NCBI RefSeq assembly: GCF_000166415.1
Contig: NC_014654.1
Coordinates: forward strand, 62,001-126,000
DNA length: 64,000 bases
Reading direction: 5' to 3'
Source: Halanaerobium hydrogeniformans
GTDB taxonomy: Bacteria; Bacillota; Halanaerobiia; Halanaerobiales; Halanaerobiaceae
The notes below the pieces were generated by a model, which ran no database searches, was not told the origin of the DNA, and was given only the letters and a program-made list of their open reading frames with translations. Position 1 is the first letter of the stretch; every line of letters begins with the position of its first letter. Below, piece by piece: positions 1-64,000 of this stretch. Position numbers and translations under genes: made by a program.

Positions 1-726
1 TCTAAACTATACAGAAAATCTAAAAGTTAATCATAAGCGTATTTACCGTATAATGAAAGTCTTAGATCTACTACAGGATAAGAGAGTTCCAAAACCTAAA
101 AATTATCAATTAAAACAAAAACATGAACTCACTGGACCTGACCAGCTCTGGGAGATGGATATGGTCCAGATGTACATAGATAACAGTGGCCAGTGGGTAT
201 ATATGTTTGATATTATTGATGTATTTACCAGAGAGATTGTAGGTCATCATGAAGGATTAAGATGCCGCACAAAAGTAGCTCTTAAAGCCCTTGAAAAGGC
301 AATAGAAAATCGGAATACTGATAATCTAATATTAAGAACTGATAATGGTACCCAGTTTAGAAGTCGAGAGTTTCAGACCAGGATTAGAGAGCTTGATATA
401 TCTCATGAAAGAACAATGGTAAACACACCAGAAGAAAACGCCCATATTGAGAGCTTTCACGGCACATTAAAAAGAGCTGAAGTATATCAAAAACATTACC
501 GCAGCATAACCCACTGCAGGAATTCTATTGCTAAATTTATTGATAAATACAACAATAGGAGACCACATTCATCTGTTGGTAAAATACCACCAGCAGTTTA
601 TCATAAAAATGTTCTTAACAACTTAGTTTCAGGAATTAGATTTGCTGCATAAGCAGTTAATTTATTGAAAAAACTATGTTTAACAAATCATATTAAAGTT
701 TGTCCAAGATTAGAGGGGCTAGCTCA
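1..726 (+). mobile_element. IS3-family insertion sequence, left part cut by window edge
   Basis: This is the right-hand part of an IS3-type element whose start lies before the window. The right terminal repeat appears to end at ...GGGGCTAGCTCA (726); read inward it begins TGAGCTAGCCCCTC, the TG...CA style of IS3 ends. A second, 5'-truncated copy at 5055-5606 stops at the same base, which fixes the right boundary. The two copies differ by only a few bases over about 550 bp, so they separated recently. Confidence 0.8.
2..652 (+). CDS. IS3-family transposase OrfB (5' partial)
   Basis: The frame is open from base 2, so the gene starts upstream of the window. The product is the DDE catalytic domain (rve superfamily) of an IS3-type transposase. 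The first Asp is in WEMDMVQ, the second in LRTDNGTQF, and the Glu in ENAHIESFHGTLKRAE. The C-terminus has the usual YNNRRPHSSVGKIPP signature. It would cut and join DNA at the element ends, normally as an OrfAB fusion made by -1 frameshifting; OrfA is not in view. It is apparently intact apart from the window edge. Confidence 0.85.
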   Translation, partial: LNYTENLKVNHKRIYRIMKVLDLLQDKRVPKPKNYQLKQKHELTGPDQLWEMDMVQMYIDNSGQWVYMFDIIDVFTREIVGHHEGLRCRTKVALKALEKAIENRNTDNLILRTDNGTQFRSREFQTRIRELDISHERTMVNTPEENAHIESFHGTLKRAEVYQKHYRSITHCRNSIAKFIDKYNNRRPHSSVGKIPPAVYHKNVLNNLVSGIRFAA

Positions 727-874
727 AAGGCTTATATAGTAATATAAAAGATAATAGGAAAATATCATCCTGAATATTTTAATTCTAATAACAATAAATG
801 TTTAATTTTGAATACTAAGTAGTAAAAGAATACCACATGATAGGTGTAATAAATCTAAATTTATTATCGAAAGA

Positions 875-1777
875 GTGATAAAAATCAGAAATATGAGAAA
901 AGATATGGAGAAATTTATCGAAACTTTTGAAGAAGTAGGTATTAAAGGAACTTTGGAGAAATCTATTAAGTCGATTAAGTTTAGGCTAGTTAATAAACTG
1001 TTGAGAGCTTCTTATAGAAGTTATATAGAAATAAGGGGTAAATATAATATTGGTTTTAGTGATGAATATGGAGCAGAAATTATAAAGAATCCATATCAAG
1101 TGGTTATAGTTCCAATAGATTTAATTGAATATTGTATATCTCCATATGCAACATCTCACATTTCTTTTATCAAAAATAAAGATGTAAATGAATATAATCC
1201 CCCCGCAAGACAAACTGTTAGACCTATAAAAAATTTATTTATAACGGAAGCAAAAATAAAAGGGTTGATAATCAATGGTGATTGGGATGTAAATAGGTTT
1301 AACTTTTTTGATGATTCAATAACCCACAGTGCTTTTAGAGAACGATTTTTACAGAATAAACTTTGGTCAGACACATTATATTATAAAAGATTACAAATAT
1401 TATTAAATAAAAAAGGCTGTGGCAGAGGTAATACTAAAACTTTTGAAGAATATAAGAAAAAGTATCTAAAAAAATGGGATAACTTATATCAAGATATAAA
1501 GAATAATGGCTATAAAACTCAAAAAGAATTAGGGAAATCATCTATTGCAAAAGAGATTGAAGTTGGTATTTCTAGAAAAGGAGAAATATTACTTATAGAT
1601 GGAAAACATAGATTTTCTATTGCTAAGATTTTAGATATAGAAAAAATTCCAGTAATAGTTAATGTGTGGCAGAAAGAATACATAGAATGGCTTAAGGAGA
1701 ATAAAGATATAAGTAATGTAACTCCTAAGATAGCCATGGAACCTATATTGGATGGAAAGATTGAAGAGATAGAGTAG
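875..1777 (+). CDS. Orphan protein with a ParB-like nuclease motif
   Basis: A 300-residue protein that I do not recognise as a whole. Near residues 235-265 it has E(V/I)GISRKGEILLIDGKHRFSIAKILDIEKIPV, reading as G-(D/H)GxHR-(x)n-IPVIVNVW. This is the core motif of ParB/Srx-like folds and is often found in small proteins of surface-polysaccharide clusters. The rest is rich in Lys, Tyr and Asn with no membrane segments. The start is uncertain: GTG 875 has a GAAAGAG only a few bases upstream, and ATG 893 and ATG 905 are in-frame alternatives without clear ribosome binding sites. It sits alone between two IS remnants, upstream of the polysaccharide operon, and may be a stranded member of it. Enzymatic function cannot be inferred. 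Confidence 0.6.
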   Translation: MIKIRNMRKDMEKFIETFEEVGIKGTLEKSIKSIKFRLVNKLLRASYRSYIEIRGKYNIGFSDEYGAEIIKNPYQVVIVPIDLIEYCISPYATSHISFIKNKDVNEYNPPARQTVRPIKNLFITEAKIKGLIINGDWDVNRFNFFDDSITHSAFRERFLQNKLWSDTLYYKRLQILLNKKGCGRGNTKTFEEYKKKYLKKWDNLYQDIKNNGYKTQKELGKSSIAKEIEVGISRKGEILLIDGKHRFSIAKILDIEKIPVIVNVWQKEYIEWLKENKDISNVTPKIAMEPILDGKIEEIE

Positions 1778-1838
1778 TATATAAATATAACGAAGTAAGT
1801 TTACTCAAAAGTAAATGCTAAAATTAATGTTTTAAGAA

Positions 1839-2569
1839 AATGATTGTTGAAATTTATCATTCAGGCAGTTCATTAACTGATGTGGAACGTGAATATGGAG
1901 TAACAAGAGTGACAATATAAATGGTTCAAAGAATACAGTGAGATAGAATTTAATGAAAACACCACATTAACTAAAAAATAAATGCTTAAAATTCAAAAAG
2001 AAAATAAAAAATTAATGGAAAAGCACAGACATTATAGCAGCAGTAATTCTAATTTTAACGCATCTGAGATTAATAAAATATGGGTGACCGATATTACATA
2101 TATTCATACTTTAAAAGATGGTTGTTGTTATCTTGCCTCAGTGATGGATCTATTTACAAAAAAATGTTGGATATTCATTTTCTAAGACAATGAATATTAA
2201 ATAATTCTAGAAACTTTAAATAGAGCCTATAGCAAACAAAAACCAGGAAACAAAGTAATTATACATTCAAATATAGGAACTCATCAATATATACCAGATA
2301 TTTTTAGAAAAGAATCTAAAGATTTAGGTTTTATTCAGTCTTTTTTTTCTAAAGGCAATCCATACAATAATGAAGTAATAGAGTCATTTCATGCAATTAT
2401 TAAAAAAGAAGAAGTTCATCATAGAAAATATTATAGAGATTATCATTATGCTTATTTATCTATATTTCAATTTATTGAAAGCTGGTATAATAGAAAAAGA
2501 ATACACAGCAGCATTGATTATATGACTCCTAATGAATTTGAAAAGAAAGCATTATTAAAATACCAGTAA
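1839..2569 (+). pseudogene. Decayed IS3-family element (orfA and orfB remnants)
   Basis: The orfA remnant begins IVEIYHSGSSLTDVEREYGV (an HTH), loses frame at about 1917, continues in another frame and stops near 1980. The orfB remnant reads INKIWVTDITYIHT...YLASVMDLFTKK (1982-2185), is broken near 2180, and resumes as VIIHSNIGTHQY...NPYNNEVIESFHAIIKKEEV...NRKRIHSSIDYMTPNEFE to the stop at 2567-2569. All three catalytic regions can be recognised, but frameshifts and stops make it inactive. It is a different subgroup from the elements on either side. Confidence 0.8.
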
Positions 2570-2691
2570 ATTAAAAATATTCATTTCTAGAATATTGAAT
2601 TAGAAACTGGATCGGGTATAATTAATTAAACAGTTTTTTCTCGGACATGATATAATAAGATAATAACAAACTAATAATGGAGTAAAATATC

Positions 2692-2964
2692 ATGCCTACT
2701 AGATATCCTGAAGAAATCAAAAGAAAAGTTGTTACTCTGGCTAATAATGGTAAAAATCAGACTGAAATTCTTAAAGAATACGGAATAGCAAGGTCCACAC
2801 TTCATAAATGGATAAAACACTATAACAACTCTGGATCATTTAAAGCAAAAGATAATAGAACTGATAAAGAAAACGAATTAATCAAATTACAAAAAGAAAA
2901 TAAGCAGCTTAAAATGGAGAATGATATTTTAAAGCAAGCGGCGCTGATAATGGGACGAAAGTAG
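2692..2964 (+). CDS. IS3-family transposase OrfA (HTH protein)
   Basis: A 90-residue OrfA: an N-terminal helix-turn-helix (about residues 8-45, EIKRKVVTLANNGKNQTEIL then GIARSTLHKWIKHY) followed by a leucine-zipper-like coiled coil (residues about 58-85, ENELIKLQKENKQLKMENDI). It binds the element ends and dimerises. The ATG follows GGAG (2677-2680) at a slightly long spacing. The last codons, CGA AAG TAG, overlap the upstream extension of orfB in the -1 frame, so an OrfAB fusion could form by slippage near 2955-2961, although the site is not a classic A6-7 run. Confidence 0.85.
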   Translation: MPTRYPEEIKRKVVTLANNGKNQTEILKEYGIARSTLHKWIKHYNNSGSFKAKDNRTDKENELIKLQKENKQLKMENDILKQAALIMGRK

Positions 2965-3005
2965 CAGTTATTAAGGTAAACAGGGATAAATACAGTATTA
3001 GCGCT

Positions 3006-3806
3006 ATGTGCAGAGCACTCAATATATCAAGGGGTATGATTTATTATACCCTTAAAGAAAACCAGGTTAATGTTGGACTAGAAAGCGAAGTGATTTCAAT
3101 TCACAAAACAAGTAGAAATCACTATGGAACCAGAAAAATCAAAAGAGAATTAGCTAAAAAAGGTTATCAGGTATCTAAACGCAAAATAGGTAAAATAATG
3201 AAAAAATATAATCTGGTTTCCACTTATACTAAAAAGCAATACAAAGTTCATTCTCCAAAATGTAATGAAGATAAAATTGCCAATGTTGTAAACAGAGAAT
3301 TTAATAAAGCAGAAGCTTTAGACGTTGTTGTCAGTGATCTAACCTATGTTAATGTAAAAGGTAAATGGAACTATAGCTGCCTGATAATTGATCTCTTTAA
3401 CCGCGAATTTATAGGTTATGCAGCAGGTAAAAAGAAAAATGCTGAATTAGTAACTGAAGCTTTTAAAAGTATTAAAAGGCCACTGGATCAGATTAATATT
3501 TTACATACTGACAGAGGCAATGAATTCAAAAATAAAGCTATTGATGATATTTTAGACAGCTTCGATATTAAGCGTTCTTTAAGCAATAAAGGATGCCCAT
3601 ATGATAATGCAGTTGCAGAAGCAGCCTTTAAAGTAGTTAAGACTGAATTTGCTTATGATAGAATATTTAATAGCTTTGAAGAGCTGGAATATGAGCTATT
3701 TGACTATGTTAACTGGTATAATAACCACAGAATCCACGGGTCGTTAGATTACCTAACACCTGTTGAATATAGATATTTAATGTTCGATCTTAAATTGCAA
3801 TATTAA
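3006..3806 (+). CDS. IS3-family (IS150-like) transposase OrfB, 3' end at an IS30 insertion
   Basis: A 266-residue integrase-core transposase: an HTH_21-type N-terminal region (SMIYYTL...HYGTRKIKRELAKKGYQVSKRKIGKIM) and then a DDE domain with VVSDLTYV, LHTDRGNEF and DNAVAEAAFKVVKTE. The -1 frame is open upstream to about 2943, consistent with an OrfAB frameshift product. The stop codon (3804-3806) lies inside the left terminal repeat of the IS30 element that begins at 3802, so the original C-terminus and right end of this element have been separated. The tail may continue at about 4996-5054. Confidence 0.8.
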   Translation: MCRALNISRGMIYYTLKENQVNVGLESEVISIHKTSRNHYGTRKIKRELAKKGYQVSKRKIGKIMKKYNLVSTYTKKQYKVHSPKCNEDKIANVVNREFNKAEALDVVVSDLTYVNVKGKWNYSCLIIDLFNREFIGYAAGKKKNAELVTEAFKSIKRPLDQINILHTDRGNEFKNKAIDDILDSFDIKRSLSNKGCPYDNAVAEAAFKVVKTEFAYDRIFNSFEELEYELFDYVNWYNNHRIHGSLDYLTPVEYRYLMFDLKLQY

Positions 3807-4995
3807 ATGCAACACTAATAGAAAAACCTAGTATAACGAAGTATATTATATTTAAAACTATTTATACATCGCTGATAATAGATTGAAGTTCTTTTTGGAA
3901 TAATTCATTTGGAGTAAAATAATTCAATAATTTTCTTGGATAATTATTACACCAATTTTGTATTCTTTGAATTTGTTTTTCTGTATATTTACTTATTTGT
4001 TCTCCTTTAGGAATGAATCGTCTAATGAGACCATTGTGTCTTTCATTAGTGCCTCTTTCCCAAGCTGAATAGGGATGAGCATAGTAAACATTAATATCGT
4101 GATTATGTAAATTAGTAAATTCAGTTCCATTATCAGCCGTAATTGTTTTAAATAGCTTATTAAAAACATTAGAATATTGAACTTTTAGCTTTTTAATTGC
4201 TTGATCTACAGCAGCAGAGCTCTTATCTTCTAAAACTCTAATCAAATGTTGACGAGTAGTTCTTTCGGTAATTGTCAAAAGAACATTGTCTTTGGCTCTA
4301 GTGCCTCTAACAGTATCAATTTCCCAGTGGCCAAATTCTTTTCGGTCATCAACTGTTTCTGGTCTTTCTTCAATACTTTTACCCTTAAGTCTTTTATGCT
4401 TTCTTTTATTAGGAACTCTTTTTTTTCTACGAACTTTAAGCTGAAGATCAATATTTTTAACATCTAGTAGATTTTGGTCTATATAATTATACAAAGTTTT
4501 AGCAGATACCATTTTATCTTTAGTAAATTTATTATTTTTCAGAGCATGGCCAACAACAACATCTGGAGACCAACTATTTTCTAAAATCATCTTTTCTGCA
4601 TAATTTAGAAATGTTTCTACTTTAAGTAATTTATGTTTATTACCGCAGTGAGAACGATTTTTCTCATAAACAGCCTGACCAGTTTCAGGGAAATACTGCT
4701 CATAGGTAGACAGATCATAGTTTAGTTGAGTTGTGGTGCCTTTTTTAATTTCACGATTAATAGTACTGGGAGATCTTCCTAATTTTTCAGCAATCTTTCT
4801 TTGAGAATATCCTTCTTGCAAAAAAGCAGCAATTTTGCCTCTTTCGTAAGAAGAAAGATGTTTAAAAGTTCTTTGAGTTGTGGTATTATCTTTAGTATGA
4901 GCCATAGCTTAAACCTCCATATGATTTTGTTTGGTCACTTATATCATACTAGGTTTTTAGCTATGGTTCTAATTTTTTTGTCTGTTGCATTTAAT
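3802..4995 (-). mobile_element. IS30-family insertion sequence
   Basis: Bounded by a perfect 13-bp inverted repeat: ATTAAATGCAACA at 3802-3814 and TGTTGCATTTAAT at 4983-4995. A second inner conserved block, AAAAACCTAGTAT, occurs near both ends. The element contains one intact transposase gene and is inserted at the end of the neighbouring IS3 orfB. The exact 2-3 bp target duplication cannot be settled because the flanks are AT-rich. Confidence 0.75.
3862..4905 (-). CDS. IS30-family transposase
   Basis: A 347-residue full-length IS30 transposase. The N-terminal HTH domain reads TFKHLSSYERGKIAAFLQEG...SQRKIAEKLGRSPSTINREI, typical for the family, followed by a DDE integrase core with GHWEIDTVRG, TITADNGTEF and NERHNGLIRRFIPKG. 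The C-terminal NYPRKLLNYFTPNELF is the usual family ending. The start ATG (complement of 4903-4905) is preceded by a GGAGG ribosome binding site. It appears intact and active, moving the element by copy-out/paste-in. Confidence 0.9.
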   Translation of the reverse strand: MAHTKDNTTTQRTFKHLSSYERGKIAAFLQEGYSQRKIAEKLGRSPSTINREIKKGTTTQLNYDLSTYEQYFPETGQAVYEKNRSHCGNKHKLLKVETFLNYAEKMILENSWSPDVVVGHALKNNKFTKDKMVSAKTLYNYIDQNLLDVKNIDLQLKVRRKKRVPNKRKHKRLKGKSIEERPETVDDRKEFGHWEIDTVRGTRAKDNVLLTITERTTRQHLIRVLEDKSSAAVDQAIKKLKVQYSNVFNKLFKTITADNGTEFTNLHNHDINVYYAHPYSAWERGTNERHNGLIRRFIPKGEQISKYTEKQIQRIQNWCNNYPRKLLNYFTPNELFQKELQSIISDV

Positions 4996-5054
4996 TTTAC
5001 AATGAACCGTCAATTTTCAATTAATAAAAGGGTCAAATTTCACTTGACAAAAAC

Positions 5055-5606
5055 ACATAGATAACAGTGGCCAGTGGGTATATATGTTTGATATTATTGA
5101 TGTATTTACCAGAGAGATTGTAGGTCATCATGAAGGATTAAGATGCCGCACAAAAGAAGCTCTTAAAGCCCTTGAAAAGGCAATAGAAAATCGGAATACT
5201 GATAATCTAATATTAAGAACTGATAATGGTACCCAGTTTAGAAGTCGAGAGTTTCAGACCAGGATTAGAGAGCTTGATATATCTCATGAAAGAACAATGG
5301 TAAACACACCAGAAGAAAACGCCCATATTGAGAGCTTTCACGGCACATTAAAAAGAGCTGAAGTATATCAAAAACATTACCGCAGCATAACCCACTGCAG
5401 GAATTCTATTGCTAAATTTGTTGATAAATACAACAATAGGAGACCACATTCATCTGTTGGTAAAATACCACCAGCAGTTTATCATAAAAATGTTCTTAAC
5501 AACTTAGTTTCAGGAATTAGATTTGCTGCATAAGCAGTTAATTTATTGAAAAACTATGTTTAACAAATACTATTAAAGTTTGTCCAAGATTAGAGGGGCT
5601 AGCTCA
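5055..5606 (+). pseudogene. Truncated second copy of the window-start IS3 element
   Basis: Nearly identical to 174-726, differing by a Val/Glu and an Ile/Val codon change and small indels after the stop. It begins abruptly at ACATAGATAAC, inside the catalytic domain. The first DDE aspartate is gone, so the remaining reading frame (5084-5533, DNGTQF and ENAHIESF present) cannot make an active transposase. The right end (…GGGGCTAGCTCA, 5606) is preserved. Confidence 0.85.
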
Positions 5607-5703
5607 GTGTTGGGGTGGTACACTTTTCGGTTAGCAGAACATTAATTTTGGTATACTTTTAGTTTAGCATATGCAATTAATTTTTATTTAGATCTAAGCT
5701 GTA
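5607..5703. repeat. Possible IS21-like end remnant
   Basis: The stretch begins TGTTGGGGTGGTACAC and contains two related direct repeats, GGTACACTTTTCGGTTAGCA (5618-5637) and GGTATACTTTTAGTTTAGCA (about 5650-5669). Multiple terminal direct repeats of this kind are typical transposase-binding sites of IS21-family ends. No IS21 genes are present nearby, so only an end fragment seems to remain. Confidence 0.35.
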
Positions 5704-5766
5704 TGACCCTCCCCCGATTTGTAGGACACTGAGTTAAGATATATAATAAACTCAGGAGGTGCCCAA

Positions 5767-6066
5767 ATGGGAAAACGAAGAAGTTACACTGAAGAATTCA
5801 AAAGAGATGCTGTTGAACTCAGTCTCAACTCTGATAAATCTGTTAAAGAAATTGCTGAAGATCTCGGCATTAATTATGGTAATCTTAATCGCTGGCGTAG
5901 AGAATATAGAAACAAAGGTAAACATGCTTTTCCTGGTAATGGAAAACAGAATTTAACACCTGAACAAAAGAAAATAAAAGAAATTGAAGATGAACTTAGA
6001 GAAACCAAATTAGAACGTGATATATTAAAAAAAGCAGTAGGCATCTTTTCGAAAAAACCGAAGTAA
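5767..6066 (+). CDS. IS3-family transposase OrfA
   Basis: A 99-residue OrfA. An HTH_Tnp_1 region ([17 protein letters not shown]...[18 protein letters not shown]) is followed by a coiled coil ([23 protein letters not shown]). The start ATG follows CAGGAGGTGCCCAA, an ideal ribosome binding site. Near the end, TCG AAA AAA CCG contains an A6 run (6052-6057), a plausible -1 slip site that would join it to the orfB frame (GAA AAA ACC GAA GTA). Confidence 0.9.
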
Positions 6067-6104
6067 TCTATGGTTTTATCCGGGACCACAGAGATCAATT
6101 CCCT

Positions 6105-6938
6105 GTGACGAAAATGTGCCAGGTATTAGCAGTTTCCCGGTCAGGTTTCTATGATTGGTTAGATAGAGAACCCAGTCAAAGAGAAATCGAAAATAAGAAA
6201 CTAAAACTAGAAATAGCTAAAATATACTGGCAGCATAGCGGCCGCTATGGAAGCCCTAGAATACATCGTCAGCTGATAAAAGAAGGTCATAACTGTAATA
6301 TAAAAAGAGTTGTGAGACTTATGAAAGTAATGGGTCTTAGGGCAATTCAGAAAAAGAAATTCAAAAAGACAACTGATTCAAATCACAACCTACCTTTAAA
6401 AGAAAATTTGCTTAATAGAAATTTTGATGTATCTAAGCCTAACAAGGTTTGGGCTTCAGATATTACATATATACCTACAGCTGAAGGCTGGCTTTACTTA
6501 GCTGTAGTAATAGATCTTTATTCCCGCAAAATTGTTGGTTGGTCAATTAATAAAAGAATGACCAGACAGCTTGTCATAGACGCTCTTAACATGAGGATAA
6601 AAAACAGAAATCCTAAAAAAGGTTTAATATTTCATTCTGATAGAGGCAGCCAGTATGCAAGCCATGATTTTCAGAAAGAACTATGGAAAAATGGTATAAG
6701 ATCCTCAATGAGTCGCAAAGGAGACTGCTGGGATAATGCAGTAGTAGAAAGTTTCTTCTCCACATTAAAAACAGAATTAATTTATCAAGATAATTATAAA
6801 ACTAGACAGCAAGCAAGACAGGAAATTTTCCAATATATTGCTGTTTATTACAACAGAATCAGAATGCATTCTACATTAGATTATAAAAGTCCAGAAGACT
6901 ACGAAAACGAGAGAAAACCATCTAAACTATGTGTCTAA
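6105..6938 (+). CDS. IS3-family transposase OrfB
   Basis: A 277-residue DDE transposase: an HTH_21 region ([20 protein letters not shown]) and an integrase core with [21 protein letters not shown] and [16 protein letters not shown], ending with the [19 protein letters not shown] signature. The reading frame is open upstream across the A6 slip site in orfA, so the active enzyme is probably an OrfAB fusion made by -1 frameshifting. No damage is visible. Confidence 0.9.
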
Positions 6939-6999
6939 TTTAATGGGGAAACCTCAGTAAGATAAATTTAAGATTAAATTATAATAAGGTGTGATTTAA

Positions 7000-8061
7000 T
7001 TGGGAACTTATATGACATATATTTTATATTATTCATTAGCAGTAATTCCTGTCTTTTTAGATTCTAAAAGCCAAAAGTATAATTATAATAAGATTTTATT
7101 GTTTATTTCATACTTATTTTTATGGTTTTTTGCTGCTTTTAGATATGATGTTGGAAGTGACTATTTTTCATATATAAGAATGTATAATAAAATAGGCAGT
7201 AGAGGAATAAGCTGGGCATTAAGTTCTGTGAGAACTGAACCTTTGTATGCAATTTTTAATTGGATAATATATAATGTATTTGAAAATCATAATTTAGTTT
7301 TTGTGCTTAGTTCAACAATTTTATTATCTTTGATTTTTTCAGTGATTATAAAAAACAAAAATAAATTATCTGTTGGTTTAAGTTTATTTTTATTTGTTAC
7401 TACTTTTTATTTGTCTATGTTTACATTTATTAGACTTTCAATTTCTGCAGGAATTATATTTTATTCTTATGAGTATTTAGTTAACAGGAATCCAGTCAAA
7501 TATTTTTTCTTAATAATTTTAGCTATAGGATTTCATTTTACAGCTATTGTAATGTTGCCAGTTTATTTTATAGTTGATAAAAGACTTAAATTTTTTGTTT
7601 TAAAATTTTTGTTTGTATTAATATTTGTGGCTGCTGCTCTAATGCTATTTACTTTTTTTGTAGATATAATTGGTGGTTTTCTTGGTTATGAATATGCTCA
7701 TAGAGTTGGTAATATTAGAGGAGGTATTAATCAATTAATATTATTTAGTCCAATATTTATTTTTATATTTATTTTTAGAAAAAGATTAATATTATATAAT
7801 TCTAAAAATATAATATATACTCAAATATTTTGGCTTGGTTCAATATTAATGCTGTTTACTTTATGGCTTGGAATTCTTGATAGAATGGCTGTTTACTTTC
7901 AATTTAGTATTATATTATTAATACCTCAAATATTTAAGGTGATGAATAATAAAGAGAAGATTATTTTCCCATATCTTATAGTATTATACTTTTTACTGAG
8001 ATTTTCATATAGCATATTTGGTAATATGAGCTTGATTCCTTATGAAAATATTATATTTTGA
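7000..8061 (+). CDS. EpsG/Wzy-like polysaccharide polymerase
   Basis: A 353-residue, very hydrophobic protein with about ten membrane segments. The signature FAAFRYDVGSDYFSYIRMYNKI near residues 45-65 is that of the EpsG family, which is thought to polymerise lipid-linked repeat units outside the membrane in exopolysaccharide synthesis. The TTG start at 7000 follows AAGGTG (6987-6992); ATG 7012 is an in-frame alternative. It is the first intact gene after the IS3 insertion, so the operon's original upstream genes and promoter have probably been displaced. Strongly AT-rich codons set it apart from the dehydrogenase downstream. Confidence 0.8.
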   Translation: MGTYMTYILYYSLAVIPVFLDSKSQKYNYNKILLFISYLFLWFFAAFRYDVGSDYFSYIRMYNKIGSRGISWALSSVRTEPLYAIFNWIIYNVFENHNLVFVLSSTILLSLIFSVIIKNKNKLSVGLSLFLFVTTFYLSMFTFIRLSISAGIIFYSYEYLVNRNPVKYFFLIILAIGFHFTAIVMLPVYFIVDKRLKFFVLKFLFVLIFVAAALMLFTFFVDIIGGFLGYEYAHRVGNIRGGINQLILFSPIFIFIFIFRKRLILYNSKNIIYTQIFWLGSILMLFTLWLGILDRMAVYFQFSIILLIPQIFKVMNNKEKIIFPYLIVLYFLLRFSYSIFGNMSLIPYENIIF

Positions 8062-8072
8062 AGGTGATTTAA

Positions 8073-9170
8073 ATTAAATTATTATTATTTCTTTCTAATT
8101 TGAATGCTGGAGGGGCACAAAGAGTTATAATAAATTTATTAAAAGCTCTTGATAAAAGTAAATTTAAAATAAAATTAGTTTTATTAGATTATGATGAAAA
8201 TCAAGCATATTTAGATTTAATACCAAAAGAAGTTGAAATAATAAATATTAACAGAAGAGGCCGATATTCAATAATTAAAATAAAAAATATTATTAAGAAA
8301 GAAGAACCAGATATATGTTTTGCTACATTACCACAGGTTTGTAAAGCGGTAATGATCGGACATAAATTATCAGGTTCAAACTCAAAAGTAATTTTTAGAG
8401 AATCAAATTATAGGCCAAAAAATAAAATGTTTTTTTTAAATTATATTTTATTAAAATTAGTTTATAGTTACTCTGATTATAATATTGCATTAACTGAAGA
8501 TTTAAAAAAACAAATAAAGAAACAATATAATATATCAGATAATAAAATAACAACAATATATAACCCTTTAAATATAGAATTAATTCAAAAAAAAATAAAA
8601 GATAGTAGTTGTTCATTTGAACAAAATAATTTTAATATAGTTTCATGTGGAAGACTTAGCAAACAAAAAAACTTTTCTATGCTAATTAAATCAATAAAAT
8701 TAATTAGAGAAGAAAATATTAATAATATAGTTTTATATATTCTAGGAGATGGACCACTAAAAAAACATTTAGAAGGTTTGATTTGGAAATATGATTTGAC
8801 CAATTCTGTATATTTATTAGGATATAAGAAAAATCCTTTTAAATATATAGCTAATGCAGATTTATTTATTTTATCTTCCTTATATGAAGGGATGCCTAAT
8901 GTTATATTAGAGTCATTAGCTTGTGGAACACCTATTTTGTCAACTAATTGTCCAACTGGACCTAAAGAAATACTTGAAGAGGATAAATATGGATGGCTTG
9001 TTCCAAATGATAATGTTGAAGCTATGTCTAGAAAAATAATTCATTTATATAATAATCCTGAAGAAATTAACAAAAAACAAAAGAAGTTAGATTTAAGAGC
9101 AGAAAGGTTTTCAATTAATAATATTGTAAAAGAGTATGAAAATTTATTTTTTAAAGTTTTAGATAAATAG
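8073..9170 (+). CDS. GT4-type glycosyltransferase, apparent ATT start
   Basis: A GT-B glycosyltransferase of family GT4: N-terminal Rossmann half with NAGGAQRVIINLL and a C-terminal donor half with SCGRLSKQKNFSMLI, LGDGPLKKHL and the EGMPNVILESLACGTPILS...GGPKEIL-like signature. It adds one sugar to the lipid-linked repeat unit at the cytoplasmic membrane. The first β-strand (IKLLLFLSNLNAGG) lies upstream of the first standard start (TTG 8100) and the frame opens only after a stop at 8070-8072. This leaves ATT 8073, placed 6 bases after GGTG of AAGGTG, as the only sensible start. It is extremely AT-rich. Acceptor and donor sugars are unknown. Confidence 0.8.
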   Translation: MKLLLFLSNLNAGGAQRVIINLLKALDKSKFKIKLVLLDYDENQAYLDLIPKEVEIININRRGRYSIIKIKNIIKKEEPDICFATLPQVCKAVMIGHKLSGSNSKVIFRESNYRPKNKMFFLNYILLKLVYSYSDYNIALTEDLKKQIKKQYNISDNKITTIYNPLNIELIQKKIKDSSCSFEQNNFNIVSCGRLSKQKNFSMLIKSIKLIREENINNIVLYILGDGPLKKHLEGLIWKYDLTNSVYLLGYKKNPFKYIANADLFILSSLYEGMPNVILESLACGTPILSTNCPTGPKEILEEDKYGWLVPNDNVEAMSRKIIHLYNNPEEINKKQKKLDLRAERFSINNIVKEYENLFFKVLDK

Positions 9171-9254
9171 TCTTATAAATTTATAAGAGCAAATAATAAT
9201 GTTATGAAATAATTTGTTTGTAGTTTTAAAATATCACAAAAGAGAGGGTAACTT

Positions 9255-9980
9255 TTGAATAAAATAACTAATATTCTAGGTCGAATCTATTGGAAAATTA
9301 ATAGAATTTATTTTAAATTAACTTTAAATAAAAAATATAATTATTGGCAACAAAGAAAAGATGAGATTCTTGAAGCTTGCAAAAATGGTTATATTAAAGA
9401 TATTGAATCTTTAGATTTGAATATAGAGCAAAATAATGATTATATTGAAATTGGAGAAATTGATGAGCGTGGGAGAGTAATGTCGGCATATAATATTAAT
9501 GATCGAAAAAAAGTCACTAAAAACTGCTTTATAAAAAGAAGAAAAAATGATTTATATATTGTTTCTTTAAGAGGTAAAGCAGGAATCAAAAAGAATTATA
9601 GAGGTAATAAATATGCTTTTCTTAAAGAATTAAGAGGACTTTATTATTCAAATTTGTCAAAAATTAATGTACCAGCAATTATGGATATAGATTTTGATAA
9701 AACATTTATTATACTTTCTTATATTAAAGGGAGATCTTTGCAAAATTTTAAAACTTTGTCTGATGAAAAGAAGATTGCTAGTAAGCTCACAAATCATATT
9801 AATAAGATTCATGGCCAAGGTATATATTTAAATGATTTGACTCCTAAGAATATTATTATTGAACCAAATCGTGGTCCTTTTATTATTGATTTTGAGATGA
9901 GTGCTCACAAATCAGAGTTAGGAGTTTTTTATAAGTATTTTACAAAAATTGAGAAAGAGAAAATTAAAAAACTTTTCTAA
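9255..9980 (+). CDS. WaaP/Kdo-kinase-like protein
   Basis: A 241-residue protein with an atypical protein-kinase fold: IILSYIKGRSLQNF resembles the hinge, GIYLNDLTPKNIII the catalytic loop (D and N ligands, residues about 195-205) and GPFIIDFEMS the metal-binding DFG-equivalent. This is the pattern of RfaP/WaaP and related lipopolysaccharide or sugar kinases; here it may phosphorylate the polysaccharide or its lipid anchor. The TTG start at 9255 follows AGAGAGGG. It lies in the glycosyltransferase operon on the same strand. The N-terminal 60 residues are basic and unrecognised. Confidence 0.6.
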   Translation: MNKITNILGRIYWKINRIYFKLTLNKKYNYWQQRKDEILEACKNGYIKDIESLDLNIEQNNDYIEIGEIDERGRVMSAYNINDRKKVTKNCFIKRRKNDLYIVSLRGKAGIKKNYRGNKYAFLKELRGLYYSNLSKINVPAIMDIDFDKTFIILSYIKGRSLQNFKTLSDEKKIASKLTNHINKIHGQGIYLNDLTPKNIIIEPNRGPFIIDFEMSAHKSELGVFYKYFTKIEKEKIKKLF

Positions 9981-10023
9981 TTTTCTGTTTAGATACACAT
10001 TTTTTAGTCAGGAGGCCACAATT

Positions 10024-11163
10024 TTGAATAACAAGAATATAAAAATAACTTATGTTATCACAACTTTAGGTTTAGGTGGGGCTGAGACTTTACTTTATAA
10101 TACTCTTAGAAAAATAGATAGGAATAAATTCGAACCTTTAGTTATATGTTTGATTGAAGGTTCTAATGAATTAGCTGATGATATAGAAAATAAATTAGAT
10201 ATAAAAGTTTATAAACTTAATATGAAAAACAAATTAGATATTAGAAAAATATATTCATTATATAAAATCATTAAGAAAGAGAACCCTGATATTATTCACT
10301 CCCATCTATATGCAGCAAATATTTTAAGTAGAGTAATTGGAAAATTAACATCTGCTCCAGTTATTATCTCAACTATACATAATTCAGTCTTTGGAGGTAA
10401 GTTAAGAGAAATTTCTTTAAAATTTACTGATAAGTTTTCAAGTTTAAATACTATTATTTCAGATAAGGCAGCATCAAACGCTATTAAAATGAATATTACA
10501 AATAAAGATAAACTTAAAGTTATTTATAATGGTGTAGATGTGGAAGTATTTGAAGATTATTCCCAGATGGCTGAAAGGAAAAAAATTATTAAAGAGCTAA
10601 ACTTAGAAAATGATATACCAATATTATTGTCTGTTGGAAACTTATCTAAACAAAAAGGATATCCTGTTCTATTTAAAGCCTTGGAAAAATTAAAGGATAA
10701 GAATAAATCATTCTATTTATTAATAGCTGGTAAAGGTAAGTTAGAAAATCAATTAAAAGAGTTAGTTAAAAAATATGATATGAAAAATGAGATATACTTT
10801 TTAGGAACTAGAAGAGACATACCTCAATTAATGGCTGCTGCTGACTTTTTTGTTATGAGCTCTCACTGGGAAGGTTTACCTGTGGTACTTTTAGAAGCAA
10901 TGGCTTCAGGTCTTCCTGTTATATATACAAATGTTGGCGGAGTAGGTCAAGTAATTGATAGTAATTTTGGATATCTTGTTACGCCTGATGATGAAAATGA
11001 ATTAGCTGATAAAATTATTGAGATGATAAATTTGTCTGACTCAGAGAGAAATAAAATGGGTGAATATGCCAGGGGAAAAGTTAAAAGAGAATATAGTATT
11101 GATAATATGGTTGAGAACTTTGTGAAACTTTACGATGAATTAATGCAAAGGAAGGTGAAATAG
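10024..11163 (+). CDS. GT4-type glycosyltransferase
   Basis: About 379 residues. The N-terminal acceptor domain reads KITYVITTLGLGGAETLLYNTL; the C-terminal donor domain reads SVGNLSKQKGYPVLFKAL, LIAGKGKLENQL and HWEGLPVVLLEAMASGLPVI with the E(x)7E catalytic signature. The start chosen is TTG 10024, because CAGGAGG lies just upstream (10009-10015); the longer frame from ATG 9949 would overlap the kinase gene and lacks a ribosome binding site. The stop overlaps the next gene's start (TAGTG), suggesting translational coupling. It transfers an unknown sugar to the repeat unit. Confidence 0.85.
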   Translation: MNNKNIKITYVITTLGLGGAETLLYNTLRKIDRNKFEPLVICLIEGSNELADDIENKLDIKVYKLNMKNKLDIRKIYSLYKIIKKENPDIIHSHLYAANILSRVIGKLTSAPVIISTIHNSVFGGKLREISLKFTDKFSSLNTIISDKAASNAIKMNITNKDKLKVIYNGVDVEVFEDYSQMAERKKIIKELNLENDIPILLSVGNLSKQKGYPVLFKALEKLKDKNKSFYLLIAGKGKLENQLKELVKKYDMKNEIYFLGTRRDIPQLMAAADFFVMSSHWEGLPVVLLEAMASGLPVIYTNVGGVGQVIDSNFGYLVTPDDENELADKIIEMINLSDSERNKMGEYARGKVKREYSIDNMVENFVKLYDELMQRKVK

Positions 11164-12482
11164 TGAAAATACTTAAATCAAAAATCAAAAACAAAACAGC
11201 TCAAACAGCAGTCATCGGTCTCGGTTATGTAGGCCTGCCATTGTCTGTAGAGATAGCAAATTCAGGTTACAATGTAACCGGTATAGATATAGATCAGGAA
11301 AAGGTAGAAAGACTTAATAAGGGAGAATCATATGTTTTAGATGTTGGTGATGAGAAGTTAGATAAAATATTAGATAATGGTAAGTTTAAAGCAACAACAG
11401 ATTACACTCAGATAGCTGATTGTGATGCAATTAGTATTTGTGTGCCAACACCATTACGGAAGACAAAAGATCCAGATACGACTTTTATAATCTCTGTTGT
11501 TGATAAATTAATTGAATACATGACAGTGGATACATTGATTATTCTTGAAAGCACTACATATCCAGGGACAACTGAAGAATTAATCCAGAACCGTCTTGAA
11601 GAAGAACTAGGATTTAAGGCAGGAGAAGATTTTTATCTCTGTTTCTCACCGGAAAGAGTAGATCCAGGCAATAAAGTTTATGGAACCCATAATACTCCTA
11701 AGGTTATAGGTGGAACAACACCTGAAGGATTAGAACTTGCTCAGGATTTTTATGGTTCTTTTTTAGAGGAAATAGTACCTGTGAGTTGTACAAATGTTGC
11801 TGAAACGGTTAAGCTATTGGAAAATACTTTTAGAAGTGTTAATATAGCATTAGTTAACGAGATGGCTATGATGTGTGAGAGGATGGGTATTGATGTCTGG
11901 GAAGTAATAGATGCAGCAGCTACTAAACCATTTGGTTTTATGCCATTTTATCCAGGTCCTGGTATTGGAGGGCACTGTATTCCATTAGACCCAACCTATT
12001 TATCCTGGAAGGCAAAGACTTATGATTTCTATAATAAGTTTATTGATCTTGCAAGTGATATTAATGGTAATATGCCTCGCTTTACAGTCAATAAAGTTGC
12101 AGATATTTTAAATGAAGTTAAAAAACCGATTAATGGTTCAAAGATACTGCTTTTAGGTATAGCCTATAAAGCAGATATAGATGATTTAAGAGAATCACCA
12201 GGTTTAGAATTATATCGCCTTCTTGAAAGCAAAGGAGCAGAAGTCGATTATTACGATCCATATGTTGATAGCTTTGATAATGCCGGTGAAATAGTTAAAG
12301 GAATAGATTTAGATGAAGATATTATTAAGGATTATGACTTATCAGTCCTTGCTACTAATCATTCTAATTTTGAATATAAATGGCTGGCTGAGAATGCAGA
12401 CTTAATCTTAGATACTAGAAATGCCTTTACTGGAATAGAAAAAGAGCATATTTATAAATTAGGTGCACCGCTAAATAATTAA
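11163..12482 (+). CDS. UDP-sugar 6-dehydrogenase (WecC/WbpA/TviB type)
   Basis: A 439-residue nucleotide-sugar dehydrogenase: NAD-binding Rossmann motif GLGYVGLPLSVEIA (residues about 18-31), a central helical domain with the catalytic Cys in PGPGIGGHCIPLDPTYLSWKAK (about residues 255-275), and a C-terminal UDP-binding domain (LLLGIAYKADIDDLRESPGLEL). It oxidises UDP-hexose or UDP-N-acetylhexosamine to the uronate with 2 NAD+. The HCIPLDPTYLSWKAK wording favours the UDP-GlcNAc/ManNAc group over classic UDP-glucose dehydrogenase. The neighbouring epimerase suggests a 4-epimerised uronic acid product. GTG start, with AAGGTGA just upstream. Base composition is visibly higher in GC than in the glycosyltransferase genes. 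Confidence 0.85.
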   Translation: MKILKSKIKNKTAQTAVIGLGYVGLPLSVEIANSGYNVTGIDIDQEKVERLNKGESYVLDVGDEKLDKILDNGKFKATTDYTQIADCDAISICVPTPLRKTKDPDTTFIISVVDKLIEYMTVDTLIILESTTYPGTTEELIQNRLEEELGFKAGEDFYLCFSPERVDPGNKVYGTHNTPKVIGGTTPEGLELAQDFYGSFLEEIVPVSCTNVAETVKLLENTFRSVNIALVNEMAMMCERMGIDVWEVIDAAATKPFGFMPFYPGPGIGGHCIPLDPTYLSWKAKTYDFYNKFIDLASDINGNMPRFTVNKVADILNEVKKPINGSKILLLGIAYKADIDDLRESPGLELYRLLESKGAEVDYYDPYVDSFDNAGEIVKGIDLDEDIIKDYDLSVLATNHSNFEYKWLAENADLILDTRNAFTGIEKEHIYKLGAPLNN

Positions 12483-12507
12483 ATAGTTATACTGGAGTGG
12501 ATATATA

Positions 12508-13521
12508 ATGTCAAAAACACATTTAGTTACTGGAGCTGCAGGCTTTATCGGTTTCCATACAAGTAAGAAGTTACTGGAAGAAGGTCAGCAGGTAATCGGC
12601 CTTGATAATCTCAATGATTATTATTCTGTTCAGTTAAAAAAGGATAGGCTGGCTATCTTAAAAGAATATGATAATTTCATATTTATCAAAGGTGATTTAG
12701 AGAATAATAAACTGGTTGCAAATACATTTGCGAAATATAAGCCTGAAATAGTTATTAACCTGGCTGCTCAGGCAGGGGTTCGCTATAGTCTTAAAAACCC
12801 TCATTCCTATATAGATTCTAACCTTGTTGGTTTTATGAATATACTTGAAGGTTGTCGCCATCATGATGTTGAGCATCTTATTTTTGCTTCATCCAGTTCT
12901 GTATATGGCTCAAATGAAAAGGTGCCATTCTCAACGACGGATAATGTCGATCATCCAGTAAGTCTTTATGCAGCTACTAAAAAATCTAATGAATTGATGG
13001 CACATAGTTATAGTCATCTGTATGATCTTCCTGTTACCGGGCTGAGGTTCTTTACAGTCTATGGGCCCTGGGGCAGACCAGATATGGCTTTATTTATTTT
13101 TGCAGAGAATATGCTTAAAGGCAAACCTATTCAGGTCTTTAATCATGGAGATATGAAGCGTGATTTTACTTATGTGGATGATGTAGTTAAAGGCATTTAT
13201 AAATTGACCTCATTACCTGCTCAACCAGATAATAGCTGGAATGGCAAAGATCCTAATCCAGGCACAAGCAAAGCTCCTTACAGGATTTATAATATTGGTA
13301 ATAATAGCCCAGTTAATTTAATGGACTTTATTGAATGTATTGAAGATGAGCTTGGAATTGAAGCTGAAAAAGAATTTAAACCAATGCAACCTGGTGATGT
13401 AAAGATGACTTATGCTGATGTTAAGGATTTAATTGAAGATGTTGGCTATAAACCTGAAACTCCTCTAAAAACTGGAGTTAAGAGGTTTATTGATTGGTAC
13501 AGAGAGTATTATGGATTTTAA
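12508..13521 (+). CDS. UDP-glucuronate-type 4-epimerase (short-chain dehydrogenase)
   Basis: A 337-residue extended SDR. TGAAGFIGFHTSKKL is the NAD-binding glycine motif; LNDYYSVQLKKDRL and LAAQAGVRYSLKNPHSYIDSNLVGF are hallmarks of the CapI/GAE UDP-glucuronate 4-epimerase group; the catalytic Ser is in SSSSVYG and the YxxxK is Y-A-A-T-K. It would convert the uronate made by the preceding dehydrogenase to its galacto form in the cytosol. ATG follows TGGAGTGG. It ends the first half of the operon; a 219-bp gap with a possible promoter follows. Confidence 0.85.
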   Translation: MSKTHLVTGAAGFIGFHTSKKLLEEGQQVIGLDNLNDYYSVQLKKDRLAILKEYDNFIFIKGDLENNKLVANTFAKYKPEIVINLAAQAGVRYSLKNPHSYIDSNLVGFMNILEGCRHHDVEHLIFASSSSVYGSNEKVPFSTTDNVDHPVSLYAATKKSNELMAHSYSHLYDLPVTGLRFFTVYGPWGRPDMALFIFAENMLKGKPIQVFNHGDMKRDFTYVDDVVKGIYKLTSLPAQPDNSWNGKDPNPGTSKAPYRIYNIGNNSPVNLMDFIECIEDELGIEAEKEFKPMQPGDVKMTYADVKDLIEDVGYKPETPLKTGVKRFIDWYREYYGF

Positions 13522-13637
13522 TCACTTCAAAAAATAGCAATAATTTCAAATATTTTAATCTCACTTATAAATTATCGCGTTGCATTATTAAAAATGTCTT
13601 AGTTTAAATTACAAAGTACATTTATTAGCTTTTTATT

Positions 13638-13668
13638 TTGACAAATAACATAAAAAATCAAATTAATT
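13638..13668 (+). promoter_or_regulatory. Weak candidate promoter inside the polysaccharide locus
   Basis: A perfect -35-like TTGACA (13638-13643) in the 219-bp gap before the third glycosyltransferase. A poor -10-like TTAATT follows at 13663 after 19 bp. It is the only recognisable start site in the gap and may allow the downstream genes to be transcribed separately. Confidence 0.3.
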
Positions 13669-13779
13669 TAATATAGTATTTTTGAGTTATTATTTGCACT
13701 GCAGTGGAAAGAAATACAGTTAAAGTTTTTAAATCAGGCTTTGAAGACCCTATTGATTGATATAAGGAGAATCTATAAT

Positions 13780-14886
13780 TTGATGAAAAATAACAAAAAA
13801 AGAATTTTGATATTAGCTAATTCGGGTAGAGATATATATATATTTAGAGGAGAATTAGTATCGAGATTGATAAAAGAAGGATTTGAAGTATATTTTTCTG
13901 TCCCTCAAAAGAACTCTAACAAGAAAGTTGAAGTATTGGAAAATATGGGAGCAAAACATATTAAGACTTATATTAATAGGAGAGGAATAAATCCTTTAGA
14001 AGATTTAAAGCTTATCATTGATTATAAAAATATAGTAAAAAAAATATATCCAGATTTAATTTTAACTTATACAGTAAAGCCTAATATTTATGGTAACTGG
14101 GTTGCAAGTTACTATAATATCTCTTCAATCATGAACATAACTGGGATTGGAACCTCTTTAAATTCAAAGTTAAAGTATTTTGTAAAACATTTATATAGTT
14201 CTGCTTGTAAAAGAACAGATATTGTATTTTTTCAAAACAAATCTAATTTAACTTTATTTCTAGAAAAAAATATGGTATCAAAAAATAAAAGTGTTTTAAT
14301 CCCTGGGTCAGGTGTTAATATTGATAAATTCAAACCACTAGAGAAAGAAAGTAATGATAATAAGATTAAGTTTCTATATATAGGAAGAGTGATGAAAGAA
14401 AAAGGAATAGAGGAATATATTGAAGCTTCAAAACTATTAAAAGAAAAATATTCAAATTTAGAGTTTCAAATTTTAGGTTCTTTTGAAGAAGATGAATATG
14501 AAGAAATAATTGAAAAAACCTCCTCGGTAAAATTTCTTGGTTATTCTCATGATGTAAGACAAGAAATAAAAGAAGCAGATTGTATAGTTAATCCATCTTA
14601 TCATGAAGGTATGTCGAATATTTTGTTGGAGGGAGCTGCAATGGCTAAACCTTTGATTGCTTCTAACATACCTGGATGCAAAGAGATTATTGAAAATAAT
14701 ATTAATGGTTTTTTATTTAAAGCCAAATCTTCTCTTCAACTACAAAAAAGAATAATTCAATTTATTAGCTTAAGTCCAGCAGAGAGAACTAAAATGGGAG
14801 AAGAATCTAGGAAAAAAATTGAAAAAGAATTTGATAGAAAAATTGTTACAAATGAATATTTAAAGAAAATAAATAAATTAATTTAA
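13780..14886 (+). CDS. GT4-type glycosyltransferase (WbpX/PglA-like)
   Basis: About 368 residues. The N-terminal KKRILILANSGRDIYIFRGELV and DLILTYTVKPNIYGNWVA...MNITGIGTSL are typical of the group of GT4 enzymes that add the second sugar to undecaprenyl-linked (often 2-acetamido-dideoxy) sugars. The donor-site half reads LYIGRVMKEKGIEEY and HEGMSNILLEGAAMAKPLIAS. The start is TTG 13780 (or ATG 13783) behind AAGGAG (13764-13769); an upstream TTG at 13741 has no ribosome binding site. It is followed directly by the phosphoglycosyl transferase gene, so the two likely act in sequence. Confidence 0.8.
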   Translation: MMKNNKKRILILANSGRDIYIFRGELVSRLIKEGFEVYFSVPQKNSNKKVEVLENMGAKHIKTYINRRGINPLEDLKLIIDYKNIVKKIYPDLILTYTVKPNIYGNWVASYYNISSIMNITGIGTSLNSKLKYFVKHLYSSACKRTDIVFFQNKSNLTLFLEKNMVSKNKSVLIPGSGVNIDKFKPLEKESNDNKIKFLYIGRVMKEKGIEEYIEASKLLKEKYSNLEFQILGSFEEDEYEEIIEKTSSVKFLGYSHDVRQEIKEADCIVNPSYHEGMSNILLEGAAMAKPLIASNIPGCKEIIENNINGFLFKAKSSLQLQKRIIQFISLSPAERTKMGEESRKKIEKEFDRKIVTNEYLKKINKLI

Positions 14887-14902
14887 GAAGGGTAAGTTTT
14901 TA

Positions 14903-15520
14903 ATGAGTAAAAAGATTAGAATTTCAAAACGAGAAAAGTTAATCAAACGATTTTTTGATTTTATAATTGCTAGTATTGGTTTAATTATTGTTTTGCCTAT
15001 TATTTTAATAAGTTATTTAATTGCTTTAATTGAAACTAAAGAAAGTGGTTTTTTTACTCAAAAAAGAGTCGGTAAAAATGGGAAGATATTTAAAATAATA
15101 AAAGTTAAAACAATGAAATCTAATACTAAACATAATACTAATGTAACTACAAAAAAGGATCCCAGGATAACGAATTCAGGAAAATTTTTTAGAAAAACTA
15201 AAATAGATGAATTACCACAGTTGATTAATATTGTCAAAGGAGAAATGAGTTTTGTTGGGCCAAGACCTGATGTGCCAGAGATAATAAATACAATGAACAA
15301 GGATGATAAAGATATTATTCTTTCAGTAAGACCTGGGATTACCGGTCCTGCTTCTTTAAAATATGAAAATGAAGAAGAAGTATTAGCAGAAAAAGACAAT
15401 CCGGAAAAGTATAATGAAGAGGTAATCTTTCCGAATAAGGTTAGGCTGAATAAAGAATATATAAGGAATTATTCTTTTTTTAAAGATATATATTATATTT
15501 TTAAGACAATATTTTTTTAA
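14903..15520 (+). CDS. Initiating phosphoglycosyl transferase (PglC-like)
   Basis: A 205-residue small monotopic phosphoglycosyl transferase. A single re-entrant N-terminal membrane helix (FFDFIIASIGLIIVLPIILI) is followed by the family signatures GFFTQKRVGKNGKIFKIIKVKTM, RKTKIDELPQLINIVKGEMS (catalytic Asp-Glu pair) and FVGPRPDVPE. It transfers a sugar-1-phosphate from a UDP-sugar to undecaprenyl phosphate, the first committed step of repeat-unit synthesis. The length equals the minimal PglC core, so there is no WcaJ-type N-terminal extension. The companion LegC-type aminotransferase gene follows 20 bp later. Confidence 0.85.
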   Translation: MSKKIRISKREKLIKRFFDFIIASIGLIIVLPIILISYLIALIETKESGFFTQKRVGKNGKIFKIIKVKTMKSNTKHNTNVTTKKDPRITNSGKFFRKTKIDELPQLINIVKGEMSFVGPRPDVPEIINTMNKDDKDIILSVRPGITGPASLKYENEEEVLAEKDNPEKYNEEVIFPNKVRLNKEYIRNYSFFKDIYYIFKTIFF

Positions 15521-15540
15521 TTTTAAAAAAGGGTGATATA

Positions 15541-16716
15541 ATGCCAGAAAAAAGATCAATCCCACTTTCAGTACCCAATCTATCTATGGATATAGTTAAA
15601 AATATAAAAGACACTATAGAATCAGGCTGGGTATCCACAGGTGGTAAGTTTATAAAAGCATTTCAGGAGAAAATGGAAAAGTACTTAAAAGTAGACAGAA
15701 CAGTAGCAGTTCAGAGTGGAACAGCAGGACTACATCTAGCTATGAGAGTCTTAGGAGTAGAACATAATGATGAAGTAATAGTTCCGACAGCTACCTTTAT
15801 AGCAGCAGTAAATCCAGTTACTTATATGGGAGCAGAACCTGTTTTTATGGACTGTGCAGATGATATTAACATAGATCCAGATAAATTAGAGTCATTTTTA
15901 GCCAATGAATGTAAAATTGTTGATGGCAAAGTAATCAATAAGCAAACAGGTAGAGAGATTAAAGCTATAGTAGTAGTTCATGTCTTCGGTAATCCAGCTG
16001 ATATGGAAAGAATAATGGAAGTTGCAGCTAAATATGATCTAAAAGTAGTAGAAGATGCAACAGAAGCCCTGGGTTCATATTATACTTCCGGTAAATACAA
16101 AGGCCAGCACTGTGGAACAATAGGAGACATCGGAGTTTATTCCTTTAATGCCAATAAGATAATTACCACCGGTGGTGGAGGACTGATGGCTTCCAATCAC
16201 CCTGACCTTTTAGAAAAAGCATCATTTTTAGGGGTTCAGGCTAAGACTGACCCTTTATATTATCAGCATGATGAAATAGGATATAATTACCGAATGACTA
16301 ATATTCAAGCTGCTTATGGAACAGAACAAATAGACAGGCTGGAAAATTTTATAGCTACTAAAAAGAAAAACTATCAGCTTTATAAAAAAGCAATAGCTAA
16401 AATAGATGGTTTAAACTTATTGCCTTTTAATCAGGGAACAAGAGCCAATCACTGGTTTTATGCAGTAATAGTTGATGAGGATAAATACGGGATAGATAGA
16501 GATCAGCTTTTAATAAAATTAAATGATGTCAATATTCAGGCTAGACCTCTATGGGGGCTGATTCATCAGCAAAAACCATATCTTGATAATCAAGCCTATC
16601 AGATAGAAAAAGCTCACTACTTTGTAAATCATTTAATTAATATTCCCTGCAGCAGCAACTTAACTGAAAAAGAAGTTGAGATTGTAGTTGCATGGTTAAA
16701 AGAGTTTAAGCAATAA
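15541..16716 (+). CDS. LegC-type sugar aminotransferase (DegT/DnrJ/EryC1 family)
   Basis: A 391-residue PLP enzyme. The catalytic Lys lies in VYSFNANKIITTGGGG (about residue 205) and the PLP-contacting Asp-Ala-Thr in VEDATEALGS. The start SIPLSVPNLSMDIVKNIKDTI and the insertion around residues 120-140 match the LegC group, which aminates C4 of UDP-4-keto-6-deoxy-HexNAc on the way to bacillosamine- or legionaminate-type sugars. The required 4,6-dehydratase and acetyltransferase are not in the window. ATG after AGGGTGATATA. Composition resembles the dehydrogenase and epimerase more than the glycosyltransferases. Confidence 0.8.
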   Translation: MPEKRSIPLSVPNLSMDIVKNIKDTIESGWVSTGGKFIKAFQEKMEKYLKVDRTVAVQSGTAGLHLAMRVLGVEHNDEVIVPTATFIAAVNPVTYMGAEPVFMDCADDINIDPDKLESFLANECKIVDGKVINKQTGREIKAIVVVHVFGNPADMERIMEVAAKYDLKVVEDATEALGSYYTSGKYKGQHCGTIGDIGVYSFNANKIITTGGGGLMASNHPDLLEKASFLGVQAKTDPLYYQHDEIGYNYRMTNIQAAYGTEQIDRLENFIATKKKNYQLYKKAIAKIDGLNLLPFNQGTRANHWFYAVIVDEDKYGIDRDQLLIKLNDVNIQARPLWGLIHQQKPYLDNQAYQIEKAHYFVNHLINIPCSSNLTEKEVEIVVAWLKEFKQ

Positions 16717-17028
16717 TTTAGAGGCTGTTGATGGAGAGTTTTTAAATAAGCATCTAAGCAAATTGGAAAGCTGAGCTGAGCAAGCAGATGGTTTAGAGAT
16801 TTTTGCTGCTTTAGTTAATCTTGTTGATAGTTATCAACCAAGAAGAGATAATGTAAACAAGATTGATTTTACAAATAAGCAGAAATACTCTTAGCTTTTT
16901 ATAAGAGTTTCTTATACTTTTTACACTAAATGATAAAATTAAATAACTTTCTATATCTCCTGCTATTTAAAAGATGGTAGGATTTTTTATTATAAGAAAT
17001 GAAGCTAAATAAAAGTTTATTGAAATCC
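16717..17028. other. Intergenic stretch with a decayed reading frame
   Basis: About 310 bp between the aminotransferase and the convergent recombinase. From 16721 one frame reads EAVDGEFLNKHLSKLES, a stop, then AEQADGLEIFAALVNLVDSY and onwards to about 16893. It looks like a gene fragment with one nonsense codon and I do not recognise it. The remainder contains T-rich tails but no convincing terminator. Confidence 0.35.
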
Positions 17029-17694
17029 TTAATATTTTTCATCTAACTTTTTCATATCATTTTCAAGTTCTTCATCGACCAGATGAGTATAAATCATGGT
17101 AGTTTGAATACTGCTGTGGCCTAAAGTTTTCTGTACCTTCCTCAAATCATTAGTCATTCTATATAATTCGGTAGCAAAGGTATGTCTTAGAACATGAGGG
17201 CTTACCTTCTTCTGCCAATAAGTCTCTTCTAATTCCTTTCCTTCCTCATCTCTATAATTTTTTTCTACTTCTTCTTGAATACCAGTTTTTTCTGCATAGT
17301 TATAGACCATTTTCCTTACATTAGCTTCATTAAGTTTTTTTCCAGCAAGAGAAGTGAAAACTAGATTGTTTTCATTTTCTAAATTCTTTTCAGCTAAAAC
17401 TTTATTTTGCCGTTCTCGCCACTTGCCAAGTTGATTTAAAGTTTTTTCTCCCAGCCATAAGTTTCTATCTTTTCTTCCTTTACCTTCGACAATTGATAAT
17501 TTAGCAGCAGGAAAATTAATATTGTTCCATTTTAAATTTAAAGTTTCTCCCAGTCTTAATCCAGCTTTCAGCATTAACCTGATCATAGTTTTATTTCTCA
17601 AGGCAGTTGGATATCTTTCGTTGAAAACTTCCAATAATTGCTTTTGTTCTTCCTCCCTTAGTACTTCAGGTATTCTTCTCCCTCTTTTTGGCAT
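17029..17694 (-). CDS. Short tyrosine recombinase/integrase
   Basis: A 221-residue tyrosine recombinase consisting almost only of the catalytic domain: Arg47 in AGLRLGE, the Lys of the β-hairpin in GKGRKDRN, His167 and Arg170 in HVLRH, His193 in LGHSSIQTT and the nucleophile Tyr202 in MIYTHL. The usual N-terminal SAM-like core-binding domain is missing, which is seen in some plasmid and integron-like recombinases but could also mean 5' truncation. The start is GCC-AAA-preceded ATG (complement 17692-17694) with AAGGAG upstream. It sits at the left edge of a plasmid/phage-like gene block and could be its integrase or a resolvase. Confidence 0.85.
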   Translation of the reverse strand: MPKRGRRIPEVLREEEQKQLLEVFNERYPTALRNKTMIRLMLKAGLRLGETLNLKWNNINFPAAKLSIVEGKGRKDRNLWLGEKTLNQLGKWRERQNKVLAEKNLENENNLVFTSLAGKKLNEANVRKMVYNYAEKTGIQEEVEKNYRDEEGKELEETYWQKKVSPHVLRHTFATELYRMTNDLRKVQKTLGHSSIQTTMIYTHLVDEELENDMKKLDEKY

Positions 17695-17734
17695 TTTGCA
17701 GTTTCAACTCCTTTTTACTCTATTTTCTATATAA

Positions 17735-17810
17735 TAGTGTTATATTCACATCATATTTTTAGTTTATCAGCCTTGATACCTTTTGGCAAGAAATTAGTGT
17801 TATATTCACA
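17735..17810. repeat. Pair of 16-bp direct repeats upstream of the recombinase gene
   Basis: TAGTGTTATATTCACA occurs perfectly at 17735-17750 and 17795-17810, exactly 60 bp apart, just before the recombinase start. Each copy is itself a loose palindrome (GTG...CAC). They could be recombinase arm sites, an autoregulatory operator, or part of an attachment site. Confidence 0.6.
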
Positions 17811-17910
17811 AATAAATACAGATTTAATTTTTTCTTAATTGAAAGCTCACTCTATCAGGATAAGTTTATAATTGGTTACCCTAGCCAAGTTTAAAGATAA
17901 TAAAAAATAG

Positions 17911-18003
17911 AGAAAAGAAACGACAAGGGATACTTTAATTGATTGGTATCGTGAACATGCTCAAGAAAAAATTAATGAGCGAAATGAGCGAGTAGAAAAA
18001 TAG
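17911..18003 (+). pseudogene. C-terminal scrap resembling a sugar-nucleotide epimerase/dehydratase
   Basis: A short open stretch reading RDTLIDWYREHAQEKINERN to the stop at 18001-18003. The TLIDWYREH wording is like the C-terminal end of NDP-sugar epimerases/dehydratases (compare RFIDWYREYYGF at the end of the 12508-13521 gene). No upstream part survives. It may be what is left of a deleted polysaccharide gene at the edge of the mobile element. Confidence 0.3.
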
Positions 18004-18164
18004 GACAACTTCTATTAGTTAAATTTGCTATAAGTTTTAATATTAATATAAATTAAGCGTATTATGATTTTTTTAGTGATAAAACAGGACAATTTGTTTA
18101 TTCATATAATTATAAAAATAATATTTCATTTAGATTATTATGAATTGATACAGGAGGCGAAATA

Positions 18165-19019
18165 ATGGAAGGTAAAAGAAAAAACAGAGAACCCGGAGAG
18201 TATAAATTTCCGGAAGATAGTTCTTTTAAAGAAATATATTTTCCAGAAAGAAATTATTTTTTAAATTTAGTTGTTGATATAGTTCCTGAAGTATATGAAG
18301 ATATTTTGGATTGTGTGGTGCCAGAATTAAATAAAGTTTATGAGAACCAAAAAAAAGAAGAATTTAAAGCAATAAATTGGTCTACTATTAAAAAAGAAAA
18401 ATTTTTTATTGATCTGAAAAAAGTAATAATTAATTTAAAGAAAAAATATAATTTAATTGAAGCTGACAACTGCAAAAAAGATTGGATATCAATATTAATT
18501 TTAGAAGAAGCTAATAAATTATTGGTAACCGGTAAATATAAAGAGAACAAGGATAATAAGAACATAAAAAAGAATGAAGTTGAATATACTCCATTTCAAA
18601 TAACAACTGATCAGAAAGATCTTGCAAAATATTTTCTGGAAAAAAATAAAAAAGAAAAATTTAGAATCAATATAGGAGATGAGCCTTTATTTTGGAATCC
18701 TATTCTCAAAAGTAGAGCAGCTAAAAAAAGTGAGATTAATTATAATGAGCTTGAAGATAAAAAGAAGGACAAAATAGATAAAGAAATGGATAGAATATGT
18801 GATTATATGGAAGAACTAGGTTGTAAGAAAGTAGCCTCTAAAAAAGACATGTATAAAAGATTAGTTTTATATCAGGTAAAAGAGATGACTTTTCTAGATA
18901 TTATTGATAATTTTTTTGAAGAAAATTCATATACTGATAAATATGATGAAAAAACAATTCAAAAATCTGTTGAAAGACTAGCTAAAAGGATTGGAATAAA
19001 AAGACGCACACAAATATAA
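18165..19019 (+). CDS. Hypothetical protein with possible C-terminal HTH
   Basis: A 284-residue charged protein, rich in Lys and Glu, without membrane segments or a signal peptide. I do not recognise it. The C-terminal 70 residues (KRLVLYQVKEMTFLDIIDNF...EKTIQKSVERLAKRIGIKRR) are helical and resemble a region-4-like or HTH domain, so DNA binding is possible. The ATG follows ACAGGAGGCGAAATA, a strong ribosome binding site. It is a one-gene unit with its own terminator, first in the plasmid-like block. Confidence 0.7.
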   Translation: MEGKRKNREPGEYKFPEDSSFKEIYFPERNYFLNLVVDIVPEVYEDILDCVVPELNKVYENQKKEEFKAINWSTIKKEKFFIDLKKVIINLKKKYNLIEADNCKKDWISILILEEANKLLVTGKYKENKDNKNIKKNEVEYTPFQITTDQKDLAKYFLEKNKKEKFRINIGDEPLFWNPILKSRAAKKSEINYNELEDKKKDKIDKEMDRICDYMEELGCKKVASKKDMYKRLVLYQVKEMTFLDIIDNFFEENSYTDKYDEKTIQKSVERLAKRIGIKRRTQI

Positions 19020-19046
19020 AAGACACAAATAAATATCTTTTTAAGA

Positions 19047-19077
19047 CCTCCACTTGTAATTTAGTGGGGGTTTTTTA
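19047..19077 (+). terminator. Rho-independent terminator
   Basis: CCTCCACT pairs with AGTGGGGG (8 bp, one G-T pair) around an 8-base loop and is followed by TTTTTT. It ends the 18165-19019 transcript. Confidence 0.85.
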
Positions 19078-19103
19078 TTTGATAAAAACAATCTTATTTA
19101 GAG

Positions 19104-19212
19104 AAAAAAGTTGGATGTCGTTCTTAAATTATCACTTTTAATTTATACTTAATTTAAGAAATGGACAAAAGACAAAAAAAGATGAAATAAAAAAAGTTGG
19201 ATGTCGTTCTTA
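19104..19212. repeat. Perfect 23-bp direct repeats before the XRE regulator
   Basis: AAAAAAGTTGGATGTCGTTC followed by TTA is present at 19104-19126 and again at 19190-19212, 86 bp apart. They flank the likely promoter region of the small HTH gene, and the second copy is about 70 bp before its start. They are candidate operators or origin-type repeats. Confidence 0.6.
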
Positions 19213-19278
19213 TATGCTTTTATATATTTTATAATTAATTACAGAAAGGTCAAAGGACAAATGGGGGAGGTGAAATCG

Positions 19279-19479
19279 ATGGAAAATAATTTAAAGGAAA
19301 TTAGAGAGCAAAAAGGTTTATCTCAGTTAAAATTAAGTTATGAAACTAGAATATCTCCACCAGATATATCTAAAATTGAGAGGAATAAAATTTTTCCTCA
19401 TCCAAAATGGAGAGAAAAAATAGCAAGGGTATTAGAAGTTGAAGAGAAAGATATTTTTCCTGGAATAGATAAAGGTTAA
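19279..19479 (+). CDS. XRE-family helix-turn-helix regulator
   Basis: A 66-residue single-domain HTH_3 protein: LKEIREQKGLSQLKLSYETRI is helix 1-2, SPPDISKIERNKIFP the recognition helix, and WREKIARVLEVEEKDIFP the closing helices. The start is ATG 19279 behind GGGGGAGGTG; the longer frame from 19201 has no ribosome binding site and would read through the direct repeat. It probably represses the replication genes downstream or itself through the repeats at 19104-19212. Confidence 0.85.
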   Translation: MENNLKEIREQKGLSQLKLSYETRISPPDISKIERNKIFPHPKWREKIARVLEVEEKDIFPGIDKG

Positions 19480-19544
19480 AAACTTGCATATTATTTTATA
19501 ACTTACACATTAACAAAGACTTAAATTAAAAAAGGAGAGATATT

Positions 19545-20003
19545 ATGTTAAACGAAAAAGCAAAAAGTATTTTCATTGAAACTATGGAAGCAATTAAAAC
19601 TCAGGAGTTTATTTTGAACAATAAAGATGGTGATTTTTTCGGGAAAGTTTGTTGCGGCCAAGAAAAAGTAGTCTCACGTGATAAAAAAACTGGAAAGGAG
19701 AGATTTATTTGCGAGGAAGAACTATTAATCGATCCCATCAAAAATACTTATCAGTGTAATAAATGTGGATCAAAAGGAACAATAATTGAATGGTATAGTA
19801 AAGCGCACGGCTGTAATTTTTCAGAGAGCATCCAATATATCAATGATTATTACAATTTGAATTTGTTAAAAGATATTGATGAGTCAAATATGAATAGAAT
19901 AATGAAGCTGGTTGAGAATTATAACGATTTATATATTAAAAGCCTCGAGATTGATTCTTTATTAATTATTATAGATGATTTGGTAAATATTTTTAGTTTT
20001 TAG
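19545..20003 (+). CDS. Small CHC2-like zinc-finger protein, paralogue 1
   Basis: 152 residues. The centre resembles the zinc-binding domain of DnaG-type primases: CC (about residues 37-38) and later YQCNKCGSKGTIIEWYSKAHGCNFSESIQYINDYYNL, i.e. CxxC followed by the G-(T/D)-x-I-x-(F/W) ribbon and the helix that normally leads to the primase core. There is no TOPRIM or catalytic domain, so it is a stand-alone finger. It is related to 23453-23959 and to the remnant at 24315-24548, which flank the primase-helicase gene. It may be a template-recognition subunit or regulator of that enzyme (inference). ATG after AAAGGAGAGATATT. Confidence 0.75.
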   Translation: MLNEKAKSIFIETMEAIKTQEFILNNKDGDFFGKVCCGQEKVVSRDKKTGKERFICEEELLIDPIKNTYQCNKCGSKGTIIEWYSKAHGCNFSESIQYINDYYNLNLLKDIDESNMNRIMKLVENYNDLYIKSLEIDSLLIIIDDLVNIFSF

Positions 20004-20054
20004 AACTAAAAATTGCTAAGAAAAAATGAATTGAATGGTATTAAAGATATAATC

Positions 20055-20276
20055 AATTATTAGGGCATTGTTTTCAATGGATATAGAGGTGGTTTAATTA
20101 TGAATTTAATAAAAAAATAAGCCTACCTTCCTGTAAAGGTAGACTTATATAGAGTAAAACTCTTAAATCTATTATACCAGATAACTTAGGAAAGATTCAA
20201 TAAAAGTTAAGCAAAACACTCTAATGCCCTAATTTTGATTTATTAAAAATAAATCTAAAATTAGGAGGAAACAAAA
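20055..20276 (+). promoter_or_regulatory. Structured leader of the primase-helicase gene
   Basis: Several pairings are visible. (1) CCTAATTTT-GATTTATT (20228-20244) pairs with AATAAATC-T-AAAATTAGG (20248-20265), one bulge; its base includes AGG, the first half of the Shine-Dalgarno AGGAGG (20263-20268). (2) ATTAGGGCATT (20059-20069) is perfectly complementary to AATGCCCTAAT (20223-20233), which overlaps the first arm, so the two folds exclude each other. (3) A small ORF MNLIKK (20100-20120) has its own AGAGGTGG. (4) Its stop overlaps an 11-bp hairpin AAGCCTACCTT/AAGGTAGACTT (20119-20146). This has the architecture of an on/off translational switch. Confidence 0.6.
20100..20120 (+). CDS. Putative six-residue leader peptide
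   Basis: ATG AAT TTA ATA AAA AAA TAA (MNLIKK) with AGAGGTGG seven bases upstream. The stop codon sits at the foot of the 20119-20146 hairpin. A ribosome here could alter the folding of the leader before the primase-helicase start. No other evidence of translation. Confidence 0.35.
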   Translation: MNLIKK

Positions 20277-23200
20277 GTGAGTAAATTAATAAAAAACTGT
20301 AAAATAAAAGAAATATCAAACAATGCAAATATCAAAGAAATTATTGAAGAAGATGTGGGATCATTAAAAAAAGAATCAACTAATAATTATAGCGGCTTCC
20401 ATAAAAACAAACATGCTTCTGAAAGTAAAACTTCATTAAAGGTAAACACTGATAAAGGAGTTTATTATTGCTTTAACTGTGGTGAAGGAGGAAATGCAAT
20501 TACATGGCTAATGGCAAATAGAAGTATGGGATTTTTAGAAGCAGCCCAATATTTAGCTGCAAGATATGACGTTGATATTGGAGATTTAAGTGAAGAGGAA
20601 TTGGAAAAAATAAAAAAGTTTCATCAAGAAAAAGAAATGATATATGAAATATTTACAATAGCCGCGGAAATTTATAACAGTCAGTTAAGAGAAGAACACT
20701 ATCACTTATTAAAAAACAAATGGGGTATAACAAAAGAAACTGCAGATAGTATTAATATCGGCTATGCTCCAAGTGATGGTAATTTTCTTTTAAGAAAATT
20801 ACTAAAGAAGGGTTATAGTCAAAAAGATCTCAAAAAAACAGGCCTATTTATAAAAAAATATGATTTTTTTCAGGGACGAATCATATTCCCTTATCAAAAA
20901 AATCATAAGGTAGTGTTTTTTATAGGACGAAAAACAAAACACACACCTGATAAAAAATGGGAGAGAGGAAAGTATAAGAAACTGCTTACTCACTCTGACA
21001 AGAGAAAATATATTAGTTCTGTAGTAAAAAATGAACATTTATTTGGTGTAGATAGTCTCAGTAATACAGAGGCATTAATAATTACCGAAGGTATAACAGA
21101 TGCTATTACAACTATACAGGCCGGATACTCCTGCATATCACCAGTTACAGTTCAATTTCGTAAAAAAGATTATAAAAAACTGGAATCAATAGCTGAAAAA
21201 GCAAAAAAAATATATATTGTGAATGATAATGAAGAAAGTGGTGCCGGCAGGAAGGGAGCATTAGAGACTGCTCGATATCTTCATAAAAAAGGTCATAAAG
21301 TTTATATAGTTGAGCTGCCTAAACCAGAAGAGGTATCAAAAATCGATCTTGCTGATTATTGGAAAGATCATAATAAAGATGATTTTGAGAAATTGCTCAG
21401 AGAATCAAATAATCTAATGGATTTAGGTATTAAGAAAATAAAGCAAGCTTCCTATGATGAAAAAATAACTGCTGCTGAAAGTGTTTACCCTTTATTTGCG
21501 GGGTTAGGGGATATTGAAAAAGATAGATATATCAAAAAGATAAAGGAAGCTTTCGGTAATGATGTGCGAATTAAAACTATAAGGGGAAAGATTAATGAGG
21601 TTATAAATAAAAAAGAAAAGAAAGAAAATACTAATGATATTAAATCTGAAGAATCTACTAGTAATACATCTCCTATTCCAAGAATTAGAGAATCATCTAG
21701 CGGGTATTTTTATGTGGAAAGAGATTCAGAAAATGATTCTGGAGAAATAATTTATATATCAAATTTCATTTTGAATATAGATACTATATTAAGAAATCAA
21801 GATGGTAAAGAAATAATTTCGGGGGACATATTATATTACGATAAAAATAAAGAAGAAATCAATTTAGATTCCAACGCATTTATTTTGAGTAAAAACTTCA
21901 AAGAAGAACTGCCTAATAAAGCTATTTGGACAGGCAATAGTACTCAATTACAACAGATTAAAGTAAATATATATGACAATAATCCTGTGTCAAAAAAAGC
22001 TGTAGAATTGGCTGGAAGATATGATAATCAAATATTGCTTCCAGAAATAACCTTAAGTAAAAATGGTATTGTAGAAAGAGCAGATAAAGTTGTTATCAAT
22101 CTAAAGAACAATCATTTGTTATCGAAAATGCCTAAAAAAATGCCAGACCAAAGTGAACATATGAGAGCAGCTGAAAATATTTATAAATATCTTCCTAGAA
22201 TAAATGAGCCTGTCATAGCTGGTGCTATAACTTCTTGGTCTTTTGCTTTACCCTGGTGTGATCTAATAAGGAATAAATTAAGTTGGGGTGGCTTTCCCCA
22301 CTTAATTCTTTACGGCGAAGCCGGTAGTGGTAAAACTCAGAGTGCTAAGTTAATCTGGCGGTTAAATGGTATAAGTCAAGATAATGAGCCTTTTTCTTTG
22401 CCTAATACACGTTTTACAAGACTGAATAATTACTCGAGCAGCAATTTAATACCGGTTTTTCTTGATGAATACAGACCAAGTGCATGGAGCGGTTATAGAT
22501 CTAGACAAATTCACGAAGAATTAAGAAATATTTATAATAAAAATGCTGCTGAAAGAGGAAGAGCAGATCTTACGACTAAATCTTTTTCTTTAGCTGCCCC
22601 GATTATTTTATGTGGAGAAGATAGACCTAGAGACACAACAGGCTTAGAAGAAAGGATGATAATTCTTAATCCTAATAAAGATATAGTTGATGGAAACAAT
22701 AATCAATATGGTGATATATGCAAGAAAAACTTTAATAAATTGCAGAAAGCTCCTTTAGAAGCTTTTGCTCTACCATACTGGAAGTGGTCTTTAGCTCAAG
22801 AAAATTGGGAGGAAAAGCTCGAAAAAGCAAGAGGTGAAATAATAATTTGGAAGGAAGATGAACAGCTTACTATACCTGAACGATTGATTAATAATTTAGC
22901 TATATTAAAGTTTGGATGGTGGATGTATTTAAGTTATGCAGAAGAATTAGACATTGAACTTGATGAAGAAATTTTAATTGAGGCTGAGTTAAATGCAGTA
23001 CTTAAGAGTGTTTATTATAATGTGATGCCAGAAGGACGGCATTTTAATGAGTTTGATGAATTGATTGTTTTTCTAAATACCATGGTAAACAACAGTAAAT
23101 TGTATTCTAGAATTCATTATACTATCAAAAATAAGAATACTTTAATTTTGAGACTGCCTGATATCTTACCGATAGCTAAAGAATTTGCACATAAAACACA

Positions 23201-23405
23201 AAGAAGTAGAGAGCTCCTCGGAATAGATGCATATCGATCGATCATTAGAAGGCTCGAAGAAGACCCCAATTCATATGTGTTATCAAGCAGTGACAAAGGA
23301 TCGTTTAGAAAAAGTGGAGACAGCTATTGTGAATTAAGAGGAGTAGCTTTAGATATGGATAAATTAGAAGAACAACTAAAGATAGAACAGGAAATTTGGT
23401 CATAG
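20277..23405 (+). CDS. Primase-helicase: CHC2-like finger + TOPRIM + AAA/DUF927-like ATPase
   Basis: 1042 residues. The N-terminal zinc-finger-like part reads SGFHKNKHASESKTSLKV then YYCFNCGEGGNAITWLM (C65, C68, H42); Ser39 stands where the first Cys of C-P-F-H is expected, so the metal site is altered. A DnaG-like core follows (WGITKETADSINIGYAPS; GRIIFPYQ), then a TOPRIM domain (ALIITEGITDAITT, IYIVNDNEESGAG, residues about 265-320). The C-terminal half has Walker A GEAGSGKT at 680-687 and Walker B VFLDEYRP, as in replicative helicases of plasmids and phages. It would prime and unwind the element's DNA. GTG start behind AGGAGG, which is partly held in a hairpin. Confidence 0.85.
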   Translation: MSKLIKNCKIKEISNNANIKEIIEEDVGSLKKESTNNYSGFHKNKHASESKTSLKVNTDKGVYYCFNCGEGGNAITWLMANRSMGFLEAAQYLAARYDVDIGDLSEEELEKIKKFHQEKEMIYEIFTIAAEIYNSQLREEHYHLLKNKWGITKETADSINIGYAPSDGNFLLRKLLKKGYSQKDLKKTGLFIKKYDFFQGRIIFPYQKNHKVVFFIGRKTKHTPDKKWERGKYKKLLTHSDKRKYISSVVKNEHLFGVDSLSNTEALIITEGITDAITTIQAGYSCISPVTVQFRKKDYKKLESIAEKAKKIYIVNDNEESGAGRKGALETARYLHKKGHKVYIVELPKPEEVSKIDLADYWKDHNKDDFEKLLRESNNLMDLGIKKIKQASYDEKITAAESVYPLFAGLGDIEKDRYIKKIKEAFGNDVRIKTIRGKINEVINKKEKKENTNDIKSEESTSNTSPIPRIRESSSGYFYVERDSENDSGEIIYISNFILNIDTILRNQDGKEIISGDILYYDKNKEEINLDSNAFILSKNFKEELPNKAIWTGNSTQLQQIKVNIYDNNPVSKKAVELAGRYDNQILLPEITLSKNGIVERADKVVINLKNNHLLSKMPKKMPDQSEHMRAAENIYKYLPRINEPVIAGAITSWSFALPWCDLIRNKLSWGGFPHLILYGEAGSGKTQSAKLIWRLNGISQDNEPFSLPNTRFTRLNNYSSSNLIPVFLDEYRPSAWSGYRSRQIHEELRNIYNKNAAERGRADLTTKSFSLAAPIILCGEDRPRDTTGLEERMIILNPNKDIVDGNNNQYGDICKKNFNKLQKAPLEAFALPYWKWSLAQENWEEKLEKARGEIIIWKEDEQLTIPERLINNLAILKFGWWMYLSYAEELDIELDEEILIEAELNAVLKSVYYNVMPEGRHFNEFDELIVFLNTMVNNSKLYSRIHYTIKNKNTLILRLPDILPIAKEFAHKTQRSRELLGIDAYRSIIRRLEEDPNSYVLSSSDKGSFRKSGDSYCELRGVALDMDKLEEQLKIEQEIWS

Positions 23406-23452
23406 TTAGATGTTTTGTATAACTTAAAAATAAATTAAGGAGAATGATATAA

Positions 23453-23959
23453 ATGGAAATAGAAAAGTTTTCTTTTTGTTCTGAAAAAGCAAAAGGAATT
23501 TTTAATAAGATAATAGAAGGTACGGATCTATCAGAATTAGCTCATGATTTTTGGAAAAATAGAGGAACAGGTATTTTTGATTACAAGATTCCTTGCTGCT
23601 TTGAGGATATATCTTCCGAAGGAAATGGAGAAATAGTTGTTCATCGTTTTAAAATATATAGAATAAGTGATAATAATAAATATTATGAATGTAGTGGATG
23701 TGGCACTAAAGGAACTATAATTAACTGGTACAGAAATTTTATGGATGTTTCATTAGTTGAAACTTTTGAATTTCTTGATGAATATTTTCAATTAGATCTA
23801 TACAATATTACAGACCTGGATAATTCTATAAAATTTATTATAATTAACAATATAAGAGATTTGAATAGAAAATATATTGAAAGTGAATGTCCAGATATTC
23901 ATGAAATAAGTAAGATTGTGTTTTCTGATGAAGATCCTTTTGCTTCAATTCAAAAGTGA
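23453..23959 (+). CDS. Small CHC2-like zinc-finger protein, paralogue 2
   Basis: 168 residues. It shares with 19545-20003 the core YECSGCGTKGTIINWYRNFMDVSLVETFEFLDEYFQLDLY (CxxC at about residues 82-85), plus an upstream pair IPCCFED. The C-terminal acidic tail (RDLNRKYIESECPDIHEISK) also matches the paralogues. There is no catalytic domain. It lies 47 bp after the primase-helicase with AAGGAG before its ATG, so the two are probably co-transcribed, and it directly precedes the iteron-like region. Role unknown; primase accessory factor is an inference. Confidence 0.75.
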   Translation: MEIEKFSFCSEKAKGIFNKIIEGTDLSELAHDFWKNRGTGIFDYKIPCCFEDISSEGNGEIVVHRFKIYRISDNNKYYECSGCGTKGTIINWYRNFMDVSLVETFEFLDEYFQLDLYNITDLDNSIKFIIINNIRDLNRKYIESECPDIHEISKIVFSDEDPFASIQK

Positions 23960-23972
23960 TTAAAGTATAATA

Positions 23973-24258
23973 GTGTCGGTTCTACAGTTATTCGACACAT
24001 AATCTACACCTTGAATTAATTGTTATATCAGTCTTTATAGTACTTTTATATTAATATCGACACATAATTATGTATAACTATATAGTAAATAAAAAAAGGG
24101 GTATATACATTTTAACACCAGTTATTATATACCCCTTTAAATATTTATATATATTGTGCTACCCCCTCTAAAAAAGTGTCGATGATTAAAAATGCTTTAA
24201 AATGCTGTCATGACAGTGATTAAGGTGTTTTTAGGATGTGTCGATATCGACACTTTTT
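23973..24258. other. Candidate replication origin / iteron region
   Basis: Contains GTGTCG (23973), TCGACACATAAT (23992-24003) and TCGACACATAAT (24057-24068), GTGTCGAT (24176-24183) and the 16-bp perfect palindrome GTGTCGATATCGACAC (24238-24253). AAAAAGTGTCGAT (24171-24183) and ATCGACACTTTTT (24246-24258) form a 13-bp inverted repeat enclosing a CTGTCATGACAG palindrome (24205-24216) and two AAAATGCT repeats. A 13-bp perfect hairpin AAAGGGGTATATA/TATATACCCCTTT (24095-24138) lies between. Repeated motif plus AT-rich DNA plus adjacent primase-helicase suggests an origin; a partition or repressor site is the alternative. Confidence 0.55.
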
Positions 24259-24314
24259 GAAAATCTAATGTTAATTAAACGATATATAATAAAAAACTAA
24301 AAAGAAGAATTTAA

Positions 24315-24548
24315 AATGGCCAGAAAAAATTGACTATCATTGATTGGTGTAGTCAGTTTATGGATTTATCTATAGCTGATACAATAAAATATATTGCTGA
24401 ATCTTGTAATTTAGATTTATATGATATTGAGAGTTTAGATGATTATGATAAGTATGAGGTTGTATTTGCTGTTAGAGAGCTAAACAGGGAATATCTAGAA
24501 AAAAAGAAATTTCAAATCAAAACATTGTATAAGTATAGTGTAAGATAG
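24315..24548 (+). pseudogene. N-terminally truncated zinc-finger paralogue 3
   Basis: From about 24315 one frame reads NGQKKLTIIDWCSQFMDLSIADTIKYIAESCNLDLYDI to the stop at 24546-24548. It aligns with CGTKGTIINWYRNFMDVSLVETFEFL of the preceding gene, but the CxxC half is missing and the CG ligand region is lost (NGQKK). Only a TTG at 24330 could start it, without a ribosome binding site. It appears to be a broken duplicate whose 5' half was replaced by the origin-like region. Confidence 0.65.
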
Positions 24549-24582
24549 CGGCTGTAATCAAAATAAAAAAGGTGGTGGTTTA

Positions 24583-24930
24583 TTGAGAAGATTACTAAAA
24601 AGAATAATAGAACAAATTTCTGATGATATTGATGAAAAAAAGCTCATGGAAATCAAAAGTGACTCTGCTCAGTGGAGGAAAAAACATAAAAATAACAGTT
24701 CTTTAAAGAAAATACTCTTTTATTTCACGTATTTTTTAAAGATTATCGATGATTACTTTAAAGTTAATAGTGATATAACATTTAAGATAGCAGCCATAAG
24801 TGCTGCTGTCTTATTGTATATCATAACCCCCAATGATTTAATACCCGATTACCTGCCGGTAATAGGCTACATGGATGATCTAGCCGTTATCGGCATATTC
24901 TTTCCTTTAGTCAAAAAAGAATTAACTTAA
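24583..24930 (+). CDS. YkvA-family (DUF1232) small membrane protein
   Basis: 115 residues. The C-terminal half has the DUF1232 signature IAAISAAVLLYIITPNDLIPDYLPVIGYMDDLAVI, one or two membrane helices around the conserved NDLIPD and DD. The N-terminal half is charged. Function of the family is unknown; copies are common on chromosomes and mobile elements. TTG start after GGTGGTGG. Followed by a strong terminator. Confidence 0.85.
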   Translation: MRRLLKRIIEQISDDIDEKKLMEIKSDSAQWRKKHKNNSSLKKILFYFTYFLKIIDDYFKVNSDITFKIAAISAAVLLYIITPNDLIPDYLPVIGYMDDLAVIGIFFPLVKKELT

Positions 24931-24967
24931 GGCCATTTGCAGCAAATACTGCAGGTGGCTTTTTTTG
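24931..24967 (+). terminator. Rho-independent terminator
   Basis: GGCCATTTGCAG / CTGCAGGTGGC hairpin followed by TTTTTTT directly after the YkvA-like gene; GCAG/CTGC and GCCA/TGGC are the paired parts. Confidence 0.8.
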
Positions 24968-24994
24968 TTTGTGTAAAAAAGAAAGGAGCAAAAA

Positions 24995-25339
24995 ATGTGT
25001 AAGGTAACAGAAAAAGCAAGAGCATTTGAATTCCATCTTTTTGGAGGCGACCTTGATTTTCCTGAAAGGTATACCCTTCATATACCAAAAAACTTAGAAA
25101 CTCTTTTCGACAGTTTAGAAACTGATGAAGAAGATATAGAGATAGCTTTGTGGAACAGTGGTGCAGATGCAGTATCTACGGTAAAAACCTTCGCTCTCTA
25201 CAACAGATCCAACAAAGAATACTTAGAATTTGAGATAGAGCTTGATAATTTCTTAGAGGGGTTTTTTATCACTCTCAAAAGAATTTATAGAAAAACATCA
25301 GAAAAAATGCTGAATTTCCCAGTGATAACGATAAATTAA
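24995..25339 (+). CDS. Hypothetical protein of the mobile-element operon
   Basis: 114 residues, soluble, acidic in the middle (DSLETDEEDIEIALWNSGADAVSTVKTF). I do not recognise it. ATG after GAAAGGAGC. It begins a tightly spaced run of genes (hypothetical, hypothetical, Gam-like, ArdC, RecT/Bet, small ORF, RadC) all on the plus strand, so a role in plasmid/phage DNA maintenance is likely from context only. Confidence 0.7.
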   Translation: MCKVTEKARAFEFHLFGGDLDFPERYTLHIPKNLETLFDSLETDEEDIEIALWNSGADAVSTVKTFALYNRSNKEYLEFEIELDNFLEGFFITLKRIYRKTSEKMLNFPVITIN

Positions 25340-25355
25340 AAAGGAGTGGTCTTTA

Positions 25356-25922
25356 ATGATTGATGCTAAAGAAATAGCAAAACTAATTAGAAAGAGTAAT
25401 AAGGTGATTATAGAAAAATTCACAGATGGTACTTACAATGTGACAGACACCTATATCATGGTAAATCTTAATGAAACTGAGTTTGGCAGGTTCTTTGCTA
25501 AATACAACAGCTATAAGTCCACAGCAGATATTCCCTTTAACTTTGAAGGGACAATATTATCAAATGGTAAAAAAACTTTTGAGAAAAACAAGCTGAACAC
25601 TAAAACAGTAACAAGCCAGGTTGGAAATGCTAAACATGATGCAGTCATCACAGATTTTTATAAGAAAAACGATTCAGGTGTTGAGATAAGAATCTTTAAA
25701 GCAGGTAACGAGGTAGGGATGTTCAACAGAGATTATGAATTCCTGTTAGATTACGGAGAAAAATACAAAGCTAAAGATAATAAAAATCCGCTGTTCATCC
25801 TGGATAAAAAGGATGATGTAAAAGCTGTCATAATGCCTGTTTTAGATAGGGGTGATACACCAATAAAGCAAATGCTCAGCAATTTGGTTAAAAAGAGCTA
25901 TTTAAAGAACAAGATAGCCTAG
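25356..25922 (+). CDS. Hypothetical protein of the mobile-element operon
   Basis: 188 residues, no membrane segment or signal peptide. Begins MIDAKEIAKLIRKSNKVIIEKF and has a mixed α/β pattern with VEIRIFKAGNEVGMF in the middle and DDVKAVIMPVLDRGDTPIKQ near the end. I do not recognise a family. ATG after AAGGAGTGG, 16 bp after the previous stop, so it is translated in the same transcript as the recombination genes downstream. Confidence 0.7.
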   Translation: MIDAKEIAKLIRKSNKVIIEKFTDGTYNVTDTYIMVNLNETEFGRFFAKYNSYKSTADIPFNFEGTILSNGKKTFEKNKLNTKTVTSQVGNAKHDAVITDFYKKNDSGVEIRIFKAGNEVGMFNRDYEFLLDYGEKYKAKDNKNPLFILDKKDDVKAVIMPVLDRGDTPIKQMLSNLVKKSYLKNKIA

Positions 25923-25949
25923 TAGGTAGTAAAAACTAAGGAGGTAAGC

Positions 25950-26510
25950 ATGGAAGCCGTTAAACTAAAGCCAGAGCTTAAAGCCAGAAAAAAAGAAAGT
26001 GAGCATTTTGTAATAGATAATGATTCTAAAGCTAACTGGGCTTTAAGAAAGATCAAACATTTAAAAAAGAAAAAGAAAGAAAATAAAGAGTTTGCAAAAA
26101 GCGAGATTGAAGCTATTCAAAAAGAAATAGACGAGATAAGTGAGTGGTTGGAAAGTGAAAACAGCAGCTTAGATAATGATATAGACTATATGGAGGGGAT
26201 GCTTAGAATTTACGGTGAGCAGCTAAAGGATCAAGATCCAGAGTTGAAAACTCACAAGCTCCCATTCGGCCAGCTGCAGTTTAGAAAACAGAGGGATAAA
26301 TGGAAATATGATGATCAAAAATTGTTAGAGTTTGCAGAAAGAAATCTTAAAGATACTATTAAGATAAAAAAGAAGGTTGATAAAAGAAAGCTTAAAAGCA
26401 AGGTAAAAGTAGTGGGAACTAAAGCAGTTGTAGCTGATACTGGTGAAGTGATAGATGGAATTACGGTTTTAAAAAGAGGAGAAAAATTCAAGGTTAAGAT
26501 AAAAGAATAA
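25950..26510 (+). CDS. Gam-like host-nuclease inhibitor
   Basis: 186 residues resembling phage Mu Gam-like proteins. A long N-terminal coiled coil (about residues 35-100) is followed by the conserved stretch KTHKLPFGQLQFRKQRDKWKYDD and a C-terminal β-rich tail. Family members bind double-stranded DNA ends and protect them from RecBCD/AddAB-type exonucleases. Next to a RecT/Bet annealing protein this makes a viral-type recombination module. AAGGAGG before ATG. Confidence 0.8.
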   Translation: MEAVKLKPELKARKKESEHFVIDNDSKANWALRKIKHLKKKKKENKEFAKSEIEAIQKEIDEISEWLESENSSLDNDIDYMEGMLRIYGEQLKDQDPELKTHKLPFGQLQFRKQRDKWKYDDQKLLEFAERNLKDTIKIKKKVDKRKLKSKVKVVGTKAVVADTGEVIDGITVLKRGEKFKVKIKE

Positions 26511-26568
26511 TATTTAAGGAGCTTAGCTTTTCAGCTGGGCTCTTTTCATTTTAAGGAGGTAAAAAATA

Positions 26569-27420
26569 ATGGTAAAGATAAAAACTAAAGAACTTTTAAG
26601 CAGGCTCAACCAGAAAATTGATTCAGTGCAGAATTCAGATGAATTTAAAAAGATACTTAAAACTTTATCTAAATTCCATAACTACAGCTACCAGAACTCC
26701 ATACTTATCCGGCAGCAGAATCCTGAAGCGACTTTAGTTGCTGGCTTTAAACAGTGGCAGAATAACTTTGATCGCCATGTCAAAAAAGGTGAAAAAGCTA
26801 TAGCTATTCTAGCGCCTTTTACCTACAAAAAGACGGTTACTGAAGAAAAAGAAGTTAAAGGTGGGATTAAAGAAGTAGAAAAAGAAGTTAAAAGGATGTA
26901 TTTTAGACCGGTATATGTGTTTGATGTCAGCCAGACAGAAGGCAAACCTCTCCCCAGGATAGATATTACTGTAAAAGACAGCAACGATAAGCTTTTACTA
27001 CCTTTAAAAAAATTCCTTCAAAGTAAAGAGATCAGTTTAGAAATAAAAGAGCTCAAAAGAGGTTTAAAGGGCTATTCTAAGGGTGGAAAGATAGTGGTAG
27101 ATAAAAAGCTTAATGATACCGAAAAAGCCGGTGTTATAGTCCACGAGACTGCACACGAGCTCTTACATGATAAAGGAAGCCGTAAGAAGATGAGCAAAGA
27201 AATAAAAGAAATGGAAGCAGAAGCAGCAGCTTTTATAGTCATGGAACACTATGGAGTGGAGATAAAATCAGACAAATACCTGGCCTTGTATAAAAAATCC
27301 TATGATTTAAACCAGAGTTTAAAGAGGATCAGTAAAATAGCTTCTGAAATAATAGGCTTTTTAGATGATTATTTATTAAATAAAAGTAGCGAAAATAAAA
27401 AGTTAAAGGAGGTAGTTTGA
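26569..27420 (+). CDS. ArdC-like antirestriction/ssDNA-binding metallopeptidase
   Basis: 283 residues. The N-terminal ArdC domain (residues about 1-125) reads KFHNYSYQNSILIRQQNPEATLVAGFKQWQ and VKKGEKAIAILAPF...YFRPVYVFDVSQTEG, a ssDNA-binding fold. The second domain is a zincin with VIVHETAHELLHD (HExxH, residues about 195) and the downstream Glu in EMEAEAAAFIV. ArdC proteins protect incoming plasmid DNA from restriction during conjugation. The stop overlaps the next gene's TTG region; AAGGAGG before ATG. Confidence 0.85.
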   Translation: MVKIKTKELLSRLNQKIDSVQNSDEFKKILKTLSKFHNYSYQNSILIRQQNPEATLVAGFKQWQNNFDRHVKKGEKAIAILAPFTYKKTVTEEKEVKGGIKEVEKEVKRMYFRPVYVFDVSQTEGKPLPRIDITVKDSNDKLLLPLKKFLQSKEISLEIKELKRGLKGYSKGGKIVVDKKLNDTEKAGVIVHETAHELLHDKGSRKKMSKEIKEMEAEAAAFIVMEHYGVEIKSDKYLALYKKSYDLNQSLKRISKIASEIIGFLDDYLLNKSSENKKLKEVV

Positions 27421-28272
27421 TTGAATGCTCAAAATAAAGTGGTTGATATAGAAAGCAAAAACAAGGAGCTAATTAGCTTTAGTCAAAAAGAAGTTGAGAC
27501 TATTAAAAGAACAGTAGCCAGTGATGCTAATACAGATGAGCTGAGGATGTTTTTGCACATAGCTAAAACTTACGGTCTGGATCCCTTTAACAAAGAGATA
27601 TTCTTCTGGAAGATAAAAGGTAAACCGACAATCATGACCTCCAGGGATGGCTATCTAAAAATAGCTGATAGGCATCAGGAATACAACGGTTTAGTCTCAG
27701 ATGTAGTAAGAGAAAATGACAGCTTCAGAAGAAAAGCTCAGGGTATAGACCACGAATACGGTACCAAACGCGGTGATATCATCGGAGCTTATGCTCTAGT
27801 TTATCGTAAAGATAGAGAATATCCTGTCTATGTATTCGCCCCTTTTAAAGAATACTTTGCCGGGACAAGAGTCTGGTCTCAGTATCCATCAGCTATGATT
27901 CTAAAAGTAGCTGAGTCAATGGCATTAAAAAGAGCATTCACCGTTTCAGGTTTAGTTACAGCTGAAGAAATGGATGTGCAGCGGTTAAATGAAAAAGACA
28001 CGGAAACTCCTAGACAGCCTTATGGTAAGAAAACGAATGAAGATATTCCAATAGATGTAGATATTGAAGCTGAACTTACTGATAGAGAAAAAGAAATAAA
28101 AAAGCTAATAGGCAGTAATAAAGATTTAAGAAAAGATCTCTATTCTTATCTAAAAGAGATAAAAGAAAAAGAAAAGCTGGATAAAGATAAAAACATTTCC
28201 ATTGATGATTTAAGTGATAGCCAGTATAAGCAGCTTAAAAATATACTAAAGACTTTTAAGAAGATGGCTTAG
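27421..28272 (+). CDS. RecT/Bet-type single-strand annealing protein
   Basis: 283 residues. The phage recombinase core reads LRMFLHIAKTYGLDPFNKEIFFWKIKGKPTIMTSRDGYLKIADRH (residues about 38-85), then GAYALVYRKDREYPVYVFAPFKEYF and SAMILKVAESMALKRAFTVSGLVTAEEM, all hallmarks of the RecT/Bet family. It anneals complementary single strands, repairing or recombining element DNA. The C-terminal 80 residues are a charged extension. TTG start immediately after the ArdC stop, with AAGGAGG upstream, so the genes are translationally coupled. Confidence 0.9.
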   Translation: MNAQNKVVDIESKNKELISFSQKEVETIKRTVASDANTDELRMFLHIAKTYGLDPFNKEIFFWKIKGKPTIMTSRDGYLKIADRHQEYNGLVSDVVRENDSFRRKAQGIDHEYGTKRGDIIGAYALVYRKDREYPVYVFAPFKEYFAGTRVWSQYPSAMILKVAESMALKRAFTVSGLVTAEEMDVQRLNEKDTETPRQPYGKKTNEDIPIDVDIEAELTDREKEIKKLIGSNKDLRKDLYSYLKEIKEKEKLDKDKNISIDDLSDSQYKQLKNILKTFKKMA

Positions 28273-28317
28273 AAAAGAAATTTTAAGATTTGCAAATAAT
28301 GAAAAGAGGTGAAAGCT

Positions 28318-28482
28318 ATGCCTATAGGTGGAGTTCCAAGTGATGATTGGAAGGTAAAAAGAGCTTTAGGACCATATGCAAAAGATATGGATGAGCTGGA
28401 GCTAAAAGAAGCAGAAAGATTATTAAAACTTAAGCGAAAAAGGAATAAAAATATGGGTAAAGGAGATAATAAAAATGATTAA
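28318..28482 (+). CDS. Small hypothetical protein before radC
   Basis: 54 residues (MPIGGVPSDDWKVKRALGPY...KLKRKRNKNMGKGDNKND), basic toward the end. ATG 28318 follows AGAGGTGAAAGCT. The last codons overlap the RadC start (ATG 28475), indicating coupling. No family recognised. Confidence 0.6.
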   Translation: MPIGGVPSDDWKVKRALGPYAKDMDELELKEAERLLKLKRKRNKNMGKGDNKND

Positions 28483-28924
28483 TATCCAGAAATTTTCATT
28501 GCGAGTTGTTAAAGAAAATGGAGGTAGGTATGATTTGGATAAAACGATATCTAATCCTTTAGCAGCAAGAGATCTATTTATAGAAGTTCTAGAATTAGAT
28601 AAAAGAACTGAAGAAGTCTTTGCTATGGCCACCTTAGATGCAAAAAACAAGCTGACAGGAGTATTTGAAGTATCAATCGGTAGTTTAACATCCAGCCTGG
28701 TATCACCACGAGAGGTGTTTAAAAGAGCGCTTTTGCAAAATGCTGCAGCGGTTGTATTAGGACATAACCACCCTAGTGGCAGCATAGATTTCAGCAGTGA
28801 TGATATTAATATTACTAAAAAGCTGGTTAAGTCAGGTAATATCTTAGGAATAAAGGTAGTAGACCACATAGTTATTGGCAGCAGAGAAGATTATGAAAGT
28901 ATGAAAGAAAGAGGCATTATTTAG
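28475..28924 (+). CDS. radC: RadC-like JAB-domain protein
   Basis: 149 residues, essentially the JAB/MPN+ domain. The metal-binding motif is VVLGHNHPSGSIDFSSDD (H-N-H-P-S-G...S...D) with the upstream Glu at EVFEVS-like LTGVFEVSIGSL. The usual N-terminal helix-hairpin-helix of chromosomal RadC is absent, as in many plasmid and phage versions. Function is still debated; it is often found with recombination and antirestriction genes as here. It overlaps the preceding small gene by 8 bp. Confidence 0.9.
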   Translation: MINIQKFSLRVVKENGGRYDLDKTISNPLAARDLFIEVLELDKRTEEVFAMATLDAKNKLTGVFEVSIGSLTSSLVSPREVFKRALLQNAAAVVLGHNHPSGSIDFSSDDINITKKLVKSGNILGIKVVDHIVIGSREDYESMKERGII

Positions 28925-28932
28925 AGTATTTT

Positions 28933-28959
28933 AGGGTGGATCTGAGTGAGATCCGCCCT
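28933..28959 (+). terminator. Hairpin after radC
   Basis: AGGGTGGATCT pairs with AGATCCGCCCT (11 bp, one G-T pair) around five bases. The tail is TATAATAAAG rather than a T run, so it may be a weak terminator or an RNA-stabilising hairpin. Confidence 0.5.
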
Positions 28960-29105
28960 ATAATAAAGAATTATATCTTTTCTAATCTAAATAATTACAA
29001 AAAAATGGAATAAATTGAAGGAGAAACTTAGTTGATGTATAAATATATAATTAGTCAAAAATTGTCACATTTTCTATAAATACATATTTATTGAGGAGTT
29101 GATAT

Positions 29106-29204
29106 ATTTTAAATATTACATTCAAAAAAACAGAAAAAGAAACTGGTGAAGCCAAAAAACGGGTTAGTGGTTTGCTAAATAAATTAAAGAAAAAAGATAA
29201 ATAA
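29106..29204 (+). CDS. Small basic protein, possible ATT start
   Basis: 32 codons ending KKRVSGLLNKLKKKDK. The frame opens after a stop at 29100-29102 and the only near-standard start is ATT 29106, seven bases after GAGGAG (29093-29098). A hairpin follows the stop directly, so it looks like a complete small transcription unit. It may instead be the tail of a deleted gene. Confidence 0.35.
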   Translation: MLNITFKKTEKETGEAKKRVSGLLNKLKKKDK

Positions 29205-29205
29205 G

Positions 29206-29227
29206 CTCTGACATTATGGTGTCAGAG
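29206..29227 (+). terminator. Hairpin after small ORF
   Basis: CTCTGACA pairs perfectly with TGTCAGAG around ATTATGG-like loop bases; the tail is TTATATGATA, only weakly T-rich. Confidence 0.45.
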
Positions 29228-29515
29228 TTATATGATATTATAATTGTTAATATATTTTTTTCAAAAATTTAAAATAAACCCATTAAAGGGCTATCTAAAT
29301 ATGAAAAAAGATGATGAAATTATTTGATTAGATATTATTGATCATAAACTTGACTATTCTTAATCAATTGAAGAAAATAATAAAGTATTAGCTGAACAAT
29401 ATCTTGAAAAATATGGGGAATTACCAGAATGGTTAAAGAATAAATTAAAATGATTTTTTTATGAGAAGAGGTAAAATATAACTTTTGTTCCTTATAAAAT
29501 CAAAGATGACAGAAA

Positions 29516-30371
29516 ATGAAACAACTCAAAAAGAAGGATTTTAAATTAGAAAAAGAGCTACAAAGTTTGGTGGAAGAAAACTTACAAAAACTTTTTGGTA
29601 TTACTTTTTTAGCCACTGAACACTCTACTGGTCAACGATATGGTGGCAGAATGGACACTATAGGTATTGATGAGAATAATTATCCAGTGATTTTAGAATA
29701 TAAGAGAAAAAAATCAGAATATAATTAACCAGTCTTTGTTTTATCTTGATTGGCTGGTTGATCATAAAAGTGCTTTTGAATTACTGGTAAGAGATACAAT
29801 TAATCAAAAAATAGAGGTTTGATTGATCCTCTCTAAGAGTTTTTTGTATAGCAGAGGAGTTCAATAAGTATGATACTTATGCTGTTGAACAGATGAAAAG
29901 ATCCATTGAGCTTATAAAATACAGGATTTTTGAAGATGATTTATTTGCACTTGATATATTTAACAGCAACAGAAGAAAGTAAGAGTAATAATAAAAGTTC
30001 TACTAATAAAGATTATAGTGTGGACTATTATTTAGAAAAGGGTTTTGAAAAAATCGAAAAATTATTTAATGAGCTAAGAAATTCCACTCTGGAATTGGCT
30101 GATGATGTAGTAGAAAGTCCCCATAGATTTTATATTGCATATAGAATTATAAGAAATTTCTTATGTGTAGATATTCATAAAGAACATTTTCTTATGTATC
30201 TTAGAATTGAACCAGATGAAGTTGATTTAGAGCATCAGATGATAAGAGATGTTTCTAATTGTATATGATAATTTTGGAACAGGTGATTTAGAAGTTAGAG
30301 TAGAGAGTGAAGATGATATTGAATTAGCTAATAACTTGATTGGAAATGCTTATGATAATAGTAGTAGTTAA
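29516..30371 (+). pseudogene. Frameshifted DUF5655-type protein gene
   Basis: The N-terminal part (29516-29728) reads KKDFKLEKELQSLVEENLQKLFG then RMDTIGIDENNYPVILEYKR, a nuclease-like E-Y-K motif. After a frameshift it continues as NQSLFYLDWLVDHKSAFELLV, a stop, and a further degraded stretch. The C-terminal DUF5655-like domain is in 29930-30268 (YYLEKGFEKIEKLFNELRNS...ESPHRFYIAYRIIRNFLCVDIH...MIRDVSN) and finally GDLEVRVESEDDIELANNLI to the stop at 30369-30371. At least three breaks make it inactive. Intact relatives are about 300 residues. Confidence 0.7.
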
Positions 30372-30400
30372 AGTCTAATTATTAAAAAGGGGGAATAAAA

Positions 30401-31282
30401 GTGAATAAAAAATTAAATTTATCCATAATTTGTTTGATTTTTATATTAATTTTAACTGGTTGTGCTAACGAAGAAAGCAATAATGACGTTAATTTATCAG
30501 ATGAAGAAAGCAATAATGACGTTAATTTATCAGATATAGAAAATCCATATGGGGAATCTCCTATTACATTAAGAAATATAATAACAGAAAAAACAGAATA
30601 TTTGGGAGAAAAAGTAGTAGTAGGACCAGTCGTTGTTCAGTATCATAATGTTGAAAGAGGTTCATATACAGTTTATCCTATATTAGGTTTTTATAAAAAT
30701 CTTGGAACTCCTCAAAGTGATAGGGATGTGTCGATAGAAGTTTTTTATGATAATGTCGAGAATAAAAGTAAGTGGATAAATCTAAAAACATCTGATGATC
30801 CGATTATTTTTTTAGAGGGGCAAATTAATTTTTACTCAAATAATAATAAGCCTTATATTTATGCTATAGATATTAAACAGTATGATTATAATAATCATAA
30901 AAATAGAGATGATAAAATTTCAGATATAGAAAATCCATATGGGGAATCTTCCATTACATTAAGAAATATAATAGCAGAAAAAATAGAATATTTGGGAGAA
31001 GAAGTAGTGGTTGAACCAGTCGTTGTTCAGTTTCATAATATTGAAAGAGGTTCATATACAGTTTATCCTATATTAGGTTTTTATGAAAATCTTGGAACTC
31101 CTCAAAGTGATAGGGATGTGTCGATAGAAGTTTTTTATGATAATGTCGAGAATAAAAGTAAGTGGATAAATCTAAAAACATCTGATGATCCGATTATTCT
31201 TGTAAAGGGTGTAGTACTTTATTACTCAAATAATAATAAGCCTTATATTTATGCTATAGATATTAAACAGTATGATTATTAG
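30401..31282 (+). CDS. Lipoprotein with an internal tandem duplication
   Basis: 293 residues. A signal peptide with lipobox LILTGC puts it on the outer face of the membrane. Next come two copies of EESNNDVNLSD, then two nearly identical domains of about 118 residues, each starting SDIENPYGES(P/S)ITLRNII and ending KPYIYAIDIKQYDY. The repeat period is exactly 390 bp (130 codons) and the DNA copies differ at only a few sites, so the duplication is recent. Within a copy, the β-rich pattern with GxxVVV..PVVVQ(Y/F)HN resembles an OB-like fold, but no family is recognised. ATG after AAGGGGG. It sits between decayed genes at the edge of the element. Confidence 0.8.
   Translation: MNKKLNLSIICLIFILILTGCANEESNNDVNLSDEESNNDVNLSDIENPYGESPITLRNIITEKTEYLGEKVVVGPVVVQYHNVERGSYTVYPILGFYKNLGTPQSDRDVSIEVFYDNVENKSKWINLKTSDDPIIFLEGQINFYSNNNKPYIYAIDIKQYDYNNHKNRDDKISDIENPYGESSITLRNIIAEKIEYLGEEVVVEPVVVQFHNIERGSYTVYPILGFYENLGTPQSDRDVSIEVFYDNVENKSKWINLKTSDDPIILVKGVVLYYSNNNKPYIYAIDIKQYDY
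30530..31279. repeat. 360-bp tandem repeat, 390-bp period, within the lipoprotein gene
   Basis: Copy 1 is about 30530-30889 and copy 2 about 30920-31279. Long stretches such as the 30718-30790 and 31108-31180 segments are identical, and the variant positions cluster in two places (around the VVVGPVVVQ and FLEGQINF codons). A shorter 33-bp duplication (EESNNDVNLSD codons) lies just upstream at about 30469-30534. Confidence 0.85.
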
Positions 31283-31319
31283 AAAGATATAGATAAAATA
31301 TATTTATATATATGAATAA

Positions 31320-31990
31320 CATAATATGGACTTGTTAAGTAATTATGGTAAAAAAACTTAAGTAATCGCAAAATCGATAGAGATTACGCAGTAATGAGCC
31401 AGAATTTTTTTCCTGATCAGAATAATTACAGCCTGCAACATGAGCTGGGGTTAAGTCATTAAGTTTAGAATGAGATCTGACAAAATTATAAAAGAAAACG
31501 AAAACAGAAATCAACTGATGAGCAGAAGTATATGATTTAAAGCCTTTACGTCCATTATATCAATCTTTAAAAGTGCTAAAAAATGATTCTATCAAATTAT
31601 TAGATATATCATCATGAAATGATTGGACTTTAATATGATTAGAATGATCAAAGATCATATTAGTAGGGGCATTATAAGAATGATAACGGTCAGAAACAAT
31701 TGAATTAGGTTGTTTAAATTTAAATTTAACGCTTTTAAATAGCTCAAAAACTGCTGCAGTATTTCGATAAGGCGAAAAGGTTGTAAGAAAGAACAAACCT
31801 TGTTTCTGAATCGATGATAACCCAGAGATAATATTTTTGCCCTTTAATTTTAACGATAGTTTTATCGACATGCCATTCATCTGAATGGTTTAGATTATCA
31901 GGGATAATCTTTTCAGATTTAAGTTTAAATAAAGGAGCAATTTTTTTAGTTAGGTAGCGATAGTAACATGGGTGTATCCTCAATTAAATG
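31320..31990 (-). pseudogene. Decayed IS6/IS240-like transposase
   Basis: On the minus strand the pieces read CYYRYLTKKIAPLFKLK...DEWHVDKTIVKIKGQKYYLWVIIDSETRF (31744-31983) and, in another frame, FLTTFSPYRNTAAVFELFK...IVSDRYHSYNAPT...NNLIESFFSTFKD (31560-31880), with a C-terminal scrap to about 31320. The D-E-W-H-V-D-E/K-T and KYYLWVIID wording is that of IS6-family DDE transposases. Frameshifts and stops make it inactive. Confidence 0.7.
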
Positions 31991-32207
31991 GGTAAAGGCA
32001 AGTGATTAGCTTTATCGAGTAATATATCAGATAATAGCAAGGTTTACAATTTCGCTATGCTGAATCAAAATTCATTGGCCAAGGGCAGTACCCATACCCC
32101 TCATAAAATTCTTAAAACCAAAGAAGTTATATTAAATTCATCATCAGTTTTTATGGAGCATTTCTTAAATCTTAAATTATTATTTATTAAAAAAGGAGAT
32201 GTTATTT

Positions 32208-32900
32208 ATGAGTAATATTTATATTAAAAGTAATTCAGTAGAAGATTGGAGAACTCTACTTGCAGATTGTGAGAAGCATTGGAAAACAGGTTATTCTGCA
32301 AAAAGTTTAGCTTATTCATGGGAAGATAGAGATGGCTTTCCTAAGAAAGTAAGAGGTGTTTTCGATAATTGTAGGTTTGATAACATAGAATCATTAGAAC
32401 TATTATATGCATTTCCTGAATATAAAATATCATTACCAGGTGGAATTAGGCCATCACAGAATGACTTGTATGTTCTTGCTAAGAATAATAAAGGATTAAT
32501 GACAATTATGGTTGAAGGGAAAGTAGAAGAAACATTTGATAAAATAATTTCTGAGTGGGCTAAAAATAAAAGTAATGGGATGAATAATGAGAGATTACAC
32601 TTTCTTATTGAAAAGTTAAAGTTAACAGATAAGAAAGAAAAAATTCCTAAAATTAGGTATCAATTATTACATAGAACTGTATCTGCAATTATTGAAGCTG
32701 AAAGAATTGGAGCAAGTCAGGCTATGATATTAGTTCATTCATTTAGCAAAATTGATTCAGGAATTAATGATTTTAAGAATTTCGCAAATTTATTTGGAGT
32801 TAAAGTTGGAATTAATGATGTGCAAGGCCCAGCGCTGATTAATGATATTGAGGTCTATTTTAGTTGGGTTAAAGGTGATGAAGTATATCTAACAATGTAA
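32208..32900 (+). CDS. DUF6946-like protein
   Basis: About 230 residues. Begins MSNIYIKSNSVEDWRTLLADCEKHWKTGYSAKSLAYSWEDRDGFP, which resembles proteins annotated DUF6946. LMTIMVEGKVEETF and AMILVHSFSK fit a PD-(D/E)xK-like α/β core, but catalytic residues cannot be assigned with confidence. ATG 32208 is chosen over ATG 32199 because AAGGAG ends at 32198. It stands alone between IS remnants, a setting common for restriction- or defence-type cargo; that role is only suggested. Confidence 0.65.
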   Translation: MSNIYIKSNSVEDWRTLLADCEKHWKTGYSAKSLAYSWEDRDGFPKKVRGVFDNCRFDNIESLELLYAFPEYKISLPGGIRPSQNDLYVLAKNNKGLMTIMVEGKVEETFDKIISEWAKNKSNGMNNERLHFLIEKLKLTDKKEKIPKIRYQLLHRTVSAIIEAERIGASQAMILVHSFSKIDSGINDFKNFANLFGVKVGINDVQGPALINDIEVYFSWVKGDEVYLTM

Positions 32901-33168
32901 TTAAAAGATTCTAGGGTTTTTCTCAAATCTTGAGAGGAAACTTTGCATGATATTGAATTTATATAGCCACCTAACAGAATTGGAGAAAAAGTTGAAAGTG
33001 ATATACTCTAATTACAAGGGGGGAACACCAATGGCAAAAAGAAAATATTCTTATGGAACTAAAGAATAAATTGTATAAACATATTATAAGAAATTTATTC
33101 TAATAAAAAGGAACATTTATACTTTTGTTGTAATATATTAAAAGGAGATAAATATATAATTTTACATA
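32901..33168. other. Intergenic stretch with a transposase start scrap
   Basis: About 270 bp. GGGGGGAACACCA precedes ATG 33031, giving MAKRKYSYGTKE and then a stop, with further readable codons (IV-TYYKKFI). It looks like the first codons of a decayed orfA. Nothing else is recognised. Confidence 0.4.
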
Positions 33169-33215
33169 AGTAGTGTACAATAAGTTGTGTAAATAGATTT
33201 TTTTCAATAAAAAAA

Positions 33216-33284
33216 GAGGAATCCTTCTTTGAATGGTTGAAATATTTATTAGCGAAATAAACTCAACCCAAAGGAGGACTCCTC
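33216..33284 (+). promoter_or_regulatory. Hairpin over the IS256 transposase ribosome binding site
   Basis: GAGGAATCCTTCTTTG (33216-33231) pairs with CAAAGGAGGACTCCTC (33269-33284), which contains the AAGGAGG before ATG 33285. Inside, GGTTGA pairs with TCAACC and TATTT with AAATA. The fold would block translation, the known way IS elements limit expression from outside promoters. The same fold is present at 52121-52189 and, with changed but still pairing bases, at 40164-40234. Confidence 0.75.
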
Positions 33285-34478
33285 ATGAACAGTATACCCG
33301 AAAAAAACAGTGATGGTCAAGTTGAATTTCACGATTTAATCATTGAACTCATCAAAAATTTTCTCGAGAATTTCCTCAAGGCTGAATTAACTGAATTTCT
33401 AAACTATGAAAAACATGAATACTCAGGTAGAAACTCTGGCAATAGTCGTAATGGATCTTATCTTCGTGATTTCTTAACTCAGTTTGGCAGTATTAAAGGC
33501 TTAAATGTTCCTAGAGATAGAAATGGTGAATTCCAAACTGAACTATTCCAACCATATAAACGCTATGATAACTGGCTTGAAGAAGCTATAATAAACATGT
33601 ATGCTAATGGCCTTTCCACCCGCTATGTAGCTGATTGGATAGAGCAGATGTATGGACAAAAATATAGCCCTACTACTATTAGTAATCTAACTAATGTTGC
33701 TCTTGAAGAGGTTAAAAAGTGGAAAGAAAGACCACTTCAAAAACGGTACAGCGTTATTTTTATTGATGGCATGAGCATAAAAGTCAGACGAGATACTGTT
33801 GCAAATGAATCTGTATATATTATCATTGGTATCAATGAAGACGGCTATCGTGAAATACTTGATTTCTACATTGGTGCAACTGAATCTGCTGCTTTATGGG
33901 AAGAAGTACTAAGTAATTTAAAAGAACGCGGAGTCCAGGAAGTCCTACTAGGTGTTATAGATGGACTCCCAGGACTTAAAGATTCTTTTCTAAAAGTATT
34001 CCCTAAAGCGGATGTGCAGCGTTGTATAGTTCATAAAGTGCGAAATACAATAGTCAAAGTTAGAAAAAAAGATACTGATGAAATAGTTAAAGATTTAAAA
34101 AAGATCTATAGATCTCCCAGCAGAGAGTTTGCAGAAAAGGCTTTAGAAGAATTTGATTTTAAATGGAGTAAAATCTATCCTAAAGTTACTCAAAGCTGGT
34201 ACGTAGATAAAGATGAACTATTAACATTTTATAAATATCCAGAAAGCATACATAAAGCCATATATACAACAAACTGGATTGAAAGAGCCAATAAAGAAAT
34301 CAAAAAAAGATTAAAGCCTATGAATAGTTTGCCTAATGTACAAGCAGCTGAAAAAATAATTTATTTAAAGATTATTGAGTACAACTCAAAATGGTCTGAT
34401 AGAAAAATGAGAGGCTTTTTAGCTGCAAAAGATCAACTTCACCAACTTTTCAAAAAAGATACTGATTTATTTACATAA
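33285..34478 (+). CDS. IS256-family (mutator-type) transposase
   Basis: 397 residues, full length for the family. DDE residues are expected in VIFIDGMSIKVR, LGVIDGLPGLKDS and TNWIERANKEIKKRL, with the family signature VQRCIVHKVRNTIVKV between the last two. The N-terminal NEYSGRNSGNSRNGSY-like segment and YSPTTISNLT HTH match IS256. ATG after AAGGAGGACTCCTC. Intact; it moves the element through a circular intermediate. It ends with KKDTDLFT, while copy 2 has an earlier stop through a 1-base change. Confidence 0.95.
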   Translation: MNSIPEKNSDGQVEFHDLIIELIKNFLENFLKAELTEFLNYEKHEYSGRNSGNSRNGSYLRDFLTQFGSIKGLNVPRDRNGEFQTELFQPYKRYDNWLEEAIINMYANGLSTRYVADWIEQMYGQKYSPTTISNLTNVALEEVKKWKERPLQKRYSVIFIDGMSIKVRRDTVANESVYIIIGINEDGYREILDFYIGATESAALWEEVLSNLKERGVQEVLLGVIDGLPGLKDSFLKVFPKADVQRCIVHKVRNTIVKVRKKDTDEIVKDLKKIYRSPSREFAEKALEEFDFKWSKIYPKVTQSWYVDKDELLTFYKYPESIHKAIYTTNWIERANKEIKKRLKPMNSLPNVQAAEKIIYLKIIEYNSKWSDRKMRGFLAAKDQLHQLFKKDTDLFT

Positions 34479-34623
34479 GATTCTTGACGTTATCTGTTCT
34501 CTTATTAGACTTCCTTTAAATTATAATAGTTCTTCTTTCGAGTTATAAATGTATTTTATCGAATTAATAAAGACAGTAAACTTACAGTGTAACTAAAACG
34601 ACTTATAGATAAAACTTATGCAA

Positions 34624-35865
34624 TCATAAACAGCATTTCTTATATTTTTTTCCACTACCACAGGGACAGGGATCGTTTCTGCCAACATTCCATTTTTCTT
34701 GATAGAGTTTTTGCATTTCTTTTTTCATTACTGGTGGTGATTTTCTCTGTTTGACCAGCTGAGCTAACCTTTTCATGAAAGGATCAATATAATCAAAAAA
34801 CAATTTATATCCCTCACAAAGATAATTAAGCTTATAATCAGCATCTGTATCTACTATTCTATTTTTAGGACAACCACCATTACAGAAAAATAGGTAATCA
34901 CATCCCAGACACTTTTTATTTAATTTTTCTTTTTTAGCTCTGCCAAAGTCCTGCTGCTGACTAGAGTTCATCATCTCTAAAATATCTTTTTCTTTAATAT
35001 TACCAAGTTTGTATTCTGGCTCCACAAAATGATCACAGGAATATAGGTCTCCATTATGTTCTATTACTGAAGCTTTACCACATTCTTCAGTAAAAACACA
35101 CAAATTCGCTCCATATCCTGCCCAGGCTGATAATGCTTCCTCAAATATCTGAACATAGATATCCCCCAGGTCATCAATCCATTCGTTAAAAATTCCTATT
35201 AAAAATTTACCATACTCTTTTGAGCCTACTGAGCGGTATATTAAATTCCCTTCTGAATCCTGCTCAACAATAGGAATAAACTGAATAAAATCTACTTCAT
35301 TTTCTTTAAAAAATTGATAGACTTCTTTTGGTTTTTTAGCATTGACATCATTTACAACTGCTAAAATGTTATAGGTAACCCCGTATTCTTTTAATTTCTC
35401 TATTCCAGCCATTACTTTTTGATGACTTCCCTTACCTTTTTTATCTTTTCTGTATCTGTCATGCAGCTCGGCCGTTCCATCAAGGCTTACTCCCACTAAA
35501 AAATTATTTTCTTGTAAAAATTGAGCCCACTGTTCATCTATTAAAACTGCATTAGTCTGAATTGAGTTTTCTATCCTCCAGCCTGCAGATACATATTTTT
35601 GTTGCAGCTCTACTGCTTTTTTGAAAAAATCTAATCCTCTTAAAATGGGCTCCCCACCCTGCCAGCCAAAATTAATTACTGGACCTGGTTGAGACTTTAT
35701 ATATTGTTTTATATATTCTTCTAAAGTTTCTTCTTTCATTTGAAAATCATTTGTTTGAGGATAAAGTTCAGTCTTTTTAAGATAATAGCAGTACTCGCAG
35801 TCTAAGTTACAGACTGCTCCTGCCGGAAAAGCCATTACATTAAAGTTTGTTTTTTGATCTGTCAT
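34624..35865 (-). CDS. Anaerobic sulfatase-maturating radical SAM enzyme
   Basis: 413 residues. The radical SAM cluster motif CNLDCEYC (C19, C23, C26) is followed by the GGEP motif (GWQGGEPILRG) and two auxiliary 4Fe-4S clusters in the C-terminal SPASM-like region (CGKAS...CDHF...CLGCDYLFFCNGGC). A SEC-C zinc motif (RNDPCPCGSGKKYKKCC) ends the protein, as in anSME. It converts the active-site Cys of sulfatases to formylglycine without oxygen. The start is ATG 35865, because GGGGAG precedes it; the ATG at 35880 overlaps that site. It lies 24 bp after SulP in one operon; its likely client is the sulfatase at 40831-42336. Confidence 0.9.
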   Translation of the reverse strand: MTDQKTNFNVMAFPAGAVCNLDCEYCYYLKKTELYPQTNDFQMKEETLEEYIKQYIKSQPGPVINFGWQGGEPILRGLDFFKKAVELQQKYVSAGWRIENSIQTNAVLIDEQWAQFLQENNFLVGVSLDGTAELHDRYRKDKKGKGSHQKVMAGIEKLKEYGVTYNILAVVNDVNAKKPKEVYQFFKENEVDFIQFIPIVEQDSEGNLIYRSVGSKEYGKFLIGIFNEWIDDLGDIYVQIFEEALSAWAGYGANLCVFTEECGKASVIEHNGDLYSCDHFVEPEYKLGNIKEKDILEMMNSSQQQDFGRAKKEKLNKKCLGCDYLFFCNGGCPKNRIVDTDADYKLNYLCEGYKLFFDYIDPFMKRLAQLVKQRKSPPVMKKEMQKLYQEKWNVGRNDPCPCGSGKKYKKCCL

Positions 35866-35889
35866 TTTTAAACTCCCCATTTTTATAAA

Positions 35890-37569
35890 TTAAATATTAC
35901 AATAACCATTTTCTTGAACATCTTTTATTGCATTTTTAGTAGAAGAATATAGATTTTTATTATAAAATTTAATATCATCTTCTTTTAGTTTATCTGTTAT
36001 TCCATAGGATTTCAATGATTTATATATACTGTTTTTAACTCCACTTAAAATTATCTTGCCTCCGCTTTCTTGGACCTTATCTATAAACTTATCTATTTCT
36101 TCGATCACTGTTAAATCAATATTATCTATTCTTCTCATTCTAATAATAAATACTTTGTTTTTGACATAAGAGTTATTTAAATTTTCTTTTAAATTTTCTG
36201 CTGCATTAAAGTGCATTGTTCCAGTTAAGTTTATTATTATATAATTATCATCTTCAACTTTCTCTACGTTTTGATGAGTTACAAATTGATCTTCATCTTC
36301 ATCATAACTTATATGAGAATATTCTAGTTCACTTGTGTTTTTTAAAACTAAGACTGCTGACATAACTACCCCTAAATAAATAGCATAATCTAATCTTGGA
36401 GTCAAAATAGTTGTCATAAAGGTAATTGTAAATATAATAGCATCAAACCTCGTTGTAAAAAAATTTCTCTTTATCTCCCTTATGTCAAACATTTTAAAAG
36501 CAACATAAATAACTATCCCTGCCAGTGTTGGGATAGGAATATATTTTATAACTGGTGCCAGCAGTACTACCAAGAGTAAAACAGCTATTCCTGAAATAAA
36601 CTCAGAAACTCTTGTTTTTGCTCCTGCTTCATAATTTGCATATGATTTTGTAAAAGAACCTGTTATAGCAAAACTATTAAAAAAAGAACAGACTATATTG
36701 GTTATTCCCTGTCCTATAAACTCTTTATTTATCTGAGCTTCTTCTCCAGCTGTTTTCTCCATCATTTTAACTATTGATAAGATCTGGACACAGCTTATTA
36801 TTGCCAGTGAAAAAGCTGAACTTAATAATCTAAACATAAAGTTTAAGTCAAATCTAAAAAGACTGAATTTAGGAATTGAGGACTCCATAGTTCCTACTAT
36901 TACTAATTCTTCTGTAAGATTAAATAGATAAACAAATACCATTGATAACCCTACAGCAATTAAGTATGAAGGCAGTTTGGGTAAATATTTTTTTGATAAT
37001 ATAATTACTATAATTGCTAAAAGACCAAATAATAAAGAATAAAGATTTGTTTGGCTGATATTTGTTATTACATTATAGAGAGTAGTTATTACATTGTTTC
37101 CACCGTTAACTTTTAAACCTAAAAATTCAATCAATTGACCAGTTAAAATTATTAAAGCAACTCCATAGGTTAAACCTGAGATAACTGAACTGGAAACAGA
37201 GTTAACAAGATAACCCAATTTTAAACTTCCCATTAATATTTGAATAATCCCAACCAGAAAGGTTATGAGCAGTACTCCCTGCAGATAATTTGCAGGATCA
37301 GTAATATTCATACTGCTTAAGGTACCGGCAATTGTTACAGCTACAATATTTGTTGGACCTACTATCATATAGCTTGATATCCCGGTAAAGGTGGATACTA
37401 TTGTTGAAACAATAAAAGTATAGAGTCCAAATACAGGATTTAAACCTGCTATCATGGCATAGGCCATTACCTGCGGCAGACTAACTGCTGCCACAGATAA
37501 GCCTGCCATTAGGTCATCTTTTAAATATTTTATTTTATAGATCTTAATCAGTTCAATTGAATTAAGCAT
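35890..37569 (-). CDS. SulP-family anion transporter with STAS domain
   Basis: 559 residues. The N-terminal membrane domain (about 10-14 helices) carries the SulP signature DLMAGLSVAAVSLPQVMAYAMIAGLNPVFGLY, and the C-terminal STAS domain (about residues 435-550) reads INLTGTMHFNAAENLKENL and IDNIDLTVIEEIDKF. Family members move sulfate, bicarbonate or related anions. Together with the maturase in the same operon, export or uptake of the sulfate released by sulfatases is a reasonable role (inference). ATG behind AAAGGAG. An IS1182-like element is inserted about 50 bp upstream and may have cut off the original promoter. Confidence 0.9.
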   Translation of the reverse strand: MLNSIELIKIYKIKYLKDDLMAGLSVAAVSLPQVMAYAMIAGLNPVFGLYTFIVSTIVSTFTGISSYMIVGPTNIVAVTIAGTLSSMNITDPANYLQGVLLITFLVGIIQILMGSLKLGYLVNSVSSSVISGLTYGVALIILTGQLIEFLGLKVNGGNNVITTLYNVITNISQTNLYSLLFGLLAIIVIILSKKYLPKLPSYLIAVGLSMVFVYLFNLTEELVIVGTMESSIPKFSLFRFDLNFMFRLLSSAFSLAIISCVQILSIVKMMEKTAGEEAQINKEFIGQGITNIVCSFFNSFAITGSFTKSYANYEAGAKTRVSEFISGIAVLLLVVLLAPVIKYIPIPTLAGIVIYVAFKMFDIREIKRNFFTTRFDAIIFTITFMTTILTPRLDYAIYLGVVMSAVLVLKNTSELEYSHISYDEDEDQFVTHQNVEKVEDDNYIIINLTGTMHFNAAENLKENLNNSYVKNKVFIIRMRRIDNIDLTVIEEIDKFIDKVQESGGKIILSGVKNSIYKSLKSYGITDKLKEDDIKFYNKNLYSSTKNAIKDVQENGYCNI

Positions 37570-37730
37570 TTTGGCTCCTTTGTAATATAATAATATAGTC
37601 GTTTGTATAATGTCTAAGGCCCGAAATAACAGGGCTCATGACATAAATTTTTGGTGACTTCCTCCTTAAAATATGGTATAATATAGTTAGAAATACTAAA
37701 AATACCACAAATCAAAAGGAGGAAATCATA

Positions 37731-39167
37731 ATGTCTTTTAATTCTAAAAAGCAATTGTCTTTCGGTGATCTTTATGAACAGGCCAAAGATTGGGCTCAAA
37801 ATGATAAACCTCAATTCCTTGAAATGCTCGACCAATATCTTGATTTATCTGAATTTATTCCTGACGGTTTCTACAATGCTTACTACAAATATTTTGGTAG
37901 AAATAGAATTTACAGACTGGAATCAATGCTTTCTGCATTTATACTGCAAAAAATACTGGGTATTCCAACTCTTGTCCTTCTAATTAATATCTTAACTTTA
38001 AGCAGTGATTTAAAAGAATTCTGTGGTTTTAACTCTGTACCTGATATCTCTCAGTTTTCTCGTTTTAAGACAAAATTTGAAGATCATTTAGAAGACTTTT
38101 TCTATCACCTTGTTGATGTTACTGAACCTCTCTGCAGAAAAATTGATCCTTTAATGGCTGATCTTTTTATCTATGATACAACTGGTTTTGAACCCTATGT
38201 GATTGAAAACAATCCTAAATACATAAATAATATTATTCGCAGACTTAAAAATATCTACAAAAATGATAAAAATGTTAATATTTATGGTTTTGCGTATCAG
38301 TCTATGCCTTCTTCTGCTCAAGTTAATAATGAGATAAAACAACTCTATATTAACGGCCATTTTTGTTATGTCTACAAAGCTGGTATTGTCACTAATGGTC
38401 TTGGAATTATCCGTCACATTTCTTTTTTTGATGATCAATTTAAAGATAATCACCCTGAAATACCTATTGAGAAAAAGACTGATTCACCTGATGAAGATAA
38501 ATCTATTGGTGATTCAACTTCTTTAAAACCAGTTTTAGAAGATTATTTTAAACTTCACAGTAATCATCAATATTCAACTTTTATCGCTGATTCAGCCTTT
38601 GACAGTTATCAAACTTATCCTTTTTTACTGAAAGATTTTGGTTTTGATAAAGCAGTCATACCACTTAATTTTAGAAACACTAAATCAAGTTTACCACAGC
38701 CAGAATACAATGAAAACGGCTGGCCTTTATGTCCTAAAGACTCTTCCTTACCAATGAAACCTAATGGTTGGTGTCGCGGTAAAAACCGCAGTCCCAGATT
38801 TAAGTTTGTCTGTCCTAAAATTAATCATAAGGGTGGTAAAAGAAACTGCTACTGTGAGAACCCCTGTACTGACTCCAGTTACAGTAGAGTTATTTATACC
38901 TATCCTGACCAGGATTTAAGAACTTACCCTGGTATCATCAGAGATACAGATGATTGGATAAACCTCTACAGAAAACGAGGAGTAGTTGAACAGACAATTA
39001 ACTATTTTAAAGATGCCATGGTTACTGGTAATTTAAAGACTCAGAACCTAAAAAGTGTTAAATCAGATGTTTTTCTAGCCGGAATCACTCAACTTTTAAC
39101 ATTAATTCTAGCTGATAAAATGGATAAACCAGAAAATATTAGATCTTTAAGATCACTAATTGCTTAG
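37731..39167 (+). CDS. DDE transposase of an IS1182/IS4-like element
   Basis: 478 residues. An N-terminal helical region (FYKYFGRNRIYRLESMLSAFILQKILGIPT) resembles the DUF772/InsH N-terminus, followed by a DDE domain: LFIYDTTGFEPYV (first Asp), STFIADSAFDSYQTYP (second Asp) and YRKRGVVEQTINYFK (Glu, R-x3-E-x-x-I-N-x-x-K). Before the Glu is a Cys-rich insertion (LCPKD...CRGKN...CPK...CYCENPC) typical of a zinc knuckle. ATG after AAAGGAGGAAATCATA. Intact. Confidence 0.85.
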   Translation: MSFNSKKQLSFGDLYEQAKDWAQNDKPQFLEMLDQYLDLSEFIPDGFYNAYYKYFGRNRIYRLESMLSAFILQKILGIPTLVLLINILTLSSDLKEFCGFNSVPDISQFSRFKTKFEDHLEDFFYHLVDVTEPLCRKIDPLMADLFIYDTTGFEPYVIENNPKYINNIIRRLKNIYKNDKNVNIYGFAYQSMPSSAQVNNEIKQLYINGHFCYVYKAGIVTNGLGIIRHISFFDDQFKDNHPEIPIEKKTDSPDEDKSIGDSTSLKPVLEDYFKLHSNHQYSTFIADSAFDSYQTYPFLLKDFGFDKAVIPLNFRNTKSSLPQPEYNENGWPLCPKDSSLPMKPNGWCRGKNRSPRFKFVCPKINHKGGKRNCYCENPCTDSSYSRVIYTYPDQDLRTYPGIIRDTDDWINLYRKRGVVEQTINYFKDAMVTGNLKTQNLKSVKSDVFLAGITQLLTLILADKMDKPENIRSLRSLIA

Positions 39168-39194
39168 AATTCAAATCTTTTAATATCTTTTTTA

Positions 39195-39220
39195 AAACCT
39201 GTATTCATAGGTTTATTTTG
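39195..39220 (+). terminator. Terminator-like hairpin after the transposase
   Basis: AAACCT (39195-39200) pairs with AGGTTT (39209-39214) and is followed by ATTTTGT. Short but well placed after the stop codon. Confidence 0.45.
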
Positions 39221-39370
39221 TCATGTCTAATTTTATTAGAACATTTTCTTATTCAATTTTTAAATTCTTAAAATTGAATTCAACCTACTATTACAGTTTT
39301 TCACTATTTTCTTTGCCTATTTTGCAAATACCTAAATATAATAATATCTTATTTAAACCTACTTCCGTTA

Positions 39371-39487
39371 TTATTCTGCATATTCTTCTGGTACCGGACC
39401 TTCATGAGAAGGGTCAAACCAGAGTAAAAGATCTTTTTCTGCTTTCCATAATTCATTAAACTGGATAGGGTATAATATCTTATGCTA
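39371..39487 (-). pseudogene. 3'-terminal scrap of a deleted gene
   Basis: Minus-strand frame HKILYPIQFNELWKAEKDLL then LWFDPSHEGPVPEEYAE to a double stop at 39371-39373. No start or upstream part survives. It follows the broken ABC permease in the same direction and is probably the tail of the next gene of that operon. I do not recognise the family from this much. Confidence 0.4.
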
Positions 39488-39517
39488 AGTATCATTTATT
39501 AATAAATGATAAAATTC

Positions 39518-40118
39518 TAATGTTTAACAGCCCCTTTTGTTAATCCAGCAACGAAATATTTTTGAATTACAAAGAAAATACTACCATTGGAATAGTGACC
39601 AAAACAGAAGCTGCCATCATATCTGTCCAAAAATATTCATATTGTCCAACATAGGACATTAGAAAACCAGGAGCAATGGTTCTTTTACTTGCATCAGACA
39701 TTAATGTTAATGGAAATAATAAATTATTCCACCCTTGTAAAAAAGAATAAAAAGCTACTGTTGCTACACCCGGCGAAACTAATGGTAAAACAACTTGAAA
39801 CAAAATTTCAAAAGGACCAGCTCCATCAATTCTAGCTGCTTCTTCAATTTCTACTGGAATAGTATCAAAGAAACCTTTCATCATCCATATACTAAATGGA
39901 AGTCCAAATGTTGTAAAAGCTAATGCTAACCCAAAATATGTATTTAATAAATTTAAATTATTATATAATATATATAAAGGAATTAATAGCAAGGATAAAG
40001 GAAACATTTGGGTTGCTAAAATCGAAATCAAAAATGTATGTCTTCCTTTGAATCTAAGTCTTGAAAGTCCATAACCGGTTAATATAGAACAAATAACGGA
40101 TATTAAAAGTATTGTATA
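39518..40118 (-). pseudogene. Sugar ABC transporter permease, truncated and frameshifted
   Basis: A MalG-type binding-protein-dependent permease. Membrane helices surround the conserved loop EEAARIDGAGPFEILFQVVLPLVSPG (EAA motif). The 5' end is cut at about 40118 by the decayed IS256 copy, losing the first helix. Near 39575 a missing base shifts the frame; the true C-terminus (FVIQKYFVAGLTKGAVKH) continues in the next frame to the stop at 39518-39520. It was probably part of a carbohydrate uptake operon with the sulfatase and symporter. Confidence 0.8.
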
Positions 40119-40790
40119 ATAAGTTGTGTAAATTAAATTTAACAATTTTTTAAAATAAAAAAAGAGGAATCCTTCTTTAAGTGGTTGAATTATTTATTAG
40201 CGAAATAAAAACCAAACCACTAGGAGGACTCCTCACTTAACTTTCAGACTAAATAAAGTATCATTGAAAATCTAGAAGTCCCAAGAGATAGAAACAATGA
40301 CTTTCAGACTGCTCTATTTGAGCCATATAAACGCTGTGATGACTGGCTTGAACAGCCTGTGATCCAGATGTATGCCAGAGGTCTATCCACTCGTGATATC
40401 GCTAATTCGATTGATCAAATGTATGGTCAAAAATATAGTGCTACCAGTGTCAGTAATCTGACAGATATAGCAGTAAAAGAAATTGAACAATGGAAAAAAA
40501 GACCCGTAGAAAAACGCTATAATGTGCTCTTCATTGATGCCCTATGCATTAAGATTTGCCGAGAACATGTTGGTAATAAATCAGCATATATTATCATTGA
40601 AATCAATAAAAAAGGCTATAGAGAGATTTTGGACTTCTACATTGGAGTAACATAGTCAGCTACACTCTGGGAAGAAGTACTGATGAATCTTAACTCCAGA
40701 GGTGTAGAATAGGTGCTTTTAGGCGTTATGGATGGCCTACCAGATTTAACTGATTCATTCCTGAAAGTATATCCAAAAGTTATTATGATT
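40114..40790 (+). pseudogene. Decayed IS256-family element, copy 3
   Basis: The left end TATAATAAGTTGTGTAAA resembles the two intact copies. The leader hairpin (40164-40234) survives. The transposase reading frame lacks its start, has a deletion near 40250, stops at 40653-40655 and 40710-40712, and ends abruptly after KVYPKV. Recognisable parts include QMYARGLSTRDIANSIDQMYGQKYSATSVSNLT and VLFIDALCIKIC. It is a divergent relative, not a decayed version of the identical pair. Confidence 0.85.
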
Positions 40791-40830
40791 TAATTATTAC
40801 TTAAAATCACCTCCCATACCTATATATTAT

Positions 40831-42336
40831 TTAATTTTTATTTCTATTATATTCGGTTACTTCTAACCCAGTATCATAATCTAATGGCTTTTTTTCTCCT
40901 GTATCTGGTTTTCTTTGTCTAGTCATACCTGTGTAATCCCAACTAGCAGCTCTTGCATCATCTCTCCATGGTCTTCTTTCCCAATAATAGCCTCTATAAG
41001 GATCTCGAGTATTATTCATCCATTTTAGTAATTTGTCATGCAAATTATTTCTAATAACTTTAATACTATTATTGTCAATTAAATTCTCTGTTTCTTCAGG
41101 ATTATTTTCTAAATCATAAAGTTCATCTGAAGTTAATAAATTGATTACCAACTTATATCTACCGTCAAAAACGGATCTAATGGGCTGAAAACTTCCAAAA
41201 CCATCATGATCTATCTCATATCTATGGAATTCCATAAATATCTCTTCATTTTTCCTTGTATCATCTCCTTTTAGTACATTTAATAAGCCTTCTCCTTCTA
41301 TCACCTCCGGTATTTTTAAATCGGCTGCTTCCATTATAGTTGGAGCGATATTAATATGTGATACTGGTTTACTATATATTTTATTTTTAGAAATGAATTC
41401 TGGGTATTTAATTATAAGTGGTATATTCGTAATTTCATCATACATAGCAGCTCCTTTACTCCTGAGTTCATGTTCTCTTATGCATTCACCATGATCTGCA
41501 GTATAAATAATCATTGCATCTGGAGCATATTTTTCAATAGCATTAATTACTCTGCCAATTTCATAATCAACAAAAGTATTGCATCCTAATCTCTGTTCTA
41601 AACTAACTCCGTCAACAATTACTTTATCTTCTTTTTGTTTTGAGTTTTCCGACCACAGTTTTTGATGCTCAGGATTTTCTTCCTCATAATTTTTGTTTTT
41701 CATAAATGATAAATCCATATTTTCATACATCTCTATATATTCTGGAGGACAAAGTGAGGGACTATGAGGCTCATCATAAGAAACCACCATAAATAAATCA
41801 TCTTCTTCATAATTTTCTAAACAATCAATTGCTCTATCTGTAACTCGGTGGGCGTATGTAAATTCTTCAGTAAAATCTTCATCATAAACTGTTTCTGGTT
41901 TACGTGATCTTTTTCTATCTTCAATAGATAATTCTTCTAAATAACACCTCATATCATACCAATAATTTTCATCCCACCCATCAGGACATTCACCAAACCC
42001 AAAATAATCTCCACCATCCAAATGCCATTTTCCTATATATGCACTTTTAAAATTATTTTTTTGCAATCTTTGACCAATATTTTTCACTAATTCATTTGGC
42101 GCCATACTATTAGAATATACTCCATTACTGTGTGGATATTGCCCTGTGAATATTGCTGATCTTGCTGGACCACAAACGGGTTGGGTTGTATAAGCCTTTT
42201 CAAATTTCATCCCTTCATTTGCTAATTTATCAATATTTGGAGTTTTCATAGAGCTATTTCCATAGCAATTCAAATAATCTGTTCTTTGCGTTTCTGTTAA
42301 TATTAAAATAATTTTCTTTGGTTTTTTTTCAGCCAT
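40831..42336 (-). CDS. Type I sulfatase (Cys-type)
   Basis: 501 residues of the alkaline phosphatase/sulfatase superfamily. The formylglycine motif is C55-G-P-A-R (PVCGPARSAIFTGQYPHSNGV), a Cys-type site that needs the radical SAM maturase encoded at 34624. Metal ligands are seen in the N-terminal ILILTETQRTD (Glu where Asp is usual) and in YTADHGECIREH. There is no signal peptide, so it acts in the cytosol on imported sulfated sugars. Best compared with YidJ-like/choline- and glycan-sulfatases; the substrate is unknown. ATG behind AAAGGAG. It follows the symporter gene. Confidence 0.9.
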   Translation of the reverse strand: MAEKKPKKIILILTETQRTDYLNCYGNSSMKTPNIDKLANEGMKFEKAYTTQPVCGPARSAIFTGQYPHSNGVYSNSMAPNELVKNIGQRLQKNNFKSAYIGKWHLDGGDYFGFGECPDGWDENYWYDMRCYLEELSIEDRKRSRKPETVYDEDFTEEFTYAHRVTDRAIDCLENYEEDDLFMVVSYDEPHSPSLCPPEYIEMYENMDLSFMKNKNYEEENPEHQKLWSENSKQKEDKVIVDGVSLEQRLGCNTFVDYEIGRVINAIEKYAPDAMIIYTADHGECIREHELRSKGAAMYDEITNIPLIIKYPEFISKNKIYSKPVSHINIAPTIMEAADLKIPEVIEGEGLLNVLKGDDTRKNEEIFMEFHRYEIDHDGFGSFQPIRSVFDGRYKLVINLLTSDELYDLENNPEETENLIDNNSIKVIRNNLHDKLLKWMNNTRDPYRGYYWERRPWRDDARAASWDYTGMTRQRKPDTGEKKPLDYDTGLEVTEYNRNKN

Positions 42337-42474
42337 TTTAATTCTCCTTTTATATTCAATCTCTTCATTAAAATAATCTTTTTCTTAGCTAAATATTTAA
42401 GAAAATTTAAAAAAATAAAGAGATAAAATGATTCAATTGGTGCTATTTTGATTTACAACATTTTTCGACAAACC

Positions 42475-44172
42475 CTATTTAATTGCTTTTCTTTTAAAAT
42501 AAGCAATTAATAATATTACACTCATACTTATAAAATATACAGAAAAAATAACTAAAAATCTAGTTAAAGCAGCTTCCCCAGCCCAAACAATACCAAGAGG
42601 TGAAAGAAGAGTATATACAAAGATTAGTGTTGCAATAACAGCTGCACTTACAGAACCTACATGCTTCCAATGATTTAATTCTACTACTCCAGTGTCTTTC
42701 TGTTCATAAGGCGTTTTTCGAGGAGCAATTTTACCAATTATCAGCATTAGACCTACACAAAGCAAAAATAACATTCCTAAAATATGAAGAAAATGAATAT
42801 TTGGTTTAAAAACGAATTGTAATAAACCATATAAGAACATAAAAGTGAAAATTGATACTTTTGCTGCAATGGCTGGGACTCTCTTAGTATAGAAGCCTAC
42901 TATAATAATTACCAATGTAGGGACATTAAAAAATCCCATAAATTTTCTCATGAAAACAAACAATCCGCTTGGTGCATTTACTATTTGAGGAGCTAGAAGC
43001 ATAGAAAAGATTGCTAGAAAAGTACCAAATATTTTTCCTACCTTTACTAAATCTTTATCTTTAATATTTGGCTTAAAGATAGGCTTATATAAATTAATAC
43101 AGAATAAAGTTGAAGCAGAATTTAAAGCTGAATTAAAAGAACTTAAGATTGCTCCAAATAATACTGCTGCAAAAAAACCAACTAATGGCTTAGGAAGTAC
43201 TCGACTAACTAATATAGGATATGCCATATCTCCTATAGACAGGTCTCCTCCATATAAATGAAAAGCAATAATACCAGGTACCACCATAACAAATGGTGCT
43301 AAAATTTTCAAAAACCCAGCATAAAGAACACCTTTTTGCGCTTCAGCCAAATTTTTAGCACCAAAAGTCCTTTGTACTATAAATTGATTAGTACACCAAT
43401 AAAATGTATTAATTAATAAAATTCCTGTAAATAAAGTGCCAAAAGGAACCGGATCTCCCGCACCACCAATAGCATTTATCCTCCCTGGATGATTAATAAT
43501 TATCTTATTAACACCATCAATAAAACTTCCATTTCCTAAAGTAATAAAACCTAAAATAGGTATTAACATTCCACCAATTAATAAACCTACCCCATTAATC
43601 GTATCTGATACTACAACTGCTTTTAAACCTCCAAAAATAGCATAAATACCTCCAACTATTCCAATTCCCCATACCATTATTGTAAGACCAGTCATTTCAG
43701 AAACACCAAATACCTTTGATATATTAAATAATGAATTAAAAGCTAAACCTCCTGAATATAATACAACCGGTAAGAAGATAACTCCTAAGCTTATCAAAAA
43801 CAAAATTGCAATTAAGTTTCTTGTGCTTTTATCATATCTATCCTCAACAAATTCAGGAATTGTAGTAATTCCACTCTTTAAATATTTAGGAAGGAATATC
43901 AAGGCCATAAAAACTAAAGTTAAACCTGATGTTGCTTCCCAAGCCATAACAGATAACCCCCCCATAAAAGCATTGCCATTCATACCCACTAATTGCTCTG
44001 TCGATAGATTAGTTAACATTAAAGATCCTGCAATAACAACCCCAGTTAAATTCCTACCTCCAAGAAAATAGCCAGAATTAGTATCTAAATCTTCTTTTCT
44101 TGTCAAATTCCAAGAAATAAAAGCCACTGAAATTGTAAAAAACAAAAATGATGCAATTGTAAATAAATTCAT
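42475..44172 (-). CDS. SSS-family sodium:solute symporter (YidK-like)
   Basis: 565 residues with about 14 membrane helices. Family signatures are LGGRNLTGVVIAGSLMLTNLSTEQLVGMNGNAF, a sodium-site region, and ITTIPEFVEDRYDKSTRNL. It imports a solute with Na+, fitting a salt-adapted or sodium-based anaerobe. In E. coli yidJ (sulfatase) and yidK (this transporter family) are neighbours too, so this one probably brings in the sulfated sugar. AAGGAGGAATAAA before ATG. A 25-bp operator-like palindrome lies about 260 bp upstream. Confidence 0.9.
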   Translation of the reverse strand: MNLFTIASFLFFTISVAFISWNLTRKEDLDTNSGYFLGGRNLTGVVIAGSLMLTNLSTEQLVGMNGNAFMGGLSVMAWEATSGLTLVFMALIFLPKYLKSGITTIPEFVEDRYDKSTRNLIAILFLISLGVIFLPVVLYSGGLAFNSLFNISKVFGVSEMTGLTIMVWGIGIVGGIYAIFGGLKAVVVSDTINGVGLLIGGMLIPILGFITLGNGSFIDGVNKIIINHPGRINAIGGAGDPVPFGTLFTGILLINTFYWCTNQFIVQRTFGAKNLAEAQKGVLYAGFLKILAPFVMVVPGIIAFHLYGGDLSIGDMAYPILVSRVLPKPLVGFFAAVLFGAILSSFNSALNSASTLFCINLYKPIFKPNIKDKDLVKVGKIFGTFLAIFSMLLAPQIVNAPSGLFVFMRKFMGFFNVPTLVIIIVGFYTKRVPAIAAKVSIFTFMFLYGLLQFVFKPNIHFLHILGMLFLLCVGLMLIIGKIAPRKTPYEQKDTGVVELNHWKHVGSVSAAVIATLIFVYTLLSPLGIVWAGEAALTRFLVIFSVYFISMSVILLIAYFKRKAIK

Positions 44173-44430
44173 TTTATTCCTCCTTATTAATTATAATTTT
44201 TTTCGCTGATATAATATATAAAGCCCTAAATAACATTTCTTATGAAATAATTTTTTCTGAATACTTACTTAAAATATTCAATCTATTGTTAATTTAATCC
44301 CCCCTTTTTTTGATATCTTTTTTCTAATATATATAATATTATCTGCAATATGAAAAATCATTGGATTTAGAGTATGTTATTAATCGCTCTACCAATTCCA
44401 TCATAAACAAATAATTTTCTATATATTTAA

Positions 44431-44455
44431 TTAGTTAATTAAACTTATTAACTAA
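44431..44455. promoter_or_regulatory. 25-bp ROK/XylR-type operator, site 1
   Basis: TTAGTTAAT-TAAACTT-ATTAACTAA: perfect 9-bp arms around 7 bases. The length and TTAGTT...AACTAA ends equal those of Bacillus xyl operators bound by the ROK regulator XylR. It lies between the end of the ROK gene and the symporter-sulfatase unit and would control the latter. Confidence 0.65.
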
Positions 44456-44467
44456 TTAGTTAAAAAT

Positions 44468-45640
44468 TTATTTTTTTAATAATATTCTATCTATTATAAG
44501 AGCTCCTGCTCCAATTACTGCTGCTTTTTCATTCAATTTACTTCTTTTGGTTAGAATTTTATCATTGACACCAAAAAAGTTAGATTTTAAATACTTCTCA
44601 ACATTAGAATAATAACTTTCAGAATCAAATAACTCTCCATGTAAAACAACTAAATCAGGCGCTAATAAATTCAATAAATTAGATATTGAAACACCCATAT
44701 ATTTGCCTGCTTTAGACATGATTTCATTTGCATAATTAATACCATTTTCATCTTCAAGTATTATATTATTTATCTCAAAAAGATAATTTTTGCTATCCGC
44801 TTTAACTTCTTCATAATTTGATATAATAGCATGCCCAGACGAAAAAGCCTCAAGACATCCATTTTTGCCACAAGTACAAGTAGGTCCATCTGGTATTACT
44901 ATTGTATGTCCTAATTCACCTGCACCAAATTTATATCCATAATATAATTCTCCATTTAAAATAATTCCACATCCGATTCCATAACCTGCATGAATGAATA
45001 ACATTCTAGGGATTTCTCCCCAATTGTAACAAAATCTATTTTCTCCAAGTGCCATTAACCGAACGTTATTATCTATTAAAATTGGCAAAGAAATTTGTTT
45101 TTCTATTTCTTTTTTTAAATTAACATTATTCCAATTAAGATTTGGAGATTTTATTACAACTCCTTTATTATTATCTATTATACCGGTTGCTCCAATTCCA
45201 ACTCCTAATATTTCATTTTTTTTAAAATTAGCACTAATCTTTTTAATTACATCAATAGTTTTATTTATAATTGTTTTTTCTGATTTTGTGTTTAACGATA
45301 TTTTAAGTTCATTCAATAAATTCCCTTTTAAATCAATAATTCCGCTCTTAATTGTTTTTACTCCAATTTCAACACCTATCACATACTTAGCTTCAGAAAC
45401 AATATCAATATTTTTTCTTTTTCTTCCTACAGATTTATTACCTTCTTGAAATCCAGTTTCTTCTAACAAGCCTTCATCTATTAGTTGTCTAGTTATTGTG
45501 GAAACACTAGCTTTTGTTAAGCCCGAAATATTACTTATTTCAGATCTAGATAATGGGCCTGATTTTAATACTATTTCGATAATTTTAGCAGAATTATCTT
45601 CTCTTAAATCTGACATACTTTTTCCTTTTAGATAACTCAT
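44468..45640 (-). CDS. ROK-family transcriptional repressor (XylR/NagC-like)
   Basis: 390 residues. The N-terminal winged HTH reads IIEIVLKSGPLSRSEISNISGLTKASVSTITRQLIDEGLL. The ROK sugar-kinase-like domain has VIGVEIGVKTIKSGIIDLKG, HAGYGIGCGIILNGELYYG and the zinc site TCTCGKNGCLEAF. It binds DNA without its sugar and lets go when the sugar is bound. Operator-like palindromes lie before its own start (45658-45682) and before the symporter operon (44431-44455), so it probably controls both. The ATG (complement 45638-45640) has only GGGAG upstream. Confidence 0.9.
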   Translation of the reverse strand: MSYLKGKSMSDLREDNSAKIIEIVLKSGPLSRSEISNISGLTKASVSTITRQLIDEGLLEETGFQEGNKSVGRKRKNIDIVSEAKYVIGVEIGVKTIKSGIIDLKGNLLNELKISLNTKSEKTIINKTIDVIKKISANFKKNEILGVGIGATGIIDNNKGVVIKSPNLNWNNVNLKKEIEKQISLPILIDNNVRLMALGENRFCYNWGEIPRMLFIHAGYGIGCGIILNGELYYGYKFGAGELGHTIVIPDGPTCTCGKNGCLEAFSSGHAIISNYEEVKADSKNYLFEINNIILEDENGINYANEIMSKAGKYMGVSISNLLNLLAPDLVVLHGELFDSESYYSNVEKYLKSNFFGVNDKILTKRSKLNEKAAVIGAGALIIDRILLKK

Positions 45641-45657
45641 ATTATTACTCCCCTATA

Positions 45658-45682
45658 TTTATTAATTAGATTTATTAATTAA
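45658..45682. promoter_or_regulatory. 25-bp ROK/XylR-type operator, site 2
   Basis: TTTATTAAT-TAGATTT-ATTAATTAA, matching site 1 at 20 of 25 positions in register. It lies 17 bp upstream of the repressor's start codon, consistent with autoregulation. Confidence 0.55.
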
Positions 45683-45855
45683 ATATTAACAAAAAAGATA
45701 ACATTTGTCAACAATTTTCTGAAATTTGTTTTTATTGAGTTAATTAAAATATTAAATGCTTTATTCTAAAATTTAATCATTAGCTGGAAAACTCCTAAAA
45801 TCACTGTTTTAGCGGAATAGTTGGCAATACTTGATATCAACTAACAAACCTCAGT

Positions 45856-45916
45856 ACGGACTTGAAATCCGGTGAAGCCGAAAGGTGTCTGGGTTCGAGT
45901 CCCAGTCTCTCCGCCA
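45856..45916 (+). tRNA. 3' half of tRNA-Ser(TGA), no 5' half (attachment-site scar)
   Basis: CGGA-CTTGAAA-TCCG is a complete anticodon arm with TGA at 45863-45865. A serine-type long variable arm (GTGAAGCCGAAAGGTGTC), a T arm TGGGTTCGAGTCCCA and the acceptor strand TCTCTCCGCCA follow. The matching 5' acceptor (GGAGAGA) and D arm are absent; the upstream bases do not fold as a tRNA. A tRNA-Ser 3' half standing alone is the usual remnant left by an element that integrates into the gene. Confidence 0.75.
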
Positions 45917-45944
45917 TTGAATATTAAGGGCTGATGCCCATTTT

Positions 45945-45970
45945 AAAGACCTGCCGTAAGGCAGGTCTTT
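45945..45970 (+). terminator. Perfect 11-bp terminator after the tRNA-Ser half
   Basis: AAAGACCTGCC / GGCAGGTCTTT around GTAA, followed by GTAATTT. It is the kind of terminator that follows stable RNA genes, supporting the idea that chromosomal sequence resumes here. Confidence 0.7.
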
Positions 45971-46015
45971 GTAATTTACTCATTAACAGCTGTTCAGCAA
46001 GTCTTCATTAAATTA

Positions 46016-47008
46016 TTATTTGGCTGTTATAGCTTCAATAGCAGCTAATTCATCATTTGTAAATTCTATATTATTTAAGCTGCCAACATTTTCAATAATC
46101 TGCTCGACTTTACTGGCCCCAACAAGAACAGAAGTAGCTCCTTGATCTAAAACCCAGGCTAAAGCCATCTGGGATAAGCTTTGTTTTCTATCAGCAGCAA
46201 TTTGATTCAGTTCTTTTATTTTTTCTAATTTCTTTTTAGTAATATCATCTTTTTTAAGGTAGCCGCTTTCTTTGGCGGCCCTTGAATCTGCAGGAATTCC
46301 ATCTAGATATTTATCAGTTAATAAGCCCTGAGCTAGTGGAGAATAGATAATAGCACCCATTCCGGCTTCCTCAAGAGTTTCTAAAAGATTTTCTTTTTCA
46401 GACCAGCGTTCAAAGATAGAATAATTATACTGGTTTAAAAGCAAATTGACTCCCATTTTTTCAGCAACTTCTACTGCTTTTTTAGTCTGTTGAGAATTAT
46501 AATTTGATATACCAACATAAAGCGCTTTTCCTTGATCCTGAATTTGTTTTAAAGCTCCGATCGTTTCTGCTAGTGGTGTATCAGGGTCTGGACGATGATG
46601 ATAAAAAATATCTACATAATCAATATTCATTCGCTGTAGACTTTTATCAAGACTGGAAATTAAATATTTACGAGAACCCCAGTTTTCATATGGGCCAGGC
46701 CACATATAATAACCTGCCTTAGAAGAAATTATCAATTGATCACGATAAGGTCTAAAGTCTTTCTCCATTAAAATTCCCATAGTTTCTTCTGCTGATCCAG
46801 CTGGAGGACCATAATTATTGGCAAGATCAAAGTGGTTAATTCCTAAATCAAAAGCCTTACGCAGCATTTTTCGGGCATTTTCTAGAGTATCAACTCCACC
46901 AAAGTTATGCCATAAACCTAAAGAAACTGCTGGTAATTTAAGACCGCTATTGCCAGTGTAATTATACTGCATTTTTTCATAACGATTTTCATTAGCTAAA
47001 TAAGGCAT
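46016..47008 (-). CDS. Aldo/keto reductase (YghZ-like)
   Basis: 330 residues of the AKR superfamily: FDLANNYGPPAGSAEETMG holds the catalytic Asp/Tyr, SSKAGYYMWPGPYENWGS the Lys, and YVDIFYHHRPDPDTPLAETIGAL the His. The GPPAGSAEE and MWPGPYE insertions are typical of the L-glyceraldehyde-3-phosphate/methylglyoxal reductase group (YghZ/GpR). It reduces small aldehydes with NADPH in the cytosol. ATG behind CAGGAGG. A monocistronic gene at the start of the chromosome-like section. Confidence 0.9.
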   Translation of the reverse strand: MPYLANENRYEKMQYNYTGNSGLKLPAVSLGLWHNFGGVDTLENARKMLRKAFDLGINHFDLANNYGPPAGSAEETMGILMEKDFRPYRDQLIISSKAGYYMWPGPYENWGSRKYLISSLDKSLQRMNIDYVDIFYHHRPDPDTPLAETIGALKQIQDQGKALYVGISNYNSQQTKKAVEVAEKMGVNLLLNQYNYSIFERWSEKENLLETLEEAGMGAIIYSPLAQGLLTDKYLDGIPADSRAAKESGYLKKDDITKKKLEKIKELNQIAADRKQSLSQMALAWVLDQGATSVLVGASKVEQIIENVGSLNNIEFTNDELAAIEAITAK

Positions 47009-47189
47009 TAAAAAACCTCCTGTTATGATTTTTAGAGAAAATTTTCATTTCTAAATTTTATTATATCAGAATTATCATCCAAATTAATGTCAGCAGCTTA
47101 CAATATTCACCACGTTAAGTTAAAGCAATTTTAGAAGCCAACAATGAAGTCTACCAATTGATGTATGCCATAGACCTAACTTTGTAGGT

Positions 47190-47763
47190 ATGATTGGTTC
47201 AGCTATTGGTTTTGGAACATGGCAAATACCTGATGGAGAAACAGCTGTATCAGCTGTTTTGACAGCTCTTGAAAACGGATATCGACATATAGATACAGCA
47301 GCTGCTTATGATAATGAAGCAAGTGTTGGCAAGGCAATTAAAAAATCAGAAATTCCAAGGGAAGATTTGTTTATAACAAGTAAGGTATGGAATACAGAAA
47401 GAGGGTATAATAAAACAAAAACTGCATTTGAAAAAACATTAGCAGAGTTACAGCTTGATTATCTTGATCTTTATCTTATTCACTGGCCAGCAAATGCAAA
47501 ACAGTTTTCAAACTGGAAAGAATTGAATCAAAACACCTGGAGAGCTTTAGAAGAATTATATAAAGCCGGAAAAATAAAAGCTATTGGTGTAAGCAACTTT
47601 CTTTCTCATCATTTAAAACCTTTAATGGAAAATTGCGAGATTAAACCTATGGTCAATCAGATATGTTTTTGATTTTGAAATATCTCAAGAAGATATGAAG
47701 CAAATAAACGAGATGCCATATTTTGGCGGATCAGGACTTAATCCTGATGAAATAGAATTTTAG
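47190..47763 (+). pseudogene. Aldo/keto reductase gene with internal deletion
   Basis: The N-terminal part (IGFGTWQIPDGETAVSAVLTALENGYRHIDTAAAY...LYLIHWPANAKQF...KAIGVSNFL) matches 2,5-diketo-D-gluconate-reductase-like AKRs. After VNQICF the frame stops at 47670-47672, and what follows (FEISQEDMKQINEMPYFGGSGLNPDEIEF) is the extreme C-terminus of the same family. About 90-100 codons are missing between. The start also looks cut: normally some 10 residues precede the IGFGTW motif. Inactive. Confidence 0.8.
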
Positions 47764-47786
47764 TTTCAACAAAAAAATTGAATATT

Positions 47787-47813
47787 AAAAGGCTGGAGAA
47801 ATTCCAGCCTTTT
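47787..47813. terminator. Bidirectional terminator
   Basis: AAAAGGCTGG / CCAGCCTTTT hairpin between the aldo/keto reductase remnant and the convergent acetamidase gene; T/A runs on both sides let it work in either direction. Confidence 0.8.
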
Positions 47814-47823
47814 AATTAGATAT

Positions 47824-49116
47824 TTATTTTTCTGTATAATGGTTTTTAACAATTTCTGCAAGATTAATTTCTTTAAGTTTTGAAATGGGAGTTAAAATAG
47901 TGATATTAACTATCCCTGGTGCTCGGCCAATACAAATGTCTCCATTAACTGTTACTCTATTTTTTACTTCATCAAGTGGATAATCAAGCAATTTTGCTAA
48001 TTTTTTTAATCCATCTGCTGCTGCAGAGTTTAAATCAGCACCACTTCCAATCATCTGTATCGGATACATTTCTCTTTCTACATAACTGAGACCAATGCTT
48101 TGGGCTGTCTCATTTATTCTTTTATTTTCTTCTTCAGTATAAGGTTTTGTTAGCGGGGTTAAATCTTCAAGATTAGGAAGTATAATTGGACCTAAATTGT
48201 TTAAATTTTTGATTAAGTCAATCGTGATTTCTACTTCAGCTGCAATATCAGTTGTGTGTCCAGCAATTTCTCCATCTCCCTGCATGGCATGAACATCTCC
48301 AACATAAACTCCGGCACCTTTAACTTTAACGGGTGCGATTATTACTGCTCCTTCTCTTACCTCATTAACATCCATATGCGCATCACTTCTATTATTCAAA
48401 TCTTTTTCACTGCAGGCATATTCATGTTCAGCCCCAAGCAAGAACTGAGCAAAATCTCCAGCATTATGAGAAGAAGGCATATCCATAGCAGGCACAGTAC
48501 CAATATTACCAATCATCGGTATTACTCTTGCAGGCACTCCTGGCATATCATGTTTAGCAAAGACATTTATAGAATGCTGCATTCCTGCTGAAGTTAGATT
48601 GCTATATTCATTAGCTTTTTCTGCAATTTCTTGACTTATATTTTCATCAACTGTTATCCCAAATTCCCTTTTGTTATCAAAATACATTGTGTAGCCATGT
48701 GGCATAGTGAAAGGAACTACAGGTGAATCACAGTTTTGACATTTTATAGCTTCTTCACCGGTTCCTTTAATATAAGTATCAGGATTTTTAGTTCCGCAAT
48801 TAGGACAGAAACTGTCTATACCAGGATCACTTTTGAAATATTCACCCTGTGCTGCATCTGTTCCTGAAGATGTTGCTCTAGACAAAACATTAATTTTGTC
48901 TATCTTAATTGCTACAGCATCTCCAACTTCTGCATCTTCGATAGCTACAGGTCTGCCTACTTCATGCCAACTTTTAATACTTGGGGTAATCATATTTCCC
49001 CAACATCCTGGGTTTGTTCTAACAATGAATTTTCCCCCAGGTGAAAGTGTATCTACCATTTCTATTCCAGGACCAACAATATCTGTAGTTTCGTCACAGT
49101 ATACCAGTTTTTTCAC
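47824..49116 (-). CDS. Acetamidase/formamidase family protein
   Basis: 430 residues. FmdA/AmdA family features: PGCWGNMITPSIKSWHEVGRP, a zinc-type CPNCGTK...CQNC pair in an insertion, HNAGDFAQFL, and VYVGDVHAMQGDGEIAGHTTDIAAEVEI. It hydrolyses short amides to the acid and ammonia. The start is GTG 49116 behind GAGGAGGTGGG; the longer frame to 49170 has no ribosome binding site. It is transcribed alone, converging on the terminator at 47787. Confidence 0.85.
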   Translation of the reverse strand: MKKLVYCDETTDIVGPGIEMVDTLSPGGKFIVRTNPGCWGNMITPSIKSWHEVGRPVAIEDAEVGDAVAIKIDKINVLSRATSSGTDAAQGEYFKSDPGIDSFCPNCGTKNPDTYIKGTGEEAIKCQNCDSPVVPFTMPHGYTMYFDNKREFGITVDENISQEIAEKANEYSNLTSAGMQHSINVFAKHDMPGVPARVIPMIGNIGTVPAMDMPSSHNAGDFAQFLLGAEHEYACSEKDLNNRSDAHMDVNEVREGAVIIAPVKVKGAGVYVGDVHAMQGDGEIAGHTTDIAAEVEITIDLIKNLNNLGPIILPNLEDLTPLTKPYTEEENKRINETAQSIGLSYVEREMYPIQMIGSGADLNSAAADGLKKLAKLLDYPLDEVKNRVTVNGDICIGRAPGIVNITILTPISKLKEINLAEIVKNHYTEK

Positions 49117-49348
49117 TTTCCCACCTCCTCGTATTAATTTAATTATATTATTAAAATTTTGATAATTCAAATTATTAACGATTTAAATATCTTTAGCAAC
49201 ATAATTGACATAGAAAGAATAGTAAGAGTTGAGATTGCCAATAAGATAGATATGTCCCTTTAAGAAGTTAGAGATGTAGTTTGTTTACAGAATTTGAAGA
49301 TGATTAATAATATAATTATATAAACAGAATGCAAGAAGGTGAGTTGAA

Positions 49349-49699
49349 ATGGAAAAAGATTATCAAACAGGTCCATTAAGCGATAATTTATTGATCAGTC
49401 TCCATCTGTCATTTATAATATTTTCTTTTAGCTTTGCTTTAAGAGCACCATTTTATTTTGGCTTTCTACTTATATTTTTGCATAAAGCACATGAAATATA
49501 TTTTGGGGAATGCTATTTAACCCTTTTGCAGCAGCGTTATGGCTACAGTGGGCAAAATGATGATTTTTTCTATCATTTTTTTAGGCGTTTAAATATTGAA
49601 GTGAAGCGAAAATCAACCCGGAATATTCATCTAGCGATCAAAACAATAATTTTACTAATTGTACTTTTTAAAACATTTAATTATTTTGATTTTTTTTAG
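49349..49699 (+). CDS. Small hypothetical membrane protein
   Basis: 116 residues with two or three hydrophobic segments (SLHLSFIIFSFSFALRAPFYFGFLLIF and IKTIILLIVLFKTF). The region between them is HKAHEIYFGECYLTLLQQRYGYSG...FFYHFFRRLNIEV. This pattern of a cytosolic Cys/His/Tyr loop between helices recalls DUF2784-like proteins, but the match is not certain. ATG after AAGGTGAGTTGAA. Function unknown. Confidence 0.65.
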   Translation: MEKDYQTGPLSDNLLISLHLSFIIFSFSFALRAPFYFGFLLIFLHKAHEIYFGECYLTLLQQRYGYSGQNDDFFYHFFRRLNIEVKRKSTRNIHLAIKTIILLIVLFKTFNYFDFF

Positions 49700-49788
49700 T
49701 TTAAATGACAGTTAAAGATTTATAAAATAGCTAGAGCTAATAATTAAATAATGATGAGTAATTATAAAAAAGGGAGGAAATTAAAGAT

Positions 49789-50526
49789 ATGAAGATAATA
49801 TTATCACCCAGTAAAACCCAGAATCACGAAAGACAGCGAAAAGAAGAAGGTAGAGATATTTTAAAAGAAAACAAAACTGAGGAATTATTTAATTATCTCA
49901 AATCACTATCAAAAGAAGAATTAAAAACAGAGCTTGATATACAGGGCAATCTTTTAGATAGAACATATGAGCTTTATCAGCAGCACAGTTTTGAAAATGA
50001 AACAATTCCTGCAATTGAATGTTATAATGGAGCAGTATTTAAGCAGATTGACTTAGATAGCTATGATAAAGATCAGTTAGCTTATATGCAGGACAAACTT
50101 GTCATAATATCTCCGATGTATGGACCAATTAGTTCAGATACCGAAATCTGGCCCTATCGACTTGAGATGAGACTAAAACCTGATGGAATCAATCTTTATG
50201 AACACTGGCAGGATTTAATGGAAGATTATTTTCTTGATGTTGATTTAATAATAAATCTGGCTTCAAATGAATATAGTAAAGTAGTAGAAAGAAATTATGA
50301 AGGGAAGATAATCGACTTTTATTTTAAAGAAGAAAAAGAAGATGGCAGCCTTAAAACAATTGGTTATTATGTTAAACAGAATAGAGGTAAATTACTTAAT
50401 GAATTGATCAAAAAACAGGTTAATAGTCTGGATGAGATTAAAAAAATAGAATTGGATGGCTATAAATTTGATGAAAAACGCTCTGATGAAAAGAACTTTA
50501 GGTTTATTAAACCATATACAGAGTAG
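49789..50526 (+). CDS. yaaA: Peroxide stress protein YaaA (UPF0246)
   Basis: 245 residues, the usual family length. It starts MKIILSPSKTQ, and has CYNGAVFKQIDLDSYDKDQLAYMQDKLVIISPMYGPI, RLEMRLKPDG and the C-terminal LIKKQ...DGYKFDEKRSDEKNFRFIK, all YaaA hallmarks. YaaA limits free iron during peroxide stress and binds DNA. ATG behind GGGAGG. A terminator follows at 50558. Confidence 0.95.
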   Translation: MKIILSPSKTQNHERQRKEEGRDILKENKTEELFNYLKSLSKEELKTELDIQGNLLDRTYELYQQHSFENETIPAIECYNGAVFKQIDLDSYDKDQLAYMQDKLVIISPMYGPISSDTEIWPYRLEMRLKPDGINLYEHWQDLMEDYFLDVDLIINLASNEYSKVVERNYEGKIIDFYFKEEKEDGSLKTIGYYVKQNRGKLLNELIKKQVNSLDEIKKIELDGYKFDEKRSDEKNFRFIKPYTE

Positions 50527-50557
50527 TAAAATAAATTAAATAGAAGAAAATATAAAT

Positions 50558-50598
50558 GCCCGCCTATTTGAAAAAGATTAGCTCAATTGGCGGGCTTT
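50558..50598. terminator. Bidirectional terminator
   Basis: GCCCGCC (50558-50564) pairs with GGCGGGC (50589-50595) with TTTAATTAATT after it, between yaaA and the convergent cardiolipin synthase gene. Confidence 0.7.
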
Positions 50599-50624
50599 AA
50601 TTAATTAAAGCTGTAATTTTAAGT

Positions 50625-52043
50625 TTATAAAATTGGAGAAAGAAGTCTAGAAATTGATTCGCTTATCTTTAAAGTCCAGCTTCTATTTTGATAATCTTCC
50701 ATCGTTATTTCATCTGAATATTTCAAATCGTTGTTAAAAATTTCCTCATGTTCTTTTGCAACTTTTTTATCATAAATAAAGGCATTTATTTCGAAATTAA
50801 GCTTAAAGCTGCGGGTGTCCATGTTTGTAGTACCGATTGAAAGAATTCGCTCATCAATAGATATTGTTTTGCTGTGTAAAAAGCCTTTTGTATAACGAAA
50901 ACAGCGGGCTCCAGACTCAAGGAGGCTGCCAACAAAAGAGTGATTAGCTCCATAGACAAATGGATGATCTGCTCTATCGGGAATCATGATCTTAACATCA
51001 ATACCAGAACGAGCAGCATTTTTCAGAGCTTCTAATACAGGTTGATCTGGTATAAAATATGGAGTTTGAATATAAATATTATCTTCAGCTCCATAGATCA
51101 TTTTGAGAAAAAGAGACTTGATTATCTGTTCTTTTGAATCAGGTCCACTGCTTACAATTTGAACCGGGGAACCATCATTTATATTTTTAGGTGGAAAATA
51201 TTTTTCTTCATTAAATAGTTCTTTTCCATAAGCAAAATTCCAATCCAATAAAAATCTGTGCTGCATACTATCTACATTTTTCCCTTTAATCCTTAAATGA
51301 GTGTCCCGCCAATCAGCAAATCTTTTAGAATGACCAATATACTCCTCACCAACATTTATACCACCTAAATAACCTATTTGACCATCAATTATCACATTTT
51401 TTCGATGATTTCTATAATTGATATCCAAAATAAAAGGTGCAAATGGAGCTGTTTCTGCCCCTGCATCTTCCAACATATTTAACGAATGAGTTGAAAGATT
51501 TCTACAGCCCATTTTGTCATAAAGCAGCCTGACTTCTAGCCCTTGAGCAGCTTTTTTGGCTAATAGATTAATTAATTTATCTCCAAGTTTATCATTCTGG
51601 ATAATATAATAATTGACATGAATAAATTCTTGAGCGTTTTCAATATCATTAAAAAGATCATTGAATTTATCACTACCATTAGTATATATCTTAAGTTCAT
51701 TATAACCGACTAAAGCTGTTGTTTTTGCTTGAAAACCAAGTCTTATTATATTTCTTTCCAGCTTGCTAAAATTAGATCTAACTTCTGCAAGCAATTCTTC
51801 TTTTCTTTCTTTAGACATATTTTTTAACTCATCTATATGCTGTTTTCTCCTAAATGTTTTTCTTTTTTTAGGTGTTAACCCAAGAAAAAGATATAATATA
51901 AAACCAAGAACCGGAATTAAAGTTAAAATCAATAGCCAACCCCAGGTTGCAGTAGGATCTCTTCTCTCAAAAAAGATAAGCAGAATAATAAAAATTATAT
52001 TTGAGATTATTATTGCTGATGGTAAATAAGTAAATAAATTCAT
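50625..52043 (-). CDS. cls: Cardiolipin synthase
   Basis: About 472 residues. Two N-terminal membrane helices (SAIIISNIIFIILLIFF and TWGWLLILTLIPVLGFILYLF) precede two phospholipase-D HKD motifs: HRKNVIID and HSKTISID. It joins two phosphatidylglycerols into cardiolipin at the membrane. The start is ATG 52043, the codon just after ATGGAGGTTTTT, which provides the GGAGG site; a longer frame runs into the IS256 and is an artefact. The IS256 inserted at 52074, only 30 bp upstream of the start, has separated the gene from its promoter. Confidence 0.9.
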   Translation of the reverse strand: MNLFTYLPSAIIISNIIFIILLIFFERRDPTATWGWLLILTLIPVLGFILYLFLGLTPKKRKTFRRKQHIDELKNMSKERKEELLAEVRSNFSKLERNIIRLGFQAKTTALVGYNELKIYTNGSDKFNDLFNDIENAQEFIHVNYYIIQNDKLGDKLINLLAKKAAQGLEVRLLYDKMGCRNLSTHSLNMLEDAGAETAPFAPFILDINYRNHRKNVIIDGQIGYLGGINVGEEYIGHSKRFADWRDTHLRIKGKNVDSMQHRFLLDWNFAYGKELFNEEKYFPPKNINDGSPVQIVSSGPDSKEQIIKSLFLKMIYGAEDNIYIQTPYFIPDQPVLEALKNAARSGIDVKIMIPDRADHPFVYGANHSFVGSLLESGARCFRYTKGFLHSKTISIDERILSIGTTNMDTRSFKLNFEINAFIYDKKVAKEHEEIFNNDLKYSDEITMEDYQNRSWTLKISESISRLLSPIL

Positions 52044-52073
52044 AAAAACCTCCATAATAAATAACGGTGATTT

Positions 52074-53399
52074 AGTAGTGTACAATAAGTTGTGTAAATA
52101 GATTTTTTTCAATAAAAAAAGAGGAATCCTTCTTTGAATGGTTGAAATATTTATTAGCGAAATAAACTCAACCCAAAGGAGGACTCCTCATGAACAGTAT
52201 ACCCGAAAAAAACAGTGATGGTCAAGTTGAATTTCACGATTTAATCATTGAACTCATCAAAAATTTTCTCGAGAATTTCCTCAAGGCTGAATTAACTGAA
52301 TTTCTAAACTATGAAAAACATGAATACTCAGGTAGAAACTCTGGCAATAGTCGTAATGGATCTTATCTTCGTGATTTCTTAACTCAGTTTGGCAGTATTA
52401 AAGGCTTAAATGTTCCTAGAGATAGAAATGGTGAATTCCAAACTGAACTATTCCAACCATATAAACGCTATGATAACTGGCTTGAAGAAGCTATAATAAA
52501 CATGTATGCTAATGGCCTTTCCACCCGCTATGTAGCTGATTGGATAGAGCAGATGTATGGACAAAAATATAGCCCTACTACTATTAGTAATCTAACTAAT
52601 GTTGCTCTTGAAGAGGTTAAAAAGTGGAAAGAAAGACCACTTCAAAAACGGTACAGCGTTATTTTTATTGATGGCATGAGCATAAAAGTCAGACGAGATA
52701 CTGTTGCAAATGAATCTGTATATATTATCATTGGTATCAATGAAGACGGCTATCGTGAAATACTTGATTTCTACATTGGTGCAACTGAATCTGCTGCTTT
52801 ATGGGAAGAAGTACTAAGTAATTTAAAAGAACGCGGAGTCCAGGAAGTCCTACTAGGTGTTATAGATGGACTCCCAGGACTTAAAGATTCTTTTCTAAAA
52901 GTATTCCCTAAAGCGGATGTGCAGCGTTGTATAGTTCATAAAGTGCGTAATACAATAGTCAAAGTTAGAAAAAAAGATACTGATGAAATCGTTAAAGATT
53001 TAAAAAAGATCTATAGATCTCCCAGCAGAGAGTTTGCAGAAAAAGCTTTAGAAGAATTTGATTTTAAATGGAGTAAAATCTATCCTAAAGTTACTCAAAG
53101 CTGGTACGTAGATAAAGATGAACTATTAACATTTTATAAATATCCAGAAAGCATACATAAAGCCATATACACAACAAACTGGATTGAAAGAGCCAATAAA
53201 GAAATCAAAAAAAGATTAAAGCCTATGAATAGTTTGCCTAATGTACAAGCAGCTGAAAAAATAATTTATTTAAAGATTATTGAGTACAACTCAAAATGGT
53301 CTGATAGAAAGATGAGAGGATTTTTAGCTGCAAAAGATCAGCTCCATCAACTATTTAAAGAACGATACTGATTTATTTACACAAGATTCTTGACGTTAT
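52074..53399 (+). mobile_element. IS256-family insertion sequence, copy 2, with 9-bp target duplication
   Basis: CGGTGATTT flanks both ends (52065-52073 and 53400-53408), a clean 9-bp target duplication. The ends are AGTAGTGTACAATAAGTTGT and ...TCTTGACGTTAT. It differs from copy 1 at only a handful of bases over 1.3 kb. The target is the upstream region of cls. Confidence 0.95.
52190..53371 (+). CDS. IS256-family transposase, copy 2
   Basis: 393 residues, identical in sequence to the 33285-34478 product except at the very end: a small indel near 53360 replaces KKDTDLFT by ERY and an early stop. All DDE residues and the VQRCIVHKVRNTIVKV signature are intact, so it is probably active. The ribosome-binding-site hairpin is present upstream at 52121-52189. 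Confidence 0.95.
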   Translation: MNSIPEKNSDGQVEFHDLIIELIKNFLENFLKAELTEFLNYEKHEYSGRNSGNSRNGSYLRDFLTQFGSIKGLNVPRDRNGEFQTELFQPYKRYDNWLEEAIINMYANGLSTRYVADWIEQMYGQKYSPTTISNLTNVALEEVKKWKERPLQKRYSVIFIDGMSIKVRRDTVANESVYIIIGINEDGYREILDFYIGATESAALWEEVLSNLKERGVQEVLLGVIDGLPGLKDSFLKVFPKADVQRCIVHKVRNTIVKVRKKDTDEIVKDLKKIYRSPSREFAEKALEEFDFKWSKIYPKVTQSWYVDKDELLTFYKYPESIHKAIYTTNWIERANKEIKKRLKPMNSLPNVQAAEKIIYLKIIEYNSKWSDRKMRGFLAAKDQLHQLFKERY

Positions 53400-53534
53400 C
53401 GGTGATTTTAATTAATACTCTTAAATCTAATTATATTATATATCTTAAGTCTTTTTTATACAAATATTTGCAAGTTAAAAGAAAAAACTCCCTACAAAAT
53501 GCAGAGAGTTTGTGAATAAAATATAAGAGATTTC

Positions 53535-55253
53535 TTATATTTTATAATCATCAGTTATGTCTTTTAAATCATGGGATGATTGAGCTATTGATTCAGCGAA
53601 GCTTGCTAATTCCTCTGAAGAGGCTGTCTGTTCTTCAGTAGAGGCAGAAACCTCTTCCGCATTAGCTGAGAAATCTTCACTCATTGCTGATATCTCTTTT
53701 ATAATCTCATTTACTTCTTCATTATTTTTAACCATAATATCAGATCTTTTCACAATATTTTCTACTGATTCAATCAAATTATTTATTACTTCTGAAATAT
53801 TATTAAAAGTTTGTCTGGTATTATTTATGGCCTGGAAGCTTTCATCTACTTTTTTATTAGAATCTTCCATTTGAACTATAGTATTATTTACTTTATTTTG
53901 AATTTCTTTGATTCGCTGGCTGATTTTTTCTGTTGAAGCTGAAGATTCTTCTGCTAATTCTCTGATTTCATCTGCTACAACACTAAAACCTCTGCCTGCC
54001 TCACCAGCTCTAGCAGCTTCAATAGCAGCATTTAAAGCCAGCAAATTGGTTTGATCTGCTATATTATTAATCGCTTCTACAATATCATCTATTTCCCTTG
54101 AAAGATCACCTAACTCATTAATATCTTCTGACATTTTAGTAAAACTATTAAATACTTTTTCTGATTTATCTTGAGATAGATTTATTGCTTTATTACCTTC
54201 TTTTATGAATCCATCAACTTCGTTTGATTTATCATTCATATTAAATATTATTTTTGTTATATTATCAATATTTTCATCCAGATTATTTATATTTTTTTCA
54301 GCTATTTTAACTAATTTAGATTGTTCTTCAGCACCTTCTGCTACCTGCTCAACTGATCTACTTATTTCTTCTGATGAAGCAGAAAACTCTTGACTGCTAG
54401 CAGCTAATTCCTGGCTGGCAGATGCTAATTTGTTTACTATCTCTACTTCGCCTTTAACAGCTTTTATTAATTCATCTCTGATTTTAATAAATGAATTTGC
54501 TATTATTCCAACTTCATCTTTTCTTTCAGAAAATTGATCCACTAGATATGCATTTTCATCAACCAGCTCAAACTCACTTAATTTATCAGCAGATATCTGG
54601 ATTGTTTTAAAATCTTTAGAAATAATATTACTTAGATAATAGCCGAATCCTAATATAATTATCGATAACACCAAAAATACAATAAATATTGTTCTATATG
54701 TATCACTAACTATTGTACCAATAAACTCCTGTGAAACTCCTAAAAACCAGATACCAATAACATCTCCTTCTTGATTTCTTATCGGAGAGTACCCGGTTTG
54801 AAAATCCTCGCCAACAACGTTTGCACTGCCATAAAAATTATTACCATTAATTAAAACCTCTTCTTTTACTTCATCTGAAACTGTTGTCCCTACAACTCTT
54901 TCGCCATTCTGTCTTATACTTGTACTAACCCTGGTATCATTTTTAAATATTGTTACCTGATTTTCTAAATTTCTTTCTATATAATCTACGAGCTCATAAT
55001 TGCCATCTATTTTTAAATTTCCTTTATATAAATCTCCGTTTCTGAGTGTCCAATCTCCAGGATATTTACTATCTAACATCTCATAACCTGCATCTAAATT
55101 TGTTCTTACTCTATCCATAACCTGTTCTTCAATAACCTCAGTAATAATGCTCCCTACAATTATAGATGATGCTGTTAAGAATAATAGAATACTAATTACT
55201 AATAACAAAACAACTTTTCCTTTTATAGTGATATTTTTATATTTATTCAACAT
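53535..55253 (-). CDS. Methyl-accepting chemotaxis protein with extracellular Cache domain
   Basis: 572 residues. TM1 ([24 protein letters not shown]), then an extracellular sensor of about 150 residues of Cache_3/Cache_2 type ([67 protein letters not shown]), TM2 ([20 protein letters not shown]), a HAMP-like link and the signalling coiled coil. The hairpin tip reads [28 protein letters not shown]. It detects a small extracellular ligand and controls CheA. RBS AGGTGGG before ATG. It is alone, with no che genes nearby. Confidence 0.95.
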
Positions 55254-55385
55254 CTAAATTCATCCCACCTCTGCCTTAATTTTTTAATCTTCTTAAGTTT
55301 ATTATCGTTATTTTTAAAAAAATATTAAATAAGCGAATTTCATAAAAATAAGCCTTGATATACCAAAGATTTTAATGATATAAAA

Positions 55386-55471
55386 AGGGCTTCACCCCAT
55401 CTTGTCGAATTTAATAGTAGCACCTAAAAAACCGAAAGAAGGTGAAGCCCTATTAATAATATTCGACAAGA
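55386..55471 (+). promoter_or_regulatory. Pseudoknot-like leader over the transposase start
   Basis: AGGGCTTCACC (55386-55396) pairs with GGTGAAGCCCT (55441-55451), and TCTTGTCGAAT (55400-55410) pairs with ATTCGACAAGA (55461-55471). Each is a perfect 11-bp match and the order A-B-A'-B' is that of an H-type pseudoknot. The A' arm contains the likely ribosome binding site (AAGGTG) and B' covers the first codons, so folding would block translation. Confidence 0.55.
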
Positions 55472-56687
55472 GTGTCTTTTTCCCTTTGAAGAATTGCTAA
55501 ATTTATCGGAAACAGACAAATTGATTTGTATTTTAGATCCTATTGATTTTAAACCTGTTGTTGAAAAGATAAAACCTAAGTCTAATAAAGGACCAATTGG
55601 ATATAATCCAGAAGCTATTTTAAGAGCTTTTTTTGTCCAACAGATTGAAAAGATTCCCACCAGAGCAGACTTAGTAAGCAAAATTGATAGAAGTCCTTAT
55701 CTCAGATATGTTTGCGGTTTTTCTACCACTGGTAGGGTGCCCAGTGAAGCAACATTTAGCCGATATTACAGTAAATTATCCGAGACTGATGGACTGGAAA
55801 TACTGATGAATAATCTTTTAGATCAGAGTATAAAACTCAATTTATTGGATACTGAAACAATAGCTATTGATGCTTCAAAACTGGAAGCATATGAGCGAGC
55901 TAAACCAAGGTCAAAGATAGATAAGGAAAATAATTTTACCCCTGACTGGGGAACCAAATTTGATTCCCATAAAAATCAGATAACCTGGTATGGCTGGAAG
56001 ATACATGCTGCAGTTGAAACTAAATCTGAAATACCAATAGCTTTAACTTTAACTCCAGCTAATCATGCAGATAAAACTCAGGCAATACCATTAGTTGAAA
56101 AGGTTAGTGAGTTTTTAGCTAAAAGAGATTTAATTAAACCTAAATATTGGACTATGGATTCAGGCTATGACTACACTGATATCTATGAGTATATTCTCTT
56201 TGAGCAGGAATCTCAGGCCATTACCCCTATTAACAAACGTAATGCTAAACAACCACCAGCTGGATTTTATGATTTTAAAGGAACACCAGTCTGCAGCGGT
56301 GGTTACAAAATGTATTACTGGGGTCATTACAAAGGAGTCAACAAATTCAGATGTCCACATGTATGTGGTAAAGTTGACTGTATTCACGGTACTAAGTGGT
56401 GTTCTGACAAAGATTATGGTCGAGTAACAAAAACAAGACCAAAAGATAATCCAAGGTACATATCAACTCCACATAGAGATTCTAGAACCTGGAAAAAGAT
56501 CTACAACAGAAGAACTAGTGTTGAAAGAACTTTTTCTAGATTGAAAGAGCATCTGAATTTAGCCAACTTAACTGTAATGGGAGCCAAAAAAGTTAAAACT
56601 CATTTACTGTTAAGCTCAATCAGTTTGATAGCCGCAAGAATAGCAGCAGAGAAAATCAAGCTGCAAAATCAGGTTTTAGCTGCTTAA
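55452..56687 (+). CDS. DDE transposase of the IS1182/IS5-like element, possible ATT start
   Basis: About 411 residues. The N-terminal DUF772-like region reads NIRQECLFPFEELLNLSETDKL...GYNPEAILRAFFVQQIEKIPTRADL. The DDE domain has IAIDASKLEAYERA, WTMDSGYDYTDIYEYI and the C-terminal YNRRTSVERTFSRLKEHLNL (Y-x2-R-x3-E-x6-K). Four Cys residues (CPHVCGKVDCIHGTKWC) lie in between. In this family the protein starts with the RQE-LF segment, which lies before the first standard start (TTG 55494). ATT 55452, seven bases after AAGGTG, is the best placed initiation codon. Otherwise intact. Confidence 0.75.
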   Translation: MNNIRQECLFPFEELLNLSETDKLICILDPIDFKPVVEKIKPKSNKGPIGYNPEAILRAFFVQQIEKIPTRADLVSKIDRSPYLRYVCGFSTTGRVPSEATFSRYYSKLSETDGLEILMNNLLDQSIKLNLLDTETIAIDASKLEAYERAKPRSKIDKENNFTPDWGTKFDSHKNQITWYGWKIHAAVETKSEIPIALTLTPANHADKTQAIPLVEKVSEFLAKRDLIKPKYWTMDSGYDYTDIYEYILFEQESQAITPINKRNAKQPPAGFYDFKGTPVCSGGYKMYYWGHYKGVNKFRCPHVCGKVDCIHGTKWCSDKDYGRVTKTRPKDNPRYISTPHRDSRTWKKIYNRRTSVERTFSRLKEHLNLANLTVMGAKKVKTHLLLSSISLIAARIAAEKIKLQNQVLAA

Positions 56688-56988
56688 ATAGCTTTTTAAA
56701 ACATGATTTTAAAATACCCAAGCTAAGTGCGTCTAATTTTAGCAGTAAATCTATGGTAAATCATTAAAATCTTCAATTTTAAGTTAAAAGGCTTGTTTTT
56801 ATGATTCGCAGACAATATTTTTTTGATTAAACTAAATTAAGCGTATTATGAAATTCGCTTAAATAAATAAAAAGCTCTTAAAAATTCTCTGAGACTTTTA
56901 TACAGCTGAGGCTTGCTTAAACTATAGTTTTCATTAATTTGCTTGCTTATTAAATATTATTAATTTGAAGTGGTTAGTAATATCTGTG

Positions 56989-56994
56989 TATAAT
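56989..56994 (+). promoter_or_regulatory. Promoter of the NusG-II/purC unit
   Basis: TATAAT (56989-56994) with TTGAAG (56965-56970) 18 bp upstream; the NusG-II start codon is 40 bp downstream. Confidence 0.5.
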
Positions 56995-57033
56995 AGAAAG
57001 AGAAAAGAAAATCTAAAATATTAAGGAGCAGAA

Positions 57034-57456
57034 ATGAGTATATTTAAAATTTTAACTATATATGATAAGATATTAATTGTTTTAATTGTAGTAGTGTCAT
57101 TCTTATCTATAATATTCTTTATTATATTTGCTGGAAATAGTGTCGCTGGAGAAAAATATGCAGTTGTAAAAATTAATAATCAGGAGGTTCAAAGATATCA
57201 ATTAGATGGAAGCAGTAGGACTGAGAAGTTTGAAATTGAAGTTGAAAATGAAATTTATCTAGGTGAGTTAGTTATTGATGATGAAAGTGTGAGACTTAAA
57301 AGACTTTCTAAAGAAATATTACCATTATCAATTCATTCAGACACTGGTTGGATTAACAATCAATTTCAAACTATTATAGCTTTACCTATCAAATTAACTA
57401 TAGAAATAGAAACTATGGAGGAAAATGACTTAGAATATGATGGCATTGTGTATTAA
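57034..57456 (+). CDS. NusG domain II-like membrane-anchored protein
   Basis: 140 residues. One N-terminal membrane helix (DKILIVLIVVVSFLSIIFFIIFAG) is followed by an extracytoplasmic NusG_II-type β domain: YAVVKINNQEVQRYQL and LPLSIHSDTGWINNQFQTIIALPIKLTIEI. In relatives the last part usually reads CVHTGWI...GQTIVCLPN; here the two Cys are Ser/Ala-like. Relatives sit next to isoprenoid/thiamine-type genes; the function is unknown. AAGGAGCAGAA before ATG. Probably co-transcribed with purC 28 bp downstream. Confidence 0.75.
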   Translation: MSIFKILTIYDKILIVLIVVVSFLSIIFFIIFAGNSVAGEKYAVVKINNQEVQRYQLDGSSRTEKFEIEVENEIYLGELVIDDESVRLKRLSKEILPLSIHSDTGWINNQFQTIIALPIKLTIEIETMEENDLEYDGIVY

Positions 57457-57484
57457 TATTAATAATTGAGGGGGAAAATAAGCA

Positions 57485-58174
57485 GTGGAAATTATTTATG
57501 AAGGTAAGACTAAAGATGTGTATAAATTAGAGAATGGGAATTATCTATTAAAATTTAAAGATGATCTAACAGGTGAAGATGGAGTTTTTGATCCAGGAGC
57601 TAACTCAGTTGCATTATCTATAGATGGAGCAGGTCAGGCAGGGCTTGGACTTACTAAGTTTTTCTTTGAAAAGCTAGCAGAAAAAGGAATACCAACCCAT
57701 TATATAGATGCAGATATTGAAAAAGCAACTATGACTGTTAAGGCTGCTGAAGTATTTGGTGAAGGACTGGAAGTTATCTGTCGTTATAGAGCAGTTGGAA
57801 GTTTTTTGCGCCGTTATGGTAAATATGTTGAAGATGGGGAACAGCTTGATGCTTATGTAGAAGTTACCTTAAAAGATGATGAACGCGGTGATCCTCTGAT
57901 TAATAAAGATGCTCTTGCCATGCTTGATATATTGTCTAAAGCTGAATATAAGAAATTGAAAGAGCTGACAAAAAAGACAGCAGCTGTTGTTAAAGAAGAA
58001 CTAGCTAAAAAAGATATAGAATTATTTGATATAAAATTTGAGTTCGGCAGAGTTGGAGAAGATAAAGAAATTGCTCTTATCGATGAAATTTCCGGTAGTA
58101 ACATGAGAGCATATAAAGATGGAGAGTATATTGAGCCTTTAGCTCTATCAAAAATAATGCTCGAAGAAGAATAG
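57485..58174 (+). CDS. purC: SAICAR synthetase PurC
   Basis: 229 residues, the compact bacterial length. Starts EIIYEGKTKDVYKLENGNYLLKFKDDLTGEDGVFDPGANSV, the ATP-binding lobe, and ends with FEFGRVGEDKEIALIDEISGSNMRAY, both PurC signatures. It joins aspartate to CAIR with ATP in de novo purine synthesis. GTG start with GAGGGGG upstream. Other pur genes are not adjacent, so the pathway is dispersed or reorganised here. Confidence 0.95.
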   Translation: MEIIYEGKTKDVYKLENGNYLLKFKDDLTGEDGVFDPGANSVALSIDGAGQAGLGLTKFFFEKLAEKGIPTHYIDADIEKATMTVKAAEVFGEGLEVICRYRAVGSFLRRYGKYVEDGEQLDAYVEVTLKDDERGDPLINKDALAMLDILSKAEYKKLKELTKKTAAVVKEELAKKDIELFDIKFEFGRVGEDKEIALIDEISGSNMRAYKDGEYIEPLALSKIMLEEE

Positions 58175-58301
58175 TTCAGTTATTTTTATAAATCCAACTA
58201 TCATTTTGTTCTTTGATGCAGGATTATTTTAGCAAATATTCAATTATAAAATAAGAAGTAATTTAATTAAGGGCTTTATATCATTTGGAGGGGAAGCCAA
58301 A

Positions 58302-58982
58302 ATGAAAAAAAATGCTAATATTTTAATCATCTTGTTTGTCCTATTTCTTACCCTAGCAGGTTCTTCAATCTATGCTGATAGTGGTCTTGATGAAGATATT
58401 GCTCAAAGAATTGATAATCCCAGTGATGTCTATGAACTACTTGATTCTTTTAAAATGATGGAGGGAAATTGGTTTGTAGAAAGAAATAGTGATGTTTTAG
58501 AAGAAGTCGATTTTATTTATAACTATTTAGGAAGTGAAACAATTCAGGGTAGAGAAACTGAAAAGATATCATTAGAAATAATAGATAGGAATAAAAACTC
58601 AAATCTAATGTATTTTTGGCTTGGTGATGAAGAGGTTCAGCAGATTGAAATTGAAGGTCAAATAATCCCCAAACAAATGGCTGATATGATGACAGATGAT
58701 CTTTTGGCAACTGTGTTTTCTCCAATTACTTTTTTTAGTAGATCCCAAATAGATCAGATTAGTCAATTTGGAGAGGTAGACAGACTAAGTGAAAATATCG
58801 GTGGTAATGATTTAGATATAATTAGAGTAAGAGCTGATGAATTGCCAGAATATGAACTTGAATCTGCAGAAATAAAACTCGCTGATTTTGAAGATTTTCT
58901 AATAGTAGTTTTTTATGAATACTATAGATCAGATATTAATGAAAATGTTCAATTTGAAGTGACAGATTTAGAGCTTCGTTAA
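58302..58982 (+). CDS. Secreted hypothetical protein
   Basis: 226 residues with a clear signal peptide (MKKNANILIILFVLFLTLAGSSIYA, cleavage likely after A-D-S or Y-A-D). The mature part, starting near residue 27, is acidic, with VYELLDSFKMMEGNWFVERNSDVLEEVDFIYNYLGSETIQGRETEKISLEII, resembling small extracytoplasmic β-sandwich/lipid-binding-like proteins, but no family is recognised. GGAGGGGAAGCCAAA before ATG. A terminator follows 14 bp after the stop. Confidence 0.75.
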   Translation: MKKNANILIILFVLFLTLAGSSIYADSGLDEDIAQRIDNPSDVYELLDSFKMMEGNWFVERNSDVLEEVDFIYNYLGSETIQGRETEKISLEIIDRNKNSNLMYFWLGDEEVQQIEIEGQIIPKQMADMMTDDLLATVFSPITFFSRSQIDQISQFGEVDRLSENIGGNDLDIIRVRADELPEYELESAEIKLADFEDFLIVVFYEYYRSDINENVQFEVTDLELR

Positions 58983-58995
58983 AACATTTACTTTA

Positions 58996-59024
58996 CAGTC
59001 AGCTTAAGGCTGGCTGTTTTTTCT
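58996..59024 (+). terminator. Rho-independent terminator
   Basis: CAGTCAGC / GGCTGGCTG hairpin followed by TTTTTTCTTTT directly after the secreted-protein gene. Confidence 0.85.
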
Positions 59025-59135
59025 TTTCCACAGATTATAGCTGATTCTTATTTTGTTATAAATTGTAGTTTAATTCATAGTTTCTTATTTAGTCAGCAAC
59101 TATAATAGATATAAAGCACGAGGGAGGAAGTAGCT

Positions 59136-59459
59136 ATGAATGATGATCAATTGACTCCAGAAAATATCATAAAAGCTGCAGAAATATTGAAACTAAAAAA
59201 TAAAGAATCAATGTTAGAGATAAAAAATAAGTACAGAAGCTTGGCTAAAAAGTGGCATCCAGATACCTGTCAAAAAAAGCAGAAAGTATGTGAAGAAAAA
59301 ATTAGAGAAATCTCATGGGCCTATAATATTATTAAAAATTATTGTGATAAGTATTTATATGATTTTAAAAAAGGGGAGATAATCGATAATCTTCCCAGAG
59401 ATATTCAAGCCCAGGAAAAACTAAAAAGGCAGTTCAAAAACGGTCCACTCTGGAGTTAA
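59136..59459 (+). CDS. Small J-domain protein
   Basis: 107 residues; residues about 27-75 form a J domain with helix II RSLAKKWHPDTC and the essential HPD at positions about 45-47, then helix III KVCEEKIREISWAYNIIK. It would stimulate a DnaK-type chaperone on some specific partner. The C-terminal 30 residues are charged and no Gly/Phe or zinc-finger region is present, so this is a class C J-protein. ATG behind GGGAGGAAG. Confidence 0.85.
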   Translation: MNDDQLTPENIIKAAEILKLKNKESMLEIKNKYRSLAKKWHPDTCQKKQKVCEEKIREISWAYNIIKNYCDKYLYDFKKGEIIDNLPRDIQAQEKLKRQFKNGPLWS

Positions 59460-59490
59460 AGTTAAAAATATAAAGATTCTTTAAAAATGT

Positions 59491-59505
59491 AATGTATTAT
59501 ACATT
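59491..59505. promoter_or_regulatory. 15-bp palindrome before two tandem small genes
   Basis: AATGTATTATACATT is a perfect palindrome about 78 bp upstream of the first small ORF start, next to TATAAT-like boxes (59524, 59535). It is a candidate operator. Confidence 0.4.
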
Positions 59506-59582
59506 AATCTTGCTCAGATTGTTTATAATGTATTTATAATATAATTAGCCTATAAGATTATAAAACTATAAGAGGTGATAAA

Positions 59583-59690
59583 ATGATAAAAGAAATTCAA
59601 AGATTTATTTTCAAAATGGCTGAAGCAGAAATGCAGGCAAGAGGTTATAAGGTTGATCATAATAAAAACAGAGAAGAGGTATCAATATAA
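59583..59690 (+). CDS. 35-residue small protein
   Basis: MIKEIQRFIFKMAEAEMQAR then GYKVDHNKNREEVSI. ATG 59583 lies seven bases after AAGAGGTG. It is charged and helical in the first half. Not recognised. It is followed by a second small frame after a single base, so the two are probably translated together. Confidence 0.5.
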   Translation: MIKEIQRFIFKMAEAEMQARGYKVDHNKNREEVSI

Positions 59691-59691
59691 G

Positions 59692-59784
59692 ATGAAAAAA
59701 ACAAAAGAATTTACATTAACAATGATGCTGCTTAATCCAAGCTGGACAGTAAATGGTGCTGACAAAGATAGCTGGAATTTTTAA
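59692..59784 (+). CDS. 30-residue small protein
   Basis: MKKTKEFTLTMMLLNPSWTV then NGADKDSWNF. AGAGGTATC lies just upstream within the preceding frame. It has a hydrophobic centre and no Cys, so no lanthipeptide-type signature. A terminator follows at 59815. Confidence 0.4.
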   Translation: MKKTKEFTLTMMLLNPSWTVNGADKDSWNF

Positions 59785-59810
59785 TAACAAGCAAATAACT
59801 AATGAACTTA

Positions 59811-60038
59811 TTAGAACTCCCTTGATGAAGAGTTTTTCTCTTTCCAAAGGGAGTTTTTAAAATTTTTACTCCCATAATAAGCCTGTACTTCTTGCAATTT
59901 TTTTAGCTTCTTCATAAGAATTTTAATCCTTTCTTCAGAACTTTTTGCCTGTTTGAACTCATCATCAGGTGATTGTTCTTCAGATATATTTTTTTCTAAA
60001 TTTTTATTGTTTATTTGAATTTTTTCTTTTTTATCCAT
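59811..60038 (-). CDS. Small charged hypothetical protein
   Basis: 75 residues, mainly Lys, Glu and Asn, with a short helical stretch RIKILMKKLKKLQEVQAYYG. The start is ATG 60038 behind AAAGGAG; a longer frame to 60143 has no ribosome binding site. No family recognised. The 3' end lies in the terminator hairpin shared with the plus-strand small genes. Confidence 0.5.
   Translation of the reverse strand: MDKKEKIQINNKNLEKNISEEQSPDDEFKQAKSSEERIKILMKKLKKLQEVQAYYGSKNFKNSLWKEKNSSSREF
59815..59858. terminator. Bidirectional terminator
   Basis: AACTCCCTT (59815-59823) pairs with AAGGGAGTT (59847-59855), with a smaller AAGAG/CTCTT hairpin inside and TTTTT after it. It lies between the plus-strand small genes and the minus-strand 59811 gene. 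Confidence 0.7.
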
Positions 60039-60340
60039 GATAATTAGCTCCTTTCTTATCTTAATATTTTTAATAAATATAATTATATCTACTTTTAAAA
60101 GGTAAAAGCAATATAATCTGAATTTATATAACGGTATACACATATTTTTCTGAAAATTAAAATTATCTTTACAGATCAGATTTTTTTAAGTGGTACAACA
60201 GTCAAGCTTTAATTGCTTTATTCGTCTAAGCTTGATAAAATTATATAAGCACTTTTTAAGATCTTAAGTTAAATAGAGTTTATAACTTTATTGAGAACAG
60301 ATATTTTTAGTTTATTTATATTAGAGAAAGGATTGGTATT

Positions 60341-61702
60341 TTGAAATCGTCAACTAATAATCAACAGCAAATAATCGGTCAACCTATACTACCGACTTTA
60401 TTGAAATTATCCTGGCCGATAATAATTGGTCAGGGGATGCACTTGATGTATCAATTAGCTGATACTTTCTGGGTAGGTAGATTAGGACCAGAATATCTTG
60501 CTGCAATTTCACTTTCATTTCCACTATTATTTATAGTTTATTCTATGGGAGCCGGGTTTTCTGTGGCTGGCGTAGCTTTGGTTTCACAATATACTGGGGC
60601 CGAAAAGCCTAAAATGGCAAGTAGAGCTACCGGACAAATATTTGTAGTGGCAATCCTTGTTTCTATTATTTTTACAGCTGCAGGACTATATTTTAGTGAG
60701 CCTTTGTTTATTTTGATTGGGGCAGAAGAAGAGGTTTTACCTCTTGCTTTAGAGTATTTTAGAATCTATGTTTCAGGTATCCCGATAATTTTCATTTATT
60801 ATATTTTCTCATCAGTTTTAGAAGGAATAGGGGATACAATTACACCAATGAAGATTAAAATGTTTACGGTTGTTTTAAATATTATTTTAGATCCATTTTT
60901 AATCTTCGGTTGGAGTTTTTTCCCGGCAATGGGGATCGGCGGAGCAGCTCTGGCAACGGTTTTATCAAGGTTAGCTGCCGGAATAGCTGGAATCTATATA
61001 ATGTTTTGGGATTTATCAGCAATTAAATTAAAGCTTAGAGACTTTTTTCCTGATCCAGCAATGATAAAAAAGATTTTTAAGATTGGAACTCCAGCAGCTT
61101 TGGGGGATTCAGCAATGGCTGTAGCTTTAACCGTAATGACTGCTATTGTTGCTGATTTTGGTACATTGACCCTTGCTGCCTGGGGGATAGCTAATAGGAT
61201 TACTGCTGTAATAAGAATGCCAGCCTTCGGTATGGGTAGAGCTACCGGAATAATGGTGGGCCAACATCTAGGAGCTGAACAACCCTCTGAAGCTAACAAG
61301 GTATCATGGTTGGGAACCGGAGTGACCTTTGGGGTGATGTTAGTTGTGGCAGTGATGTTTTTGTTTATCTCACCCGGGTTGGTGGGCTTATTTACCGAAG
61401 ATAGTTCTGTAATAAGTATTGGGGCTGAATATCTCAGAATTTCAGCTTTTGCTTTTGCCTTTTTAGGTGCCCAGATAGTTTTAAGTGGAGCTTTAAATGG
61501 TGCCGGGAAGACTATTTCCCAGACATTTTTTAGGCTTTTAACTCTATGGGTATTTCAGATACCTTTATCCTATTTATTTGCAAATCAATTTAATTTTGGG
61601 AGACAGGGTATCTGGTGGGGTATTTTTATTGCAAAAGTTGTTGGCCTACTGATTTTAATGGCCTGGTTTAAAAAAGGAAGCTGGCAGACTAAAGAAATAT
61701 AA
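60341..61702 (+). CDS. MATE-family multidrug efflux transporter
   Basis: 453 residues with 12 predicted membrane helices in two repeats, each starting with the MatE motif: GQPILPTLLKLSWPIIIGQGMHLMYQLADTFWVGRLGPEYLAAISLSFP for the first and IFKIGTPAALGDSAMAVALTVMTAIVADFGTLTLAAWGIANR for the second. It exports drugs or metabolites in exchange for Na+ or H+; a Na+-coupled form fits the habitat inferred here. TTG start after AAAGGATTGG. It is followed closely by the dCMP deaminase gene. Confidence 0.9.
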   Translation: MKSSTNNQQQIIGQPILPTLLKLSWPIIIGQGMHLMYQLADTFWVGRLGPEYLAAISLSFPLLFIVYSMGAGFSVAGVALVSQYTGAEKPKMASRATGQIFVVAILVSIIFTAAGLYFSEPLFILIGAEEEVLPLALEYFRIYVSGIPIIFIYYIFSSVLEGIGDTITPMKIKMFTVVLNIILDPFLIFGWSFFPAMGIGGAALATVLSRLAAGIAGIYIMFWDLSAIKLKLRDFFPDPAMIKKIFKIGTPAALGDSAMAVALTVMTAIVADFGTLTLAAWGIANRITAVIRMPAFGMGRATGIMVGQHLGAEQPSEANKVSWLGTGVTFGVMLVVAVMFLFISPGLVGLFTEDSSVISIGAEYLRISAFAFAFLGAQIVLSGALNGAGKTISQTFFRLLTLWVFQIPLSYLFANQFNFGRQGIWWGIFIAKVVGLLILMAWFKKGSWQTKEI

Positions 61703-61715
61703 GGGAGTGATTTAT

Positions 61716-62171
61716 TTGGAGAGACCGGATTGGCATGAATATTTTATGGAAATGGCTAAATTAGTTGCCAAACGAGCAACCTGTCTCAGGCGCAGGGTAG
61801 GGGCAGTCTTAGTAAAAGATAGAAAAGTATTAGCAACAGGATATAATGGAGCTCCAAAAGATATAACTCATTGTGAAGTTACTGGTTGTTTGAGAACAGA
61901 GCTGGATATTCCAAGTGGAGAAAGACATGAAATCTGTCGGGGTGTTCATGCAGAACAAAACTTAGTTGCTCAGGCTGCTTTTCATGGTGTTAAAACCGAA
62001 GGATCAACAGTTTATTGCACAAATCAACCCTGTATAATTTGCACCAAAATTTTGATAAATGCTGGGGTTAATAAAATATATTATGAAAATGCTTATGCTG
62101 ATGAATTTGCAGAAAAACTTTTAAATGACTCAAATGTAGAGTTTATTCAGTATGAGAAAAAGAAAAGCTAA
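61716..62171 (+). CDS. dCMP deaminase (ComEB-like)
   Basis: About 151 residues. Zinc-dependent cytidine/deoxycytidylate deaminase: the catalytic motif is GVHAEQNLVAQAA (H-A-E) and the zinc cysteines are in NQPCIICTKILI. The extra CEVTGCLRTE...RHEICRG loop is typical of the dCMP-deaminase group (also called ComEB). It feeds dUMP to thymidylate synthesis. The start is TTG 61716 behind AAGGGAG; GTG 61707 overlaps that site. It lies 13 bp after the MATE gene. Confidence 0.9.
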   Translation: MERPDWHEYFMEMAKLVAKRATCLRRRVGAVLVKDRKVLATGYNGAPKDITHCEVTGCLRTELDIPSGERHEICRGVHAEQNLVAQAAFHGVKTEGSTVYCTNQPCIICTKILINAGVNKIYYENAYADEFAEKLLNDSNVEFIQYEKKKS

Positions 62172-62219
62172 TGAAGTGAACTACTTAGAAAATTAGTTAA
62201 TTTAGAAAGGAGCAATTTA

Positions 62220-62735
62220 ATGGAGATAACTTACAGAGAAATTGGAAAAGTCAGATCGGCTTTTAAAAACGCAGAGGGAACACCTATTCAGCCAACCGCA
62301 AAAGGTTCAGGAAAAGGAAGAATTGAATTAAAACCTGAATATAAGCCTGGACTAGAAGATTTAGATGGTTTTTCACATTTAATATTGCTATACCACTGTC
62401 ATAAAGCTGGGAAGCCTTCTTTAACTGTTAAACCATTTATGGAAGATAAGCCTCACGGCATATTTTCTATTAGAGCTCCCAGTCGGCCTAATTCTATTGG
62501 CCTTTCTGTTGTTAAGCTAGAAAAAATTGAGGATAATATCATATATATTAAAGATGTAGATATACTTGATAAAACACCTCTGCTTGATATTAAACCCTAT
62601 GTACCAGAATTTGATAGAAGAGAAAATGTTAAAATAGGCTGGTTAGAAAAAAATGTTGATAAATTATCTTCTATGGAAGATGATGGGAGATTTACAGATA
62701 AGTATAAAGATAAAGGGGATGATAAAAATGAATAA
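62220..62735 (+). CDS. trmO: tRNA t6A37 methyltransferase TrmO (YaeB/TsaA)
   Basis: 171 residues. The UPF0066 β-barrel: REIGKVRSAFKNAEGTPIQPTAKGSG, DLDGFSHLILLYHCHKA, GIFSIRAPSRPNSIGLSVVKLEKIE and LDIKPYVPEFD are all family signatures. It transfers a methyl group from S-adenosylmethionine to the t6A37 base of tRNA-Thr (known for E. coli TrmO). ATG after GAAAGGAGCAATTTA. The stop overlaps the next gene's start. Confidence 0.9.
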   Translation: MEITYREIGKVRSAFKNAEGTPIQPTAKGSGKGRIELKPEYKPGLEDLDGFSHLILLYHCHKAGKPSLTVKPFMEDKPHGIFSIRAPSRPNSIGLSVVKLEKIEDNIIYIKDVDILDKTPLLDIKPYVPEFDRRENVKIGWLEKNVDKLSSMEDDGRFTDKYKDKGDDKNE

Positions 62736-63066
62736 AACTGTCTTTTTCGCTTTTACTGGAAACATGATGTGTTTTCAGCATATTTTACTTAATGCTTTAG
62801 ATTTGGATAGCAAAGGCAAAGAAGCGGCAATAGTTATTGAAGGAGAGGCTGTAACTTTAATGCAAAAGCTGGAAGAATCAAATAATAAGCATTATTTTGA
62901 GGCCAAAAAAAGAGCTTTAATTGATTGTATATGTAAGGCTTGTTCAGCTCAGCTTGGTGTATTAGAATATAATCAGGAGTTGGACATTCCTTTAAAGGGT
63001 AATATGAGTGGACATCCGGCAATGGAAAGTTATATTGAGCAGGGTTTCCAGGTTATAACCCTGTAA
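62728..63066 (+). CDS. DsrE-like small protein
   Basis: 112 residues of the DsrE/F-like fold: it begins KTVFFAFTGNMMCFQHILLNALDLD (β-strand plus loop with the conserved Cys region) and has CSAQLGVLEYNQELDIPL and GHPAMESYIEQGFQVITL. Members move sulfur or act in redox relays, but the function of this single-domain form is unknown. The start is ATG 62728, overlapping the TrmO stop, so translation is coupled. A terminator follows. Confidence 0.75.
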   Translation: MNKTVFFAFTGNMMCFQHILLNALDLDSKGKEAAIVIEGEAVTLMQKLEESNNKHYFEAKKRALIDCICKACSAQLGVLEYNQELDIPLKGNMSGHPAMESYIEQGFQVITL

Positions 63067-63084
63067 ATATAATTTAATTTTATT

Positions 63085-63122
63085 CCCTGTCAGCTTTTAG
63101 GATTAGTCTGACAGGGTTTTGT
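63085..63122 (+). terminator. Rho-independent terminator
   Basis: CCCTGTCAG / CTGACAGGG (9 bp) around 14 bases, then TTTTGTTCTT. Confidence 0.85.
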
Positions 63123-63172
63123 TCTTAAAATAAAGTTTTAAGCTTAATATTGGGATTAACTGGGATATTTTA

Positions 63173-63201
63173 TTTACAATTATTTAAATTAATGATAGAA
63201 T
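63173..63201 (+). promoter_or_regulatory. Promoter of the ATP-grasp gene
   Basis: TTTACA (63173-63178), 17-bp spacer, TAGAAT (63196-63201); the start codon is 57 bp downstream. Confidence 0.6.
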
Positions 63202-63257
63202 TTAAATAATGCTATTAATAATAATTTTTAATTAGGATAAAAGAATGGAGGAGTTTT

Positions 63258-64000
63258 ATGAATTTTGTATTTATATCGCCATATTTTCCGGGTAATTTTT
63301 ATAAACTTTGTCAGGGTTTAAAAGCTGCCGGGATTAAAGTGCTTGGAATTGGAGATCTGGCATATGATGATTTAAGGTTTGAATTAAAAGAGGCACTAAC
63401 AGAATATTATAAAGTGGATAATTTAGAAGATTATTCACAGCTTATTAGAGCATGTGGCTATTTCACCTATAAATATGGTAAGATAGATAGAATAGAAGCT
63501 AATAATGAGTACTGGCTGGAAACCGATGCCAGGTTGAGGACCGATTTTAATGTAGAAGGTTTAAAATTAGCTGATATTGAAAACATGAAATATAAGTCAA
63601 AGATGAAAGAGGTATTCAGAAATGCCGGGATTAATGTAGCCAGAGGTAAGGTTGTAGAGAGCATTGAGCAGGCAAAAGACTTTATTCAAGAAGTTGGCTA
63701 TCCGGTTGTTGTTAAACCAGATAAGGGTGTAGGAGCAGCTGATACCTATAAACTTAATAATGAGCAAGATTTAAATGAATTTTTTGAGAATAAAGTAGAT
63801 GTAGATTATATTATGGAAGAATATATACAGGGCGAGATTCACACCTTTGATGGCCTGATTGATAAAGATGGAAATGTAGTGTTTTCTTCGTCAATGGTTT
63901 ATAAAGATGGAATCATGGAAACTGTAAATGAAGGACTTGATATGTTTTATTATATTCACCGTCAACTTCCAGAAGATATTGTAGAGGTGGGAATGAAAAC
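63258..64000 (+). CDS. ATP-grasp ligase, 3' end beyond the window
   Basis: At least 247 residues in view. ATP-grasp fold as in carbamoyl-phosphate synthase L chains and related peptide ligases: an N-terminal preATP-grasp domain (MNFVFISPYFPGNFYKLCQGLKAAGIKVLGIGD) and an ATP-binding part (YKSKMKEVFRNAGINVARGKV; EVGYPVVVKPDKGVGAADTYKL with the Lys and the P-loop-like glycines; YIMEEYIQGEIHTFDGL). It would join a carboxylate to an amine with ATP. The substrate cannot be predicted. ATG after GGAGGAGTTTT. Confidence 0.8.
   Translation, partial: MNFVFISPYFPGNFYKLCQGLKAAGIKVLGIGDLAYDDLRFELKEALTEYYKVDNLEDYSQLIRACGYFTYKYGKIDRIEANNEYWLETDARLRTDFNVEGLKLADIENMKYKSKMKEVFRNAGINVARGKVVESIEQAKDFIQEVGYPVVVKPDKGVGAADTYKLNNEQDLNEFFENKVDVDYIMEEYIQGEIHTFDGLIDKDGNVVFSSSMVYKDGIMETVNEGLDMFYYIHRQLPEDIVEVGMK

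Follow-up and report, generated by a model that had tools for sequence, protein, structure and literature searches.

Two competing folds in the leader of the primase-helicase gene

What controls the primase-helicase gene in the window (the whole 64,000-nt stretch of Halanaerobium hydrogeniformans DNA analyzed here)? A sequence-only reading of its leader, 20055-20276, had drawn two mutually exclusive structures and a six-codon ORF and proposed an attenuator- or riboswitch-type control of replication-protein synthesis, possibly copy-number control, that no known feature family would explain. The parts of the leader are as follows.

20048-20053, plus strand: candidate -10 box TATAAT of the leader, located by inspection; its -35 region is poor and it falls under the scan threshold; predicted transcription start at about 20059-20062
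20059-20069, plus strand: 5' arm of an 11-bp long-range helix, the proposed pre-emptor; exact complement of 20223-20233
20223-20233, plus strand: second (3') arm of that helix, sharing 6 nt with the 5' arm of the Shine-Dalgarno (SD) hairpin
20228-20265, plus strand: SD-sequestering hairpin, from folding energy and pair probability
20263-20268, plus strand: SD sequence AGGAGG of the primase-helicase gene, from the sequence
20277-23405, plus strand: 1042-aa primase-helicase, likely replication initiator, with a CHC2 zinc ribbon, DnaG core, Toprim and a C-terminal Walker A motif (GEAGSGKT)

The perfect match that the sequence-only reading described is present: over 11 bp, ATTAGGGCATT (20059-20069) and AATGCCCTAAT (20223-20233) are exact reverse complements. 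Among dinucleotide shuffles of 20055-20276, 3.3% contained a perfect inverted match of 11 bp whose arms lay 20 nt or more apart, and 0.2% contained one with at least four G/C; sliding 222-nt windows over the real 64 kb gave 38/1276 and 12/1276, respectively. The match is unusual, not overwhelming. The SD hairpin, CCTAATTTTGATTTATT-AAA-AATAAATCTAAAATTAGG, has a folding energy of -12.4 kcal/mol, and the stretch 20223-20276 that contains it folds with z = -5.3. As had been claimed, half of the SD sequence (the AGG of AGGAGG) is paired within this hairpin, and the two structures do exclude each other, since they compete for positions 20228-20233. In free-energy folding, proposed earlier as a check, the leader (20050-20290) outdid every one of 200 shuffles (z = -3.1).

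In the equilibrium fold of the complete leader the SD-masked form prevailed, with a probability of about 0.98 for the SD hairpin and about 0.02 for the 11-bp helix. When the transcript was folded as it grows, the 11-bp helix had a probability of 1.0 at all the 3' ends sampled between 20230 and about 20264, and the balance tipped to the SD hairpin only once its second arm was complete. This folding order suits a pre-emptor, and thus a switch, because the open form is made first and the closed form is the more stable one. Since no T-run follows the SD hairpin, it would be a translational device. The terminator scan found no plus-strand terminator in the leader; transcriptional attenuation is therefore unlikely and was discarded. 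Nor was there a sign of a ligand riboswitch: Rfam gave no family at gathering score in the window and only chance-level matches at E <= 10, which removes a known RNA family or riboswitch from the list of candidates. Of the proposed attenuator- or riboswitch-type control, what stands is a leader that regulates replication-protein synthesis and possibly copy number.

A transcript start downstream of 20069, which would leave out the first arm, was not indicated. The promoter scan found no sigma-70-like plus-strand promoter within 20070-20276, and the TATAAT box predicts a start upstream of that limit. The leader promoter itself is weak on paper. The window has no tRNA or tmRNA. The leader is single-copy in the genome (one contig, 2,613,117 bases), so the idea of a MITE or similar repeat with the 11-bp arms at its ends was also discarded.

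A predicted antisense-RNA gene on the opposite strand

The opposite strand had been overlooked. There, a third hairpin of the leader reads as a strong intrinsic terminator, of 14 unbroken pairs and a T-run, with a promoter behind it.

20171-20200, minus strand: antisense promoter TTGAAT-18-TATAAT with TGG before the -10 box, from the promoter scan
20110-20164, minus strand: predicted antisense RNA of about 55 nt with two hairpins, start about 20164 and end about 20110, from the promoter and terminator scans and the fold
20151-20163, minus strand: small 5' hairpin of the antisense RNA, AGAGU-UUU-ACUCU, from folding
20117-20148, minus strand: antisense-RNA terminator of the intrinsic type, a 14-bp stem with an ACAG loop and a T-run at 20116-20107; its plus strand is the target hairpin

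The terminator reads ATAAGTCTACCTTT-ACAG-GAAGGTAGGCTTAT, then TTTTTTATT, on the minus strand. Its stability is -17.1 kcal/mol on that strand versus -11.1 on the plus strand, where two of its pairs turn into A-C mismatches. Directly upstream of it lies the motif TTGAAT-18-TGGTATAAT (20200-20171), with 10 of 12 consensus matches and an extended -10. The predicted RNA (AAGAGUUUUACUCUAUAUAAGUCUACCUUUACAGGAAGGUAGGCUUAUUUUUUU) folds at -21.0 kcal/mol (z = -5.7) into the small 5' hairpin and the terminator hairpin. It would be fully complementary to the leader, with 99 nt between 20164 and the SD at 20263.

When promoters with a strong terminator close behind were sought under strict settings, this unit was the sole match in 64 kb, both strands, where shuffles gave 0.1 matches per 64 kb, and a relaxed scan returned 7 matches versus 2.1 in shuffles; as the thresholds were picked after the site was seen, these figures are a guide and no formal test. 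Between genes at 29264-29204, the minus strand has another promoter-like motif (TTGAAA-16-TATAAT) near a hairpin that resembles a terminator.

A predicted antisense unit in a comparable locus

Relatives were sought among viral contigs, genome contigs, phages, plasmids and about 1,090 whole genomes. Only one comparable locus was found, L040 (G029:C24), from another family of the same order. Its primase-helicase is 49% identical to that of the window over the whole length, an XRE-type gene (7430-7648) lies upstream of the leader as in the window, and Gam-like, RecT, RadC and ArdC-like genes lie downstream in both loci, the similarity in L040 being judged by eye. The two leaders share no appreciable sequence. 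Even so, an antisense unit emerged from the relaxed scan on the minus strand of L040, with its promoter (TTTGCA-18-TATAAT) at 7813-7784 and its hairpin at 7750-7709; 18 kb gave two such sites in all. The T-run of this unit is weak and its promoter was first spotted by eye. The unit sits in the same place as in the window, between the XRE gene and the primase-helicase gene, with a hairpin of unrelated sequence whose stability is -27.6 on the minus strand versus -18.8 on the plus strand. Both hairpins are far more stable on the minus strand because the wobble positions, five of five over the two loci, are G-U there and A-C on the plus strand, as expected if selection acts on a minus-strand RNA.

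The 11-bp arms, which the sequence-only reading expected to be conserved or to covary in relatives, have no counterpart in this only comparable one: L040 has no perfectly complementary stretch of at least 7 nt between leader and SD region and no strong SD-masking hairpin, and its leader folds with z = -0.97. The pre-emptor step is therefore not conserved, as far as one relative tells. The antisense unit thus appears as the feature common to both loci, and the 11-bp/SD switch is so far specific to the window copy. A 32-codon ORF at 7754-7852 of L040 overlaps the primase-helicase start, and its weak SD and start codon lie under the predicted antisense RNA; it could be a coupled leader ORF. A second locus, L062 (G421), has a different gene order on a 3.9-kb contig where the upstream gene runs straight into the primase-helicase gene, with no comparable leader. 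The relaxed scan found no promoter-terminator unit in the distant relatives L063-L067.

We consider it likely that the antisense RNA exists and probable, with somewhat less assurance, that it inhibits the primase-helicase gene.

The replicon around the leader

The protein encoded behind the leader joins a DnaG-type primase to a Walker-A ATPase domain and is not a RepA_N protein. A search of solved structures by sequence found no significant relative (best E 0.056). For its C-terminal half, single-sequence structure prediction gave a mean pLDDT of only 31, and a tblastn search of the plasmid collection returned one archaeal plasmid record only. Two further features complete the locus.

19279-19479, plus strand: 66-aa XRE-type HTH protein in a Cop-like position, candidate Cop (Pfam HTH_19/HTH_3, PHROG repressors)
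23966-24263, no strand: probable origin of the iteron type, with six copies of GTGTCG/CGACAC to either side of an A+T-rich stretch

The cluster follows the primase-helicase gene after a zinc-ribbon ORF. GTGTCG/CGACAC (23973-24253) is the most clustered G+C-rich 6-mer of the 64 kb, with 6 of its 10 copies within 300 nt, and L040 has an equivalent downstream of its primase-helicase gene, six TGTCTC/GAGACA copies at 11000-11262 beside an A+T-rich stretch. The cluster of the window is probably an iteron-type replication origin. It also contains a 22-bp imperfect hairpin. Read in this way, both loci have a plasmid-replicon layout: a cop-like gene, a leader under predicted antisense control, an initiator and an iteron origin.

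Other observations concern the surroundings. A direct repeat, GTTGGATGTCGTTCTTA, at 19104-19161 and 19190-19247 precedes the XRE gene and is possibly the operator of the XRE repressor. The element carries a tyrosine recombinase gene (17029-17694, minus strand); two copies of TAGTGTTATATTCACA at 17720-17810 adjoin this integrase gene and are possible recombinase binding sites. CHC2-type zinc-ribbon ORFs resembling the primase N-terminus were found at 19545-20003, 23453-23959, 24330-24548 and about 17932-17952. Two intact ones flank the primase-helicase gene, the third looks truncated at its start and of the fourth only a remnant is left; they are possibly primase fragments, accessory or duplicated. 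A lipoprotein-like ORF at 30401-31282 is built from a 300-nt unit present twice, with 94% identity and a spacing of 390 nt. Today the element sits in the chromosome, and it may be a resident remnant that has lost autonomous replication.

Proposed mechanism

On balance we favour, with fair confidence, the reading of the region as the regulated leader of a replication-initiator gene in a plasmid-like integrated element, under countertranscript control of replication-protein synthesis. From the computed features (arms, hairpins, minus-strand promoter and terminator motifs, folding order and the antisense unit in one relative) we infer a course of predicted events, from the making of an inhibitory antisense RNA through the pre-emptor step to a role in copy number. 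The minus-strand promoter (20200-20171) would drive the RNA of about 55 nt ending at the 20148-20117 terminator, and this RNA would pair with the leader about 100 nt upstream of the SD. In the nascent message, the arm 20059-20069 would pair with 20223-20233 while the SD hairpin still lacked its 3' arm; the SD would stay open and the primase-helicase would be produced. With many copies of the element, abundant antisense RNA would prevent or undo the pre-emptor pairing, and the SD hairpin would close; primase-helicase synthesis, and hence copy number, would fall.

That inhibition runs by this pre-emptor route is a tentative proposal drawn from known systems. Folding with the antisense-covered bases blocked gave no shift in the pre-emptor/SD balance or in SD exposure, in a calculation that ignores the stiffness of a 55-bp duplex and kinetics. 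The coupling between antisense RNA and pre-emptor therefore rests on analogy.

The six-codon ORF and other readings of the leader

The six-codon ORF noted by the sequence-only reading (ATG AAT TTA ATA AAA AAA TAA, MNLIKK-stop; 20100-20120, plus strand) does have its own SD, AGGTGG (20087-20092, plus strand), 7 nt upstream, and does end on the third hairpin, which contains its stop codon. An SD plus ORF of such kind is present in 4.3% of leader shuffles. By analogy with R1 or ColIb-P9 the ORF could add ribosome-dependent control, and within the proposed mechanism it may tune the response through a ribosome holding the target hairpin open.

The good SD of this ORF, the position of its stop codon and the pairing of its SD region in the full leader fold would also suit a switch without antisense RNA, in which translation or stalling on MNLIKK selects between 11-bp helix and SD hairpin in an attenuator-like manner and the minus-strand terminator motif is incidental. 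However, MNLIKK lacks a long run of one regulatory codon, and blocking the leader region for a ribosome left the predicted pre-emptor/SD balance unchanged. Such a switch would also leave unexplained why there is a promoter on the minus strand, why the hairpin is biased to that strand and why L040 has an antisense unit too, and we regard it as unlikely.

An arrangement of the IncI-alpha type would retain the antisense RNA and have it act mainly through the leader ORF, whose translation would unfold the leader so that long-range pairing activates the main gene, as with RepY and the pseudoknot of ColIb-P9. Both ColIb-P9 (Inc RNA/repY/repZ) and R1 (CopA/tap/repA) combine an antisense RNA, a short leader ORF and a hidden main ribosome binding site; their leader ORFs are longer than six codons and act by translational coupling, and ColIb-P9 has a loop pseudoknot. 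The parts agree here in the short ORF, the antisense RNA complementary to its 3' part and the long-range pairing by the main SD. In a forced fold, however, the long-range helix is nested around the folded leader with no loop-based pseudoknot, and the antisense RNA leaves the SD and start codon of the leader ORF uncovered. We consider this variant improbable.

Similarly low is the chance that the minus-strand terminator is a mere insulator against stray antisense transcription from the primase-helicase gene, with a promoter match due to chance in A+T-rich DNA. Promoter-like matches alone are indeed no commoner in the window than in shuffles (81 versus 74.5), but a promoter with a close terminator is rare, and the combination recurs at the same place in L040 with a different sequence.

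Least probable is a reading of the two arms as DNA sites bound by either the XRE protein or the replication protein, with no RNA switch: the first arm lies at the predicted transcription start beside TATAAT (20048-20053), the second upstream of the antisense promoter, and in the forced fold the match continues imperfectly into DNA upstream of the transcript (AATCAA/TTGATT), but the 10-mer TTAGGGCATT has no other copy in the element with up to one mismatch and the XRE gene itself is preceded by different repeats (19104, 19190).

Comparison with known countertranscript systems

Countertranscript control remains the preferred reading, and the general mark of that class, an antisense gene with its own promoter and terminator signals inside the rep leader, appears to be present. 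The claim that no known family explains the leader does not hold: the anatomy matches the countertranscript-controlled rep leaders of Gram-positive plasmids, and the part that had been overlooked, the predicted antisense-RNA gene, is the part shared with L040.

In staphylococcal RepA_N plasmids such as pSK41, a two-hairpin antisense RNA (RNAI) pairs about 100 nt upstream of the translation start of rep and tips the competition to a hairpin that masks the ribosome binding site without a terminator T-run (PMC5703833). We take pSK41 as the closest working model because here, too, the last hairpin has no T-run, the predicted antisense RNA has two hairpins and it would pair 99 nt upstream of the SD. 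The two differ in the initiator (RepA_N in pSK41, a primase-helicase here), in the length of the antisense RNA (about 83 nt versus about 55 nt), in the short leader ORF added here and in the host, staphylococcal plasmids versus a Halanaerobiales chromosome; the likeness is one of anatomy, with no sequence relation established. In pT181 (RNAI) and pIP501 (RNAIII, CopR) a pre-emptor competes with the 5' arm of the last hairpin, as proposed here, and in pT181 the antisense RNA tips this competition towards a terminator (PMC5703833). The last hairpin of those two systems is a transcription terminator with a T-run, whereas here it has none. Two other likenesses are an XRE-type protein gene upstream in pIP501 and an origin downstream of rep in pCH91-type plasmids (PMC5703833). 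Judged by its parts, the leader belongs neither to the pSK41 family, from which the initiator type separates it, nor to the pT181/pIP501 attenuators, from which the missing terminator does.

The RNAII/repB system of pMV158 resembles the locus in its very short antisense RNA, 48 nt long and finishing in its own terminator hairpin, and in a block to initiator translation and a dual control by protein and RNA (both only proposed here); it differs in that RNAII has one hairpin and pairs directly by the repB start, the initiator is of the rolling-circle type and there is no pre-emptor (PMC4485353). The likeness in initiator is found in pSYSA of Synechocystis, where an abundant antisense RNA, asRNA1, lies opposite a small ORF directly upstream of the primase-helicase CyRepA1 and is linked to copy number (PMC9978351). 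There, however, asRNA1 is 153 nt long, the ORF is of Rop-like size, not six codons, and the model is ColE1-like priming with RNase E (PMC9978351).

The locus may represent a distinct Halanaerobiales replicon family, defined by an XRE Cop-like gene, an antisense leader with pre-emptor and six-codon ORF, a fused DnaG primase-helicase and a downstream iteron origin, in which countertranscript control was independently recruited to the primase-helicase initiators of integrated elements, with a fast-diverging RNA sequence; we offer this as a speculative, rather doubtful extension. If true, antisense-RNA copy control would extend to integrated elements replicating with a fused primase-helicase, and the compact set of cop-like gene, antisense leader, initiator and iterons could serve to construct a minireplicon in a group of anaerobes for which the plasmid collection searched gave no close relative of the initiator. 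Each RNA step of the model is open to single-mutation tests. Most likely, the leader exerts an antisense copy control of a known general kind on a type of initiator, the primase-helicase, for which such control has rarely been described.
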